From: Acidimicrobiales bacterium
GTDB taxonomy: Bacteria; Actinomycetota; Acidimicrobiia; Acidimicrobiales; JAKAVM01
NCBI GenBank assembly: GCA_027452005.1
Contig: DAIDHF010000004.1
Location: forward strand, 40,732 to 104,731
Reading direction: 5' to 3'
DNA: 64,000 nt
The position numbers and the translations under genes were made by a program. The notes beneath the pieces were generated by a model that had not been told where the DNA came from, made no database searches, and saw only the letters and a list, made by a program, of their open reading frames with translations. Of the stretch, positions 1-64,000 are shown piece after piece. The stretch's first letter is position 1. The number at the start of each line of letters is the position of its first letter.

Positions 1-1810
1 GTGGTGGCGGGGGAACACTTGCAACCGGTGGTGGCGGGGGAACACTACTTCCGTTGCCGGCATGTGGAGGTAGATTGGCATTGGAGGGCTCTCCAGCTTG
101 ACTACCAGGCCCACTGCCCTCTACTGAGAACTGGGAGAGAGCAGGGTCTTGAATCCTTGGACCACTCGGCGCTAGGTTGCCTTGGACCAGGACATCTTGG
201 TTGATATCGGACGGACTTGGACCTTCGCCACCGGCAACCACAACCTTGTTACGCCCTGTCTCCTTGGCTTCATATAATGCCGTATCAGCACGTCGAATCA
301 GATCGTCTGGATTTGCGTCGTCTCCTTGTACAGAGGCGCAACCGAACGATGCAGTAATCTCAAGTGTCTGGCCATCTTCAAGAGCGATTGGAGACTCGCA
401 TATGCTTTGTCGCATTCTCTCGGCAGCTAGCTTTGCACCTTCGACCGAAGTCATTGGAAGGACCACCAAGAATTCCTCGCCTCCCCAACGACCTAATAGG
501 TCCCCTGATCTCAATGTTTTCATCATTCGGGCGGTTACCTCACAAAGTACAGTGTCACCAGCATCATGGCCGAAGGTATCATTTACTCTCTTGAAATGAT
601 CAACATCTGCAATAAGTAGAGACATTGACTGGTTGTGGCGTTTGACGGTCGACACGGTTGAACTCAAGTGATCATCAAGGTGGCGTCTGTTGTAAATTCC
701 AGTTAACGGGTCAAGTCGGGAGACGAGGTCGAGTTCCTGGGTCAGTGCCTGGAGTTTGTTTCTTCCCTCCAAGAATCGATAGAACAACTCCGCAGCAAAG
801 ATAACAATTAGTGCGTACACGGCAAATAGAGCCCACTGAACTAAAACGGTGTGGCCACTAATAGTTGCAAATAGCTGAGAGTTAGGAACCGCAATGGCTA
901 GTTTCCAAGGAGTCCCGGCGATACTTTGGGTTACGAAATATGATGGGACACCTTTGTTGGTAGTGTAAAAGCCACTCGATGCATGTCCGATGGCTTTCTT
1001 GAGTCCTCCGTCAATTGCAGACAACAGTTGAAATCCACCTGAAACACCACTGATTGCTGGACTTGAGGCCAGAACAAACTGGTTTGAATCAAGTAGAAAT
1101 ACCTCGTGATGAGAGTACTCAACTGCGTTATTTAGGAACTTAGACAAAGGAGTCTGGCCAATTTGGTAAGAGCCGATCAAAATTCGCTCACCGAATAAAG
1201 TATTAAATGCTGACGAAATCTCTACCACGGGTGTGGGATCTTGAGTCGCGGTTGGATTGGTCAGGTTTGAAACCACCGATTGACCCGGCTTCAAATTTGG
1301 CAAGCCAGTTATAATTTGCTCGCCCAAAAATGCAAAGTTCTGTTGCTGGGTCTCTTGAATTCCGGCCGTCTTGGAATTTAGTTGAGAGATATCTAGGACT
1401 ACGCTGTCTTGGGAAGTCACCAAGACAGCTTCTTGAAATCCAAATACGTCTACAAGTTCTTGGAAAATGTCTTGGTCAACCGGGGTCTGACCCGATACCG
1501 GAAAATACGGTCCATCGAGGTATTTTTCGGCCTCTTGGAGTTGGTGTTGCTCCAGTTGGTCAATATAGGCCGTTACGAACGACCCGGTTACTGGTGCCCT
1601 TGCACGAAAGGTACCCTCTAGCTGATTTCGCTGTGAATCTTGGGACAGCTTCAGGGCAAAGGCAGGGCCGCCAATAACTACAAGTAGTACGATCCCAATA
1701 ATTGAATAGATTTTGGTTTGGCTTGAAGATTTATGGGATCGACGCTGGGAGATGCTGGGCAACTCCTGTCCAAGCACCTCTCCTTCGGGAGTCTGACTCC
1801 CTGCTACCAT
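1..1810 (-). CDS. Membrane-anchored diguanylate cyclase (GGDEF/GGEEF) with N-terminal TM and extracytoplasmic sensor region, Pro-rich C-terminal tail; 3' end runs off the window
   Basis: Absent from the ORF track because the stop lies beyond base 1. Hand translation of the minus strand from ATG at 1810 gives MVAGSQTPEGEVLGQELPS...TM (IIGIVLLVVIGGPAFAL)...DPLTGIYNRRHLDDHL...GRWGGEEFLVVLP...RRADTALYEAKETGRNKVV, then VPPPPPVASVPPPP. Frame checked at the N-terminus, mid-protein, GGEEF and tail. Confidence 0.88.
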   Translation of the reverse strand, partial: MVAGSQTPEGEVLGQELPSISQRRSHKSSSQTKIYSIIGIVLLVVIGGPAFALKLSQDSQRNQLEGTFRARAPVTGSFVTAYIDQLEQHQLQEAEKYLDGPYFPVSGQTPVDQDIFQELVDVFGFQEAVLVTSQDSVVLDISQLNSKTAGIQETQQQNFAFLGEQIITGLPNLKPGQSVVSNLTNPTATQDPTPVVEISSAFNTLFGERILIGSYQIGQTPLSKFLNNAVEYSHHEVFLLDSNQFVLASSPAISGVSGGFQLLSAIDGGLKKAIGHASSGFYTTNKGVPSYFVTQSIAGTPWKLAIAVPNSQLFATISGHTVLVQWALFAVYALIVIFAAELFYRFLEGRNKLQALTQELDLVSRLDPLTGIYNRRHLDDHLSSTVSTVKRHNQSMSLLIADVDHFKRVNDTFGHDAGDTVLCEVTARMMKTLRSGDLLGRWGGEEFLVVLPMTSVEGAKLAAERMRQSICESPIALEDGQTLEITASFGCASVQGDDANPDDLIRRADTALYEAKETGRNKVVVAGGEGPSPSDINQDVLVQGNLAPSGPRIQDPALSQFSVEGSGPGSQAGEPSNANLPPHAGNGSSVPPPPPVASVPPPP

Positions 1811-2042
1811 TTCCTGGGCCGACACATTCATTGGTCTCTTACAACCTCCCAGGTAATTTTTGCACGCGTGGCCCTCTTGGGCGTGTATATCACTCTAAAT
1901 AGTGTCGTCAGGTTTGATTGGAATCTTTACCCAACCCACTTGAGGCTATCCGACCAGGGCTTTTCTAAGACTCTTACTCGATCTATCCAAAGTAGCCTCT
2001 ATCAGGAAAACGAGTTTTTCCAATAATTTATGTCAAAAAGGG

Positions 2043-3755
2043 CTACTGATTCATCCAAATCGAAGTTGGGAAAAACTGCCCCGCATTAAATCCATAGGCC
2101 GGTGTTCCATCCGGACAGGTCAAACCTCGAAAGTTCATGGTGTGATCGTCTGCAGCACACATCCAAAGTGTCTGCCATCCAAAGAGGAATGGAAGGTTTT
2201 CAACGAGCCGTTTGTTCACGTTCTGATAGGCCGTGATTCTCTGCTGGGGATCTGGATTGGTTCTACCCTCTTGAAGATATATCTCAAGAGCTGGGTCGTC
2301 GTAGCGGGCCAGATTTAGCGCAATCGCCCCTGGGGGACCCATAGTTGTGGTGCTCAAGAACGGATAGTTCTGGTCCGGGTCAGCAGCACTAAAGAACTGG
2401 AACAGACCGACCTGGTATTTGCCCTCAACAAGATTCAAGGTGTATGTGTCTTGAAGCATAGTTGTTGTTGTAATCTCAATCCCGGCGGCCTGCCACATGG
2501 TTTGGAAGGCATTCATAAGTTCGACGTATCGAGTCTGAGATGGCCCAGAAAGATTGATTGTGAGGGGCCCGGGGTGTTGAGCTTTATATTGGGCTACGTA
2601 CTGCTTTGCCTTGTTGAGGTCAAATGTGGGGTACTGGTCGGCTATGGCCTGGGAATACCACGGATAACCGGGAGGAAATAGCCCGGGTGACAGCTCGGGA
2701 ATGTCATCGAAAAACGTAGCCCGGATCTTTTCCCGATCAGAGGCATATGCCAAGGCTTGACGAACCAACAGGTTTGCTGTGGGTCCACTCTGACAGTTCA
2801 TTATCAGGTTATCAATAGACGGCTCACCGACAACCCCATGGGCATCGTTGTATAACTGAAACGACGAATCGCCGTAAAGATCGACATAGTTCTGTGGGTC
2901 CTGAGAGTGCATCAGGTTGATACCGCCTGACCGGAGCGTGGCTTCGCGACTCTGGTCATCAATGATCGGCCTAAACTCAATCGCATCAAGATAGGGGAGT
3001 CCTGGGCGCCAGTAGTGTGGATTCTTGGTAGCATTGAAGCTGATGTTCTGTGTCCACTCGGAAAAGACGAAGGGGCCTGTGCCAACTGGATTGGAGTTGG
3101 CGGCGTCCTGAACACTCCCGTCGGGATTGATGTACTTGGGAGTAATCATGTATCCACCCTGGCTCGTTAGTTCTGCCGGGAATGCAACCCAGGGCTGGCT
3201 CATTTGGATAGAAACTGTAAGATTATCAACTTTTGACACGTTCACGATTGGCTTGAGAGCAATACCGGTCAGAATAGACACTTGCAGGGCGTGAAGGTTT
3301 GCAATAACCGCGTCAGCATCACAGGGAGTGCCGTCGTGAAAATACACGTTAGGACGCATCTGGATTGTCCAGTTATCATAAGAAGAATTTGGTGTTATAG
3401 CCTGTGCAAGATATGGCTTGACGGTTCCATCTTGGGCAAGGATCGCTAAGGGATCCAACACGGTGTTGGCGTAAGAAAAACCAGTGGCGTCAAATCTTGA
3501 GGTCGGTGATGCTGGACTGAGACCACTCACCTCCGAGTAGGTCCCGATTACCACTTTCCCGCCTGGCCGAGGTGTGAGTTTAGAGATCCCTATGTCCGGG
3601 TTTACGGGAGTTGCGTAGTTCGTGGTACTTGACCCGCCATTCGATGATCCACACGCGGCCAAAAGCCCTGAAGCGCTTCCCCCGAATGCCGCAAATCCTG
3701 CTGCGCCTTTTAGACCCCCAGATAAAAATGAACGACGGTCAATACTCTTGGCCAC
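2043..3755 (-). CDS. ABC transporter substrate-binding lipoprotein, peptide/nickel family 5 (SBP_bac_5), Tat-type signal with lipobox
   Basis: The ORF extends to 3947, but AAGGAG lies 6 nt upstream of a GTG at 3755 giving MAKSIDRRSFLSGGLKGAAGFAAFGGSASGLLAACGSSNGG (RR motif plus LAAC lipobox). Body resembles DppA/OppA-type SBPs. Confidence 0.88.
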   Translation of the reverse strand: MAKSIDRRSFLSGGLKGAAGFAAFGGSASGLLAACGSSNGGSSTTNYATPVNPDIGISKLTPRPGGKVVIGTYSEVSGLSPASPTSRFDATGFSYANTVLDPLAILAQDGTVKPYLAQAITPNSSYDNWTIQMRPNVYFHDGTPCDADAVIANLHALQVSILTGIALKPIVNVSKVDNLTVSIQMSQPWVAFPAELTSQGGYMITPKYINPDGSVQDAANSNPVGTGPFVFSEWTQNISFNATKNPHYWRPGLPYLDAIEFRPIIDDQSREATLRSGGINLMHSQDPQNYVDLYGDSSFQLYNDAHGVVGEPSIDNLIMNCQSGPTANLLVRQALAYASDREKIRATFFDDIPELSPGLFPPGYPWYSQAIADQYPTFDLNKAKQYVAQYKAQHPGPLTINLSGPSQTRYVELMNAFQTMWQAAGIEITTTTMLQDTYTLNLVEGKYQVGLFQFFSAADPDQNYPFLSTTTMGPPGAIALNLARYDDPALEIYLQEGRTNPDPQQRITAYQNVNKRLVENLPFLFGWQTLWMCAADDHTMNFRGLTCPDGTPAYGFNAGQFFPTSIWMNQ

Positions 3756-4112
3756 AAACAACTCCTTAGCTTCCCTCATTTGAACTATTGCCCGATAACA
3801 CCTTGAACAAGCGTGTGTTGCCGTGGCAGTAGTTTCCTGCAACTTCCAACTAATACCCCAGGTTACTCGTTGGTAATACGCCATAATACTAGGGCCTAGA
3901 GTGGTCGTGCATTCGCATTCTGCACAAATGCCATCAAAAGAACACACGTTCGGTATTTGTGGACTTTAGTCAAGTAGGCTGACTTTGACAGATAGTAGGG
4001 AAGTTCTAGAGCCTTACGTCACGATTTGTCGAATTCAAAAATGAAACTAAAGTAACTCATTAGTAATACCCGACAGGCTGAGAAGTTCAGTGAGAGAGGT
4101 GGAGAGATACCA

Positions 4113-5975
4113 ATGGCAACGAGCAACTTGAACGGTTCAAATAAGTCCACAGGAGCGAACAGAAAGGCTGAAATCTCGCCGAGTTCTCAAGTCGGACTTG
4201 ACTATTCGAGTCTCGACGGGGCCATAGGTCTGAACTGGTTCCAGTTGGACCCAGATTTAGAGTCAATTGTCACTCGTAACCTACCTCCAGAAGACCACGC
4301 TTGGGCGAGATCTAAGCTCGACTCACTTGGGAGTCTCATCGGCGGGCGAATCGCCCGTAATGCAGACATCATTGACCAAAACCCCCCGAAACTGGTCCCA
4401 TATGACAACTGGGCGCAGATTGCAAATAGGATAGATCACCACCCGGCCGCAATTGATTCTAAGACCGCACTCTGGGAGGTCGGATACGTATCGGGATTTG
4501 CTCGAGATGAAAAGGATCGGGGAAGGCCGGTACCGGGGGTGGTCCTAGCGGCTGCAAACTATCTACTCTCCCAGGCCGACACGGGAATGGTCTGCTCGTT
4601 AGGTATGACTAGCGGTGTGGCTGGATTGGTCGAGGCCTATGCGCCTTTAGACATACGAGGTGAGTTACTCGAAGGGCTCAAGGCCGACAGTTTTGATAGA
4701 GGGACTGACGGATCAATGTTTTTGACCGAACGAGATGGAGGATCTGATCTGGGGAGCACTGTCAAATGTACGGCCCGCGACATTGGCGACGGCCGAGTGC
4801 TGATAAACGGTGAGAAATGGTTCTGTTCTAATATTGACGGGGCTGCAATTGCCCTACTGGCAAGACCCGAGGGCGCACCCATGGGCTCAGCTTCTATCGG
4901 GCTGTATCTGGTTCCCAAGACTAAAGATGATGGAACGCCTAACTCCTATACCATGAGGAGACTAAAAGACAAGCTCGGTACGCGCTCCGTGCCAACTGGC
5001 GAGGTCGTGTTCGAGGATGCAATTGGGTACGCCTTGCGTCCGACCGAGATCAGACCGGGTTTGGCTGATGCCCCAGGTGATCCCACATCAGATGCCGGTG
5101 GACTCAACCGAATGATGGAAATGGTCAACGGGTCAAGATTTGGGGTAGCCCTGATGGGACTGGGAATTGCACGACGGTCCTTTTTGGAGGCCGCAATCTG
5201 GGCTTACCACCGAAGAGCCAAGGGGAAGCTCTTGATTGACCTACCCTTAGTGAAAGAGCAGTTAGTTGACTGTCTGGTGCGTCTAGAAGGCGCTCTGGCC
5301 TTTAGCTTTGAGTGCGCCCTGGCAAACAGATACGACTTTGGTGGACTGTTTCGGAGAATATGCGTACCGGCCGCCAAAGTTAGTCTGTGTCGGTTGGGGC
5401 TTGACAATGCCATTTATGCAGTGGAGCTCTTTGGCGGCAACGGGTACTGCGAAAACTTTGGAATGACTCGGTTACTACGTGATGCGCAGTGCCACACGAT
5501 CTGGGAGGGAAGTGAAAACATATGTCGACTAGACGTATTGAGAGCGATCAGAAGACACGATAGCCATGAGGCCATTTTTGAAAGAGTTGGTCAAACTAAG
5601 AATCTAGTAAAGTCGGCCGCGCTGGCCTCACCTGCGTTAGCTGAGTTGTCGTCGTATATATCTGCCCGAGAAGAGAACCTTAGGAGCCTCGTAAAACAGG
5701 CCTTTGATGCCCCCCCTGAAATATCCGAGGTGCTCTCGGCAAGAATAACTGACTCCATTACTCATTTGGTTGGGGTCTCCTTGTTGACCGAGCAGGCGAT
5801 TGAGACAGATAGCGCTCGGAAGATGCTTGTTGCACTGAGATATATAAGGAGCATTGACCCAGGATTTAGCAACCGATCTAGTATGGACCTCGATCAGATT
5901 GCACAAGTAGGGGCAAGGGAGATAGTTGAATATCAACCGGTCTCGGCAGACCTACTTGCTCGGGCAGTTGCTTGA
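4113..5975 (+). CDS. Acyl-CoA dehydrogenase family protein, AidB-like
   Basis: 620 aa; MFLTERDGGSDLGSTVKCTA, LFGGNGYCENFGMTRLLRDAQCHTIWEGSENI; RBS GAGAGGTGGAGAG upstream. Confidence 0.85.
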   Translation: MATSNLNGSNKSTGANRKAEISPSSQVGLDYSSLDGAIGLNWFQLDPDLESIVTRNLPPEDHAWARSKLDSLGSLIGGRIARNADIIDQNPPKLVPYDNWAQIANRIDHHPAAIDSKTALWEVGYVSGFARDEKDRGRPVPGVVLAAANYLLSQADTGMVCSLGMTSGVAGLVEAYAPLDIRGELLEGLKADSFDRGTDGSMFLTERDGGSDLGSTVKCTARDIGDGRVLINGEKWFCSNIDGAAIALLARPEGAPMGSASIGLYLVPKTKDDGTPNSYTMRRLKDKLGTRSVPTGEVVFEDAIGYALRPTEIRPGLADAPGDPTSDAGGLNRMMEMVNGSRFGVALMGLGIARRSFLEAAIWAYHRRAKGKLLIDLPLVKEQLVDCLVRLEGALAFSFECALANRYDFGGLFRRICVPAAKVSLCRLGLDNAIYAVELFGGNGYCENFGMTRLLRDAQCHTIWEGSENICRLDVLRAIRRHDSHEAIFERVGQTKNLVKSAALASPALAELSSYISAREENLRSLVKQAFDAPPEISEVLSARITDSITHLVGVSLLTEQAIETDSARKMLVALRYIRSIDPGFSNRSSMDLDQIAQVGAREIVEYQPVSADLLARAVA

Positions 5976-5996
5976 ACCGTTGGCTGTTGTTGCCAA

Positions 5997-6806
5997 CTAG
6001 TCTACAGTTACCTCGTGTTGGGCTAATTCTTCTGGTCGTTCTTTCCTTGCAATGTTTTGCTTGTAGAGCAGTACCCCCATTACGAAAAACCCAACCAGAG
6101 ACATAACAATTCCAGTTACCTCAACCGCGTCAAATGGAGGATTGACGTCCAGCCACAAGAACTCGTCGAAAAATCGAGCTGCCCCCCAAAAGGCAAACAG
6201 ACCAAAGAAGACCAAAAGGTTTGGGCCTCCATTTTTCGTAACATACTTTTCAATCTGCAATAGAATGATAAATACAGCGAATGATTCAATTGATTGAAAT
6301 ATTGGGGCTGGGATCCGTTTCCCAACCTCCCCGGCGTAGTACATGCCGTACCAGGAACTAGTTACCCGTCCACCTCCAGCGATCATCAGCTGAGGACCCA
6401 AGAGTCTTCCCAGAGCCCAGGCCGCCATTAGAACCGGGGCGACAAGATCGAGGAGCTTAGACAGGGAGACCTCCGACTGAGATGACTTGGCCTTCCAGGT
6501 CCCAACCAGGCCCCCCAAGGCGAGTCCACCAAATGATGACAGTCCCCCGTGCCAGATCGCCACGATATCCCCCAGGTTGTGACTATAGAAGCTCCAGTTG
6601 GCCGCCACGTGGACGATTCTGGCCCCCAAGATAGAGGACACGATTACCCAGATAAAGGTACTCCCGAGCCAGGTGTCGGAGTATCCGTTATCCCGGAGCC
6701 GCTTGGCAAGGTACCGGTAGGCAACCCAGAAGGTAACTGCCAGGCCAATCCCGTATGTGTGAATCTGAAGGGGGCCTATGTGAAAAACGACTGGAATTGG
6801 CTTCAT
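5997..6806 (-). CDS. lgt: Prolipoprotein diacylglyceryl transferase
   Basis: 269 aa polytopic protein; PLQIHTYGIGLAVTFWVAYR, GARIVHVAANW, WHGGLSSFGGLALGG, GRLLGPQLMIAGGGRVTSSWYGMYYAGEVGKRIPAPIFQSIE. Confidence 0.9.
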   Translation of the reverse strand: MKPIPVVFHIGPLQIHTYGIGLAVTFWVAYRYLAKRLRDNGYSDTWLGSTFIWVIVSSILGARIVHVAANWSFYSHNLGDIVAIWHGGLSSFGGLALGGLVGTWKAKSSQSEVSLSKLLDLVAPVLMAAWALGRLLGPQLMIAGGGRVTSSWYGMYYAGEVGKRIPAPIFQSIESFAVFIILLQIEKYVTKNGGPNLLVFFGLFAFWGAARFFDEFLWLDVNPPFDAVEVTGIVMSLVGFFVMGVLLYKQNIARKERPEELAQHEVTVD

Positions 6807-6871
6807 CTCAGCTATAGATACTATCGCAACTTGGACGTGAGTTTTCTTAGCCCAAGTAGTAGATTGCAGGC

Positions 6872-7552
6872 ATGGGTGAAATCATTCAATTTCCGTCAAA
6901 CGGGACAGATGGACAGGGTTATCTTGCCACTCCACCATCTGGATCGGGTCCAGGGGTGGTAGTTATTCAAGAGTGGTGGGGTCTGGTCGACCACATCAAA
7001 GACGTTTGCGACAGGTTTGCTTTAGAGGGGTTTACGGCTCTAGCCCCTGACCTGTACCGGGGCGAGGTCTCACGTGAACCCGACGAGGCTGGCAAGCTAA
7101 TGATGGCCATGGCACTAGATCGGGCCGCAAAGGACATGAGCGGGGCCATAGACGAGTTGGTCCGGCGGGGTTCAAAAAACGGGGTCGGGGTAGTTGGGTT
7201 TTGCATGGGGGGTGGGCTTGCACTGGCCCTGGCTTGCCAAAGACCCGACAAGGTTCTGGCTGTGGCTCCATTCTACGGGGCAGTACCCTGGCCAAACTAC
7301 CAGCCCGATTACTCAAAGATTACAGCCAAGGTACGCGGACACTACGCCGAGCTTGACGACTGGATGACCCCAGAAAAGGCGCGAGAGCTAGAGAAAACCC
7401 TGACCGATCTTGGAAAAGATGCCCGGATTACAATCTACCCCGGTACCCAGCATGCATTTTTCAATGACACCAGACCCGAGGTCTTCAATCCCCAGGCATC
7501 ACAGTCGGCCTGGAAGGACACGGTGGATCTATTTAGGACAACCCTTAGTTGA
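6872..7552 (+). CDS. Dienelactone hydrolase family protein
   Basis: 226 aa; GVVVIQEWWGLVDHIKDVCDRFA, VGFCMGGGLALALA nucleophile region (Cys), GTQHAFFND. Confidence 0.88.
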   Translation: MGEIIQFPSNGTDGQGYLATPPSGSGPGVVVIQEWWGLVDHIKDVCDRFALEGFTALAPDLYRGEVSREPDEAGKLMMAMALDRAAKDMSGAIDELVRRGSKNGVGVVGFCMGGGLALALACQRPDKVLAVAPFYGAVPWPNYQPDYSKITAKVRGHYAELDDWMTPEKARELEKTLTDLGKDARITIYPGTQHAFFNDTRPEVFNPQASQSAWKDTVDLFRTTLS

Positions 7553-7628
7553 ACCGTCAATCCAGAGGCTCGAAATGGGCAAGATCTCTAGTTGAACACT
7601 TTAGCTAATTGTAACTAGCATTTGACCC

Positions 7629-8564
7629 ATGTCTGAACGAACCCGAGACCTACCAAGAAGATCGTGCCTGTCTGTTCCCGGCTCTAGTGAGAGATTTCTA
7701 GAAAAAGGGCCAACAATTGCGGCGGACATGACCTTCTTAGACCTAGAGGACTCAGTGGCCCCCCTCGAGAAGGAGGCCGCCAGGGCCAAGGTGGCTGAAG
7801 CGATCAAGAACCTTGACTGGGGGGATCGAATTATCTGTGTCCGGGTAAACGCCTGGGATACCAAGTGGACCTACGGGGACGTAATTGAAGTGGTTTCCAA
7901 GTCTGGTGAACGTCTAGAAGAGATAATGTTGCCAAAGGTGCAGAGCGCGGCCGAGATTGTCGCCCTTGACCTGTTACTTACCCAAGTAGAACTCAACTGC
8001 GGACTGCCTGTTGGTCACATCGGGATTGAGGCCCAGATTGAGACTACCCGGGGACTCATCAACGTCGAAGAGATCTGTGCAGCATCAAGGCGACTTGAGA
8101 CAATAATATTTGGCCCGGCGGACTTTGCAGCCTCCATGGAGATGCCCGTTTTAACCGGAGGGGTCCAAATACCCGAGTACCCTGGAGATCACTTTCACTA
8201 CGTGTTCTCAAAGATCCTCATGGCCGGGCGAGCTAACGGTCTCCAGGTTATTGACGGGCCCTTTCTCAAGATTAGAGAGATCGACTCATTTCGCGATTAC
8301 TGCAATCGCACCAAGACCCTCGGATACGATGGAAAGTGGGCCTTGCATCCAGACCAGGTAACCGTTCTCAACGAGATATTTTCACCCACCCAAGAGCAGT
8401 TTGATCGGGCCATTGCAATACTCGATGCCTATAAGGTGGCCACTGAGCAAGATCGCAAGGGAGCTGTAATGTTCGGTGACGAGATGATCGACGAGGCCTC
8501 GCGAAAGATGGCAAACAAGTTCGTTGCCCGAGGGATCCGGGCAGGACTCAAGCCATCAAGCTAG
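7629..8564 (+). CDS. CoA ester lyase (HpcH/HpaI/CitE-like)
   Basis: 311 aa; RRSCLSVPGSSERFLEKGPTIAADMTFLDLEDSVAP, IEAQIETTRGLINVEEI, FGPADFAASMEMP, KWALHPDQV. Confidence 0.87.
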   Translation: MSERTRDLPRRSCLSVPGSSERFLEKGPTIAADMTFLDLEDSVAPLEKEAARAKVAEAIKNLDWGDRIICVRVNAWDTKWTYGDVIEVVSKSGERLEEIMLPKVQSAAEIVALDLLLTQVELNCGLPVGHIGIEAQIETTRGLINVEEICAASRRLETIIFGPADFAASMEMPVLTGGVQIPEYPGDHFHYVFSKILMAGRANGLQVIDGPFLKIREIDSFRDYCNRTKTLGYDGKWALHPDQVTVLNEIFSPTQEQFDRAIAILDAYKVATEQDRKGAVMFGDEMIDEASRKMANKFVARGIRAGLKPSS

Positions 8565-10271
8565 CTCTAAGAGCCGTCTGGCGATCACCTTTAGGGCCAA
8601 TGTTTCGTCGGCCCCTTCGAAGATGGACAAAACCCGGGCATCCACGAAATACCTAGAGATCGGGAACTCCTCAGCAAATCCCATTCCACCGTGGATTTGA
8701 AGAGCTTCTCGGGTAACCCACTCGCAGGCCCGGCAAACGTAGGCCTTGACCATGGAGGCCTCCATGGCACCCTCGCCCTTTGCCATCAGCCTGGCAACCT
8801 GGTATGAAAACTGCCTGGCGGCCTGGATGATTACAGCCATTCGACCAAGCTTTTGCTGGGTGAGTTCATAGTCGACTATTGGGCTCCCAAATACCTTTCT
8901 AGCCCTTGCATAGTCAAGGGCGGCCTCATAAGCGGCCTGCATGACCCCGACCGCCCGAGCGGCAGTTTGGAGGCGTCCGTTCTCAAAGCCCTCCATTTGA
9001 AGGTAGAAACCGCGTCCCAGCCCGTCGCTCTCTCCAATAAGCTGGTTTGCGGGAACCCACCAGTCATCCAGGGAGATCTCATATGAGTGCATCCCGCGAT
9101 ATCCAATCGTGTCGATTGGACGGCCTTGGATGTGTCCGGGGGGAAGGTCGGCGGGGCGTTGGTCTTCGCCTGGGTTCTGGGTGAACTCAAACCCCTTTCC
9201 GGGGCCAACCGGCTTGTTGACAATAAACATGGAAAGTCCGCGGTGCCCCTTGGATCTGTCTGGATCGCTGCGCGCGAGGAGCATCAGGACGTCTGCCCGG
9301 GCCGCAAAAGTACACCACGTCTTGACCCCTCGAATCAGGTACCCACTAGGGGGGTCTCCACACGGTGTTGCGGTCGTGGTAATCCCGGCCACGTCTGACC
9401 CGTAGTCAGGTTCGGTAACCGCTACCGCACACAAGATCTCAGCTGAGGCCAACCGGGGGAGCCAGGTTTCCTTCTGGGCCTGTGTTCCTCCTTTTACCAA
9501 CGCCCTGGTAAGGATCTCGGGACGAGTTATCAGAGATCCTCCTATTCCAAGAGATGCTCTAGAGAGTTCCTCGGTCGCCACGACCATGGCCAGATAGTCA
9601 CCGTCTCCACCTTGGGCAAAGCCTCCGAAGGATTCCGGGACCGACAACCCAAACCCTCCAATCTCAGCCAGGCCGGAGATAACCGACTCTGGGACGTCCC
9701 CGTTAGTGCGGTGGACGTGTTCAGCATGTGGAACGATCTCGTTCTCGGCAAACTTCCGAAAGGTCTCAGCGGCAAGCTCAAAGTCGCTATCGAGGTGCCG
9801 CTCTCCGGGGGTCTGCGCGAACCTGGCCACGACCTCAGGAGATCTCCAATAAGTCAGAAATTCTGATTCTCCTCCAAAGTCATCAAATCTAAGCCCCCAG
9901 ATGTCCTCTCTAAATAGAACCCTGGACCGAGCGTCGCAGATAGCATCCGCACAGAATACACAGGCCAGTTGGGCTTCAAGGTCTCCCAGGGCTCCGTACT
10001 CTAGAGCGGACCTGGCCATGGCAAGACCAGCCTTTGCATGGGCTAGTTCATAACAGGCGACCTGGTGGGTGTCGATTACCTGGTTTACGCTACTGCCTTG
10101 AGACTTGAGGTAATTAAGGGCCCGGTCAACCAGTGCCTCCATCTTGTCAAGCTCATATTCGGCCCCACGCAAGTCAGGCCCAAGTTCTTGGCGGTTGGTT
10201 TGTCCAGTTGGACCGTCCGAATTTGGGGAACTCAAAGAAACCTTGTGGCTATCGGGCGAAATTGGGGACAT
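8556..10271 (-). CDS. Acyl-CoA dehydrogenase with about 130-aa N-terminal extension
   Basis: 571 aa; VTEPDYGSDVAGI, MQIHGGMGFAEEFPISRYFVDARVLSIFEGADETLALKVIARRLLELA. 3' end overlaps the convergent CoA-lyase gene by 9 bp. Confidence 0.86.
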   Translation of the reverse strand: MSPISPDSHKVSLSSPNSDGPTGQTNRQELGPDLRGAEYELDKMEALVDRALNYLKSQGSSVNQVIDTHQVACYELAHAKAGLAMARSALEYGALGDLEAQLACVFCADAICDARSRVLFREDIWGLRFDDFGGESEFLTYWRSPEVVARFAQTPGERHLDSDFELAAETFRKFAENEIVPHAEHVHRTNGDVPESVISGLAEIGGFGLSVPESFGGFAQGGDGDYLAMVVATEELSRASLGIGGSLITRPEILTRALVKGGTQAQKETWLPRLASAEILCAVAVTEPDYGSDVAGITTTATPCGDPPSGYLIRGVKTWCTFAARADVLMLLARSDPDRSKGHRGLSMFIVNKPVGPGKGFEFTQNPGEDQRPADLPPGHIQGRPIDTIGYRGMHSYEISLDDWWVPANQLIGESDGLGRGFYLQMEGFENGRLQTAARAVGVMQAAYEAALDYARARKVFGSPIVDYELTQQKLGRMAVIIQAARQFSYQVARLMAKGEGAMEASMVKAYVCRACEWVTREALQIHGGMGFAEEFPISRYFVDARVLSIFEGADETLALKVIARRLLELA

Positions 10272-10348
10272 TGGACTTAAAGACCTCTTCTGTAGATGGA
10301 CTGCTTATAAAATATATCGGCCTAGATAATCTATCCAACTAAGCCGAC

Positions 10349-11008
10349 TCAGCCCACCTTGCCTGCTACCACGGTTACCAAGGGTGGTAGAACTATTGAT
10401 TCCCCGATGAAGTCGTCTTCAGGTATAGAAGTTATTTCGGCCAGGTAACTCGCAATAGGTCCTAAGCCAAAACTTACCGGGGACTCGGCCCAGGTGTCTC
10501 GGACCTCTAGTCCCGTCTCAGCTACCAACTTGGGCAAAATAGCCCCAATGTCCGGGTTCTTGGCGTCGGCCATTGAAAATGGGTCTCCATTTATACGTCC
10601 TGCCGAAGTAATGGGTTCTTGGACAACCACCCACCCACCCACCTTTAGAGCCATGGCCATCTTGGAAAGTACCGCTGAAGGATCGGTGACATGTAAGAGC
10701 AAGAACCGACTGAAGGCTAAGTCCACCTGCTCGGGAAGCAGTAGATCCTCTCCGGCCTGAGTTATTGTAATAACTTGGGCGTGGAACTGTGCGGCTAGGC
10801 GGGCAACCTCGTTGCAGGCCCCTGGGTCACTGTCGACGGCATATACTCGGCCGTAGGCCCCAACCAGTTCGGCTAGTGCCACGCTAACGTCGCCCGACCC
10901 GGCCCCGACGTCCACACAAGACCACCCGGGTCCAACCTGTACTCGTTGTAGAGCGGTCTCAAGAGGGCGACGGTACACGTCATTGCGCAGGGCTAACAAT
11001 TCAGCCAA
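10349..11008 (-). CDS. Class I SAM-dependent methyltransferase
   Basis: 219 aa; CVDVGAGSGDVSVALAELVGAYGRVYAVDSD motif I, plus motif II region; TTG start. Confidence 0.8.
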   Translation of the reverse strand: MAELLALRNDVYRRPLETALQRVQVGPGWSCVDVGAGSGDVSVALAELVGAYGRVYAVDSDPGACNEVARLAAQFHAQVITITQAGEDLLLPEQVDLAFSRFLLLHVTDPSAVLSKMAMALKVGGWVVVQEPITSAGRINGDPFSMADAKNPDIGAILPKLVAETGLEVRDTWAESPVSFGLGPIASYLAEITSIPEDDFIGESIVLPPLVTVVAGKVG

Positions 11009-11038
11009 TTACCTTAGGTCCTCTTCTAGCTAGAGTTA

Positions 11039-13399
11039 CTACAAACCTTGAGTGCCAGGTCCTCCATCGGGCGAGGCGATGGCCACCTTTTCTTTGGCTA
11101 CCCCATTCCCGTTGGAGATTTCAAATGCCGCCATTCCCTTAGCCTCCATCCAGGTCTTGAAGTCATCTGGGGGAAGCGGTTTGGAAATATAGTACCCCTG
11201 GGTCCGGTCGCAACCAAGGTCAACTAGCAAATCGAGGGTTTCACGATCCTCAACCCCTTCGGCGGTTACCTGTATTCCTAACGTGTGACTCAGATCCACC
11301 ATGGACCTCACGATTGCGAAGTCGTGCTCCTCGTTTATTATGTTTGCAACAAATGACCGATCCATCTTTAGTTCATTTATTGGGAGCCGCCTGAGTGTAG
11401 ACAGTGATGAGTATCCGGTACCAAAGTCGTCAATGCTCGTGTGGATTCCCAAAGACGATATCTTGTGCAACATCTCTTCAACAATTGGCATTTCGTCAAT
11501 AATTGCACTCTCGGTAATTTCCAGCATGAGTTTCTCAGGGGGGAGTCCAGATTCGGATAGTAACTCCTCGAGCCAGTCCAGGAGGGAGTAATCATGGAGG
11601 TTCCTAACCGAGATATTGGCGGCCAAGTGAAGGTCTAGGCCTTGTTTTCTCCACTCTTGGACTTGGCGAACACTTTCAATTCCTACCCATCTGGTTAGTT
11701 GGTTGATGAGACCGGAGATCTCAGCCAACTCGACAAAGTGAGCCGGTGACAAAAGTCCACGTCGAGGGTGCTGCCAGCGCACCAGCGCCTCCATGCCGAC
11801 TGCCCGTCCCGAGGAAAGGTCAATCTTGGGTTGATAGTGCAGGACCATCTCTCCACGATCAATCGCTGGGCCGAGTTCCCCGAGAAGCGTAAGACGCCTG
11901 ATATTGAAGTGAGAGCTATCGGGACTATAAGTGGATTTTCCTACCCCGTTGCGCTTGGCCGCATATAGGGCCATATCGGCCTTTTGTAGGAGGGCCTCAG
12001 CATCGCGTCCATGATCGGGGAAACTGGCAATACCAATTGATCCAGACGCCCTGACCTGAATTCCTGAGAGCATGAATGGAGGTTCTAGAACACCCTGAAT
12101 CTTCGAGGTCAACTCATGGCAGGTGTGTTCAGCGTCTTGGGAAACCCGAACCACGGCGAACTCGTCACCCCCGAGACGGGCCAAAACGTCAGTGGGTCCC
12201 AAAACTGACCCCAGTCGCTCTCCAACTTGGCGCAGCAGCTGGTCACCAAACTGATGCCCCAGGGTATCGTTGATCTCTTTGAACTGGTTTATATCCACCA
12301 TCAAAAGGGATACCGATTGCCCGGATTTTTCCGCCAATGCCAAAGAGCTTATGAGCTTTTGGTGCAACTGGACCCGGTTTGGGAGATCGGTAACCCCGTC
12401 GTGTAGGGCTTGGTGCATCAGGGCGTTCTGTGCCCCGACCCGCTCGGTGATGTCCTCAATTGAAACGGCCACCTCCCAGTTGCCAACCGAGAAGATCTGG
12501 AGACTATATACCCCAGTTTTTAGCGCCGGAGTGTCGGTGGACGGGGTGACGTCAATATCAATCTTGAACGGATTTCCGGTGGCATTAACTCGACGCAGGA
12601 GTCCATAAAAGGGTCCCGAGTTGGGCAGTTCGTAGTCCACGTCAGCAAAGGAGCTGCCAACCAAGTTTGAGATATCAATTCCCGTCGTCGAGATGGTAGC
12701 CGGGTTAGACGAGATGAGTGAGATCATCGACGGGTCTATTTCGCCTCTTTCAGGGAGGTTGGCCTCCAAGCGAAACACGTAAATGCCAACCGGGATCTTC
12801 TCCATGATGTTGGCGTATCGCCTAAGGTGCTGTTCGGCCTTCTCACGGGCCAGAGACACGGTTGCTGCAGCCGCGGCCACGGCTAATCCAATTATCAAGT
12901 AGGCCACAATCCCATGGGCCCGAGACCCCCAGAAGAACGCATAGTTAAAGCGCATCGCACCCCACATGGCCGCCGCTCCAATGACCGCCCCTACCCCGGT
13001 TGTGCGAGGCGGGAACAAGATACCTTCGGCTGCCAGTGCGGCAATTCCGGCCATAAATATGGGTGCCCACCACTTGGGATATACCGCCACCAAGGAGGCT
13101 ATATATATCTGATCCAACCACATCATCTGGTAATGAAGACGGTTGGTTCGACGAGTCCACACGTCGATTACAATGCTAGATCCAAGGCCAAGAACGGTCA
13201 TGGCGGCGACGAACCCGTACGTCTTGTCCGTGGCGGGCATTCTGACTATTGCGCTCACAATAACTGCAACAATCACGACGTGATGGGAGAAACTTGCCTG
13301 ATTCCACCACCTAGACTGGGGCACCGAGAAATCTTCTAGCCCACTTGCTGAAGCCAGACCCCTCTTAATAACTCTTGAAAGTGAATTGTCAGATTCCAC
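11039..13399 (-). CDS. Membrane GGDEF-EAL bifunctional signalling protein
   Basis: 786 aa; polytopic N-terminus, PAS-like middle, LARLGGDEFAVV, MEALVRWQHPRRG, DDFGTGYSSLSTLRRLPINELKMDRSFV, AEGVED. Confidence 0.92.
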   Translation of the reverse strand: MESDNSLSRVIKRGLASASGLEDFSVPQSRWWNQASFSHHVVIVAVIVSAIVRMPATDKTYGFVAAMTVLGLGSSIVIDVWTRRTNRLHYQMMWLDQIYIASLVAVYPKWWAPIFMAGIAALAAEGILFPPRTTGVGAVIGAAAMWGAMRFNYAFFWGSRAHGIVAYLIIGLAVAAAAATVSLAREKAEQHLRRYANIMEKIPVGIYVFRLEANLPERGEIDPSMISLISSNPATISTTGIDISNLVGSSFADVDYELPNSGPFYGLLRRVNATGNPFKIDIDVTPSTDTPALKTGVYSLQIFSVGNWEVAVSIEDITERVGAQNALMHQALHDGVTDLPNRVQLHQKLISSLALAEKSGQSVSLLMVDINQFKEINDTLGHQFGDQLLRQVGERLGSVLGPTDVLARLGGDEFAVVRVSQDAEHTCHELTSKIQGVLEPPFMLSGIQVRASGSIGIASFPDHGRDAEALLQKADMALYAAKRNGVGKSTYSPDSSHFNIRRLTLLGELGPAIDRGEMVLHYQPKIDLSSGRAVGMEALVRWQHPRRGLLSPAHFVELAEISGLINQLTRWVGIESVRQVQEWRKQGLDLHLAANISVRNLHDYSLLDWLEELLSESGLPPEKLMLEITESAIIDEMPIVEEMLHKISSLGIHTSIDDFGTGYSSLSTLRRLPINELKMDRSFVANIINEEHDFAIVRSMVDLSHTLGIQVTAEGVEDRETLDLLVDLGCDRTQGYYISKPLPPDDFKTWMEAKGMAAFEISNGNGVAKEKVAIASPDGGPGTQGL

Positions 13400-13528
13400 G
13401 GTTAGCTAAATGATAGTCCTTTAGTTGTATCAACACAAACGAATATATCCTGGTAGATGCTTATTTTTGTACGCATTTGGATGCCATTTGCATAGCACAC
13501 GCTCCAACAGTACTAGGTTATTCAGGCG

Positions 13529-13951
13529 ATGAAGGCGATAATGCTCCTGTGTGACGCTGCCCAGGTTGCCGACGGCAAGCTCTATATTTTGGGGGGCGGA
13601 TGGTCGGTAACCGGTCCCATGCCCGTACCGAGTGCAATTGCAGTGAAGGTGGAGGTGGATTGGTATGAGGTTGAGCAGATTCACAACTGGGAGATTTCAC
13701 TCGTTGATGAAGATGGTCACCCGGTTCTCGTCGAAACACCCGAGGGTGACCATGAGCTACATGTCAGAGGCGAGTTTGAGGTAGCCAAGCCGGAAGGTCT
13801 GCCAGCTGGGAGCCCGGTTGATTTCTCGCTCGCCATCAATATGGGCCCCCTGCCCTTAGAAAACGGAAGGCGATATTCCTGGCGACTAGCCATTGACGGC
13901 AACTCTGATGCCTCGTGGTCTCTGGCTTTTTCAACTAGACCTATTGCCTAA
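13529..13951 (+). CDS. Conserved hypothetical protein (DUF6941-like)
   Basis: 140 aa; MKAIMLLCDAAQVADGKLYILGGGWSVTGPMPVP; intact ORF in the gap before maoC. Confidence 0.7.
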   Translation: MKAIMLLCDAAQVADGKLYILGGGWSVTGPMPVPSAIAVKVEVDWYEVEQIHNWEISLVDEDGHPVLVETPEGDHELHVRGEFEVAKPEGLPAGSPVDFSLAINMGPLPLENGRRYSWRLAIDGNSDASWSLAFSTRPIA

Positions 13952-13974
13952 ATGATAACTCGAGGAGGAATTAT

Positions 13975-14487
13975 ATGACTGTACACGATCGACCGTTCGG
14001 GAGATACTATGAGGATTTTGAGCCCGGTGACATCTACCGGCACTGGCCTGGCAAGACTATTACAGAGGCCGATGATCATCTGTTTTGTATGATCACCATG
14101 AACCACCATCCGCTTCATACCAACGAGTACTTTGCCGAGAATGAGACAGTTCACAAGAAAAACGTGGTCGTGGGTAATCTGGTTTACTCACTCGTTTTGG
14201 GTATGAGCGTTCCAGATGTCTCTGGTTCATGCATTGCCAATCTAGAGGTAGAGTCCTTGATCCACCGGTTCCCGACTTTTCACGGTGACACAATATATGC
14301 AGAGACCCGGGTACTTGACCGGGCAGAGTCAAAGTCCAAGGGTGACCGAGGGGTGGTAACCGTTGAGACGAAGGCGTTCAACCAACGCGGGGAAGAGGTC
14401 TGTTATTTCAGACGAAAGCTAATGGTCTGGAAGAGCGAGTTTGCTCCGCAGAGAAAACGCCCTTACGGCGATAACGTCTGGGAATAA
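13975..14487 (+). CDS. MaoC family dehydratase
   Basis: 170 aa; RYYEDFEPGDIYRHWPGKTITEADDHLFCMITMNHHPLHTNEYFA; RBS CGAGGAGG upstream. Confidence 0.88.
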   Translation: MTVHDRPFGRYYEDFEPGDIYRHWPGKTITEADDHLFCMITMNHHPLHTNEYFAENETVHKKNVVVGNLVYSLVLGMSVPDVSGSCIANLEVESLIHRFPTFHGDTIYAETRVLDRAESKSKGDRGVVTVETKAFNQRGEEVCYFRRKLMVWKSEFAPQRKRPYGDNVWE

Positions 14488-14503
14488 AGGCACAAGGGTA
14501 ATT

Positions 14504-14585
14504 CCATCAAGTTACCCCGAGGGGACTGGCGGCTTCAGCCATCAGAGGACGTCACCGAGCTACTCAGAGTATAACCCGGGTTACG
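14504..14585. repeat. Copy 1 of an approximately 82-nt structured intergenic element (see findings)
   Basis: CCATCAAGTTACCCCGAGGGGACTGGCGGCTTCAGCCATCAGAGGA...ACCCGGGTTACG; 39/46 identity in the core with 32503-32548. Confidence 0.7.
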
Positions 14586-15534
14586 TAGCTGGAATTTTCG
14601 GTTGGGCCGGGCCGAGGAACTCTAGAACCCGAGCGTTGAACTCCTCGGGTTGTTCCACGTTCATGAAGTGACCGGCATCTTCAACTATGTGCATCTTGGA
14701 TTCGGCATTTAGGTATGTCTTTGCTGCAAGTGCTAGCTCGACATCTAGACATCCGTCGTTTCTCCCGTGCATATAAAGTAGGGGTTGTGGAGTTGGGGCC
14801 ATTACTGCCGCCTGGTATTGGGCAAGTGAGTCATCATGTCTTGTCGAGTCAAACATTGCCCGGTAGTAACCAATTGCACTCGACAAGTTGTCCTCGTTTC
14901 TTAGAGCCCTCTTGACATGAATTAGGTCATCGGTTGCGTTATAGCCTGGTGACCAGTCGTTCCAGAGGCGTTCTATCAAGGCGAGATCATTCATCATAAT
15001 GGCCGCCTCGGCAAGCGGGACCTGAAAGAAGAACATATACCAGCTGCGCTTGAGCTGATCTACGGAAAAGAACGCCGAGGCCATTGCTGCTACCGGGGGA
15101 ACCGCACAGGTGACCACCCGCCGCCAAGCACCAGGTTGATATGCTGCCGCCCCGTAAGCACTAAATGCTCCCCAGTCGTGTCCGATAATCACGCCCTGAT
15201 TGCCGGGCGATAGCTGGCTGGCAATGGCACAGGCATCGGCCACTAGGGCTCCGGTCTGGAACGAAGACCCAGGTGGGGTACTAGTTGGCCAGTATCCGCG
15301 TTGGAATGGTGCCACGGCCCGGTAGCCTGCCTTGGCCAGTGGGCCAAGCAGGTATCGCCAGGTATAGGCGGTGTCGGGAAACCCGTGCAGACATAAGGCG
15401 AGTTCTCCATCTTGTGGACCCAGGCCAATAAGCGAGAATTGAACCCCGTTGGCTATGATTGTGAAGTGGTCAAAGCCGTCAATGGAAGTCTGGCTTTCGT
15501 CTTCGACGTGATCGCTGGTAAAATTATCGGACAT
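14581..15534 (-). CDS. Alpha/beta hydrolase (epoxide hydrolase/haloalkane dehalogenase-like)
   Basis: ORF 14581..15576; start at MSDNFTSDHVEDE (15534) preferred because the longer start overlaps pilT. LCLHGFPDTAYTWRYLLGPLA, VIIGHDWGAFSAYGAA, EDAGHFMNVEQPEEFN. Confidence 0.87.
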   Translation of the reverse strand: MSDNFTSDHVEDESQTSIDGFDHFTIIANGVQFSLIGLGPQDGELALCLHGFPDTAYTWRYLLGPLAKAGYRAVAPFQRGYWPTSTPPGSSFQTGALVADACAIASQLSPGNQGVIIGHDWGAFSAYGAAAYQPGAWRRVVTCAVPPVAAMASAFFSVDQLKRSWYMFFFQVPLAEAAIMMNDLALIERLWNDWSPGYNATDDLIHVKRALRNEDNLSSAIGYYRAMFDSTRHDDSLAQYQAAVMAPTPQPLLYMHGRNDGCLDVELALAAKTYLNAESKMHIVEDAGHFMNVEQPEEFNARVLEFLGPAQPKIPAT

Positions 15535-15567
15535 AGTTACAATGGTACATGAGAGAACAGTAGAGAT

Positions 15568-16704
15568 ATGGCACACGACTGGCTAGACAGATGCCTGACC
15601 AAGCTCTGTGAAGTGGAGGGCTCTGATCTCCACATTAAAGTTGGAGCTCCACCGAGAATCCGGGTCAACGGAATTCTCTATGAGCTTGAAGGCGAGAACC
15701 GGATAGGCCCCGAAGATTCAGAGGCCATGGCATTGGCCATCATGCGCCCCGACGTGGCCGAGCACTTTCGAAAAGAGCTAGAAGCTGACTGTGCCTACTC
15801 GTTGCCCGGACTGGGTAGGTTTCGAGTAAACGTGTACCACCAGCGATCTACCGTGGCCCTCGCCCTGAGGAGGGTCATGCCTGATCCGGCGACCATAGCC
15901 GAGCTGGGTCTCCCTGAAGTCGTTGCCCGTTTAGCAGACGAGGAAAGGGGCCTTATTTTGGTTACCGGTCCAACGGGCTCTGGTAAGACGACTACTTTAG
16001 CTGCCGTTGTTGAACATATAAATCGGTCTCGACCCTGTCATATAATTACCATTGAGGACCCCGTCGAAATCTTGCACCGCGATAAAATGGCCTCTATTGA
16101 GCAGCGAGAGATAGGAATTGACACGCGCGACTTTGCCACGGCTCTGCGGGCCGCCATGCGCCAAGATCCTGACGTTATTTTAGTCGGCGAGATGAGAGAC
16201 CTAGAAACCGTGCAGGCTGCCTTGACGGCTGCCGAAACCGGGCACCTAGTACTCTCAACCCTTCACACTACCGATGCGACCGAGTCGATAAATAGGATTA
16301 TTGACTTTTTTGCTCCCTACCAACAAAAGCAGGCACGGATTGCCTTGGCCTCGGTTCTAAGGGGAACAGTTGGGCAGCGCCTGGTTAGAACCATCGACGG
16401 ACATGGTCGGGTGGCAGCTGCCGAGATAATGGTACCAAATGGACGGATTCAGCAGTGTATAACCGACCCAGAACACACCGATGGAATTCGTGAGATTATA
16501 CAAGAGGGCGACTACTACGGGATGCAAACTTTTGATCAGTCCATATGTCATCTGTTTGAATCTGGGGTGATCGGTCTCAAAGAGGCCCTATTGGCGGCGA
16601 CCAATCCTCACGACCTCAGGGTAATACTACAAAACAAGGGACTAATCCCAACGGTTGGGGGTCAAGATGGAGACCTCATGCCACCTAGTGCGGGCGCCGC
16701 TTAG
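15568..16704 (+). CDS. pilT: Type IV pilus twitching motility ATPase PilT
   Basis: 378 aa; VTGPTGSGKTTTLAAVVEHIN (Walker A), IITIEDPVEILH, LRAAMRQDPDVILVGEMRDLETVQAALTAAETGHLVLSTLHT. Confidence 0.92.
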   Translation: MAHDWLDRCLTKLCEVEGSDLHIKVGAPPRIRVNGILYELEGENRIGPEDSEAMALAIMRPDVAEHFRKELEADCAYSLPGLGRFRVNVYHQRSTVALALRRVMPDPATIAELGLPEVVARLADEERGLILVTGPTGSGKTTTLAAVVEHINRSRPCHIITIEDPVEILHRDKMASIEQREIGIDTRDFATALRAAMRQDPDVILVGEMRDLETVQAALTAAETGHLVLSTLHTTDATESINRIIDFFAPYQQKQARIALASVLRGTVGQRLVRTIDGHGRVAAAEIMVPNGRIQQCITDPEHTDGIREIIQEGDYYGMQTFDQSICHLFESGVIGLKEALLAATNPHDLRVILQNKGLIPTVGGQDGDLMPPSAGAA

Positions 16705-16706
16705 GA

Positions 16707-17558
16707 TTGCCTAGAGTAATTTTTCACGGGGTTCGTGGGTCGTTCCCGTGTGGAGGTCCGGACTACCTGAAGTACGGAGGCAACACGTCATGTGTTGAGA
16801 TCCGCACCAACGATCCGGAGCCCATTATCTTGGACTTGGGAACCGGACTGGTAAGACTAGCTGACCGCCTTGAAAGTCGTGAGAACTTTAGGGCTTCGGT
16901 ACTTCTTAGTCATCCTCACTGGGATCATATTCAAGGCCTCCCATATTTCAAACCGCTTCATGTTACAGGTTCTCAGATAGAGATTTTTGCGCCCCCGGTT
17001 GAAATATCGTGTGGCGAATCTTATAAAGTGCATCTCGGAGATGTGTTCGATAAGGCTTTTAGCCCCCCCCTCTTTCCGGTAAGCTGGAACCAACTCGGTG
17101 GTAAGGTGGCAATTCACGAACTCACCAGTTCAACCTTTTCCATAGGAGGGGCAAATGTAACGTGTGCGCCGGTTCCACATCCCGGAATCAATCTGGGTTT
17201 CAAGATTATCGTAAGCGGGGTTTCGATAGGGTATGTTAGTGACCACCAGATGCCAAGAGATGACCGTGAAATCGACCCCGAGGTACTGAAACTTATAGAG
17301 GGTGTGGACTTACTCATTCACGACGCCCAATACAGCCAGGAAGAGTTCGAGGCCAAAAGTGATTGGGGGCACTGCACATATGACTATGCCGTCCATGTGG
17401 CCCATGAAGCTCAAGTAAAGTGCCTGGTCCCCTTCCACCACGACCCTTCTCATAGTGATGAGGCCATGGACCAGATTTCGGCGCACCTGGTTCAAATGGC
17501 TAAACAAGTTGGTATAGAGTGTAGAGTCGCCATGGAAGGCATGGAGATCAATCTTTAG
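16707..17558 (+). CDS. MBL-fold metallo-hydrolase
   Basis: 283 aa; HPHWDHIQGLPYF, YVSDHQ, HDAQYSQEEF, HHDPSHSDE; TTG start 2 nt after the pilT stop. Confidence 0.87.
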   Translation: MPRVIFHGVRGSFPCGGPDYLKYGGNTSCVEIRTNDPEPIILDLGTGLVRLADRLESRENFRASVLLSHPHWDHIQGLPYFKPLHVTGSQIEIFAPPVEISCGESYKVHLGDVFDKAFSPPLFPVSWNQLGGKVAIHELTSSTFSIGGANVTCAPVPHPGINLGFKIIVSGVSIGYVSDHQMPRDDREIDPEVLKLIEGVDLLIHDAQYSQEEFEAKSDWGHCTYDYAVHVAHEAQVKCLVPFHHDPSHSDEAMDQISAHLVQMAKQVGIECRVAMEGMEINL

Positions 17559-17600
17559 GACCCAGGTTGGTGGGAAGTTCTTGAAAGCGAAGAGTACAAG

Positions 17601-18101
17601 TTGTCGAACATCGAGAGTATAGGCGCTAGTTCATTTGACCAAGCTCGATTTAGGGAAGTTTTAGGGCACTTTGCTTCCGGGATAACCATAGTTACGACCC
17701 ACGACTCTTTAGGGCCTAGCGGGTTTACGTGCCAGTCGTTTATGTCTTTGTCCCTTGATCCAGCCCTCGTAGCAATTGCCCCATCAAAAACCTCTGATAC
17801 CTGGCCAAGGTTGCAAGCCGCCAAGTGTGGGTGCATAAACGTATTAGGGGAGAGTCACGAGTCTTTAGCCCGAAATTTTGCTGGCAAAGGTGAGAACAAG
17901 TTTGACGGGGTCGGATACCGAAGCGGCTCCAATGGGGCCCCAATCCTTGACGGTGCTCTGGCCTATTTAGAGTGTTGCGTACAAGACGTGTACGAGGCCG
18001 GTGACCACTACCTGGTAACTCTTGCCGTTTCAGACCTCGGGACGGAGGGCGGGGATCCAATTATCTTTTATAGAGGTGGATTTGGTTATTTCCGTGCATA
18101 G
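17601..18101 (+). CDS. Flavin reductase family protein
   Basis: 166 aa; FREVLGHFASGITIVTT, GFTCQSFMSLSLDPALVAIAPSKTSDTWPRL, FAGKGENKFDG. Confidence 0.86.
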   Translation: MSNIESIGASSFDQARFREVLGHFASGITIVTTHDSLGPSGFTCQSFMSLSLDPALVAIAPSKTSDTWPRLQAAKCGCINVLGESHESLARNFAGKGENKFDGVGYRSGSNGAPILDGALAYLECCVQDVYEAGDHYLVTLAVSDLGTEGGDPIIFYRGGFGYFRA

Positions 18102-18624
18102 TATTGCCCAGGTTGCTGGTGCCAAGTTGGTAAATCTAAAAACAAACCTTGATCTTCGCGGGAGTTTTACTGAAACCTACAGGCAGGAGTGGTTCCCCGA
18201 ATTACCCCCGATGATTCAGTCTAACCGGTCTGATAAGGTTGCTAACTGTGTGGTCGGGCTACACTACCATCTTTTCCAGGCCGACTATTGGTACGTGGTT
18301 GCCGGGCGTGCCCGGATTGTGCTTTATGATCTCCGGGTAGGATCACCTACTGAAAAGGGCCTCTGGTCTCAGGATGTATCCGGAGACGATTCAATAGGGA
18401 TATACGTTCCTCCTGGAGTAGGACACGGGTTTTCATCTTTGACCGATTTGACGTTGTACTACCAAGTCGATTCCTACTACAACCCAGAAGATGAGCTTGG
18501 GGTTTTGTGGAATGATCCAGATCTCGGGATTGATTGGGGGCTAGTAGATCCAGTTATCTCGGAGCGAGATAGCAAGTGTAAGTTATTCTCACAGCTAACA
18601 AGGGACGAGCTTCCCCGCTTTTAG
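18076..18624 (+). CDS. dTDP-4-dehydrorhamnose 3,5-epimerase family (RmlC-like) protein
   Basis: ORF 18022..18624; GTG at 18076 or 18094 is the likelier start. RGSFTETYRQEWFPELPPMIQSN, VVGLHYHLFQADYWYVVAGRARIVLYDLRVGSPT, GHGFSSLTDLTLYYQV, LGVLWNDPDLGIDW. Confidence 0.8.
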   Translation: MDLVISVHSIAQVAGAKLVNLKTNLDLRGSFTETYRQEWFPELPPMIQSNRSDKVANCVVGLHYHLFQADYWYVVAGRARIVLYDLRVGSPTEKGLWSQDVSGDDSIGIYVPPGVGHGFSSLTDLTLYYQVDSYYNPEDELGVLWNDPDLGIDWGLVDPVISERDSKCKLFSQLTRDELPRF

Positions 18625-21600
18625 CCTTGGGCAATTCCCACAAAGTTTACAGGAGCATTTTCATTTGGGGGAACAGAGATCTCGCCGGGAGTCGAAAAGA
18701 CGTCTGCATCACCAAAAGACTCTATAATCCCAGTCTGGGTAACTTCCCAGTACCCCTGTCCCGATGGGGTGGCAGCTATCCCCACGACTGGCGACATTAG
18801 GGTCATAGCCCCGGTTGACCCAAAAAATCCGGCGTCGCCAAAGGCAAACACGCCACCATCTGATGCCACCAGCCAGTACCCGTGTCCCGATGGGGTGGCA
18901 GCTATCCCCACGACTGGCGATGCCAAGGTCATAGCCCCGGTTGACCCAAAGAATCCGGCGTCGCCAAAGCTTTCAACATAGCCACCTGACGAGGTCTCCC
19001 AAGAGCCAATACCGGCAGCCTCTAGGGTAGTTGCCACGACTTGTTGTCCGAAAAGGTCTCCGGCACTTTGAGAAAGCAGGGGGGCTGACCCGTAGGTTAG
19101 TTGCGACCCGTTCGAGCTACCTAGAATAAGCCCTTGGCTAAGAGGAATTGGCCCGATAATAATCGACAGGTTTACCTGACCTGTCTTTGGTTGGTTAGAG
19201 GAATCAGCGGCCGTGACCGTTACGTTGTAGGTTCCCCCGGCGAGTGGGACCCCGGATATAAGGCCGCCTTGAGAGAGACCTAATCCCGGAGGAAGGGTTC
19301 CAGTGGTAATTGACCATACATAGGGGGTGCTACCACCCTGGGCCTCTAGCTTTACCGAATACTGGGCACCCACAATTGCTCCCGGTAACGACGAAGTGAG
19401 AGTAGAAAAGCTAGTCGGTGTTACCGAAGGTGCGATAGTTATTGTGAACCACCCGGTGGCTACTAGGGCTAAAGTTGCCGTGTCGGTTACCTCAAGTTCA
19501 ATATTTTGAGTTCCCGAGGCCGTGGGAGTACCAGATATAGTTCCCGTTGAACTCGCAACCACCGACGTAGCTCCAGTTTGAGGCGATACGGTAAGTCCTG
19601 AAGGGAGGGTTCCAGTGGTAATTGACCATGTGTACAAACCAGTACCTCCCGAGGCTGACAACATCGCGCTATAGGGTACCCCGACCTGGCCTTCTGGAAG
19701 AGACACGGTTGTTATTACCAAATTTGGTTGTTCTGCCACCGTGATGGTTATGTTTGTTGAGTACGTGTTGCCTTGGTCATCGGTCGCCGTTACGGTGATG
19801 CCATAAACCCCGGTCACATCGGGGGTCCCTGAGATCTGACCAGAACTAGAAAGAACCAGTCCTCCTGGCAGGCTTGAACCGGTTGAGAAACTTATGGTCC
19901 CGATTCCACCGGAGCCACTAAGAGATGCCGAGTAGGCAACCCCTAAAGTTCCCTGGTTGAGAGTAGTTGTATTTATGGCCAAACCCGTTGGATCACTAGA
20001 GATGACAGCGTCGCCTATTGAGTCACTGGCTCCACAAAACGCACTTGTCGGACAACTCACGGCCTCTAAAGAGAGCGTTCCTGATCCGTCAATCAGGACC
20101 GGCGACCGCCATGAACCACTGTTGAATTCCACAAAGTATCCCTTTGAGTCTACTGCCCCACAAAATACTGTACTCGGACACGATACTGAAGTAAGAGAGC
20201 TTCCAGGATCGATAGTCGTGGGCGACCACGATAACCCGCTGTAGGTGTACTCACTCCCGTTGGTCGCCGTGGCCACGCAAAAGCTGGTCGAGGTACAGGA
20301 AATCGAGGTCAAGTCGACTCCGCTTGCCACGGTTAGTTCACTCCAGGCCCCGGTTGAATAGACGTAGGAGTCCCCGTTGGTAGCCGTGGCCACGCAAAAG
20401 CTGGTCGAGGTACAGGAAATCGAGGTCAAGTCGACTCCGGCCGAAATGAGCGTAGCCGACGACCACGATCCTGAGTATGTGTACTCGTGTCCGGTCGCAT
20501 CAACCCCAACGCACTGGGAACTTGACGCAATGCAGTCGATAGAGTCGACAGCGGTTCCCGAGGCGGTCAAGGTGGTCGCCGTCGACCAGGTCGTACCACT
20601 GTAGATGAATGCGAGTCCTTGTGAAGTGCCGGCTGCACACAGAGTTGAAGAAGCGCATGATAGTCCGGTTACGGGACTTGACGATAGCGAGCTAGGAATG
20701 TGCCAGAAGCTCGACGTGGTTACATGGGACTCCAAGTTCTGTGTTTTGGCGCTGAAAGCAGAAAGCTCATGGTTGGTTGACGAACTAGCTTGGGTCGAAC
20801 TAAAGCTCAAGAGCCACTCATTTGAGTTATTGTCGGCCGCTACACACCCGTTGAACTGAGAGCATGAAAAGGCCGTGATTTGAGTGTTACCAGAAAGCTG
20901 TCCAGCAACCCACGAGCCCGATAAGGCACTGTCATTAGCAAATACCCGACCTCGACTGTCGGCTAAAACGCATGAACCTTGGGAGGTGCATCCCCCGGCA
21001 ATCAGGGGAGTCTGTGAATCAATCCCCGCTACGGTCCACGCTGAGGCGCCGCCGGTGGGGTTGGTTGAGGAGATCACATTGCCATATGAGTCGCCAATAA
21101 GGCACAAGGTGGTCGAGCCACACGTCACGAACTCGGGTTGATTGGCCCCGTCTAGGTTGAACTTAGACCAGCCCACAGGCGACTGGCTGGTCGGGTCGGT
21201 GCTTTCTAAAACGTTCCCTTCGTCGTCTATTGCAATGCAAAGTAGCGTGCTCGGGCAGCTAACCGAGACTATTGAGTGGCCAGGATCCGCGTAGATTGAA
21301 CTCCAAGCCGAGGCAGCTCCAATGGGGTCTGAAGAAACAAGAATATTGCCCCGCTGGTCGCCAGCTACGCACAACGTCGAATTCGGGCACGAAACCGAGT
21401 TGATCGGGGTAGAAAGGTCTATGTCATATATGTTGTAAGAACTAGCCCCCTGGGTAGGATTTTCACTAAAAAGTACGTCGCCGGTTGAATCGACACCTAC
21501 GCACAGCTGGCTAGAAGGACATGCAATAGAGTTGACCGTCGACTCGGTTTGAGTTGAGGCGTACCCCAGTGTTCCCTGGGACCATGAGGGCGACGTGGTA

Positions 21601-22880
21601 TTTACTTGGGACCCCGTGGCAAGGTCAGGGCCAGAGCTCGCAACACAATTGCCTGGACTTGAGCACGCAATTGAAGATACCGGACTTGTCCTGTCAAGCC
21701 CGACTTGTGACCACTGCGAGGCCTGTTGAGAGTTTGTGTTCAGGTCTTCTTCGATCACGCCCTGGTTGTCCACCAAAAAGCATGAACTTTCTGTGGGACA
21801 GCTAACTGAGCTAGCCCCGAGGTCATTTGTTGGACTCTGTACCCAAGATGATGAACCAGGATCTGTAGGCAAGTCAGTGTTGACTAGGGATTTTCCCTGG
21901 GTGCTAACCGCAACGCACTCATTAGAAGTAGGGCACGTAACAGAGGAAATATTTGTCGACGATGCTATTCGAATCGTCGACCAGCTTCCGGCTCCGTTGC
22001 CCGGATTGGTGGATACCAGTAGATTGCCGTACACATCTGAGGCAACACACGAGTAAAAAGGTGATTGGGCGACACACGCGAGCGATGTAAGCTGACTCCC
22101 TCCGTCAATATTGTAGGAAGTCCACTTGGGGGATCTATCGAAGGGGTTCTGACTAAAGAGAAAGTTTCCGGACTGGTCAACTGCACCACACCAGGTGCTA
22201 CTTGGACACGAGAGCCCAGTAAGGCCTACTCGGACCGGGGGGTTAGCCGACGTTTGATCTATCTCGGTAATATCCCAGGTTGGAGTGGACGTGAACGCGT
22301 TTGAACTAAAAAGAAAGTTACCCGCCGAGTCGACGGCTCCGCACAGGACACTAGAGATGCAGCCAACCAAGTTTACACTGTTTGGCGTATCGACTTGACT
22401 TGCAGTCCACGAACTCTGGCCACTAGATGGAGCGATAGGCAGAGTGCTTGACGTGTACGTCCAACCGTTCTTGCCAGTGGCTATGCACGAGGTTATATTT
22501 GGGCACGATATTGAGAAAATTGACGAGCCTGATGGCGAGCTGTATTCCGCATCCCATTCCTGTGAGGTCGTCCAGGCAGAGTTCATCTCCAATATCCTTC
22601 CGTGACTGTCCCCGGCAACACAGAGTCCAATGGATGGACAGGCAATTGTGTCAATCCCAACTGCCGATATCCCGGTACCGGGTGAAAATATCTCTTGAGG
22701 CCCGGAGATGGTTGCCGGGAAGTTAGCTGGAAACCCACTTGGAATACTGGTTGGTGCTGTCTTGGGTGAGCCGTCAGGGGCAAGAGTCGAGGCTCTGGCC
22801 CCAGTGACGTTCAATCCAAACACGCACTCGATTATCAAAACAGGAACGATCCAGATTCGAGTGAGTCTAGATTTTCTCAC
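18621..22880 (-). CDS. Very large secreted repeat protein: tandem two-Cys repeats, putative Ig-like (He_PIG-type) domains, C-terminal 'GYW..A.DGGVFAFGDAGF' repeats
   Basis: 1419 aa; N-terminal hydrophobic segment; many copies of V.SISCPSxxxCVAxDxxGNxLxSxNP; SFSTGSSLPGGLVLSSSGQISGTPDVTGVYGITVTATD; IAATPSGHGYWLVASDGGVFAFGDAGFFGSTGAM. Confidence 0.88.
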   Translation of the reverse strand: MRKSRLTRIWIVPVLIIECVFGLNVTGARASTLAPDGSPKTAPTSIPSGFPANFPATISGPQEIFSPGTGISAVGIDTIACPSIGLCVAGDSHGRILEMNSAWTTSQEWDAEYSSPSGSSIFSISCPNITSCIATGKNGWTYTSSTLPIAPSSGQSSWTASQVDTPNSVNLVGCISSVLCGAVDSAGNFLFSSNAFTSTPTWDITEIDQTSANPPVRVGLTGLSCPSSTWCGAVDQSGNFLFSQNPFDRSPKWTSYNIDGGSQLTSLACVAQSPFYSCVASDVYGNLLVSTNPGNGAGSWSTIRIASSTNISSVTCPTSNECVAVSTQGKSLVNTDLPTDPGSSSWVQSPTNDLGASSVSCPTESSCFLVDNQGVIEEDLNTNSQQASQWSQVGLDRTSPVSSIACSSPGNCVASSGPDLATGSQVNTTSPSWSQGTLGYASTQTESTVNSIACPSSQLCVGVDSTGDVLFSENPTQGASSYNIYDIDLSTPINSVSCPNSTLCVAGDQRGNILVSSDPIGAASAWSSIYADPGHSIVSVSCPSTLLCIAIDDEGNVLESTDPTSQSPVGWSKFNLDGANQPEFVTCGSTTLCLIGDSYGNVISSTNPTGGASAWTVAGIDSQTPLIAGGCTSQGSCVLADSRGRVFANDSALSGSWVAGQLSGNTQITAFSCSQFNGCVAADNNSNEWLLSFSSTQASSSTNHELSAFSAKTQNLESHVTTSSFWHIPSSLSSSPVTGLSCASSTLCAAGTSQGLAFIYSGTTWSTATTLTASGTAVDSIDCIASSSQCVGVDATGHEYTYSGSWSSATLISAGVDLTSISCTSTSFCVATATNGDSYVYSTGAWSELTVASGVDLTSISCTSTSFCVATATNGSEYTYSGLSWSPTTIDPGSSLTSVSCPSTVFCGAVDSKGYFVEFNSGSWRSPVLIDGSGTLSLEAVSCPTSAFCGASDSIGDAVISSDPTGLAINTTTLNQGTLGVAYSASLSGSGGIGTISFSTGSSLPGGLVLSSSGQISGTPDVTGVYGITVTATDDQGNTYSTNITITVAEQPNLVITTVSLPEGQVGVPYSAMLSASGGTGLYTWSITTGTLPSGLTVSPQTGATSVVASSTGTISGTPTASGTQNIELEVTDTATLALVATGWFTITIAPSVTPTSFSTLTSSLPGAIVGAQYSVKLEAQGGSTPYVWSITTGTLPPGLGLSQGGLISGVPLAGGTYNVTVTAADSSNQPKTGQVNLSIIIGPIPLSQGLILGSSNGSQLTYGSAPLLSQSAGDLFGQQVVATTLEAAGIGSWETSSGGYVESFGDAGFFGSTGAMTLASPVVGIAATPSGHGYWLVASDGGVFAFGDAGFFGSTGAMTLMSPVVGIAATPSGQGYWEVTQTGIIESFGDADVFSTPGEISVPPNENAPVNFVGIAQG
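18747..18969. repeat. Two near-identical 97-bp direct repeats (18747-18843 and 18873-18969; period 126 bp = 42 codons)
   Basis: CCAGTACCC.TGTCCCGATGGGGTGGCAGCTATCCCCACGACTGGCGA... present twice in frame in the C-terminal part of the 1419-aa protein gene. Confidence 0.9.
20256..20439. repeat. Two near-identical 67-bp direct repeats (20256-20322 and 20373-20439; period 117 bp = 39 codons)
   Basis: CCCGTTGGT.GCCGTGGCCACGCAAAAGCTGGTCGAGGTACAGGAAATCGAGGTCAAGTCGACTCCG in both copies; encodes DLTSISCTSTSFCVATATNG twice. Confidence 0.9.
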
Positions 22881-22974
22881 GCTGCAACCGATCTAATTCG
22901 CATCTTTGTAATCCTATAAATTCTCGATGAAAGCAGTGTGAGGCCTAAATGTAAGGACCCTCATTCGCTGGCAC

Positions 22975-25230
22975 CTAGGCTTTTAGTTGGCCATCAGGAG
23001 AGTCCTGCCCAAGAGTCCTGATTATAAATGCCAAAACCCGGGCCTCATCTCTCCAGGCGTCATAGCGCCCAGATGGGCCTCCGTGCCCAGCACCCATCTC
23101 AGTCTTGAGGAACACGGTTGTCTCTGGAGAGAGATATCGAATTTTTGCCACCCACTTGGCTGGTTCCCAGTAAGACACCCTGGGATCGTTTAGCCCAGCC
23201 GTGGCCAAGATGGGCGGGAGAATACGACCAGCGACCACGTTGTCATAGGGGCAGTAGGACTTCATGTACATGTACACATCGGAATCGACAATGGGGTTAC
23301 CCCACTCTTCCCACTCTGACGAGGTGAGTGGGAGAGTCTCATCCAAGATAGTGGTCAAGCAGTCGACAAAGGGAACCTCCGCTACCAATGCCCCGAAAAG
23401 GTCGGGAGCCATGTTGGCTATGGCCCCAATTAGGAGTCCGCCAGCGCTCCCACCTCTTGCTGCAAGAAGATCCTTACTAGTAAATTTCTGGTCGATCAAG
23501 TACCGAGCACATGCAATAAAGTCTGTGAACGTGTTTGTCTTATGGTTGAGCTTACCATCCATATACCAGGTCCGCCCCATCTCACCACCGCCTCGAACGT
23601 GGGCAATTGCAAACACGAACCCTCTATCGAGCAGACTGAGTCTTGAAATTGAAAACGTCGGGTCAATTGAAATTTCATATGACCCGTATCCATATAAAAG
23701 ACATGGGTTTAGTTCTGTGCGATCTAAGTGTATTGAGTAGACCAACGAAATTGGAATCGAAGTTCCATCATTGGCCTTTGCCCATATTCGAGATGTCTCG
23801 TAATCCTCTTCATTGAAATCCCCAAGAACTGGTTGACTTTTTAGAAGTATTGACTGCCTAGAGGCCGTATCGAACTCGTACAACGATGATGGGGAGGTCA
23901 TTGACGTATATCCATATCTTACGACCTGGGTATCGACCTCAGGGTTATCTGAAACCCAAACGCATGAAACATCGCTTTTGCACGGTATCTCGTAGGCCTC
24001 ACTAAGATTCCAGGAGGCGTTTAACTCGCCAGTGTGGGAGGGGTTATTGGAAATCGTTTTAGGGATTATTTCGACTGCCGTGGATGCTTGCCGCCGAGAC
24101 TCGAGGGTAAAAAAGTTGGAAAATATCTCAATTCCTTCAAGTCTCTTCCCAGGGGTGTGTGGAATAATCTCTCTTGCCTGTGACTTGTCCCAGTTGCTAT
24201 CTGAAACACACACCACTCTAAAGTCCTGTCCACCCCAATTTGTAAGAACTAAAAAGACGTCACTCAAGTGCTCTATCGAGTACTCAACATCTTTGGACCT
24301 TTCCCAGAACAAATTTGGAGAGTCTAATGGGTGGTCGGTTGGGATAAACCAGGTCTCAGAGGTTGTCTTGCTGTCAGTTTCGATTACGATAAATCGGTCA
24401 TCTTTTGTGGTTCCTAGCCCTACAGAGAACTCGATGTCGTTTTCTTCAAACACCAGAAAATCATTTTTAGTGTCTTGGCCAAGTGCGTGTCTCCAGACTT
24501 GGAACGGGCGCATGGAATCGTCAGTTCTGACATAGAACAAGTAATCTGATCGTCTTGACCAGGCCAGCCCGTAATACGTATTATCAATTGGTCCATCAAC
24601 TATTGATTGTGTGCTTAGGTCTTTTATGTACAAGCTGTAGAGCTCATCTCCGGTAAAGTCTGTTGAGTAGGCCAGAAAGCGGTGAGAAAAATCCAGTTCA
24701 CTTACTCCGAGAGAGAAGTACTCGCTGTTTTGAGCCAGGTCGTTTTCGTCAAGCAAGACTTCTCCAGATTCAGGGTTATCTTGAATTTCGCTATTGACCT
24801 GTTGGTTAGGTCGCAGAAATGAGCCGGTATGGTCAAGCCTGGCCGGCAACCTGCAATGAATTGGATATTGAAGACCTTCTTTAGTGCACGAGTAATAGTA
24901 GTAACCCGAGTCGAGAACTGGAAAGGAAAGGTCGGTCTCTTGAACTCGGGACTTGATCTCTTCATAGATCTTCTCTTCAAGGTCGTGATGGTTTTGGGCC
25001 CACGACTCCAGATACTCGTTTTCAGCCATGAGGTAGCTTTCGACATCGCAGTCATCCCGGTTACGCAGCCAAAAGTAAGGGTCAACCCGGGTATCACCAT
25101 GGGTAGTTAGCTCGGTAAGAATCCTCTTGGCTACCGGGGGCGAAGCATCCGACCCGCCAATCTTCTCAGGTGACTTGGAGCTTTGGACTGGTCGCGAGGT
25201 TTCTATCATCGGGATAAGAGTATATGACAA
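22975..25230 (-). CDS. S9 family prolyl oligopeptidase / oligopeptidase B
   Basis: 751 aa; THGDTRVDPYFWLRNRDDCDVESYLMAENEYLESW, ARGGSAGGLLIGAIANMAPDLFGALVAEVPFVD, GLNDPRVSYWEPAKWVAKIR, GAGHGGPSGRYD. Confidence 0.92.
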   Translation of the reverse strand: MSYTLIPMIETSRPVQSSKSPEKIGGSDASPPVAKRILTELTTHGDTRVDPYFWLRNRDDCDVESYLMAENEYLESWAQNHHDLEEKIYEEIKSRVQETDLSFPVLDSGYYYYSCTKEGLQYPIHCRLPARLDHTGSFLRPNQQVNSEIQDNPESGEVLLDENDLAQNSEYFSLGVSELDFSHRFLAYSTDFTGDELYSLYIKDLSTQSIVDGPIDNTYYGLAWSRRSDYLFYVRTDDSMRPFQVWRHALGQDTKNDFLVFEENDIEFSVGLGTTKDDRFIVIETDSKTTSETWFIPTDHPLDSPNLFWERSKDVEYSIEHLSDVFLVLTNWGGQDFRVVCVSDSNWDKSQAREIIPHTPGKRLEGIEIFSNFFTLESRRQASTAVEIIPKTISNNPSHTGELNASWNLSEAYEIPCKSDVSCVWVSDNPEVDTQVVRYGYTSMTSPSSLYEFDTASRQSILLKSQPVLGDFNEEDYETSRIWAKANDGTSIPISLVYSIHLDRTELNPCLLYGYGSYEISIDPTFSISRLSLLDRGFVFAIAHVRGGGEMGRTWYMDGKLNHKTNTFTDFIACARYLIDQKFTSKDLLAARGGSAGGLLIGAIANMAPDLFGALVAEVPFVDCLTTILDETLPLTSSEWEEWGNPIVDSDVYMYMKSYCPYDNVVAGRILPPILATAGLNDPRVSYWEPAKWVAKIRYLSPETTVFLKTEMGAGHGGPSGRYDAWRDEARVLAFIIRTLGQDSPDGQLKA

Positions 25231-25281
25231 AACAGGACCGTCAAACTGACTGGGTACCGTTGGTCGTACTAAAGTTTACCT

Positions 25282-27051
25282 GTGGAACGTGGTGGTTGGG
25301 CGCTAATATTTTGGCAGATCCGGGCCCGCAAGTGGATAATGATCTTGGCAATAGTGTCGGGGATCTGCTGGATGAGCGCAGCCGTATCGGTGCCTTTACT
25401 CGTTCAAGGGGCAATAGATCGTGGAATCTTAGGTCACCACCAAGGTGCCCTAGTTAAATGGACGATGGCAATATTAGCCGTTGGTTTGGCCCAGGGGGCA
25501 TTTGTTGGCCTTAGAAGGTACCTGGCGTTCTTGGTATCTTATAAGGTAGAAGCGGACCTGAGGAATCGGTTATTTGGACATCTACAGCGACTTCACTTTG
25601 CCTTCCACGACCGAACCCAGACGGGGCAACTAATGTCTCGGGCCGCGTCGGATCTAACACAGATACAGAACTTTGTGGTCTTGATTCCTTTGACTTTGGC
25701 TAACATTCTCATCCTGGTTTCAGTCGTCTCAGTACTGTTTATTGAAAACTGGTTCTTGGCCATTTTAGCCTTGATGGTTCTACCACTGATCCCGATTTTG
25801 GCTCGCAGATTTTCTGGGAGGGTGTTTCCTGCTTCATTATCTCTGCAGAGAGAGCTTGGTCACCTGGCCGAGATCGTTGAAGAGACCCTTTCGGGAATTC
25901 GAGTCATCAAGGGGTTTGGTACTGAAAATCTTCAAGATGCCAAGCTAAGAGGATCCTCGCAAAAGGTGTACCAAAGCGCCCTGGAGGCTGGCAGAATTAG
26001 AGCCTTTTTCACTCCACTCTTGACATTTCTTCCTATTATCGGCTTGGTTCTGGTAGTTTACGCCGGTGGCCACGAAGTCCTCAATGGGACTATCTTGTTA
26101 GGTCAACTTACTGCATTCTTGTTGTACGTTAACCTACTGGTTGCTCCGTTGCAGTTGCCAGCCTGGGTAATTGGCCAGGGTCAGAGGGCCGTGGCGTCTG
26201 CACAACGTGTCATGGAGCTACTTAGGACCGACTCGATGATAGTTGATCCGCCAAACCCACAGAGACTTCCTCGAGAGTCTGCTGGCGAGATTGAGTTCTC
26301 GGGGGTAACTTTCTTCTACGATCGTGAACTTGCTCGTAACGGTGGTGGGGGACACCAAGAATCCTCTAAGCCAGTTTTGGACAATTTCAACCTGAGGGTG
26401 GAGGCTGGTTCGTCAATAGCCTTGGTTGGACCCACCGGGTGTGGTAAATCGACCGTGGCAAGACTGATTTCCCGATTTTACGACGTAGCTAGTGGAACAA
26501 TAACAATTGACGGGCTTGACATAACTCAGGTTGCCCTCAAAGATCTCAGGTCGTCGGTTGGGATTGTGTTTGAAGATACATTTCTCTTCTCTGATACAGT
26601 CCGGGCTAATATCGCCTTTGCAGATCCCAGGGCTCCGCTCGACCTAGTAATTAGTGCCGCCAGCCAGGCCGGGATTGACGAATTTATTAGAAGTCTCGAC
26701 GACGGTTACGACACGGTGATTGGAGAACGGGGATTTTCCTTGTCAGGGGGACAACGCCAGAGGCTGGCCCTGGCCAGAGCCATTCTTTCCAATCCCAGGA
26801 TCCTAATATTGGATGACGCCACCTCGGCAGTTGACCCATCCAAAGAACAAGAAATCTTGCGGGCGATGTCTCAAGTCATGGAAGGTCGAACCACGATAAT
26901 TATTGCCCACCGACCTTCTACAATTGCCCTGGCGGAACAGGTTGCTTTCATGGACAAAGGGAGGGTGCTGGCCCAGGGAACCCACCAACAGCTTCTAGAA
27001 GACGTGGCCCAGTATAGGGATTTATTGATTTCAAGAGTAGAGACAAAATGA
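25282..27051 (+). CDS. ABC transporter, fused permease/ATP-binding half-exporter (1)
   Basis: 589 aa; six-TM region, VGPTGCGKSTVARLISRFYD, FSLSGGQRQRLALARAILSNPRILILDDATSAVD. Confidence 0.92.
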   Translation: MERGGWALIFWQIRARKWIMILAIVSGICWMSAAVSVPLLVQGAIDRGILGHHQGALVKWTMAILAVGLAQGAFVGLRRYLAFLVSYKVEADLRNRLFGHLQRLHFAFHDRTQTGQLMSRAASDLTQIQNFVVLIPLTLANILILVSVVSVLFIENWFLAILALMVLPLIPILARRFSGRVFPASLSLQRELGHLAEIVEETLSGIRVIKGFGTENLQDAKLRGSSQKVYQSALEAGRIRAFFTPLLTFLPIIGLVLVVYAGGHEVLNGTILLGQLTAFLLYVNLLVAPLQLPAWVIGQGQRAVASAQRVMELLRTDSMIVDPPNPQRLPRESAGEIEFSGVTFFYDRELARNGGGGHQESSKPVLDNFNLRVEAGSSIALVGPTGCGKSTVARLISRFYDVASGTITIDGLDITQVALKDLRSSVGIVFEDTFLFSDTVRANIAFADPRAPLDLVISAASQAGIDEFIRSLDDGYDTVIGERGFSLSGGQRQRLALARAILSNPRILILDDATSAVDPSKEQEILRAMSQVMEGRTTIIIAHRPSTIALAEQVAFMDKGRVLAQGTHQQLLEDVAQYRDLLISRVETK

Positions 27052-28784
27052 CGGATAGCGGACGGACTCGGGTCTTAGTTCCCCTAAGCGAGTACAAAGG
27101 TAGACTATTAGTCCTACTCGCCCTGGTGATTGGGTGGTCGGCAACTTTGATCGTTGGTCCGGCCCTGGTGGCTTACGCGATAGACCAGGGTATCCGCAAA
27201 CACCACGGGGGACCCATATTTATTGCGACAGCCGGGTACGTAGCCTCGGCACTTGTGGGTGCTTCATTGTTTCGATTGGTTATTCGCAAGGTAACCGACA
27301 CAGGTGAGCGGGTATTGCAAGGGATTAGGATCTCAATATTCCAACACATACTTTCCATGCCACTAGGATTTTTTGACTCCGAGCGTACTGGCAGGCTCGT
27401 GTCAAGAATGACCACCGACATGGACGCCCTGGAGAATCTCGTTCAGCAAGGCCTCGTCCAATTGGTGTCCAACGCGTTCTTGCTGACAATAACACTGATA
27501 GTTCTCGCGGTCATGTCGCCGATTCTGTTTGGACTTTGCCTGCTGACTATTCCGGTTTTGTTGACCGCTAGTATCTGGTTCAAACGTCGATCCGCGGTAG
27601 CCTACCTGTCGGTGCGAGACGCAATTGGGCGCACGATGACAAGCCTACAAGAGGGCCTTTCCGGGGTCCGGGTAGTTCAGGCATTTGCCAGTGAAGATTA
27701 CGTTGTAAGGGGATTCAAAGGGCATAACCGGGCTCAGGTGTTGGCCAACATGCGGGCCGTATCGATTTCGGCTAGATACTTCCCTGTCATTGAAGCGTCT
27801 TCTGTGGCTACAACTGCCGGCATTGTCGGATTGGGTGGGTATTTAGCTCACCGGCACATGATTCCTTTAGGTACCGTAGTCGCCTTTGTGTTGTACATGG
27901 GCAATCTGTTTTCTCCAATTCAGCAAACCAGCCAACAGTTTGACCTCCTCCAGTCTGCCGGGGCGGCCTTTACCAAGCTCAAGAACCTACTATCAATCGA
28001 GCCCCCGTTGGTAGAGGTGGCAAAGCCCACGGATTTGCCCAGACACGGTGCAGTTGTCTTTAGTGACGTGTCTTTTGGTTACTCTCTAGATAGTCCAGTT
28101 TTAACGGATATCAATCTTGAAATTCGTCCCGGTGAACACGTGGCACTTGTGGGACCAACCGGGGCAGGTAAGTCATCCATAGCCAAGTTGATTGCTAGAT
28201 TTTATGATCCCCTTAGTGGAGAGGTAAGTTTTGGCGGAATAGATCTTAGGCAGGCCTCGTTCGAGTCCTTGCGCAAGACCATAGTTGTTGTCAGTCAAGA
28301 AGCCTTTGTATTTGACGGGACGATTTCTTCGAATATTCGCATGGGAAATAATGATATTCCAGACGACCAGGTAAAAAGAGCGCTAGAGGCTGTTGGGGGG
28401 ACGCAAGTGATTTTGGGAATTACAGGTGGTATTCATGCGGTCGTCTCGGAGGGAGGAGCGACCTTGTCAGCCGGAGAAAAGCAGATTATCTCTCTTGCTC
28501 GGGTTGCCCTGGTCGAACCTTCTGTAATCATTCTAGATGAAGCTACGTCTAATCTGGACCCGATGACCGAGTCAATCGTGGAAGGTGCCGTGTCAAGGTT
28601 GGCCCAGGGGAGGACCTTGGTAACAATAGCCCACAGGCTCTCTACAGCCCAACGAGCCGATCGGGTAATTGTTGTAGACCACGGACAAGTTGTCCAGGTT
28701 GGATCGCACGATGAGCTGGTCAAGATTCCCGGTCATTACCAGGATCTAAACTCGGCATGGTTGAGAGGAAGAGACTCCGCGTGA
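27048..28784 (+). CDS. ABC transporter, fused permease/ATP-binding half-exporter (2)
   Basis: 578 aa; ATGA overlap with the preceding gene; VGPTGAGKSSIAKLIARFYD, ATLSAGEKQIISLARVALVEPSVIILDEATSNLD. Confidence 0.92.
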   Translation: MTDSGRTRVLVPLSEYKGRLLVLLALVIGWSATLIVGPALVAYAIDQGIRKHHGGPIFIATAGYVASALVGASLFRLVIRKVTDTGERVLQGIRISIFQHILSMPLGFFDSERTGRLVSRMTTDMDALENLVQQGLVQLVSNAFLLTITLIVLAVMSPILFGLCLLTIPVLLTASIWFKRRSAVAYLSVRDAIGRTMTSLQEGLSGVRVVQAFASEDYVVRGFKGHNRAQVLANMRAVSISARYFPVIEASSVATTAGIVGLGGYLAHRHMIPLGTVVAFVLYMGNLFSPIQQTSQQFDLLQSAGAAFTKLKNLLSIEPPLVEVAKPTDLPRHGAVVFSDVSFGYSLDSPVLTDINLEIRPGEHVALVGPTGAGKSSIAKLIARFYDPLSGEVSFGGIDLRQASFESLRKTIVVVSQEAFVFDGTISSNIRMGNNDIPDDQVKRALEAVGGTQVILGITGGIHAVVSEGGATLSAGEKQIISLARVALVEPSVIILDEATSNLDPMTESIVEGAVSRLAQGRTLVTIAHRLSTAQRADRVIVVDHGQVVQVGSHDELVKIPGHYQDLNSAWLRGRDSA

Positions 28785-29659
28785 CTACGCCATTTGAGAA
28801 AGTTACTCAAGTTTTGCCAGTGCATGGCCGACCCGGGCTATATAGGGGCGAAATCGATAATAACTGGAATGCCCCAATAATTCCCCATGGCGGGGTGATG
28901 ACCACGTTTGCCCTGCGCGCCATGCAATCCGAACTTGCAAATCCCGACCAAACTCTTCGAAGTGTAACGACGGTATTCGCTGGCCAAGTTGTGCCAGGTC
29001 CGATCGAGGTAGACGTACATATCCTCAGGAGTGGGAAAAGTGCTTCGCAGATGTATGCTTCGGTTGCAAATAGTGGATCTAAGGTCGGTCACAGTACGAT
29101 AGCGGTATTCGGCGGAACTCGCTTGGGATTCTCGTTCTGCGATCTTACTATGCCTAGTGTACCACCTGTGGAGGATTGTAGGTCATTTTGGGACGACCCT
29201 CCTGAAGATTTCAAGCGGAGTTTCAATCCGACTTTTTGGCGAAACGTTGAAGGTAGAAATGCCATCGGCCATGCCCCGTGGGAGCACTGGGAGCCCGGGA
29301 CCTCCGAACGGGCCTATTGGTATAGATTTCTTGAGACTCCTCGCCTTGCAGATGGAACCATTGATCCGTTCGCAATTGTAACCCTGTGCGATACAATGCC
29401 TGGAGCAATTGGAGAGAAAATTGGCCCCTCTAAGCAGATCTGGACTTCTCCCTCTGCTGATCTTACGGTTCATCTGGTGGGCAAGGCTAGGTCCGAGTGG
29501 CTTTTAGCCCACAACAGGGCCAGGCAGGCCGGTGACGGGTATGCGTCAGTTGAAATGAATCTTTGGGACCAGTACGGCGGGCTGGTTGCCTGTGCAACCC
29601 AGGTCTGTATATTTTCATTCCCACAAGGAGTGCTGGATACCAGTGGCCAAGTTGTATGA
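28781..29659 (+). CDS. Acyl-CoA thioesterase-like (thioesterase family) protein
   Basis: ORF from 28757; GTGA overlap start at 28781 preferred. GRPGLYRGEIDNNWNAPIIPHGGVMTTFALRAMQ, hotdog-like features. Confidence 0.78.
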   Translation: MTTPFEKVTQVLPVHGRPGLYRGEIDNNWNAPIIPHGGVMTTFALRAMQSELANPDQTLRSVTTVFAGQVVPGPIEVDVHILRSGKSASQMYASVANSGSKVGHSTIAVFGGTRLGFSFCDLTMPSVPPVEDCRSFWDDPPEDFKRSFNPTFWRNVEGRNAIGHAPWEHWEPGTSERAYWYRFLETPRLADGTIDPFAIVTLCDTMPGAIGEKIGPSKQIWTSPSADLTVHLVGKARSEWLLAHNRARQAGDGYASVEMNLWDQYGGLVACATQVCIFSFPQGVLDTSGQVV

Positions 29660-29690
29660 TTTAGGCGATACCTACATTCAACTTGAGACG

Positions 29691-29735
29691 TTCATCTAGC
29701 GTTTAGTTTTTGGTCTTAGGCCGAAAATAGATGAA
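29691..29735. terminator. Probable bidirectional intrinsic terminator between convergent genes
   Basis: TTTTTGG (29707-29713) tcttagg CCGAAAA (29721-29727), flanked by TTCATCTA (29691-29698)/TAGATGAA (29728-29735). Confidence 0.65.
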
Positions 29736-29765
29736 TCAGCTACTGGATGATAATAGCGCATGCAT

Positions 29766-30740
29766 CTAGACGGAGTTGTTCTTTGGTACTTTCCCAGTGC
29801 GCTCTAGCCAGACCTGTTCCCAGTAGCTACTGGCATCCTTGGGATCTTTGGGTTCAAGTGTTTCACCGGAATTTCGTTGATCTTGAGGTGATTGAACTCT
29901 GGAGGCGATCTCATCGAGACGCTTGGCATGGCGTTCCTCCGAACGGAACCATTGCACGAATATCGGGAAAAACCCTACAAAGGCGGTAAAGTCAGTCGCA
30001 ATCCACAGAATCGATCCTCCGGCGTGCGTACCGTACAGGTTATACATCGAGGCAATTGGGCGATGCATAGAGATAATAGCTATCCCGAGCCAGGTTTCAA
30101 CTGGCCCACCCAGCAGTACGTTTAGCATCCGACCCGGGTAGCCCATCTTCCAGTGCACGATGGGGTCAATCCCTACCAGCGGCCACCAGTAAAGGGTCCC
30201 GCTAAAAAAGAACAGGATGTTGATAAGGTCCATTACCGCCATGTGCTCCATGGCGAAGTTGACAAGGGAGGTCAAAAAGAAGACGATCATAAAACCGAAG
30301 TACAAGCCCCACACGGTAACCGGATGACTTATAAACCCGAATGGCCTCGAACGCAGTATAGATAGCCACTTGGTCTTGATAGAGCGCGACGAGGTTTGTA
30401 GGAGCAGGGTCGATGGGGCCCCCAGGGCTAAAAGCGCTGGCGCTACAACCATCAAGAGGAGGTGTTGGATTACGTGAGCCTGAAAGTATGAATCAGTGTA
30501 AGTTGCTATTGGCGACTGTAATGCCAGATCGACCGTGAGTAGTCCAAGGAGGAAGCTAACAAGTCGTTTTGTCGACCAACGTCTTCCCGAACTCGCTAGC
30601 CTCCAGTCCGATTTTAGATACCAGTAGCCCACTAGAACTACCAAGACTAGGACTGCGATTGGGAACGGTGTCCATTCCCATCTAGCAAGTGAGTTGTGCA
30701 AGGTAAATTGGACGTGGCCCATGGTCATTGTTAGAACCAA
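29766..30740 (-). CDS. Cytochrome c oxidase assembly protein (CtaG/caa3-type membrane protein)
   Basis: 324 aa; QAHVIQHLLLMVVAPALLALGAPSTLLLQ, polytopic, GTHAGGSILWIATDFTAFVGFFPIFVQW. Start may be ATG at 30728. Confidence 0.85.
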   Translation of the reverse strand: MVLTMTMGHVQFTLHNSLARWEWTPFPIAVLVLVVLVGYWYLKSDWRLASSGRRWSTKRLVSFLLGLLTVDLALQSPIATYTDSYFQAHVIQHLLLMVVAPALLALGAPSTLLLQTSSRSIKTKWLSILRSRPFGFISHPVTVWGLYFGFMIVFFLTSLVNFAMEHMAVMDLINILFFFSGTLYWWPLVGIDPIVHWKMGYPGRMLNVLLGGPVETWLGIAIISMHRPIASMYNLYGTHAGGSILWIATDFTAFVGFFPIFVQWFRSEERHAKRLDEIASRVQSPQDQRNSGETLEPKDPKDASSYWEQVWLERTGKVPKNNSV

Positions 30741-30927
30741 GCCTACTGAACCACCTGGGCATGCCGCACTTATTCAATAATCTGTTCGCTGCGAGTTCCC
30801 CGTGAGTGGGAATGCGCCCTTTGAAGCGCACACCTGTTCGTTTATGAGGGGTCGGGAGGCGCTCATGGTTGCGACACTAAAGTGTTGCACCTCGACGGGC
30901 GGCAAGCTCAGTTATGATGAGGCAGCC

Positions 30928-31002
30928 ATGTGTGACGTCGAGTTCTATTCCCAGCTCCTGGTACTTGTTGATCCCTGGCAGGTTGAAGATTTGGAGATAT
31001 AG
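30928..31002 (+). pseudogene. Possible N-terminal remnant of an ISL3-like transposase
   Basis: MCDVEFYSQLLVLVDPWQVEDLEI* resembles the N-terminal 'D.xLY..LLGL..PW.V..V.LD' pattern I associate with ISL3-family transposases; stop immediately after; no C-terminal part found. Confidence 0.3.
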
Positions 31003-31348
31003 GGTTTGATCTCTGCCAATTGCATCACCAGTGTTACCGTCGAGAACAAAGTCAAAGTCTCAAGGCTTGTAATTTGGTTGGACTAATTCTTGAGGAAGAC
31101 TCATTGTAAGAGCCAAAAGGCAAATATAGATCTCATGGTCATGAGCTATTTTGCAGCTAGTGGGGATTCCCCGTTGCATTAGCTTTGATAATCACGTAAG
31201 GTGACTACTTAGTTACGAAGAGATGTGGGGAGTATATGGGTTTGGAGTGTACCCGAGAAAGACGGGCGTGGCACACACGTAGCATTTCGTGGGTGTTTGT
31301 GGAGGCAATGGGGTTGAAATACTAATAATTGTCTCAAGGAGATAGAGA

Positions 31349-32161
31349 TTGTCGCTTGTTAGTAAACGCTGGAAGTTCATTGCTGTCGCCACATCTTGTC
31401 TTGTTATATTCATTGCTGGTGCGCTCGTTTGGCTGAGTAGCTCAAGTACTCCAACTAAACATAAAAGACGAGCGGTGATCCATCACAGGTTAAATGCTGC
31501 AAATCCTAATTTTATTAGAGGAGTCGCGCCTACTGCCGCGCTATCCTATTTGGATAAAAGCCATATTACAGTCTCGGTAAATAAAAAAGTTATCCCGAGT
31601 ACGGTCTTGGCGCTATTGGTGAGCGACTCTTCTCAATTAGCACTCACTGCGAAAGAGAGCATCCCTTCGACTACAATTGTGGCTAGACAAGGAATTGCCC
31701 AGGCGGTCCTGTATCAGATGGTTTGGGATTACGCAGTGAAGAACAATATGGTGGTTCCTCTGTCTGAGGCGAGAAGTTACGAATATACTGCCTATGAAGA
31801 GTATCGTAAGATGAAGGCTAGGTATCCAGATATTACGGAGCCATTTGGCGCCGGTACAGGAGAAAGTACTTACCAGCTTTACATGAATAGCAATACAATC
31901 CAAGCCGCACAGATGAGTCTTACTGTAAGGGCAACGTTGAAGATCCTACCTACCAATGAAGCAACAATTAATGGCGTCACTTTCTCCACAACTAGCTCGT
32001 CTCAATTACCGGCCAACTATTCCGTTTGGATGAAGACCTCGTTACCACGTTATGCGGTTTCTGTTTCGGGAATGAGTAGTTCGCAAATTCGATCGTTATA
32101 TCTATATCTGCCACCTAATGAAGGGTCAGCACAGATGCTAGATGAGGCAACGCACAAATAA
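31349..32161 (+). CDS. Hypothetical membrane-anchored/secreted protein, weakly SurA-N-like
   Basis: 270 aa from TTG with AAGGAG upstream; N-terminal TM KFIAVATSCLVIFIAGALVWL; VARQGIAQAVLYQMVWDYAVKNNMVVPLSEARSYEYTAYEEYRKMKA. Confidence 0.65.
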   Translation: MSLVSKRWKFIAVATSCLVIFIAGALVWLSSSSTPTKHKRRAVIHHRLNAANPNFIRGVAPTAALSYLDKSHITVSVNKKVIPSTVLALLVSDSSQLALTAKESIPSTTIVARQGIAQAVLYQMVWDYAVKNNMVVPLSEARSYEYTAYEEYRKMKARYPDITEPFGAGTGESTYQLYMNSNTIQAAQMSLTVRATLKILPTNEATINGVTFSTTSSSQLPANYSVWMKTSLPRYAVSVSGMSSSQIRSLYLYLPPNEGSAQMLDEATHK

Positions 32162-32502
32162 CAGGGTGACTTTCACCAATACCCTAGATGATAATTGCGA
32201 TCTGGGATTTGATGGAGCTAACCGTGGCTCAGAACTTTATCAATCTGAAGATGCTGGAGGCGGGATCGTTATAGTGCTCGTTTTCCAGGTCCTGAAGGCC
32301 AAGGTCCTGTCGCTCGACGTCAACGCAGAATTCACCAAGTCTCGCTAGTCGTACCACTAGTGCTCAATTTTCAATCCTTCAGTTAGCATCTTTCTGGGTT
32401 GGATAAAGTCACCCGAATCCGATTTCTCAAGTTGGTTGAGTCAGGGATATTTTCCAACCATAGCCATGACGGTCTCCTTTGAAATCAGTTTTGTCGTCAA
32501 AC

Positions 32503-32587
32503 CCATCAAGCCACCCCGAGGGGACTGGCAGCTTTAGTTGTCAGAGGAATCGGGGTCGAGGCGTGATAGCTGTAGTCCCGGTTACGA
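32503..32587. repeat. Copy 2 of the approximately 82-nt structured intergenic element
   Basis: CCATCAAGCCACCCCGAGGGGACTGGCAGCTTTAGTTGTCAGAGGAATCGGGGT...TCCCGGTTACGA; paralogous to 14504-14585. Confidence 0.7.
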
Positions 32588-32836
32588 CAAATACCCGGCA
32601 ATGTCTATCCCTTTCAAGTCCTCTAACGGGCAGTTGACTTAGGTTTTGAGCAAGATTCTAAGGCACTAGCAGGTCAGATTTGCTCAGTTGCCGTGGGATG
32701 GGTTGAAAGCCGTATTGGTAAAGTTTCACCGGAATCAATGGCCTCACTCGATAAAGCGTTACGGCTGCATCTGGCTCTTTGGAACAGTCAGTCAAGGCCG
32801 AGGCTAATGTTCTGGAGTTCCACTCACTCGCTCAGA

Positions 32837-34012
32837 TTAGAAGTTTGATGATCCGTACTGAAGTGCTACCCTTGTAGATGTTGGAGATGTCCAGCCCGTA
32901 GCCCCGGGTAAGTGTTGGGCTATCTGAAGTGTCTTGCCGGACGTCTCGAATTCCCATATGGACCCGTCGTTGCCCAGGACCAAACTAGACGCAGAAAAGC
33001 TGGGGGTTGCTTGGGTGGACCAAGCTCTTCGGGTCGGGAAATACTCGAGACCTAGCTGCCCAGTTGATTTAGAGTTGGCCAATACGAGCATATCCCCTTG
33101 GGAGTTCCAAGAGAGGGAACTCACTTGCGACCGGTTCCCGAGTGAAATTTGTACTGTACTCACCACCGGAGTTCCCCCGGATCCATCTACCTGTACAGTC
33201 TCGACCAAAAGTTCTAAGTGACGGGTTTGAGTTGCTTGAAGAAGAATCTCGGTTGCCGAGGCTGTACTTTCAGAGCCCAGCAACTGAAGGTGTCTTATCG
33301 CGGGTCTGAATGACCTTATGGTTTCTATCTCCTGAGGATGACTATTGTCAACCGTGTAGACCCCAAGTCCATTTGAACCCTTGCATGTTGTCTCGATAAG
33401 GGGAGTAGAAATCAAAAAATTCACTCCGACAATTTGGTCTACACTACAGGCCCCTTTTACCGCGTCCAAGGACTTCCGTGTGGCAATGATGACCCACGCC
33501 TTGAGGCCTGGGGGAGATTCAACCACGTAATTACCGAGTCCATTTTCCACTAGCGCCAGACCAGAATTGTCTGGCCCAAGGGCAAATGCAGCGGGAGATC
33601 GGGCAATTGGAGAGTCAAGTAGGCCGTTAGACCAAGTTGATCCACCGTTAACCGTAAAGATAATCGGGGTGAAGGTGAGATCAACCGATGGTCTTATCGC
33701 CACAGCTAGCTCGGTCTGATTGGATGCCAATAGGAGGCCGCCATTTGTGGCCGTCGCTGTAGCCTTGACTTGGTTGGACCACCTAGAAGTCCCCGGTTGA
33801 CGATGGAACAACTGCCAAAAGGTGTTGAATTTGTTTCCCAATTGGCCCATTGGAAAAGTTGCCCAAGTTCCCTGAGAGCTATCAACGGAGTAAGGAACAA
33901 GAGGCCGGAAAGAGTCGAAACTCCCAGGTTTAGGAGCACTAGGGGTTGTGCACCCCGCGATCAGGAGTCCGAGCATGATCGCTGCCAGGAGTGCTTTAGT
34001 CTTGCCACTCAC
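32837..34012 (-). CDS. Putative lipoprotein of unknown function
   Basis: 391 aa; MSGKTKALLAAIMLGLLIAGCTTPSAP lipobox; GGSTWSNG and similar exo-sialidase/propeller-like motifs; overlaps upstream gene by 4 bp. Confidence 0.75.
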   Translation of the reverse strand: MSGKTKALLAAIMLGLLIAGCTTPSAPKPGSFDSFRPLVPYSVDSSQGTWATFPMGQLGNKFNTFWQLFHRQPGTSRWSNQVKATATATNGGLLLASNQTELAVAIRPSVDLTFTPIIFTVNGGSTWSNGLLDSPIARSPAAFALGPDNSGLALVENGLGNYVVESPPGLKAWVIIATRKSLDAVKGACSVDQIVGVNFLISTPLIETTCKGSNGLGVYTVDNSHPQEIETIRSFRPAIRHLQLLGSESTASATEILLQATQTRHLELLVETVQVDGSGGTPVVSTVQISLGNRSQVSSLSWNSQGDMLVLANSKSTGQLGLEYFPTRRAWSTQATPSFSASSLVLGNDGSIWEFETSGKTLQIAQHLPGATGWTSPTSTRVALQYGSSNF

Positions 34013-35814
34013 GTGCGAGCAACTTCTTTTAGAAGTCCGGCAAGCTCACCAGAGAACGACGAATTCAATGCACCGGTGGCTTGGCCAGGGTCAGTGTTTA
34101 CAAGATACCTCACGTTTCCCTTGGGTCCGACAATATAGGCGATCTCTGAGTGATCAACCATCGACCCACCTGGGAGCAACTCAACTAATGCTCCTAAATG
34201 CCTCCAGACGAGGGCGAGTTGGCCATAGCTGGTCCCGGTGAGGAACTCCCAGTTGACTAGCGAACTTAGACCCTCTTGGCGATCAAAGGCCTGGAGATAG
34301 TTAGTCGAGATAAACCTGGGATTTGAATTTATAGCAACAAGTACTACCTTTTTGGAGATCGATCCAATTAGCGAATCGGCACGTTTGAACTCTTGGGCGA
34401 TCAATGGGCACGTGGAAACGCACACGTCGTCTAGAAAAGTCAACGCTACGACCTTTCCTATCAGGCTTGAATTTGAGACCTCCTGACCATTTTGATTTAC
34501 CAAGGAGAACTTAGGCAGTGGAGACACTTGGGGTTGAGGCGCTCCATTTAAGGCCTGAGTCAAAATTGAGTCGGCACTTGTGTGGGTGGCCCCGTAAGCC
34601 CCCGGAATAACTCCTATCAAGATAACCCCACAGGCCCCAATAGAGGCTGCGACCCTGAGGCGGTAGGCTGGCCCGGTTTGCCGGTGGGCAATTTCGGGTA
34701 ATTCTTCGGTGTCCTGCACTAGCTGGGTTGGTGAAATCCACCGGGCCCCGGTTAGACCTAACGCGGCCAGAAAGATGATCTGGGGGACCATTGAGTTGGG
34801 ATCTGTCCCGGTTCCACCGAGAAATCCAAGGTCTTGGACTAAGACCCACGTTACAGAGCACAAGGTAATGCCTAACAAGATTCCAACCTTGACAAGTGGG
34901 CCCTGATTGACGAACATGAGGAGGCCGACCATCAACAGCCCAAGTGTTGCGACTAAATTAACCATCCAACCATGAGCCAGGTCGAATGCAAAGATGTGTC
35001 GAAGTAGACTTGAGAGAAAGTCTGGCTGGGGAGTTTGTGACATCTGATGGATCATCAACGCAAGTGATCCCAATGATCGAGTCTTAGGAGTTCCCCCCTG
35101 CCAGAAGCCTCTTCCTGGCCAGCCCTGGAGTAGACTCATCGCAATAAATAATCCACCCAATCCTCGCTTTAGGTATCGTTGCAGTCTTTCACCCGTCCAA
35201 CCAGAGGATGGCATGAACAACAAGATGCCAGCCAGGCTATAGAACAGGGCTGCCCCGGGAAGTCCAAATAGCCAACTCTGTCCCGGTGAGCCCAGTTGGC
35301 CGAATCCTTCGCCAGCTCCCCAGACAAACAGACCCCACACAAATGCCGTTAGCCCACCATAGCGCGACCACTTAGTGTCGCCTGAGACAATCAACCAGAG
35401 ACCGAGACCAATCTGGATCCACACGATCGCCGTCGCGCTAGTTACCGGGTGATAGTTCCAGACTCCCTCGAAAAATCCCATAAACGTCGAGATCCAGGCG
35501 GGTGAGTTAGAAGCAACCGGTTTGACCACCTGGGAGGTAAATCCCAGGGGCATTGAAGACTGCATCTGAAGAAACCCGTCGAGTATCCAGAGAAGTCCAA
35601 AACCTAACCTAATTACTCGTCGAGCCAAGGGTTCACTTTTCGCTGGTACCGAGGGGATTTCCAACCTTAGGACGCGGGATCTCGACTGGACCCAAAAAGC
35701 TAGTCCGATACTGCCCAGGAGGAGAACTAGCAAAAACTGATAGAAAAGGGCCTGGTGAAAGGCAGAGATGATAATCGGGCTGTTGCTCTTGAGGCCACTG
35801 CTCATACCCGGCAT
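34009..35814 (-). CDS. Fusion protein: polytopic membrane domain plus C-terminal SCO1/SenC thioredoxin-like domain
   Basis: 601 aa; multiple TM segments, then FSLVNQNGQEVSNSSLIGKVVALTFLDDVCVSTCPLIAQEFKRA (CxxxCP) and SMVDHSEIAYIVGPKGNVRYLV. Confidence 0.82.
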   Translation of the reverse strand: MPGMSSGLKSNSPIIISAFHQALFYQFLLVLLLGSIGLAFWVQSRSRVLRLEIPSVPAKSEPLARRVIRLGFGLLWILDGFLQMQSSMPLGFTSQVVKPVASNSPAWISTFMGFFEGVWNYHPVTSATAIVWIQIGLGLWLIVSGDTKWSRYGGLTAFVWGLFVWGAGEGFGQLGSPGQSWLFGLPGAALFYSLAGILLFMPSSGWTGERLQRYLKRGLGGLFIAMSLLQGWPGRGFWQGGTPKTRSLGSLALMIHQMSQTPQPDFLSSLLRHIFAFDLAHGWMVNLVATLGLLMVGLLMFVNQGPLVKVGILLGITLCSVTWVLVQDLGFLGGTGTDPNSMVPQIIFLAALGLTGARWISPTQLVQDTEELPEIAHRQTGPAYRLRVAASIGACGVILIGVIPGAYGATHTSADSILTQALNGAPQPQVSPLPKFSLVNQNGQEVSNSSLIGKVVALTFLDDVCVSTCPLIAQEFKRADSLIGSISKKVVLVAINSNPRFISTNYLQAFDRQEGLSSLVNWEFLTGTSYGQLALVWRHLGALVELLPGGSMVDHSEIAYIVGPKGNVRYLVNTDPGQATGALNSSFSGELAGLLKEVART

Positions 35815-35876
35815 AACTCAAAGCCTACGTGCTGGGCGAAATTAGACGCAAAGGTTCGAAAGCCGGTCTATATGAA

Positions 35877-36548
35877 CTAAAGACCGTCCAGGTTCTCCCA
35901 GGAAGACATCGAGAACTCAGCCAGGCTAGATAGGATTAGGTCGCAAAAACCCCATCGCGGATGATCACGGAGAACGGGTTCTGGGACAGCCACAACTTTC
36001 ATCTCGGCTGCCTTTGCTGCCAGGGCACCAGCAAAGGAATCTTCTAGTGCCAAACAGTGACTGGGTTTGATTCCCAGGTGACTTGCAGTTGAAATGTAAC
36101 AAGCAGGGTGGGGTTTGCCATACTCCTCTTCCTGGGCTGAATGGACTACGTTTATCAAGTCCCTAATGCCCAGGCGCGCAAGGGCGACCTCAATCAAACT
36201 AGCCCAGGACGAGGAGCAGACCCCGATAGGAACCCCGTTGAGCCTAAAGAACTTGACCAACTCAATGGCCCCTTCTTTTGCTGCTCCGGACTCGCCAATA
36301 AGAGAAATAACCCGATCAACCACTAAGTGTTCGACCTCACCCACACCTCGTTGGGGCCAGGGATATCTTTCAAACCAATGCCCGATGGCCTGGTCAACGC
36401 GCATTCCTTGAGTTTCTCGGCACATCTCTTGGGTAAGTGGCACGCCGAGTGGACGCAGGATCTCAATCTCAGCCTGTCTCCAGAGGGGCTCAGAGTCAAT
36501 TAGTAGCCCGTCGAGGTCGAAAACTACAGCTTCAAGCATAATTATCAA
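35877..36548 (-). CDS. HAD superfamily hydrolase (beta-phosphoglucomutase-like)
   Basis: 223 aa; EAVVFDLDGLLIDSEPLWRQAE, VCSSSW, YGKPHPACYISTASHLGIKPSHCLALEDSFAGALAAKAA. Confidence 0.9.
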   Translation of the reverse strand: MIIMLEAVVFDLDGLLIDSEPLWRQAEIEILRPLGVPLTQEMCRETQGMRVDQAIGHWFERYPWPQRGVGEVEHLVVDRVISLIGESGAAKEGAIELVKFFRLNGVPIGVCSSSWASLIEVALARLGIRDLINVVHSAQEEEYGKPHPACYISTASHLGIKPSHCLALEDSFAGALAAKAAEMKVVAVPEPVLRDHPRWGFCDLILSSLAEFSMSSWENLDGL

Positions 36549-36590
36549 GCATTACACATTGGGGTTATACTAGAGAAAAGGAAGGCTTTC

Positions 36591-37991
36591 GTGTCAACAA
36601 CTGAACTAAATCTCGGCAAATATCAACTCGGGTGGGCAGACAAGGAAGATTACGTTTTCAAGCCCAAAAAGGGCCTTAGTGAGACCGTAGTTCGAGAGAT
36701 GTCCGAAATGAAAAACGAGCCTTCATGGATGCGCGACTTTCGTCTAAAGGCACTCAAGATGTTTGAGGCCAAGCCCATGTTGGACTGGTTCGCGGTCAAC
36801 ATGCCCGATATTGACTTTGGCGATATCTACTACTACATCAAGCCGACTGACAAGCAGGTAAATACCTGGGACGCCCTCCCGGACTCGGTCAAGAATACCT
36901 ATGAGAAGTTAGGTATACCCGAGGCTGAGAGGAAGTATCTTGCTGGTGTGACCGCCCAGTATGAAAGCGAGGTCGTCTATCACCGTAACCGTGAGGACTT
37001 AGAGGCCCAAGGCGTCCTCTTCACCGACATGGACACGGCGGTTCGTGAGCACCCTGAATTAGTCAGGAAGTGGTTTGGAAAGATCATCCCGCCAAACGAC
37101 AACAAGTTTGCCGCGCTTAATTCAGCGGTATGGTCTGGGGGCTCATTTATCTACGTCCCGCCCGGGGTGAACGTCGAGATGCCACTCCAGGCCTACTTTA
37201 GGATCAATGCCGAGAACATGGGGCAGTTTGAACGGACCTTGATAATAACAGATCAGGGTGCCCAGGTTCACTACATTGAGGGGTGTTCGGCCCCGGTATA
37301 CTCAACTGACTCCCTCCATTCGGCCGTGGTCGAGTTGGTCGCCCTAGAGGGCTCGCGCATAACTTACACGACCATTCAGAACTGGTCGTCTAATGTTTAC
37401 AACCTGGTCACCAAGAGGGCAAGGGCTGAGGCCGAAGCCCACGTTGAGTGGATTGACGGCAATATCGGGTCCCGTTTGACCATGAAGTATCCGTCTGTCT
37501 ATCTCATGGGCCCCAAAGCTTCAGGAGAGGTCTTGTCGGTAGCTTATGCCGGGACCGGTCAACACCAAGATGCCGGGGCCAAGATGGTCCACTGTGCCCC
37601 TGAGACCACTTCGACGATTATCTCAAAGTCAATCTCGAAGGACGGTGGGAAGACGACGTATCGGGGCCTGGTTCATGTGGATGAAGGAGCAGTCAAGTCC
37701 AAGAGCTATGTCAGATGCGATGCACTGCTCCTAGACGAGTTCTCAGTGTCTGAAACCAAGCCCTATATGGAGGTTGCTGAACGTGACTCGCAAATAGGAC
37801 ACGAGGCTACCGTATCTAAGGTTGGCGACGACCAATTGTTCTACCTGATGAGTCGTGGGATCTCTGAGCAACAGGCCATGTCAATGGTTGTAAACGGGTT
37901 TATTGAGCCGGTTACCAGGACACTTCCCATGGAGTACGCCGTTGAGTGGAGCCGACTTATTGAACTCCAGATGGAGGGATCGATAGGTTGA
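36591..37991 (+). CDS. sufB: Fe-S cluster assembly protein SufB
   Basis: 466 aa; EPSWMRDFRLKALKMFEAKPMLDW, SGGSFIYVPPGVNVEMPLQAYFRINAENMGQFERTLIITDQGAQVHYIEGCSAP, HEATVSKVGDDQLFYLMSRGISEQQA. Confidence 0.96.
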   Translation: MSTTELNLGKYQLGWADKEDYVFKPKKGLSETVVREMSEMKNEPSWMRDFRLKALKMFEAKPMLDWFAVNMPDIDFGDIYYYIKPTDKQVNTWDALPDSVKNTYEKLGIPEAERKYLAGVTAQYESEVVYHRNREDLEAQGVLFTDMDTAVREHPELVRKWFGKIIPPNDNKFAALNSAVWSGGSFIYVPPGVNVEMPLQAYFRINAENMGQFERTLIITDQGAQVHYIEGCSAPVYSTDSLHSAVVELVALEGSRITYTTIQNWSSNVYNLVTKRARAEAEAHVEWIDGNIGSRLTMKYPSVYLMGPKASGEVLSVAYAGTGQHQDAGAKMVHCAPETTSTIISKSISKDGGKTTYRGLVHVDEGAVKSKSYVRCDALLLDEFSVSETKPYMEVAERDSQIGHEATVSKVGDDQLFYLMSRGISEQQAMSMVVNGFIEPVTRTLPMEYAVEWSRLIELQMEGSIG

Positions 37992-38028
37992 GATTTGGGC
38001 CAAGAGGGGCATAACGACACCGAATTGG

Positions 38029-40473
38029 TTAGCCCAGTTGCGAAGTTGTCGGATTGCTAGATAGGGCCTCAAGGAGGCTAGATTGAATTCGCCCGAGGCT
38101 CGTCTCGTCTAGCACCTTTAGACTCGGACTAGATCCAATTTTGTTCACATAGAACGTATCTACTACCTCGTGGCCAAGTGTTTGAACCTTGGCGGTGATA
38201 ATGTTCAGCTCTAGTTCGGCTAGGGTTGATGCAATTCGAAAGAGAACACCGATAGCATCAGGGGTTCGGACTTCAATAATAGTGGCCCGATTAGAGGCCT
38301 CATTATCAAAAATTACCCGAGGCTCTGCCGGGAGGGCTGCCCCTAGTCTCTTGGATCCGGCATATTCCAGCTCTTTTTGTTCAAGGTGTTCCTTGATGTC
38401 ACGATCCGAACCAAGAAAGATTTCCAGGTCGTTCTGCAATTTTTCCCAGTTGGGTACTCGGTCGAACCTGGACTCGACCACAAAGGACTCTCTGGCTAGT
38501 CCTGGCGCCGCCTGAGAAACCTGGGCGGATCGAACGACTAGACCATTTAGCGACAAGACCCCTGTAACCCTGGCGAGAAGACCAACTTGATCTCGTGCAA
38601 CCACGTTCAACTCCCAGCCGTCGCTGTCTGCCAGCAAACTACTCGAGATTGCTACCAACCCATTTTCGGTCACTTTTTCGATAAGGCCCACCGTGGTCTC
38701 ATCAAGGGATAGCTCGATGGTCGTAATGTGATCTTGACCTCCCGTGAGTTTATGGTGCACTCTGCCAACTAAGTCATCAATCATCCTTAGTTTCCACGGG
38801 GACGACATCGACGGACCCGTGGCCAGCGAGTCGGCCTTGGCTAGACAGCCAAGAAGAAGCAACAGTTCCGGGTCTGCCACTTTAGAAGCCACAATATCTA
38901 TCGTGTTCGGATCATCGAGGTCTCTCTTAGCAGCCGTATCCGGGAGTAGTAAGTGATGGGCTACCATCGCCTGGATGATCTCGATGTCACATTTTGGCAG
39001 CCCCATACGCTCTGCGATATGCCCTGCAACCTCTATACCAACCTCGGTATGGTCGCCGGGGAATCCCTTTCCGATATCGTGGAGCAGTGCCCCCAAGAGT
39101 AGCAAATCAGGCCGTGACACGCTCCGGACCTCCTCAGCTGCCTCGGCGGCCGTCTCGCACAGATGACGATCTACCGTGAATCGGTGGAACGCATTTCGTT
39201 GGGGCTTGTGTCGGACATACTTCCACTCCTCGATCAACTTTTCAAAGATGCCAACTTGATCTAATGACTCAATCTCGGAAATTGATGCCTTTCCCATCCC
39301 GAGCAAGGCCACAAACTGCTGAAGAAGATGCTGTGGCCAAGGGACCGGAGGAGCCACAATTCCATCGGCGAGTAATTGGAGTGAGGAGATTGAGATCGGA
39401 CATCCACTTTGGGCTGCCTGGACGGCAGCCCTCACGGCGAGGGTGCAGTCAAGATCACCTCTGTCAGGTGGATTTCCGTCTTGGCCGACAACCCAGATCT
39501 CTTGATCGCGCATCTCTAAGTTACGAGCCAAGAGCACAGGAGGTACTGGTTTTGCCGACGACAACGTCCTTCGATGTCCAATCTGTGAGGCACGATCGAA
39601 GTTCCAAGATACAACCCGTCCGGCAAAGGCGATCTGATCCATCAGCACTTGGGAACTGGCCAATGAAAGTCTGCTGGCTACCAGGTCTTGGTCCTGGAGG
39701 GTCAACAGATTGGTCTCCTTACCTGAAAGCCTCTGAATCTCTACTCGAACCGACATCAAGATCTGTTTGGCCTGTTCCAAGTCTTCACTCCACGAGAACT
39801 CTCCAACCTCGATAAGAGCCTTCCCCAAGCAGGAAATCGCATGGAGATCTCTCAGCCCGCCTCGATCCTCTTTAAGGTCTGGCTCGAGCATGTAGGCAAC
39901 CTCCCCCCGAATAAGGTGTCTACTGGTGACAATTTCTAATAGTTGCCCGATTGAGTTGGCCACGTTTTGCCGCCACAGTTCCAGGACGTTTCCAAGTACG
40001 TCATCCGCCAAGGCCTGATTCCCTACAATGACCCTGCCATCGAGTAGACCGAGTAAAACTTTTAGGTCATCTTTAGCCATGGCGGTGACCTGCTTGGGCG
40101 TCCTCACGCTGTGGTCGAGGTGAACTCCCTGGTCCCAAACCGGATACCAGATAGAATCTGCAATCTTTTTCACGTTTTTCAACTTGGGGTGGTGCAGCAA
40201 GAGAACATCCAGGTCGCTTCCCGGGCATAGCTCACGGCGACCAAAACCACCAACCGCTACCAGGGCCAACTTGTCAGCCTGGTCACCTACAACATCGAGG
40301 AATAGTGAACTCAACCACGAATCGGCCGAATTGGAATATGCCAAGCAGAAATTTGACCCGCAAAGTCTTGAGTTATCTACTAACTCCTGACGGAGCTGCC
40401 TAAGTGTCGGTCCGGTTTTTAGGTTAGGATTCAAATTGAGGCCATTTCCGTCCAAGTGGGAGAATGTTATCAT
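38029..40473 (-). CDS. glnD: [Protein-PII] uridylyltransferase/uridylyl-removing enzyme
   Basis: 814 aa; VGGFGRRELCPGSDLDVLLLH nucleotidyltransferase motif, HD motif LLGALLHDIGKGFPGDHTEVG, two C-terminal ACT regions. Confidence 0.92.
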   Translation of the reverse strand: MITFSHLDGNGLNLNPNLKTGPTLRQLRQELVDNSRLCGSNFCLAYSNSADSWLSSLFLDVVGDQADKLALVAVGGFGRRELCPGSDLDVLLLHHPKLKNVKKIADSIWYPVWDQGVHLDHSVRTPKQVTAMAKDDLKVLLGLLDGRVIVGNQALADDVLGNVLELWRQNVANSIGQLLEIVTSRHLIRGEVAYMLEPDLKEDRGGLRDLHAISCLGKALIEVGEFSWSEDLEQAKQILMSVRVEIQRLSGKETNLLTLQDQDLVASRLSLASSQVLMDQIAFAGRVVSWNFDRASQIGHRRTLSSAKPVPPVLLARNLEMRDQEIWVVGQDGNPPDRGDLDCTLAVRAAVQAAQSGCPISISSLQLLADGIVAPPVPWPQHLLQQFVALLGMGKASISEIESLDQVGIFEKLIEEWKYVRHKPQRNAFHRFTVDRHLCETAAEAAEEVRSVSRPDLLLLGALLHDIGKGFPGDHTEVGIEVAGHIAERMGLPKCDIEIIQAMVAHHLLLPDTAAKRDLDDPNTIDIVASKVADPELLLLLGCLAKADSLATGPSMSSPWKLRMIDDLVGRVHHKLTGGQDHITTIELSLDETTVGLIEKVTENGLVAISSSLLADSDGWELNVVARDQVGLLARVTGVLSLNGLVVRSAQVSQAAPGLARESFVVESRFDRVPNWEKLQNDLEIFLGSDRDIKEHLEQKELEYAGSKRLGAALPAEPRVIFDNEASNRATIIEVRTPDAIGVLFRIASTLAELELNIITAKVQTLGHEVVDTFYVNKIGSSPSLKVLDETSLGRIQSSLLEALSSNPTTSQLG

Positions 40474-40816
40474 GGCAATGCGCGAAGAATGTAAAAACTT
40501 TCAGAGTCGGACTTATGCATCTGGGGAGGTGGCCCGGTTTTGTCTCTTGGATCTCGCGCCAGAAGCTCCCTGGAAGTGTCCCGAAAACTGCCCCAAGTTC
40601 GAGCGGAGGCTGGACGACGCCGGGTGGGTGCACGGAAAGCTCGTAGAACCCGCCCTTGAAAAGGAGCCCGACATGCCACCTGGCGACATCGCCGCCATTC
40701 TCGATCAGGCAGAGGATATCGTGAACTCCATTGGTCCATCAATCGCCGCAGAGTTTGAACGCCAGGAACTAAAGCGCACAAAAGGTAACTCAAAAAAGTG
40801 GCGCTGGAAGCGTTAG
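40472..40816 (+). CDS. Conserved-looking small four-cysteine protein of unknown function
   Basis: ORF from 40436; MAMREECKNF start at 40472 avoids overlap with glnD start. EECKNF...ARFCLLDLAPEAPWKCPENCPKF; basic C-terminus KGNSKKWRWKR. Confidence 0.72.
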   Translation: MAMREECKNFQSRTYASGEVARFCLLDLAPEAPWKCPENCPKFERRLDDAGWVHGKLVEPALEKEPDMPPGDIAAILDQAEDIVNSIGPSIAAEFERQELKRTKGNSKKWRWKR

Positions 40817-40833
40817 GTAATCGAACTCGAGAG

Positions 40834-41691
40834 TTAATTTCCCCTAAAGTTTGGTAGGCGTTTTTCAAGGAACGAGCTAACGGCTTCCATTAGGTCATCA
40901 GACAAAAGTGCCCCGGCATTCCAGTTGGCAACGTAATCTAGCCCGTCCTCAATTGTCGACTCTAGACTTGCTCTCAAGACAGCCTTAGTCCCTGAAACTA
41001 CTAGAGGAGAATTTTGTGCAATCTCGTTGGCTAGTTGCCTGGTGATAGCCAGTCCGTCTTCGTAGTCGACACCGATGTAGTTGACCAGGCCAATCTCTTT
41101 GGCAAATGTTGCATCGAAGTCCTTGCCGGTAAAGGCGAGTTCATTCATGCGTCCTAGACCAATAATTCTTGGTAGTCGTTGTAGGGTACCCAGATCGGCA
41201 ACTATGGCCATTTTGGTCTCTCTGATTGAAAAGATGGCATCTGGGCTTGCCACTCGAATGTCGCATGCCGAGATCAGGTCGATCCCACCTCCAATACAGT
41301 GACCATGGATATATGAAATGGTGGGCTTGTTCGTGTTGGCTACCGACGAGATCGAGTCCTGAAGACGTTTGATCTCTTTCCTTCGAGCTATGAACTGTGC
41401 TGCCTGGGAAGGCGATGGGCTAGATCCGCCGTCTGTGAGTTGTGATCCAGCTGCACCCTGGGCCAAAAAGGAGTCCTTTAGATCTAAACCTACGGTAAAG
41501 CTCTTTCCCTTGGCGGCGATCACAATCACTCGGACTAACGGATCGGTATTTAGGACATCAATGGCTAACGGAAGATCATTCCAAAGAGCAGCCCCCATTG
41601 CATTTCTTCGTTCTGGACTGTCTAGCCAAAGAGTCCCTACATGGCCATCAATTTCAACTGATATAACGTCACTTGCGAATTCTATTTCCAC
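40834..41691 (-). CDS. Enoyl-CoA hydratase/isomerase (crotonase) family protein
   Basis: 285 aa; GTLWLDSPERRNAMGAALWNDL, KSFTVGLDLKD, IHGHCIGGGIDLISACDIRVASPDAIFSIRETKMAIVADLGTLQRLPRIIG. Confidence 0.9.
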   Translation of the reverse strand: MEIEFASDVISVEIDGHVGTLWLDSPERRNAMGAALWNDLPLAIDVLNTDPLVRVIVIAAKGKSFTVGLDLKDSFLAQGAAGSQLTDGGSSPSPSQAAQFIARRKEIKRLQDSISSVANTNKPTISYIHGHCIGGGIDLISACDIRVASPDAIFSIRETKMAIVADLGTLQRLPRIIGLGRMNELAFTGKDFDATFAKEIGLVNYIGVDYEDGLAITRQLANEIAQNSPLVVSGTKAVLRASLESTIEDGLDYVANWNAGALLSDDLMEAVSSFLEKRLPNFRGN

Positions 41692-41774
41692 AGATAGCCA
41701 ATCTAGGTCGCAGATACACCTGGTGTCATGTTGGGGCTGGTAGTTAGGGGCCTCTAGCAGTTAGAGTTGATAGG

Positions 41775-43196
41775 GTGGAACGTTTCCCGAGAATTCGACG
41801 AGAAGCCCTGGAAAAACTGGCCGGTCCAGATTGGTTGTGCCAGAAGAGGCTGGACAATTTGGACCGTTTAGTCGAAGCGTCAATTCCTACGACCTTGGAC
41901 GAGCTATGGCGCTACTCCAGGATAGACGAACTCGACCTTTCCAGCCTAGTGGATCCCGCCTCCTTTGATTCGCAGGCCCATGTCGCACCAAAAACCAATG
42001 AGATCTCAACCATCGAGTTCAATCATCTCGCTCAAGTACAAGATCCAGTTGCCAAGATTTCGATGGTAAACGGGCGACTAAATCAGTTGTGGATCGATAC
42101 CGACATCTACTCTAAGGGGCTACGCGTATCAGTCTATGGCGTAACTCCAGCTTCAGCTAGCCTTGACAACCTCAGTTCGACCCGGGAAAACCTTGACGAG
42201 ATTACTGGATGCCTTGGGTCAATAGGCCAGCCATTAGATATCTTTGATGTTCTCAATCTTGCCACACTTCAAGACCTGCTAGTCATTTCAATTCCAACCT
42301 CGTTAGAGCTAAACCGGCCAATTCTTATAGAGCACCTGGTTTTATGTCCATCTGGTCTGGGCGATCAAATTTCAATCTCATCTCCCCGGACTTTGGTTTT
42401 GGCGGGTGATAACTCGAGGTCAACCATTATTCAGGTCATCTCCTCGCCAGTGTGGAATGTGTCACACTCAAAACTCTTGTCCATCCCTCAAGAAGAGATC
42501 TCGGTTGGTGATGGAGCTCGCGTGGACTTTGTCTCAATTCAAGACGTCGGGATAGAGGCATGGCAGATCGGGAGGCAGTCCTCTCGGGTAGGTCGTGATG
42601 GCCGATTTACCTCATTCGCGATCGCCCTCGGAGGACACTACGCTAGGCAGCGCACTGACTCAAAATCACTTGGCCTGGCAAGCGAGTCAAACCTCCTCGC
42701 CGCTTACTATGCCCGCGGTACCCAGATGCATGACTTCCGCACGCTCCAAGATCATATTTCCCCCCGGTCGACCAGTCATCTGTATTTCAAGGGGGCTCTA
42801 GACGACGAAGCCGAGTCTGTATATTCGGGGCTTATTAGAGTCCAGAAGGGTGCGGTCAAATCAAATGCGTTTCAAGAGAACCGAAATCTGGTACTCTCGT
42901 CTCGGGCGCACTGTGAGTCAGTACCAAATCTCGATATTCAAGAGAGTGACGTCAGATGCTCGCATGCGTCGGCCGTTGGCCCGATAGATCCTCAGCACCG
43001 ATACTACTTAGAGTCTAGAGGAATAAATCCCAAGGAAGCCGACCAATTAATCGTCGAGGGATTTTTTGACGATATCTTGAATAGGTCAGAGTGTATAAAC
43101 CCGGTGCGAAACCTTATCAGGCGCAAAATTGCTGCCAAACAAAATGAACCCGTGGCATTAGGTGCATTGGCTCCGAGTGGAAAGCAGGACCTGTGA
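41775..43196 (+). CDS. sufD: Fe-S cluster assembly protein SufD
   Basis: 473 aa; C-terminal GALDDEAESVYSGLIRVQKGAVKSNAFQENRNLVLSSRAHCESVPNLDIQESDVRCSHASAVGPIDPQHRYYLESRGI. Confidence 0.93.
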   Translation: MERFPRIRREALEKLAGPDWLCQKRLDNLDRLVEASIPTTLDELWRYSRIDELDLSSLVDPASFDSQAHVAPKTNEISTIEFNHLAQVQDPVAKISMVNGRLNQLWIDTDIYSKGLRVSVYGVTPASASLDNLSSTRENLDEITGCLGSIGQPLDIFDVLNLATLQDLLVISIPTSLELNRPILIEHLVLCPSGLGDQISISSPRTLVLAGDNSRSTIIQVISSPVWNVSHSKLLSIPQEEISVGDGARVDFVSIQDVGIEAWQIGRQSSRVGRDGRFTSFAIALGGHYARQRTDSKSLGLASESNLLAAYYARGTQMHDFRTLQDHISPRSTSHLYFKGALDDEAESVYSGLIRVQKGAVKSNAFQENRNLVLSSRAHCESVPNLDIQESDVRCSHASAVGPIDPQHRYYLESRGINPKEADQLIVEGFFDDILNRSECINPVRNLIRRKIAAKQNEPVALGALAPSGKQDL

Positions 43197-43507
43197 CAGA
43201 ACGCTATCGGGTTTGTGCCCTTGATGACCTACAAGACGGGAAGGCCCAACGTTTTGAGGCAGCCAAGACCAATATAGCCGTCGTCCGAGTGGGAGATGAC
43301 GTATTCGCAATTGGCGACACATGCAGCCATGCGAATTACTCGCTGTCCGAAGGGGAAGTCTTCTGTGAGGATAGAACCATTGAGTGCTGGAAGCATGGCT
43401 CGGCATTCTCTCTACGAGATGGGCTTGCTTTGAACCTTCCGGCAACTAGACCTGTACCCACCTATAAGGTTGAACTTGAAGACGGTGACGTGTACGTTGT
43501 TATCTAA
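43193..43507 (+). CDS. Rieske [2Fe-2S] ferredoxin-type protein
   Basis: 104 aa; DTCSHANYSLSEGEVFCEDRTIECWKHGSAFSL (CxH...CxxH); GTGA overlap with sufD. Confidence 0.9.
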   Translation: MTERYRVCALDDLQDGKAQRFEAAKTNIAVVRVGDDVFAIGDTCSHANYSLSEGEVFCEDRTIECWKHGSAFSLRDGLALNLPATRPVPTYKVELEDGDVYVVI

Positions 43508-43523
43508 CTTGCACGAACTAGGT

Positions 43524-44342
43524 ATGCCACTTTTGAAGATTACGGGGCTCAGGGCAAAGGTTGACGGCTTTGACGGTGAGATCTTGCGCGGAATTGATTT
43601 AGAGGTAAACCTGGGGGAGGTGGTAGCCCTGATGGGCCCGAACGGATCGGGGAAGTCAACCTTGGGCCACGTACTTATGGGGCGGCCCGGCTATGAGGTA
43701 CTCGAAGGACAGGCGACTTTAGACGGGATTGACCTGTTAGCCCTACCGGTGTATCAACGGGCCCGGGCCGGGTTGTTTCTTGCCCATCAGTATCCCGTCG
43801 AGGTGCCAGGGGTTCCTCTGGACCGGGCCTTACTCAGGGCGGTCAAGTCACGGGAGTCAGGAAAGATTCCGGTGCACTCATCAAAGGATGGTGGTGCCAG
43901 TAAGAGGTTCGACGACGATCAACTTGCAGGATGCAACTTGGACTGGATTGACGCGAACTTGAAGGAGGAACTCAAATCGGTTGGTCTAGATGGGCAATTT
44001 GTCAGTCGACCACTGAACGTAGATCTATCGGGAGGCGAGAAGAAGAGGACCGAAACAGCCCAGATCGGCATTCTTCGTCCCAAACTGACCGTGCTTGACG
44101 AGATCGACTCTGGTTTAGATGTTGACGCTCTGGTAAGCGTGTCAGAGCGCTTGGTCGAAGCTACCTGCCGCTGGGGGATGGCGGCACTTGTAATAACCCA
44201 CTTTTCAAGACTCTTGACCTACCTGATCCCCAATCGGGTGTATGTAATGGCTAACGGGCAGATTGTTGACTGTGGGGGCCCTGATTTGGCCAGGTCTCTG
44301 GAGGGAAGTGGCTATGGCGAATACGGTTCAAGGGTAAATTAA
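43524..44342 (+). CDS. sufC: SufC-type ATPase, paralogue 1 (divergent, with insertion)
   Basis: ORF from 43470; internal ATG at 43524 (MPLLKITGLRAKV) preferred. MGPNGSGKSTLGHVLMG, NVDLSGGEKKRTETAQIGILRPKLTVLDEIDSGLDVDALVSVSERL. Confidence 0.88.
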   Translation: MPLLKITGLRAKVDGFDGEILRGIDLEVNLGEVVALMGPNGSGKSTLGHVLMGRPGYEVLEGQATLDGIDLLALPVYQRARAGLFLAHQYPVEVPGVPLDRALLRAVKSRESGKIPVHSSKDGGASKRFDDDQLAGCNLDWIDANLKEELKSVGLDGQFVSRPLNVDLSGGEKKRTETAQIGILRPKLTVLDEIDSGLDVDALVSVSERLVEATCRWGMAALVITHFSRLLTYLIPNRVYVMANGQIVDCGGPDLARSLEGSGYGEYGSRVN

Positions 44343-44348
44343 ACACCC

Positions 44349-44377
44349 ATAGTGCCCAGAGGGGCCCCGGGCACTAT
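44349..44377. terminator. Hairpin downstream of sufC (no U-tract)
   Basis: Perfect 9-bp inverted repeat ATAGTGCCC (44349-44357)/GGGCACTAT (44369-44377), 11-nt loop. Confidence 0.45.
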
Positions 44378-44464
44378 CTGGGCGGCCATGGCTGCAAGCA
44401 CGGTGTGTGGTCTGCACCGGCGCGCTGGCATATTCAATAATAGGGTCACCAAGTGGCTTTGTCC

Positions 44465-44484
44465 CTAGGGTAAACCCTAGTTTT
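44465..44484 (+). terminator. Short intrinsic terminator hairpin
   Basis: CTAGGG TAAA CCCTAG followed by TTTT, between convergent sufC and LuxR-type gene. Confidence 0.5.
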
Positions 44485-44539
44485 CGCAATAACTGGAATG
44501 AGCCCGTGAGACCACTGGAGCCTAAAGAGATATACCCGG

Positions 44540-47485
44540 TTATCGGGCTGACAGCTTGGCCAGAAGTTCAGTTCGTGACTTTACTGAAAACTTCAAGTAG
44601 ATGTTTGATAGGTGGTACTCGACCGTCTTTACGCTCACAAAAAGTGAATTGGCGATTGCCTTGTTATTCATCCCTATTTGGAGTAGTCCCAACACTTCCT
44701 TCTCTCGGGAGGTTAGCTCGATCTCAAGAATGGGCCTGGACGCCTTGGAACGAGATGGAAGTGACCCATACTGTCGAATCCCACAAAACCTTTGGAGACG
44801 TCCTACAAGGCCTTGGAGCTTTGTTTGAGCTAGCAGATCGTATGCGGCCGCCAACAGAGCATTCTTTCCGGAATTTGGCGATATTGCTTCAAGATAGCCG
44901 GCTTGTCGACGTCTCGGGGCCGAGGTGTTGGATTCGATCTGGGAGTACTCGGCGGCCTTATCCCGGATGTAAATTGGCTCATTGGTGGAATCGTTGGGAC
45001 GGTTGAACTTTGAGATCGCCCATTCGCAAAGGATCTCACTTTCCAGCAACTTTGACCGAGTGTCGAGGCTCAATGAGTATGCTAGATCAAAAGCAATGTC
45101 GGCTTCATGAAAGCGGGAGAGTTGGTGCAAGGATTGGGCCTTGGTGAATTCTATCCAGGACTTAGCCCATGAGGTATCTTCAGATGTTATATTCCCAGAC
45201 AGTTGTTCCAAAAGTTTTAATGCCTTGCTTGGCTCGTTGGCTTCAAGATAAATCTGGCTGGAAAGGGTAGGATAGATGAACATTCCCAGATTGGCAGTCT
45301 TAAATAATTTAGCCAAATGTTCGGCATCGCTTAGCCTCGAATATGCCATGGAATTAATTCGGTCAAATGACAGACGGGCATTTGCTAGCATAACTCTGGC
45401 CGATGTCAAAGTTGATGTTGTCGTGCATGCTTCACATTCTTTCAGGTAACGAATAGCGGTTTCACTGTCTCCAAGATACGTATAAATTATTGACCCAAGC
45501 CCATAAACAAGAGCATTTTCAAGGAGTCTATTAAATTCAAAGCAGAGGTCCAGGGCAATTTCTACATTTTGGGCAGCCGCTTCTATATTCCCACACCTCA
45601 ACTCAGCTTCGGCAAGCAAATAGAAGAGTGGGATTCGAGAAATATCTCTGCGAGAAAAAGTCCCGATGGTCTTCAAGCGTTCCCTTGATTCTTGTGGACG
45701 TCCTTGCCACATTTCAAATAGTGCTCTAGTCGACTGGAGTTCTAATGAATCGTCGTATTCGCCGTATTTGTATAGTTGTTCGTCAACATATTCAATTGCA
45801 TGTTGGATTGAACCAGTCAACGCAATTGATAGGGCCTTGTTGGCCATCGCACTTGATTCGACATGTGGTTCTCCTAAAGCATCTATTAGTGTCCGATCAG
45901 CAAATTCTCCAAGTTGTCTACCGTCAAAATTCATAGACGCAACCGAACACAAGGCCAAACGGGTAAGGGCGCTTACCTGATGATGTCCTGGTGTCAAGTC
46001 AGCCATCTCTAAAGAGTTATAAAGAAGTTCTACGGCCGATTCAATCTTGCCGGTTGACAACTCGGCACAGCCGAGAAGGTAGGACTTCCAGGCGCTGTCT
46101 GGAGCCTGGATTAGCTGGGGCTTCAGAAGATTTGATTGGAGAACGTCACCAGAAATTATGTAGGCAAGAATGGCAAACTGAAGTGGGATTACTCGCCATT
46201 GTTCATCGGGGTTCAACTTCCATGCCTGCATGAAGAGCCATCCAGCCCTGTGATGGTTGTACTGTGAGGTGGCGAGAAAGGCTAACCGAAATAGTTCATT
46301 AGATAGACTTACATTTCCATCAGGGTTGGACTCGATCAGGTGAAGAAGTCGATCATCTCCCTCGGTAATCTCGGAACAAATGGCATGTAATGCCACTTTT
46401 AGTGAAGGCGACACTATATCCAAGACTGATTGCCGGATGAGCTGGTGCGGAAAGCCCAGCATTTCATCACCCAGGGTAGCCTTTGTTGTCAATATCCCGC
46501 GTGAAATAAGGTCATAAAGGCTCGCGTTTATCTCACTTTGAGCTAATGTCAAACTTCCTCCATTTGGCAAGTTGAGTGGAAAATCTTCATTGAGTAGTTT
46601 TTTGGCCTCAACTTTGGCTACACCGGCCAAGAGAGTCTCCTTGGCAAAGTCCGCTCCCAAAATCGCTCCCAGAACAACTAGAAGCCTTTCTAGATCTCCT
46701 AACGATTCAAATTGCTTTCGAACCAGAATGCCCGAGTCGATCACGTTTTCATGTCCGACAGCAAGGGATCTCACGTCGCTAGCCTCAAAATCACGAAACA
46801 GCTGTGACAGATAGAGCGGATTTCCTCCGGTTAGTTCAACCGCTTTGGTCGCCAGGGTACTATCGCACCTGATTCCTGTTGCTGCCTGAAAAAGCTCACC
46901 TGCCTCTCTAAACCCAAATGGTCCTAGCAGGATCCTTGTAGAGTTGCCCGTAGAGCTAAGTGAGCGTGCAGCAGAGTATACAGAGGTCTGAGTACCAGTG
47001 CGAGAAAGTAAAATAGTGACTACCTTTTCCGTCGACAACCGCCGAAGTATAAAGAGCAAAAGATCAACTGAGTGCTTGTCGGCCCACTGGAGGTCGTCAA
47101 CTACCAAAACGAGGAGTTCATCGTGACAGCTTCTTCGAAGTTGGCCGACTAACTCAGTCCCTACTTGGAGCGGATCACTATCTGGCCCTAGCGTGCGAAG
47201 TGAATTAGACAGGTCTTGACCCCAGTTGCCAGATGATACAATAGGGTTTGCCATCATGGAAAAGTCCAGGTGGGTCTCGGATTCAGCTCCTTGAAATCTA
47301 ACTACCCGGTTTGACAGCTTCTTAGACAGAAAGTAGTTCAAAATAAAGGTCTTTCCCATGCCCGAGTCGCCTTCGATAATAACTATCTGGGAGCTGGACT
47401 CAATGGCCAAGTCAAATGCCCCCGATAGTCTTCTTAGAGCTTGTCGCCGTCCTACAAATGGTATGCCTTGGAGGTAACCGTACAT
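44540..47485 (-). CDS. LAL-type (large ATP-binding) LuxR family transcriptional regulator
   Basis: 981 aa; VGRRQALRRLSGAFDLAI, IIEGDSGMGKTFILNYFL (Walker A), LVLVVDDLQWADKHSVDLLLFILRRL, C-terminal LTSREKEVLGLLQIGMNNKAIANSLFVSVKTVEYHLSNIYLKFSVKSRTELLAKL. Confidence 0.92.
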   Translation of the reverse strand: MYGYLQGIPFVGRRQALRRLSGAFDLAIESSSQIVIIEGDSGMGKTFILNYFLSKKLSNRVVRFQGAESETHLDFSMMANPIVSSGNWGQDLSNSLRTLGPDSDPLQVGTELVGQLRRSCHDELLVLVVDDLQWADKHSVDLLLFILRRLSTEKVVTILLSRTGTQTSVYSAARSLSSTGNSTRILLGPFGFREAGELFQAATGIRCDSTLATKAVELTGGNPLYLSQLFRDFEASDVRSLAVGHENVIDSGILVRKQFESLGDLERLLVVLGAILGADFAKETLLAGVAKVEAKKLLNEDFPLNLPNGGSLTLAQSEINASLYDLISRGILTTKATLGDEMLGFPHQLIRQSVLDIVSPSLKVALHAICSEITEGDDRLLHLIESNPDGNVSLSNELFRLAFLATSQYNHHRAGWLFMQAWKLNPDEQWRVIPLQFAILAYIISGDVLQSNLLKPQLIQAPDSAWKSYLLGCAELSTGKIESAVELLYNSLEMADLTPGHHQVSALTRLALCSVASMNFDGRQLGEFADRTLIDALGEPHVESSAMANKALSIALTGSIQHAIEYVDEQLYKYGEYDDSLELQSTRALFEMWQGRPQESRERLKTIGTFSRRDISRIPLFYLLAEAELRCGNIEAAAQNVEIALDLCFEFNRLLENALVYGLGSIIYTYLGDSETAIRYLKECEACTTTSTLTSARVMLANARLSFDRINSMAYSRLSDAEHLAKLFKTANLGMFIYPTLSSQIYLEANEPSKALKLLEQLSGNITSEDTSWAKSWIEFTKAQSLHQLSRFHEADIAFDLAYSLSLDTRSKLLESEILCEWAISKFNRPNDSTNEPIYIRDKAAEYSQIESNTSAPRRRQAGYLEAISPNSGKNALLAAAYDLLAQTKLQGLVGRLQRFCGIRQYGSLPSRSKASRPILEIELTSREKEVLGLLQIGMNNKAIANSLFVSVKTVEYHLSNIYLKFSVKSRTELLAKLSAR

Positions 47486-47492
47486 AGCTTTC

Positions 47493-48596
47493 CTAATGTC
47501 TTTGGCTAAGATTGGTGGCCGTGGTGGTTGAAGCGCTTGGCATACTAGTGGCGACCGGTGCCTGCGGACCTAGTGGAACTGGAGGAAGAACGGTAGCTGG
47601 TATAACGATTTGAACGAACGCCAGACCAAGAGCTCTGCAGCCCAATCTCCAGTGCAAATTGGCATCTTCTAGGTCGTAGCTGAATTGACCAATGTTGACC
47701 AAAATGTCCGATGAGCTAACTGAGTCAATAGTTGTAAAAAGGTCACCATATCGTTGAATACCAATGGCTAGATCTTTGCTAGCTTTTCTATCGCCCGATG
47801 GAGCCGTGAACGAGACCAGCTTGCGATAGAGAGAATTTAGACTTGTGGCAATATTCTTTGCCTGGCCTATCTGATGGGCCGTTGGTACCTCAGAGATAGC
47901 TACCTGCTGAGCCAGGACCGTGGCACTGGCAATCTGCGAGTTTACGTTATCGGCGACAGGGGACACGTCCGTCTGATACCGGTGCGGGTTCATGGAAAAT
48001 TCCTGGTCGTAAAATAGATATCCAGCTATTGCTGCCACGGCGACTATGGCTAAGACCATAATGGACACCGACACGTGCTTTTGTCTGGTGGACTGGCGAC
48101 GGTCTTGCTTGGCCCTTCTGACCTCCTTTCTGGTAATTGGAAAGTTCTCTTGTTCGTCTTGTTCAGCTAGATCCCAGGCGTTCGGGGAGAGATCGACCTT
48201 TGACCAAGCTCCCGTGTTTGGCTCATCTAGCTCCAGTGACTCTTTGGATGGCGAGTTCGAATTGTTAGCTTTTCTATCTTGTACAAAAACAGTCCCCGTA
48301 TCGGGTTCAAAGTAGGTTTCAAATTCCATTTCAGGGGGAGCTGATTTTGAACTAGCCTCCGGTGAAAAGATCCGTGGATTGTTTGGCTTACTCGGGGTAA
48401 TATCGTCCAAAGAGCTTCCGGGGCCTATACTAGCTGTAGCATTTCTGGACTGCTCTCTAGGGGCTGACGGGCCAGCTTGTACTTTCTTGGTCCCAGGGCC
48501 AAGTATTGAGAAACAACGTTGGCAGCGCTCTTGACCACTGTTATAAGGGGCCCCACAAGTACCGCAATTTCTCTGCTGGTTGTTTTCTGGATCCAA
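47493..48596 (-). CDS. Hypothetical zinc-ribbon protein with single TM segment
   Basis: 367 aa; NCGTCGAPYNSGQERCQRCFSILG, TM SIMVLAIVAVAAIAGYLFY. Confidence 0.78.
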   Translation of the reverse strand: MDPENNQQRNCGTCGAPYNSGQERCQRCFSILGPGTKKVQAGPSAPREQSRNATASIGPGSSLDDITPSKPNNPRIFSPEASSKSAPPEMEFETYFEPDTGTVFVQDRKANNSNSPSKESLELDEPNTGAWSKVDLSPNAWDLAEQDEQENFPITRKEVRRAKQDRRQSTRQKHVSVSIMVLAIVAVAAIAGYLFYDQEFSMNPHRYQTDVSPVADNVNSQIASATVLAQQVAISEVPTAHQIGQAKNIATSLNSLYRKLVSFTAPSGDRKASKDLAIGIQRYGDLFTTIDSVSSSDILVNIGQFSYDLEDANLHWRLGCRALGLAFVQIVIPATVLPPVPLGPQAPVATSMPSASTTTATNLSQRH

Positions 48597-48612
48597 TCTT
48601 GTCTAGCCCTCC

Positions 48613-49890
48613 TTAGTTTGTGCCAATGGCGTCAATCGATGCGCCTTCACCTATCTTAGTTCGAATTTTCATCAATTTCGCCGGTCGACCGACTCCAATT
48701 GCAGCGGTTATCCTTCCTTGATTGGAATAGATAGCCAGAAACTTGTCCGAAGCCAAGTTTCCTTCTATGAACTCTAGTTCTGAATCTTCGTCGGACCTTC
48801 CGACGTACTGGATTTTCTTTCCGAACATGTCCGACCAAAAGAAGGGAATCTCAGTGTAGGAAGCCAAGTCGCCAGGTCTGGCCACTAAGTTAGATCCACT
48901 ACATCGCCCCATTGATACTGCGTTTTCAAAGTGTTCAATTCGCATCGGCCCATCAAATAGTTCGTTATGCCACCAGGCCACGTCGCCGCATGCAAATACA
49001 TTCTCGATAGGTGCACCGGCCTTGCTCATTACCTGGCAATACTTGTTGCATACTACCCCGTGGTCTTTGGGGTGTAGCAACACATTGCTGTCAGCCAACC
49101 AAGCGGTTGATGGAATTACCCCAATTGCAACAATCACAAGATCACAAGAGAAGATCTCTCCGGAACTAGTAGCTACACCGGTTACTTGACGGTTGCTGTC
49201 TATCGCAAAGAAGGTTGGAGTCGTGCCAAGTTGTAGAGCTATACCATTGGATCGAACTAGCCCCTCAAAGTAGCTGGAAAAGTACCCTCCGAGTGTTCGT
49301 TGTAAGAGGCCATCTAGTGGGTCAATTAGAGTAACTTTCGCCCCTATTTGAGAAAGTGAAGACGAGAGCTCGAGGCCAATAAAGCCAGCTCCAATAATCA
49401 CGACCTTAGAATTGCCAGCAACACGGCTCCTTATCTTGGCAGCGTCGCCAAATGTTCTAAGAGTCAACACGTTGTCCAAATCCTGACTAATGCTCACCAG
49501 AGCGGGAGAAGGATTCGATCGGTTAGGCAAATTGTCCTGTGAGTAGCACGGCAGGCTTAGTAACCTAGGTTCACAACCGGTCGCAATAATCAGCCCGTCA
49601 TAGTTTATCTTAGTTTCATCTGAAAGTGTGACTACTTTTGAGGCAACGTCCAGTGAGATAGCCGACTTACCACGAGTTATTTCCAGACTCTCAAGGTTGT
49701 CAACGTCTAGGGATACTTGGTCGAACTCCCAGCCTTTGGTTATCACCTGTTTAGAGAGAGGTGGTCGCTCATAAGCTGGTTCTGGCTCTCGAGATATTAT
49801 CAAACATTTGCCGGGAAAACCCTTAGCCAGGATCATTTCGGCCGCCCTGATTCCGGCAAGTGAACCTCCAACAACCACGACAGTTTTCAT
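48613..49890 (-). CDS. FAD/NAD(P)-dependent oxidoreductase (ferredoxin reductase-like)
   Basis: ORF to 49920; MKTVVVVGGSLAGIRAAE start at 49890 preferred. EPEPAYERPPLSKQ, VVIIGAGFIGLELSSSLSQIGAKVTLID, VFACGDVAWWHNELF. Confidence 0.88.
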   Translation of the reverse strand: MKTVVVVGGSLAGIRAAEMILAKGFPGKCLIISREPEPAYERPPLSKQVITKGWEFDQVSLDVDNLESLEITRGKSAISLDVASKVVTLSDETKINYDGLIIATGCEPRLLSLPCYSQDNLPNRSNPSPALVSISQDLDNVLTLRTFGDAAKIRSRVAGNSKVVIIGAGFIGLELSSSLSQIGAKVTLIDPLDGLLQRTLGGYFSSYFEGLVRSNGIALQLGTTPTFFAIDSNRQVTGVATSSGEIFSCDLVIVAIGVIPSTAWLADSNVLLHPKDHGVVCNKYCQVMSKAGAPIENVFACGDVAWWHNELFDGPMRIEHFENAVSMGRCSGSNLVARPGDLASYTEIPFFWSDMFGKKIQYVGRSDEDSELEFIEGNLASDKFLAIYSNQGRITAAIGVGRPAKLMKIRTKIGEGASIDAIGTN

Positions 49891-49906
49891 GTCCACTTTG
49901 ATCTGT

Positions 49907-50470
49907 CTAGCCGGTTCCAAGTGCCTCGACTAGTGACTGAGTCAAGGTGTTCCAGGGGAGTAACGCGCACTTGATCCTCACGGGAAACTTGACTACTCCT
50001 TGCAGAGCTGCCAAGTCGCCGAGAGAAGCCAACTCGTCGTCGGTGAGCAGCCGGGCAGATGGGTCTGGAGAATCACCTAAGTCTTGACCTAGCTCACGAG
50101 CCGGTCCGATGTTTTGGGTGGCATTTTCGGAGATCGGGTGGGAGTGGTCACCGCCTAGAGTTCCTTCATGCACTGAAAGCATCAACTTGAAGATCTTGGT
50201 AAAATCACGGACTTGCTCAACTGATTTCCCTTTTACCAGTGCCGACATCATTGACGCGGACGAGCTACTGATGGAACAACCGCGCCCACCAATTGCAATG
50301 TCGTCAATCATGCCGTCTTTTAGCAGCAAGTATACAACGGTCTCATCCCCGCAGAGGGGGTTGAAGCCCTCAGACCTTACCGCAGGAGGTACTTCTAGCT
50401 CACCTCGGTTACGGGGATTTGAGTAGTGGTCTAGGATTATCTCTCTATAGAGGTCCTCTAAGCCTGGCAT
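49907..50470 (-). CDS. sufU: SufU-type Fe-S scaffold / sulfur transfer protein with long insertion
   Basis: 187 aa; LYREIILDHYSNPRNRGEL, NPLCGDETVVYLLL, GRGCSISSSSASMMSALVKGKSVEQV, LGDLAALQGVVKFPVRIKCALLPWNTL. Confidence 0.92.
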   Translation of the reverse strand: MPGLEDLYREIILDHYSNPRNRGELEVPPAVRSEGFNPLCGDETVVYLLLKDGMIDDIAIGGRGCSISSSSASMMSALVKGKSVEQVRDFTKIFKLMLSVHEGTLGGDHSHPISENATQNIGPARELGQDLGDSPDPSARLLTDDELASLGDLAALQGVVKFPVRIKCALLPWNTLTQSLVEALGTG

Positions 50471-50522
50471 GCTAATTTGTTAATCCTTTCGTGAACTCAA
50501 TCTGTTAGTTCTGGACGAGTCT

Positions 50523-51785
50523 CTAGATCCCGAAGAACTTGTCTGCCTTGTAAAGGCCCGTGACAAGTGCCTCCACGTCGGCGTAATCATTGTATATATA
50601 TAATGACGCTCTGGCTGTGGCCGAGACATCCAATACCCGCATTAGAGGTTTAGCACAGTGGTGGCCTGCCCGAATGCACACCCCTTCCGAGTCTAGGATC
50701 TGGGATATATCGTGGGGATGTAGGTTCTTGAAAGAAAACGAGACAACCCCACCTCGGTCCTGAGGGTTAGAAGGTCCAAAGATCTCAATCGACTTACCGA
50801 ACTCACTCTTGAGGCGGTCGAGGGCGTAACCGACTAGCTCAATCTCATGAGCTCTTATATTTGCCATTCCCAATTTCTCTAAGTATGCAACTGCTTCCAT
50901 GAGCCCGATTGCCTCTGCTATGGGAGGCGTTCCGGCCTCAAACTTATATGGAAGATCATTTGGGGTAAACCCGTCTTTACGTACGTCGCATATCATCTCA
51001 CCACCACCCAAGAACGCAGGCATCGCATCCAAGAGAGTCTCGCGACCCCAAAGGAACCCAATCCCGGTCGGGCCTAACATTTTGTGACCCGTGGCTACGA
51101 AGAAGTCACACCCAATCTCTTGGACGTTGGCTGGAAGATGAGGTACGAACTGTGCTCCGTCGACGATAACCAAGGCACCAACACTGTGAGCTCGCCCAAT
51201 TAAATCTGAGATCTCAGTAATGGTTCCCAAAACATTCGAGGAAGCCGTAACTCCAACAAGCTTTACCCCGGACAACAAAGAGTCGATCTCTGACAGGTTC
51301 AAATATCCAGACCTGTCAATTGGGATAAACCGGATCTCAAAACCCAACTGTTGGGCCAAGATCTGCCAGGGTACGATGTTGGCGTGGTGCTCCATCTCTG
51401 TAAGCAGAACGACGTCTGAGTTTGTCAGGTTGGCTCTACCCCACGAATAGGCAACCAGGTTTACAGCCTCGGTTGCGTTTTTTGTAAACACAATCTCTCT
51501 GGCCGGGTTGGGGGCACCTATAAATCGGCCAACTACTACCCTGGCTCTCTCATAGAGGTTTGTGGCGTTTTCGGCGATGGCATACACTCCGCGGTGAACG
51601 TTGGCATGAGTTGTGGAGTAGTACTTGTCCATAGCCTCTAGTACTTGGATAGGCTTTTGAGAGGACGCTGCGGAGTCCAAGTACACAAGACGTTGGCCAT
51701 TTACCTGGGTTGACAGAATTGGGAAGTCCTTTTGGATGAGTTCGGTATCTATGGAATTGGTCATCTCAACCCGCAATGGCGGCAA
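50523..51785 (-). CDS. sufS: Cysteine desulfurase SufS
   Basis: 420 aa; FPILSTQVNGQRLVYLDSAASSQKPIQVLEAMDKYYSTTHANVHRGVY, ATGHKMLGPTGIGFLWG, RAGHHCAKPLMRVL. Start may be the internal MTNSIDTE (51764). Confidence 0.95.
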   Translation of the reverse strand: MPPLRVEMTNSIDTELIQKDFPILSTQVNGQRLVYLDSAASSQKPIQVLEAMDKYYSTTHANVHRGVYAIAENATNLYERARVVVGRFIGAPNPAREIVFTKNATEAVNLVAYSWGRANLTNSDVVLLTEMEHHANIVPWQILAQQLGFEIRFIPIDRSGYLNLSEIDSLLSGVKLVGVTASSNVLGTITEISDLIGRAHSVGALVIVDGAQFVPHLPANVQEIGCDFFVATGHKMLGPTGIGFLWGRETLLDAMPAFLGGGEMICDVRKDGFTPNDLPYKFEAGTPPIAEAIGLMEAVAYLEKLGMANIRAHEIELVGYALDRLKSEFGKSIEIFGPSNPQDRGGVVSFSFKNLHPHDISQILDSEGVCIRAGHHCAKPLMRVLDVSATARASLYIYNDYADVEALVTGLYKADKFFGI

Positions 51786-51788
51786 GTA

Positions 51789-52568
51789 CTATTCACCTGA
51801 ACCCACTACCCACTTCTCATAACCATGGCGGTCGAGTTCGTTGGCAAGTTCTCGACCACCTGAGGCCTGAATTGATCCATTCACTAAAATATGGACTCGG
51901 TCGGGCTCAACCTCGTCTAGCAGACGCCGGTAGTGAGTTATTATGACAACTCCAATCTCGGGCCGACCTGCTCGTACCTCCCTAATTCCCGCCCCGACCG
52001 TCTTGAGCGCGTCGATGTCTAGTCCCGAGTCGGTTTCATCCAAGATGGCCAGGTCGGGTTCGAGTATGGCCATCTGGAGAATCTCATTTCGCTTCTTCTC
52101 GCCCCCGGAAAATCCTTCATTCAGGTAGCGATCCGCCAGGCCCGATTCAATACCGAGTTTCTTCATCCACTCCATCATCGAGACCCGCAACTCCAGGATT
52201 GATAGTTCGGTACCTCGCCGCGCACTTAGTGCCTGGCGCAAGAACTGGACAACAGACAGACCCGAGATCTCCTCAGGGTACTGAAATCCCAGAAACAGTC
52301 CCATTCGACCCCGTTCATCGGGGGACAGTCGAGTAATGTCTTGGCCTTTGAATATAATCGAGCCCTCAGAGATAGTTAGTTCTGGGTTCCCGAGAATGGA
52401 TGTGGCCAAGGTTGACTTTCCTGAACCGTTAGGACCCATTATTGCGTGGACTTCCCCGGGGTTCACTGAGATGTTGACCCCCTTGAGGATGGGGAACACC
52501 TCTCCAGACTCACTAGTTGCATTAGCATGGAGATTTGAAATTGCAAAGAAGGGTTCTTGAGCTACCAT
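51789..52568 (-). CDS. sufC: SufC-type ATPase, paralogue 2 (canonical)
   Basis: ORF to 52583; MVAQEPFFAISNLHANA start at 52568. MGPNGSGKSTLATSILG, LFLGFQYPEEISGLSVVQFLRQAL, FSGGEKKRNEILQMAILEPDLAILDETDSGLDIDALKTVGAGI. Confidence 0.94.
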   Translation of the reverse strand: MVAQEPFFAISNLHANATSESGEVFPILKGVNISVNPGEVHAIMGPNGSGKSTLATSILGNPELTISEGSIIFKGQDITRLSPDERGRMGLFLGFQYPEEISGLSVVQFLRQALSARRGTELSILELRVSMMEWMKKLGIESGLADRYLNEGFSGGEKKRNEILQMAILEPDLAILDETDSGLDIDALKTVGAGIREVRAGRPEIGVVIITHYRRLLDEVEPDRVHILVNGSIQASGGRELANELDRHGYEKWVVGSGE

Positions 52569-53188
52569 CCTCGTTCGATCCATTCATCTAGATGGGGCGA
52601 CTCGGTCTGGATCGTCGTGCTGGCTCCGTGCCCGGGTAAGACCACGGTAGATAAGGGTAACTTGGAAAACAGTCTTCCCTCGATGGAGCCGATTATCTCC
52701 TCGAAATTGCCCCCGGGAAACTTGGTGGCTCCTGGCCCGCCCGGGAAGAGGGTATCTCCTGAAAACAGCAAGTTCGCACTTTGAAGATAAAAACACATTG
52801 ATCCTGGGGTATGACCTGGCGTGGCTATAGAACCCAACTTGAGGTCTCCTACAGCAATTTCCGAGTCGTCCTCTAGAACAAAATCGTAGGCCTCGAGCAT
52901 GTCAGAGTCCTCATGGGTGATCCCGACGTCAATTCCGGCCTCTCTGACCTGGGGTACTGCCTGGATGTGATCCCAGTGGCCGTGGGTCTCCAGGACTCGT
53001 CTCACGTTGTATCTCTGACACAAATCCAGGAGCTTTTCATGTTCGTTGGCAGCGTCGATTAACACCCCCTCCCCAGTGGACTTGCACCTAACTATGTATA
53101 CATTATTGTCCACAGGACCAACTACCACTTTGAACACCTCGCAAAGTCCGTCCAGGTAGATTTTTTCCACAAGCTCACTCTGGGCCAT
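52562..53188 (-). CDS. MBL-fold hydrolase (glyoxalase II-like)
   Basis: ORF extends to 53473, but the conserved fold starts at MAQSELVEKIYLDGLCEVFKVVVGPVDNNVYIVRC (53188). ETHGHWDHIQAV, TPGHTPGSMCFYLQSANLLFSGDTLFPGGPGATKF. Confidence 0.88.
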   Translation of the reverse strand: MAQSELVEKIYLDGLCEVFKVVVGPVDNNVYIVRCKSTGEGVLIDAANEHEKLLDLCQRYNVRRVLETHGHWDHIQAVPQVREAGIDVGITHEDSDMLEAYDFVLEDDSEIAVGDLKLGSIATPGHTPGSMCFYLQSANLLFSGDTLFPGGPGATKFPGGNFEEIIGSIEGRLFSKLPLSTVVLPGHGASTTIQTESPHLDEWIERGW

Positions 53189-53446
53189 TATTTGGGTAAT
53201 CCCCAAAGATTTTGTAGATCCATCTCTCAATTCTCGCTCAAAAATCCAGGTAGTGCCAGAAGTCGACCCGGCTAGAGCAGTTAGGTTAGTCTCTCCCTCA
53301 GCAGGAAATGAGCGAATTGCTAAAAAATTGACTGGTTGGTCTAGTAGCAATACCCTGTATGTAACCAACGGAGTGCGAGATCGTCCGGGAGTTCTCAAGC
53401 CGAGACCCCAATGATCTGGCCAGACCCTAAAAGGGGGAAATACCAA

Positions 53447-54562
53447 GTGAACTTTGCCTTTAGCGAAGAACAAGAGGAACTTCGTAGCTCGGTCCGAAAG
53501 TTCTTAGAGGATAAGTCGCCATCGAGCGAAGTGCGTCGCCTTATGGAGACCTCAAAAGGCTATGATGAGGCGGTCTGGGGGCAGATGGCCGACCAACTCG
53601 GCCTTCAGGCTATGGCCATACCCGAAGAGTTCGGGGGGGCTGGATTTGGTTTCGTCGAGTTGGTTGTCGTGTTTGAGGAGATGGGCCGGGCACTTTTGTG
53701 TGCGCCGTATTTCTCTACGATCGCCTTGGCTTCGTGCGCCATCTGGAAGTCCCTCGACTTAGATGCTGCGAAGGACTTTCTACCGTCAATAGCCTCGGGA
53801 GAGACTATTGCTACCTTGGCAATCACTGAAGATTCCGGGCGATGGGACCTTGACAGCATCACCCTACAGGCCTCAGCGTCCGGGTCTGAGTTTAAGCTAT
53901 CTGGACACAAGAACTTTGTAATTGACGGCCACCTAGCCAACCTGATTCTGGTCGCTGGCCGCACCAACAAGGGTATTGGTCTGTTCGCGGTTGACGGGAG
54001 TGCGCCCGGGATTACCAGGACGCAACTGGTGACCATGGACCAGACCCGAAAGCAGGCCCGCCTAGAGTTCAATAGTACCCCGGCTCGACTTATCGGAACT
54101 GATGGGGGTGCTGAGTCGGTGTTATCCAAGACTTTGGACCTAGCCGCTGTGTGTCTGGCAGCCGAGCAAGTGGGAGGCGCTCAAAAGTGTCTTGAGATGA
54201 GCGTTGAGTATGCGAAAGAAAGAATTCAGTTTGGTCGGCCTATTGGGAGCTTTCAGGCGATCAAGCATAAGTGTGCCGACATGTTGCTAGAGGTTGAGTC
54301 TTCAAAGTCGGCGGCTTACTACGCAGGGTGGGCAGCGGCCGAAGATTCTGACGAGTTACCGGTTGTGGCCAGTCTGGCCAAGGCATACTGCTCAGATGCC
54401 TACTTTCACGCCGCGGCCGAGAATATTCAGATCCATGGCGGCATTGGATTCACCTGGGAGCACGATGCCCATCTGTACTTCAAACGAGCCAAGTCTTCGG
54501 AGCTATTCCTGGGCGATCCCACCTACCACAGAGAACAACTGGCTCAGCGTATCGGGATCTAA
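53447..54562 (+). CDS. Acyl-CoA dehydrogenase
   Basis: ORF from 53411; GTG at 53447 with AAGGGGGA upstream gives MNFAFSEEQEELRSSVRKFLED. RPIGSFQAIKHKCADMLLEVE, IQIHGGIGFTWEHDAHLYFKRAKSSELFLGDPTYHREQLAQRIGI. Confidence 0.9.
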   Translation: MNFAFSEEQEELRSSVRKFLEDKSPSSEVRRLMETSKGYDEAVWGQMADQLGLQAMAIPEEFGGAGFGFVELVVVFEEMGRALLCAPYFSTIALASCAIWKSLDLDAAKDFLPSIASGETIATLAITEDSGRWDLDSITLQASASGSEFKLSGHKNFVIDGHLANLILVAGRTNKGIGLFAVDGSAPGITRTQLVTMDQTRKQARLEFNSTPARLIGTDGGAESVLSKTLDLAAVCLAAEQVGGAQKCLEMSVEYAKERIQFGRPIGSFQAIKHKCADMLLEVESSKSAAYYAGWAAAEDSDELPVVASLAKAYCSDAYFHAAAENIQIHGGIGFTWEHDAHLYFKRAKSSELFLGDPTYHREQLAQRIGI

Positions 54563-54677
54563 GTTCGTCTGACTTAGTCCGAGGCTGGTCTCAAGGTTTC
54601 CAGTCTTCGGGGTGGTCCTGTTGTTTTCTTTCCCAAGAACTAATTATCGTGTTGGCTTCTAAAGTAGACTAATCCAA

Positions 54678-55202
54678 GTGAAGGTAATCTTGCTGGTTGT
54701 CGTGTTGGCTTTAGCGGTAGTCTTGGGAGCCTGGTTCAAGGGACTCTTGGTCGCCAGAAAGTCCGCTCCTGGTCTGCCAAAGGCGGAAGTTGACCGTGAT
54801 ACGTCAACGAGTGGGCGTCATTCCAAAGGGGGTGCCGGGCCAAGGGTTACGCCTCCACAGTCAATTGACCTTGACGAATTGGCCCAATGGGTGAAGAGGA
54901 ACCTCCCTCCCGACATTCAGCCCGGACTGGAAGTTGAGACAATCAGGCGCATTGTCGAATGGAATCTGGACTTTATCAGGTCTAAGCGAGCATCTAGTAA
55001 CGGTCACTCAACAAAGCCAGCAACCCAGGTGGTGGTTGCAGGTGCCGAGACCGCCGAGTACGTGCTGAATCGCTCGAGTGAGGTAGGGCTAGGGCTAACT
55101 CCGGCCCAGGTTCATGCCGTGCTAGATGCCCAAATGGCCTACCTGGAGTCCATGGGAGCCGCAGGCCCCGAGATAGGACCCGATCCTTCAGGTCCTTCTT
55201 AG
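54678..55202 (+). CDS. Hypothetical membrane-anchored protein
   Basis: 174 aa, GTG start; N-terminal TM MKVILLVVVLALAVVLGAWFKGLLVAR; soluble helical region SIDLDELAQWVKRNLPPDIQPGLEVETIRRIVEWNLDFI. Confidence 0.72.
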   Translation: MKVILLVVVLALAVVLGAWFKGLLVARKSAPGLPKAEVDRDTSTSGRHSKGGAGPRVTPPQSIDLDELAQWVKRNLPPDIQPGLEVETIRRIVEWNLDFIRSKRASSNGHSTKPATQVVVAGAETAEYVLNRSSEVGLGLTPAQVHAVLDAQMAYLESMGAAGPEIGPDPSGPS

Positions 55203-55254
55203 AATTCCTTGAGATTCCACCACCAATAACGTCAGGTCGGCTAATGTGGGGAAT

Positions 55255-55470
55255 ACCAGGGAAAGGAGGTGGTCCAACTGTTAGATGAAGATTTAGGGAC
55301 TCTGGAGGTGCACGGCTGCTAGGCAGAGCACTGGGAATGCTGGCAAATACCTGCCATGCACCGCTTCCAACAGTGGCGGAACAGTCCTTTCCACCTAAGT
55401 AACTTGTTGAGAAGTCCTCTCCAGTAAAATCAGTATATGAGAGCGCCCCGTCTAGGGGCGCTCTTTGTGT
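55255..55470 (+). ncRNA. Candidate structured RNA/riboregulator with extended anti-16S complementarity and intrinsic terminator
   Basis: GGGAAAGGAGGTGGTCCAA (55259-55277); nested inverted repeats 55303-55369; internal CCTTTCCACCT (55386-55396); terminator 55440-55464; no long ORF. 5' end not determinable from sequence. Confidence 0.55.
55440..55470 (+). terminator. Intrinsic terminator
   Basis: AGAGCGCCCC GTCTA GGGGCGCTCT TTGTGTT: perfect 10-bp GC-rich stem, 5-nt loop, T-rich tail. Confidence 0.88.
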
Positions 55471-55610
55471 TCAAGGCCAATTTTAGAACTTTGTAATCCA
55501 AGGGGATGCAATGGACGGTAAGGAATTCATAGCTAGGCTCCGGTCAGATCACAAAATTAGGGAGCCCAATTGATTAACTGTGATTACCAAACTCGGTAAG
55601 AAGCTTTTGA

Positions 55611-58142
55611 GTGCTAGAACACGATAGGCATGCAGAACCGGTGGCTATGACCGAGGACCAACTTAGATTCAAACTAGGGATCCCCCAAGATGCATCTAGG
55701 GTCTTAGTAGTACTTGAGTCCAGCCACTGGGATCCCAATTGGTTACTGACCTCACGCGAGTCCTTCAAGGTTGCCGTTTGTAAAAATCTGGAGATGGCCT
55801 TGGGTGAGCTAGCACGTGAACCCCGTCGGATCTACTGCGTGGAGTGTGCGTTCTTTTTGAAGATGTTCTGGGATGCTCGCCCAAGTAGGCGAGGTGAACT
55901 CGTTGAACACCTCAGCAGTGGGCACTTGAGGCTGCTGGGGACCGGGGTTACAACTCCCGACACGATCCTGCCATCGGTCGAATCAATTATACGTGACTAT
56001 CAAATTGGTAGCCAGTGGTATCGTTCAATCGGGGTTGATCGTCAGACACGAGTGGCCTATCTGCCAGACTCCTTTGGACACGCACCCACCGTCCCTGGGA
56101 TCCTTCGAGCGCTCGGGGTTAGTGGCGTCGGGATCTGTCGAATTGATGGTCAGTACCTGGTTGGTCGGGAAACCGACTCAAAGGTACACTTTCCAAGACC
56201 CAACACGAGTGCCGATCTCCTCATGAATCGTGAGCGATCCCAGGACTTTATTTGGAGAGGACCAGGCGGGGCAGAGGTACTAGCTCACTGGATGGCTTAT
56301 GGATATGGATTTGGCCAAATGTTGGCTCATAACGGGCTTACCAGAGCCTACAGGCTGCCTCTGGCAAGACCAGCCAGGTCGATAGATCAAGTGGCCGACA
56401 AGATAAACCGGTTTGCCAGGAGACTCTCTCGGACCTCTCGCACCCCATATCTCCTGTGTCCAACAGGGTTCGATTTTGTTCCACCCATTCACGGACTAGT
56501 TGACCTGTTGGATGGCTACAATCAGAACAACTATCCCACGAGCGGTACTTGGGCGACCTGCCTGGGATTTGACGACTACCTAGATCTGGTTGGATTCCAC
56601 CGAGACAACTTGCCAACTATTGAACTCGATCCTAACCCGTACTTTAGTGGATTTTACACATCACGGGCGACCTTGAAGACAGCAGCTTACCTCTTAGCTC
56701 GTAGACTTTTGGAAACCGAGGCATCAATAGCACTATCACAGGGCGATATAAGCGAGGATGAAAAACGGGTAATTGAAAGTTCCTGGTGGATCTCAGCGGT
56801 TTCAAACCATCACGACTTTATTACGGGAACCTCTCCTAACCGAGTCGCGCAAAATGAGCAGATATCCTGGCTCAAAAGTGCACTGGATACCTTGGAAAAT
56901 GACATGGTCAAAAGAATTCCTACATCACACAAGCCGGTTGCCTTGGTGAGTTCTGGCGTTGACATTGACGAGGTCTCAATAGATTTTCTGAAAAGCTATG
57001 AACTAAGAGATGGACCCGATGAACTACGAATAACAGCTGGTTTTGGTGAAATAGTTTTCGACAAAGCACGGGGAGGAGAAATCTCGAAGTTTATGGTTGG
57101 CCAACAAGATTGGGTCTCTCCCGGCAAGACTCTGTTTGAGTTGGCCTCATATCGAGACAGCGGGGGGCTTTGGAGGATGGGTATGGAGTATATCGGCGGT
57201 ACCTTTGAGCTAGTTGAGACCCCATCGCGGCCTCGGTCACTTACAAAGTTGACAATTAGTCCTAATGACAACCTTGAGATTCATACGTGTTCAAGGTTGG
57301 ACGGGATGGACATCGAGAGATGGTACAGGATAATGAGAGTTGACAAAATAGGCCCGATTATTGTTACGGCACTTAGGCTTGCCCCACGTAAAGACAGGAC
57401 GGTAACGGTTCGCGTTGGTCATGAGAGTGAGATGAAGTCGGCTATCATGGACATGCCAGGAGGCTGGGTGGTACGCCCGAGCAAGAACTATTACGAGCCT
57501 ACTTTTTGGCCGTTTCAGTCTTTTGCATACCTGGGAACCTCGAGTGGCCTTGAGCTAGGTGTGTTCTCGTCGATTCCAAAGGCAGTAGCGGTCAGAGACG
57601 AGCAGCGTAGCTTGGAGGTAGTCTTGGCAAGAAATGCCCGTATGGAAAGACACCACCGGACGGTTCCGGTCCCTGGAATGCCAGTCTACGGGACAGATGG
57701 GGCGACAGTCGACGTTCATTTGGGGTTAGTTAGGACACTACCAGGGACTCTTAGCCCACAATTACTTCGAGGTCTTGCAAGGAGACTTTCTAGGATATGT
57801 ACTTTCGAGCCACCGCCAGGTAGTCCATTTAGCACTACGGCCCGGATGTTGGCTATTGACCAGGTCAAGGTAAGTGGAGATGATGTAGAGATTTTGGCCG
57901 TAAAACCAGCTGCACGCGGAGGCGGGGTAATAATTAGACTGCAAAACTGGGCTCAGAACTCGGTCATCTGTGATTTGAGCGTTAGTCCCGGCAGGATCGA
58001 CAGGGCCGTTATATGTAACGCGCTAGAGGATGAGATTTCGACTCTAGAGGTTAGCGAGGGTCGTAAGGTGCGTGCCGAAATCGTTGGAACGTTAGCAACC
58101 GTCAAGGTATGGCTATCAAGTGAGGTTAGTAAGAAAAATTGA
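55611..58142 (+). CDS. Glycoside hydrolase family 38-type alpha-mannosidase
   Basis: 843 aa; VLVVLESSHWDPNWLLTSRE, QWYRSIGVDRQTRVAYLPDSFGHAPTVPGILRALGVSGVGICR, WWISAVSNHHDFITGTSPNRV. Start could be internal ATG at 55647. Confidence 0.85.
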   Translation: MLEHDRHAEPVAMTEDQLRFKLGIPQDASRVLVVLESSHWDPNWLLTSRESFKVAVCKNLEMALGELAREPRRIYCVECAFFLKMFWDARPSRRGELVEHLSSGHLRLLGTGVTTPDTILPSVESIIRDYQIGSQWYRSIGVDRQTRVAYLPDSFGHAPTVPGILRALGVSGVGICRIDGQYLVGRETDSKVHFPRPNTSADLLMNRERSQDFIWRGPGGAEVLAHWMAYGYGFGQMLAHNGLTRAYRLPLARPARSIDQVADKINRFARRLSRTSRTPYLLCPTGFDFVPPIHGLVDLLDGYNQNNYPTSGTWATCLGFDDYLDLVGFHRDNLPTIELDPNPYFSGFYTSRATLKTAAYLLARRLLETEASIALSQGDISEDEKRVIESSWWISAVSNHHDFITGTSPNRVAQNEQISWLKSALDTLENDMVKRIPTSHKPVALVSSGVDIDEVSIDFLKSYELRDGPDELRITAGFGEIVFDKARGGEISKFMVGQQDWVSPGKTLFELASYRDSGGLWRMGMEYIGGTFELVETPSRPRSLTKLTISPNDNLEIHTCSRLDGMDIERWYRIMRVDKIGPIIVTALRLAPRKDRTVTVRVGHESEMKSAIMDMPGGWVVRPSKNYYEPTFWPFQSFAYLGTSSGLELGVFSSIPKAVAVRDEQRSLEVVLARNARMERHHRTVPVPGMPVYGTDGATVDVHLGLVRTLPGTLSPQLLRGLARRLSRICTFEPPPGSPFSTTARMLAIDQVKVSGDDVEILAVKPAARGGGVIIRLQNWAQNSVICDLSVSPGRIDRAVICNALEDEISTLEVSEGRKVRAEIVGTLATVKVWLSSEVSKKN

Positions 58143-58192
58143 GTAAGCTCATGAAGTATCTTGGTTACAATGCAACCAGTTAGAAGAGAAGG

Positions 58193-59065
58193 ATGTTTAG
58201 GTTGACTACAAATCTTAGTGGTCGACGGGTGCTCATTACCGGGTCTGCCCGTGGAATTGGTGCCAGCTTGGCAGAGCGCCTAGTTGAACGTGAAGCGGTC
58301 GTGGCCCTGTGTGGTCTGGAAAGTGGCCTGTTGGCTGAGGTATCTAGAAGGTGTAATGGCGCGCCATGGTGGTCGTGCGATGTTACCAATCGGGCAGAGC
58401 TGGCAGAAGTCGTAGGAAACGTAGTAGATCGTCTCGGGGGACTGGACGTGGTTGTAGCCAATGCCGGCGTGGCTGGCCAACTCCCACTTGTTGGGGGTAA
58501 TCCGGAGATTTTGGAGCAGACCCTTGCGGTGAACACGATTGGGGTTTACAACACCATGTGGGCGGCCGCAAAACACGTGAGCCATTCTGAAGGGTACTTT
58601 CTTGTTATCTCCTCTTTGGCTGCTGCAGTCCACCTTCCCCTTTTAGGAGCATATAGCGCGTCCAAGGCGGCTAGCGAGGCTCTTGGTAATACCTTGCGAA
58701 TCGAGCTCCGACCCAGTGGGGCACGGGTTGGCGTGGCCTACTTTGCAGAACTCGACACAGAGATGACCAGCCGAGGTTTTGGGACCGACGCCGCAAAAGT
58801 TCTCACGGGCGGTGGAGCCTTGACGCGGTCAACCCCACTAAAGGTTGGTATTGACGCCCTAGAGCGTGGAATTATGCGACGATCTCGCCACATCGTGGCT
58901 CCGTGGTGGGTTAGCCTGGCCTTGGCGCTCCGTCCAGTTCTACCGCAACTTGTTGAACCAATCGCCCAAAGAAAGCTAGCCACGGCCCTGGAGATTGCCC
59001 GCCAAGAGGTCGTTGAGCTAACTACCCCCCAGCCACCTTTTAGTTCAGGAGAGCGCGAAAAATGA
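58193..59065 (+). CDS. Short-chain dehydrogenase/reductase
   Basis: 290 aa; VLITGSARGIGASLAERL, DVVVANAGVAG, YSASKAASEALGNTLRIEL; RBS AAGAGAAGG. Confidence 0.92.
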   Translation: MFRLTTNLSGRRVLITGSARGIGASLAERLVEREAVVALCGLESGLLAEVSRRCNGAPWWSCDVTNRAELAEVVGNVVDRLGGLDVVVANAGVAGQLPLVGGNPEILEQTLAVNTIGVYNTMWAAAKHVSHSEGYFLVISSLAAAVHLPLLGAYSASKAASEALGNTLRIELRPSGARVGVAYFAELDTEMTSRGFGTDAAKVLTGGGALTRSTPLKVGIDALERGIMRRSRHIVAPWWVSLALALRPVLPQLVEPIAQRKLATALEIARQEVVELTTPQPPFSSGEREK

Positions 59066-59228
59066 CTCGTCCAGCTACCAGCCCGGAAGACCTGGTCATG
59101 TAACGTTCCAACCGTCCTCTCTTAGTTTTCGCATTCTCCGACACCATCTTTGTTCGTCTTCACAATCGCGATTTTAACCCTTCAGAATGAACCAGACTAT
59201 AAGAACACCAAGACTACTCGAGGAAAGC

Positions 59229-59771
59229 TTATTTGATTGGGGGGCTATATCCGCTCTCGACTACCTGTCTTGCTCGATCCATGTAGGCGTCCTTATCTGG
59301 TGGGCAGGTTGCGCCAAGTCCATCCACGTACCGATTAAACATTGAAAACGCGGCTGCAATCAACACGGTGTCATGAATCTCGATCTCGCTCGCCCCCGCG
59401 TCCTTTGCCCGTTCGATCTCGCTTTTGGTCACCTTTTTCCCTGACTCCCTTGCACATTTAGCTATTGCCAACAGAGCGCGAAGCTTATTGGATATCGGAG
59501 CTGATTCAGGGTCATCTAAAGTTGCATCGACTATATTCCAGCCACCTTCCAACTGGAGGGCGGCAAAACAAGAGTGAGAAAGCTCACAGAAGTTACACTC
59601 ATTTAGATGCGAAACGTAGCTAGCAATAAGTTCACGTTCACCTCGCGATAACGAGCCGTTGCTTTGGAGCAAGGCGTCAGCTAGCTGCAAAAGTGGACCG
59701 GCCGTCTCGGGGCGGAACTCAAAGAGAGATCTAATACCAACCGAGTTAGGATTTACGGAGATATGGGGCAT
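59229..59771 (-). CDS. Carboxymuconolactone decarboxylase/AhpD-like peroxidase-related protein
   Basis: 180 aa; SLSRGERELIASYVSHLNECNFCELSHSCFA (CxxC plus His), EIEIHDTVLIAAAFSMFNRYVDGLG. Confidence 0.88.
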   Translation of the reverse strand: MPHISVNPNSVGIRSLFEFRPETAGPLLQLADALLQSNGSLSRGERELIASYVSHLNECNFCELSHSCFAALQLEGGWNIVDATLDDPESAPISNKLRALLAIAKCARESGKKVTKSEIERAKDAGASEIEIHDTVLIAAAFSMFNRYVDGLGATCPPDKDAYMDRARQVVESGYSPPIK

Positions 59772-59856
59772 AGTTTCATAGTAGCCCGACTACTTGAACT
59801 TGTCTGGCTCAAGTAAAAGTTCGGTTCATGATTTTCTCGGGCGCGGCTTGGTAAGG

Positions 59857-60477
59857 TCATAGAGACACTTGGTTGATCGATTCACGCAGTCTCAACGCGG
59901 CCTGTTTGGGACTTGAGGACTCAGTTAAGTATCGAACTACAACAAAGCACCTGGCCCCGGCTCTGTAGTAATCGGGAACACTATCAGGGGTTACGCCCCC
60001 AGTCACGAAGATTGGATTTGTCCATTTTGATGTGGCGTAGGTCACATACTCTAACCCAGTTCCGAGCCGGCCGAGTTTTGTTGGAGTTGGCACAACGGGG
60101 CCTACCGAGATGTAGTTCACGTCCAAGGTAATGGCCGTGTCAAACTCTTGGGGAGCATGGGTAGAGATCCCTACCATAAGATCTGAGCCGACTAGGGCTC
60201 TTACCTTGTCTACCCCCAGGTCGTCTTGACCAACATGAACGCCGTCAGCCCCGCAGGCCAGGGCAATATCTGCCCTGTCATTTACGAAAAAGGGAACCCC
60301 AAGCTCGCGACAAACCTGGCAACATTCAACGGCAACTCTATAGAGTTCCTTGTCAGCTAATCGCTTTTCCCTGAGCTGGACTACGTCTACGCCACCTTGA
60401 ATACATTGAGTGATAAATTCGGCCAGGTCATCTCGTGCCGGGGTACACAGATAGAGCGAGCCCTTTAGATTTCCCAC
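59857..60477 (-). CDS. thiE: Thiamine phosphate synthase
   Basis: 206 aa; GVDVVQLREKRLADKELYRVA, FFVNDRADIALACGADGVHVGQDDL, VGISTHAPQEFDTA, YISVGPVVPTPTK, FVTGGVTPDSV. Confidence 0.93.
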   Translation of the reverse strand: MGNLKGSLYLCTPARDDLAEFITQCIQGGVDVVQLREKRLADKELYRVAVECCQVCRELGVPFFVNDRADIALACGADGVHVGQDDLGVDKVRALVGSDLMVGISTHAPQEFDTAITLDVNYISVGPVVPTPTKLGRLGTGLEYVTYATSKWTNPIFVTGGVTPDSVPDYYRAGARCFVVVRYLTESSSPKQAALRLRESINQVSL

Positions 60478-60498
60478 AGCCGTTCCAATCTGGCCGTT

Positions 60499-63309
60499 CT
60501 AAGATAGACGGGGGTCTGGTGAGGTGGCGTCTAGCTGGTACTTGTCTATGGCCTCCTGAACGATAGATGGCGATAGATCTCCTTGAGTCGACAGGAGGTA
60601 CAGGACTGATACCACGATTGACCTAGCATCTACTTCAAAATGTCTTCTCAGGTTTTCCCTGGTATCGGAACGTCCGAACCCATCGGTGCCCAGGGAGAGA
60701 AACGGTCTCTCAATCCAACGCGCCACTTGGTCGGGTACGGCCTTGAGATAGTCTGTCACGGCCACGATCGGTCCAGACATTTTCGCGACTTGCTGGGCGA
60801 TATATGGAATACGTGGTTGTTGGGTTGGATGTAGGCGATTGTACCTTTCACATTCAAGGGCCTCTTCTCGGAGGAGCTTGTAGGAAGTTGCCGACCAGCA
60901 CTCGGTCGAGACGCTCCAGTGTTCCCACAAAAGTTCGCGGGCCTCCATGGCTGGTTGCCACAAGGGTCCCGAGAATAGAACAGTTGCACTCAAGTTTATT
61001 GAAGAACCCTTATCTTGAGCTCCTCTAGGTGAATTATTGGTTGACGATAGTTCTTGACCGGGTGCGAATCGGTAAATTCCGTTCAATATTCCCGCCTCTA
61101 TCTCGTCGTCTGAAATGTCAGCCGTGAGATGGCCGATCGCTGGCATTATGTAGTTCTCGTTGTATATGGTGACATAGTAAAAACAATCTCTAGATCCGGG
61201 GCCGTACATGTTAGCTATACCATCTTCAACTATCGTAGCGAGTTCATAGGCAAAGGCCGGATCGTAGGTTCTCAAGTTGGGAACGACCGAGGCTAACACG
61301 TGGGAGTGCCCGTCGGTGTGCTGAAGGCCCTCTCCTGCCAGGGTGGTCCGACCAGCCGTAGCCCCGAGCACGAACCCGCGCGCACCGGCGTCGGCGGCCG
61401 CCCAGATCAGGTCGCCAACTCTCTGGAAACCAAACATGGAATAGAACGTAAAGAACGGGAAACAGGCAAATCCAAGATTGGCATATGCCGTGCCGGCGGC
61501 GGTGAAGGAAGCCATAGCCCCGGCTTCAGAAATTCCCTCCTCTAGAATCTGTCCCTTGTCTGACTCAAGATAGGCCAGGAGGAGATCGGCGTCTACGGGG
61601 GTGTACTTCTGACCACTGGAGTTATAGATCATAGCCTCGCGAAATAACGAGTCCATTCCAAACGTCCTGGCCTCGTCGGGAACGATTGGAACGACCTTGC
61701 TCCCTATAGTCTTGTCTCGTATCAAGTTTCGCAGGAGCCGGGCAAATACCATGGTTGTGGATACACTCTGTTCCGAGGACCCGTGGCGAAACTCCGAGAA
61801 CGCCTCTTTAGAGGCTGTCCCTGGATCGTCGTAGCGCATTATCCTACTGGGTAGAAAACCGCCTAAAGCCTGGCGCCGTTGGGTGAGGTACCGATACACG
61901 TCAGAGTCTCTGTCGGGTGCGATGTATGGTGGTTCACCATCTTCGATCGTCTGGTCACTAATCTCTTCGCCTAAAGACAGGCGATCACGCAAGTCTCGCA
62001 ACTGCTCCTTGGCCATCTTCTTGATCTGGTGTGTTGCATTTCTAGCCTGAACCTGGGATCCAAGTTTCCAACCTTTTATAGTCTTGGCCAATATTACCGT
62101 GGGTCCCTGCGGGTTGGCTGTAGCCAACCTGTAAGCCGCATACAACTTTTTGTGGTCGTGTCCACCGCGCGGGAGACTCTCTAGGTCCTCATCGCTCAAT
62201 TCTTCGACTAGTTTTCGAAGTCGGGGATCTGGTCCGAAGAAGTGTTCACGGATGAACGCACCAGATTCAGTTGCAAACTTTTGGTATTCACCGTCGGTAG
62301 TCGCATTCATCTTAGACACAAGGACCCCATCTAAGTCATGCCCGAGCAACTCGTCCCAGCGTTGTCCCCAGATGACCTTGATAACGTTCCAGCCAGCCCC
62401 CCGAAAGATTGCCTCCAACTCTTGGATGATCTTTCCATTTCCCCTAACCGGGCCGTCGAGCCTTTGTAGGTTGCAGTTGATCACAAAGGTCAGGTTGTCC
62501 AGCTTCTCGCGGGTGGCTAACGAGATTGCGGCAAGCGTCTCGGGTTCGTCAACCTCACCGTCGCCCACAAAACACCACACCCTAGAACTTGACGTGTCTA
62601 TTAGCTCGCGGTTGAAAAGGTACCGATTGAACCTGGCCTGATATATAGCATTCAAAGGACCAAGGCCCATTGAAACAGTGGGAAACTCCCAGAACTTGGG
62701 CATGAGGTGAGGGTGAGGATATGACGACAAGCCGCGCCCACCGGTGGTTTCAGACCTCTCGTAGCTGTCGGTCTCAAACCTAAACTTGTCGAGATCATCC
62801 CCACTAAGCCTGCCCTCTAAGAACGCCCTGGCATATATTCCCGGTGACGAGTGGCCCTGGAAGAATACCTGATCGCCAATGTCTCCAGCGTCCTTGCCCC
62901 TGAAAAAGTGGTTGAAGCCAACCTCTAGTAGTGAGGCCGCACTTGCATAGGTTGCCAGGTGTCCACCAATTCCCTCTGATCGGTGGTTAGCGCGCACGAC
63001 CATGGCCACGGCGTTCCAACGCAGGTACGCCCGAATCTTTCTCTCGATCTCCACATCGCCGGGGAACCAAGGCTCTTCGTCGGACGGAATCGTGTTGATA
63101 TATGGGCTTGTAACCGTGTCCGGAAAGCCAACCTGGTTCTCGCGGGCCTTTTCAAGGAGCTTGGCCAAAATGTACCTAGCCCGAGCCCGTCCGTGAGTCT
63201 CCACGAGCTGGTCGAATGAGTCTATCCACTCGGAGGTCTCCTGGGGGTCTGAGTCAGGGAGTTGGTGGGAAAAACCGTCAGTGATCACGAGGTATATTCT
63301 CGCGCACAT
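60499..63309 (-). CDS. aceE: Pyruvate dehydrogenase E1 component, homodimeric type
   Basis: 936 aa; GHLATYASAASLLEVGFNHFFRG, FVGDGEVDEPETLAAISLATREKLDNLTFVINCNLQRLDGPVRGNGKIIQELE, GATAGRTTLAGEGLQHTDGHSHVLASVVPN. Confidence 0.95.
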   Translation of the reverse strand: MCARIYLVITDGFSHQLPDSDPQETSEWIDSFDQLVETHGRARARYILAKLLEKARENQVGFPDTVTSPYINTIPSDEEPWFPGDVEIERKIRAYLRWNAVAMVVRANHRSEGIGGHLATYASAASLLEVGFNHFFRGKDAGDIGDQVFFQGHSSPGIYARAFLEGRLSGDDLDKFRFETDSYERSETTGGRGLSSYPHPHLMPKFWEFPTVSMGLGPLNAIYQARFNRYLFNRELIDTSSSRVWCFVGDGEVDEPETLAAISLATREKLDNLTFVINCNLQRLDGPVRGNGKIIQELEAIFRGAGWNVIKVIWGQRWDELLGHDLDGVLVSKMNATTDGEYQKFATESGAFIREHFFGPDPRLRKLVEELSDEDLESLPRGGHDHKKLYAAYRLATANPQGPTVILAKTIKGWKLGSQVQARNATHQIKKMAKEQLRDLRDRLSLGEEISDQTIEDGEPPYIAPDRDSDVYRYLTQRRQALGGFLPSRIMRYDDPGTASKEAFSEFRHGSSEQSVSTTMVFARLLRNLIRDKTIGSKVVPIVPDEARTFGMDSLFREAMIYNSSGQKYTPVDADLLLAYLESDKGQILEEGISEAGAMASFTAAGTAYANLGFACFPFFTFYSMFGFQRVGDLIWAAADAGARGFVLGATAGRTTLAGEGLQHTDGHSHVLASVVPNLRTYDPAFAYELATIVEDGIANMYGPGSRDCFYYVTIYNENYIMPAIGHLTADISDDEIEAGILNGIYRFAPGQELSSTNNSPRGAQDKGSSINLSATVLFSGPLWQPAMEARELLWEHWSVSTECWSATSYKLLREEALECERYNRLHPTQQPRIPYIAQQVAKMSGPIVAVTDYLKAVPDQVARWIERPFLSLGTDGFGRSDTRENLRRHFEVDARSIVVSVLYLLSTQGDLSPSIVQEAIDKYQLDATSPDPRLS

Positions 63310-63368
63310 TTATGGCTAAGTTTCACTTCTAAGTCATTGAACAGTTATTTTTTTGTTACGATCATGGT

Positions 63369-63788
63369 GTGACGGCCATTTACACTGACGGAGCCTGCCT
63401 AGGGAATCCGGGCCCAGGTGGTTGGGCCTGGGCCATCGAGAAGGGGCCACAAGCCTTTGGTTCCGTCCGGGATACGACAAACCAACGCATGGAGCTAACC
63501 GCCGTACTTGAGGCGGTCAGGGCAAACCTGGGACCCCTAACCGTGATAAGTGACTCAACCTACGTGGTCAATTGCTTCCACCAGAACTGGTGGCGATCTT
63601 GGAAAGCAAAGGGTTGGCTAAACTCCAAGGGAGACCCAGTGGCCAATCAAGACCTGTGGATGCCACTCATAGACCTAGTCCTAGACCGAGGCGATGTTAC
63701 TTTCAAGTGGGTCAAGGGCCACTCGGGAAATCCCATGAATGACCTGGTAGATCAGCTCGCCACGACGGCTGCGGCCAATCAGAGCTAG
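63369..63788 (+). CDS. rnhA: Ribonuclease HI
   Basis: 139 aa; IYTDGACLGNPGPGGWAW, NQRMELTAVLEAV, VISDSTYVVNCF, FKWVKGHSGNPMNDLVDQLA. Confidence 0.95.
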   Translation: MTAIYTDGACLGNPGPGGWAWAIEKGPQAFGSVRDTTNQRMELTAVLEAVRANLGPLTVISDSTYVVNCFHQNWWRSWKAKGWLNSKGDPVANQDLWMPLIDLVLDRGDVTFKWVKGHSGNPMNDLVDQLATTAAANQS

Positions 63789-63895
63789 GAGATTGGACCC
63801 TGGTCTGACTTGACCGGTAACCCGGGTAAGTACGAGTTCAAATTGCCGTCTTATGGGTATGACGTGGGATTAGCTTTTGGAATAGGCTCGGATAC

Positions 63896-64000
63896 ATGGA
63901 CATAAAAGGAACAGCAGCGTTAGTAACCGGGGGAGCATCTGGTCTTGGGGAGGCCACCGTGCGTCGCCTGGCCGGCCTAGGTGCCGAGTGCACAATATTG
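63896..64000 (+). CDS. SDR family oxidoreductase, 5' part (continues beyond window)
   Basis: ATG at 63896: MDIKGTAALVTGGASGLGEATVRRLAGLGAECTIL, Rossmann TGGASGLG motif. Confidence 0.85.
   Translation, partial: MDIKGTAALVTGGASGLGEATVRRLAGLGAECTIL

Follow-up and report, generated by a model that had tools for sequence, protein, structure and literature searches.

Layout of the locus and family of the RNA

In the window, as we call the whole 64,000-nucleotide stretch of Acidimicrobiales DNA analysed here, the gap between a gene for an uncharacterised protein and a gene for a GH38 alpha-mannosidase holds a candidate RNA of ~210 nt, counted from predicted start to terminator (Table 1). Its promoter and terminator, as those of a discrete transcript, are predicted from comparison with homologous loci. 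First, the predicted 5' start falls at the same position in the homologues, and a TANNNT box stands at a fixed distance before it in 122 of 220 of them (0 at a control offset); a generic sigma-70 scan returned no site at the locus, and we consider the comparative -10 box the better evidence for a promoter. Second, the 10-bp terminator that an earlier note on this DNA, made from the letters alone, had placed from 55440 is present, and a GC-rich hairpin lies at a similar distance (~220 nt on) in 173/201 homologues compared to 50 in shuffles. In Tsukamurella and Gordonia (L063, L069 and L128) the RNA is seemingly cut down to ~110 nt, with a terminator-like hairpin directly after the P3 region and without the 3' domain.

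Table 1. Features of the locus, in window coordinates, with the evidence for each
Feature	Position	Strand	Evidence or remark
Uncharacterised protein, upstream neighbour (outside RNA)	54678-55202	+	adjoins RNA in part of the order
-10-like box TAATGT	55242-55247	+	comparative
Whole RNA, Ms_IGR-5 homologue	55255-55466	+	predicted start to terminator end
P1 5' strand CCAG (RNA 5' end)	55256-55259	+	covariation with 55302-55305
Complement of whole 16S 3' tail, extended Shine-Dalgarno	55260-55276	+	genome scan, RNAduplex, substitutions
P2 5' strand GGTCC (also within 16S complement)	55271-55275	+	pairing count
Micro-ORF CTG..TAG, MLDEDLGTLEVHGC then stop	55278-55322	+	start, stop and open frame conserved in almost every homologue
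P2 3' strand GGACT (within ORF)	55297-55301	+	pairing count
P1 3' strand CTGG (codon before Glu and G of GAG)	55302-55305	+	covariation
Invariant GGAGGTG block within ORF, second SD-like element	55304-55310	+	GAGGTG conservation
P3 5' strand GGTGCA	55307-55312	+	permutation test
P3 3' strand TGCACC	55357-55362	+	permutation test
Internal anti-SD CCTTTCCACCT	55386-55396	+	present; GGAAAGG/CCTTTCC pairing probability ~0.48
Intrinsic terminator, 10-bp stem	55440-55466	+	pair probabilities at least 0.95
GH38 alpha-mannosidase, downstream neighbour (outside RNA)	55611-58142	+	position not conserved

Upstream neighbours of the RNA are clade-specific, being an acyl-CoA dehydrogenase and the uncharacterised protein in the window's order and gyrA in many Thermoleophilia. 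The uncharacterised product, whose gene is conserved beside the RNA in many of the order's genomes, has 174 aa with a hydrophobic stretch at its N-terminus and matched nothing in Pfam/NCBIfam; on one Thermoleophilia-type contig (L151:2830-6717), a GyrA with an intein lies immediately 5' of the RNA. On the downstream side, the GH38 gene starts ~145 nt past the terminator on the same strand, so that a leader ORF followed by a terminator would give the layout of an attenuator, as expected if the RNA were a cis-acting leader of this gene. The GH38 protein matches none of the homologous loci, and the genes downstream of the RNA vary from clade to clade, both in identity and in strand. Because of the promoter box, the closing hairpin and the non-conserved downstream genes, we take the RNA to stand alone, as the earlier note had supposed in calling it independent; cis-regulation of GH38 was rejected on the lack of conservation of the downstream genes, and we give it hardly any weight.

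Scanning Rfam with cmscan in E-value mode matched 55255-55420 to the complete RF02471 (Ms_IGR-5) model (positions 1-184 of 184) at 30.1 bits (E 3.8e-5), below the gathering cut-off of that family (45 bits). A scan at the gathering threshold gave no match at the locus, and five further weak Rfam matches (E 0.19 or worse) were disregarded. A relative from the same order (L027) scores 45.9 bits, above the cut-off, and was recovered again (as G117, E 4.6e-19) by R1, a covariance model of our own built from 26 divergent 5' domains. By sequence, the window RNA is a homologue of Ms_IGR-5, linked to the family through a relative that passes the cut-off. A blastn-type nucleotide search found one copy per genome in 26/41 related genomes, and the RF02471 model was positive in 36/148 genomes of the class, once above the cut-off. 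A DNA motif search across the phylum was positive in 109/398 genomes, a handful of these being chance matches within genes, and the reversed control gave few; among the matches listed are named Acidimicrobiia, Solirubrobacterales, Nitriliruptoraceae, Tsukamurella and Gordonia records. R1 recovered the RNA from 139/299 genomes at E <= 0.01, in most cases at E values well under 1e-6 and as a rule in single copy; its search within the class was positive in 59/100 genomes, and it scores the window RNA, a member of its own training set, at E 5e-20. By these searches, the family is normally single-copy and spread across the Actinobacteria phylum. Genomes were placed in Mycobacterium or Streptomyces from genome size, sequence and the Rfam consensus.

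Ms_IGR-5 is an sRNA widely conserved in Actinobacteria, mycobacteria and Streptomyces included, for which a limited literature search found no function. It is transcribed in S. lividans (PMC8079986) and S. avermitilis (PMC8780764), and ncMSMEG15794c from a cold-stress study of M. smegmatis overlaps IGR-5 (PMC10454040). Profiling of M. abscessus together with published M. smegmatis data revealed significant ribosome footprints on Ms_IGR-5, the same authors stating that footprints on non-coding RNAs lack clear evidence of translation (PMC4974804).

Pairing with the 16S rRNA 3' tail and helices of the RNA

In the assembly to which the window belongs, the 16S 3' ends have the sequence ..GGCTGGATCACCTCCTTTC with T or G as the next letter. 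Against the 16S sequence GGAUCACCUCCUUUCU (GGATCACCTCCTTTCT), the RNA sequence 5'-GGAAAGGAGGUGGUCC gives 16 continuous pairs when wobbles are allowed (RNAduplex, -29.9 kcal/mol), or 17 when the next U-A pair is added. The earlier note had read GGGAAAGGAGGTGGTCCAA (55259-55277) as pairing over about 17 nt with one G-U; the length holds, and the G-U pairs become two if the terminal U is counted. A scan of the genome (3.2 Mb, by pattern) for the perfect tail complement with <=3 mismatches hit the 16S genes at 0 and 1 mismatch and 55260-55276 at 2, both of them wobble-compatible, with all remaining sites at 3 mismatches, the level of the reversed control. No other site of the genome outside the 16S genes can pair with the 16S 3' tail over its entire length, and the near-continuous complementarity noticed earlier is not a product of chance. 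All 16 pairs are kept in 77 of 85 loci whose retrieval did not depend on an exact 16-mer, a set drawn from blastn, the Rfam model and R1 and hence still rooted in sequence similarity. Leaving position one aside, the 16-mer shows 41 substitutions compatible with the pairing (A to G facing U, C to U facing G, and G to A) against 5 that disrupt it, three of the latter in the doubtful locus L302. Streptomyces-like loci from large genomes, for example, read GAAGGGAGGTGGTTC and remain paired with the tail via wobbles. Judged from these substitutions, the 16S-tail pairing is under selection, and because an ordinary Shine-Dalgarno sequence (SD) needs only about six of the 16 tail pairs, the full-length pairing is probably useful. 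The window's own genome has two 16S 3' ends, in loci L206 and L207 (contigs C147 and C158), whose sequences differ upstream of and past CCTCCTTTC (..GAGCG and ..TACGAG); the genome may have a second rRNA operon, or one of the contigs may be contamination.

As alignment of the full-length RNAs of the whole group (MAFFT and RNAalifold) returned no consensus structure (-8.3, with a gappy 3' part), structure was tested helix by helix. P1 occurs in 22 fully complementary forms in 191/222 sequences (permutation maximum 87), including CCAG/CTGG, CCGA/TCGG, CACG/CGTG, CACA/TGTG, CGAC/GTCG and CCAC/GTGG; sliding its partner along gave nothing comparable in pairing, and its covariation score in the 26-sequence alignment was 0.380 versus 0.129 shuffled (0/500). 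P1 is absent from the Rfam consensus of RF02471, in which the 5' end is unpaired, and it competes with the first Rfam helix (gGugGu with gCugCc), of whose six pairs the window RNA has three in non-standard form. As its probability in the single-sequence ensemble of the window is 0.003, P1 would have to form cotranscriptionally or with help. P2 (GGUCC/GGACY) is fully formable in 158/220 homologues, hardly varies and shows little covariation. For P3 (GGUG../..CACC), a permutation test restricted to CACC partners gave 43 for five inner pairs (permuted mean 7), and a loose search did no better than shuffles.

All other motifs and stems quoted in the earlier note (GGAAAGG/CCTTTCC, AGGTGG/CCACCT, TGGA/TCCA, GGTGCA/TGCACC, GGCA/TGCC and AGCA/TGCT) lie where it had placed them. 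Of its nested stems, GGTG..CACC exceeds permutation; the overall folding stability is no more than mild (z = -1.61, 13/200 shuffles equally good), and the nested stems alone would therefore not be significant. In the 3' domain, a loop with GGTCC(C) (in L005, L008 and L010, for example) was seen in 130/220 homologues versus 57 shuffled; together with the GGGACC of the ORF it could form a pseudoknot.

The micro-ORF and its frame

The earlier note had seen no convincing ORF in the gap, wrongly so: the window RNA contains a micro-ORF of 14 codons (55278-55322), with counterparts of 11-16 codons in the homologues. The frame was read by anchoring on the conserved GAGGTG block, and one open frame then appeared in every homologue of the first set. 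A non-coding impression that 22 homologues had given, by their varying spacer length and missing ATG, was overturned by anchoring the frame on this 3' block. A stop codon lies exactly 15 nt past the anchor in 210/220 homologues and interchanges between TAG (136), TGA (53) and TAA (21). From SD to anchor, the frame has 0/210 in-frame stops, versus 154 and 116 in the other two frames and a mean of 75 (minimum 55) in shuffled regions. Because related sequences are not independent, non-redundant subsets (0.7 to 0.9 similarity; 0.6 left just 11 spacers) were used as well, and here 32 spacers had 0 in-frame stops versus 24 and 16 in the other frames, with a shuffle mean of 11.4 and a minimum of 3. 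When counted more widely, from a point closer to the SD, a stop occurs in 5/210, each time 5' of the start used. The spacer length takes all residues modulo 3, and start and stop are nonetheless in frame.

Starts were assigned as the first canonical codon or otherwise a near-cognate one, and in the 210 homologues they are TTG (73), ATG (53), CTG (39), GTG (18), ATC (17), ACG (4), ATA (3) and ATT (3), mostly 8-12 nt past AAGGAGG. In 66/210 homologues, the window among them, only CTG, ATH or ACG is available in frame and AUG, GUG and UUG are missing; translation could for that reason be weak. A divergent clade (L208-L217) keeps the GGAGGTG..TAG block and reads it in a different frame (ending ..GGGSS before the stop), a one-base difference restoring the stop so that start and stop are again in frame. 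The same block is read in another frame in L294-L301 (..SGGTSG before the stop), and across both groups of variants the start is sometimes unclear. At the loci found by model only (L286-L325), an ORF is present in nearly all by partly manual reading, L302 looking false and L294 and L297 ambiguous. On this comparative evidence, we regard the open frame as conserved by selection, which supplies the footprinted Ms_IGR-5 with a candidate reading frame.

The match to a known Rfam family and the conserved short CDS across the stems, two findings that the earlier note had itself named as speaking against its proposal, mean that the RNA is not an unknown riboregulator. Of its suggestion of an SD-sequestering switch for a tiny peptide, the conserved short ORF bears out the SD of a tiny peptide; as to sequestration, near-exact GGACCACC past the stop occurs in only part of the homologues, and an SD/anti-SD helix (GGAAAGG/CCTTTCC, ~0.48 in the window) is a possible way to mask the SD.

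The frame also bears on two readings in which translation plays no part. If the RNA were an ordinary trans-acting non-coding sRNA, its short ORF would be a by-product of conserved RNA blocks. The annotation as sRNA in Rfam and the structured 3' domain fit this reading, as does the recovery of Ms_IGR-5 with heterologous Hfq in M. smegmatis, reportedly made in the discovery paper, to go by its title. RNA blocks alone fail to explain the frame, because the variable loop is stop-free in exactly one frame though its length spans all residues modulo 3, and we hold this reading to be very improbable. The other would have the 16-bp pairing hold 30S subunits, for hibernation or titration, as a decoy of the 16S tail with translation incidental. 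Full tail pairing kept through wobble-preserving changes at ~-30 kcal/mol would be expected of such an RNA, and weak start codons in many species agree with it. A decoy has no need, however, of an open frame, an in-frame start or exchangeable stops, and many species do use ATG, GTG or TTG; titration or mimicry of the 16S tail, one of the earlier note's suggestions, is disfavoured by the conserved frame if it is to go without translation, and the decoy seems to us quite unlikely.

We then compared the frame with the peptide that it would encode. In a comparison of 38 close pairs, the first, second and third positions of the variable codons had 25, 18 and 25 substitutions, and there is thus no sign of selection on the peptide here; 12 of the changed codons are synonymous and 46 non-synonymous. 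These codons are rich in AGT, TCT, TGT, TTA and AGA, which is unusual for GC-rich actinobacteria. Because a set collected with a sequence pattern is biased at the very positions which that pattern fixes, conservation of the SD and of Glu-Val was measured only on loci from other searches: Glu-Val is GAG-GTG in 74/75 loci found without that pattern, with 0 synonymous variants. The seemingly conserved peptide residues coincide with RNA elements, and the codon before Glu is dictated by helix P1. Such a frame, kept by selection while the peptide apparently is not, suggests that the RNA acts through its own translation.

The rival reading is an mRNA or dual-function RNA for a micropeptide ending ..(G/R)T-x-E-V-A-x-R, with a structure that only tunes expression. 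The conserved frame, the strong SD and the published Ribo-seq footprints suit it, and the C-terminal pattern recurs in most classes. Against it, the variable codons lack third-position bias, the conserved residues are RNA elements with Glu-Val never synonymous, residue x follows P1, and the divergent clade obtains a different peptide from the same RNA block. We consider this reading rather unlikely; a role for the peptide is still possible, as its C-terminal part is too constrained as RNA to be judged.

A proposed translation-coupled RNA and its relation to known systems

We propose, at a probability of roughly 0.6, that Ms_IGR-5 and its homologues are translation-coupled RNAs which capture ribosomes through an extended SD and whose function lies in being translated, a view we take because selection holds start and stop in frame and apparently leaves the peptide free. 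The 5' end would form a small hairpin (P1/P2) with the extended SD in its internal loop; by pairing with the entire single-stranded 16S tail, this SD would capture ribosomes very strongly. Captured ribosomes would then translate the 11-16-codon micro-ORF (start NTG, often CTG or AUH) up to the fixed stop codon within the structured part. A ribosome in the ORF would melt P1, P2 and P3, strands of which lie in the ORF, and the 3' part could refold. The structure, stability or target-binding state of the RNA might in this way report the number of free, tail-intact 30S subunits. Two elements of this model are our inference, namely the switching of the RNA by translation and a trans-acting output. 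The full form of this proposal, a stand-alone riboregulator of ribosome availability that senses or captures free tail-intact 30S subunits across the phylum through translation of a micro-ORF indifferent to its peptide, is advanced tentatively, at somewhat less than even odds.

The most conserved part of the RNA is a complement of the entire 16S tail that serves a hidden micro-ORF, with a covarying helix that is new to the Rfam model. If translation itself is the signal, the RNA would be a rare stand-alone reader of ribosome availability, and the ribosome footprints on the 'non-coding' Ms_IGR-5 would be accounted for.

Compared with Ms_IGR-5 as described in RF02471, the window RNA has the full-length model match, the stand-alone unit and the 5' block GGAAGGAGGUGGUCC..GGAC..GAGGUGGCU..CUAG in common, whereas the Rfam structure pairs other bases, leaves the 5' end free and lacks P1, and the Rfam description does not include the micro-ORF. 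Leader-peptide attenuators (trp-type, uORFs) couple translation of a short ORF to RNA folding; the window RNA likewise joins a short ORF to a folding RNA with a terminator at its end, but lacks a conserved downstream gene. tmRNA is a stand-alone structured RNA with a micro-ORF of ~10-15 codons, and the window RNA is similar in both respects; unlike tmRNA, it has no tRNA-like domain (ARAGORN found neither a tRNA nor a tmRNA gene in the window) and carries an SD and its own start codon. Finally, the dual-function sRNAs SgrS/SgrT, RNAIII/hld and SR1/SR1P are also stand-alone structured RNAs with a short ORF and an SD of their own; in these the peptide is functional, whereas here the frame is kept and the peptide apparently is not.
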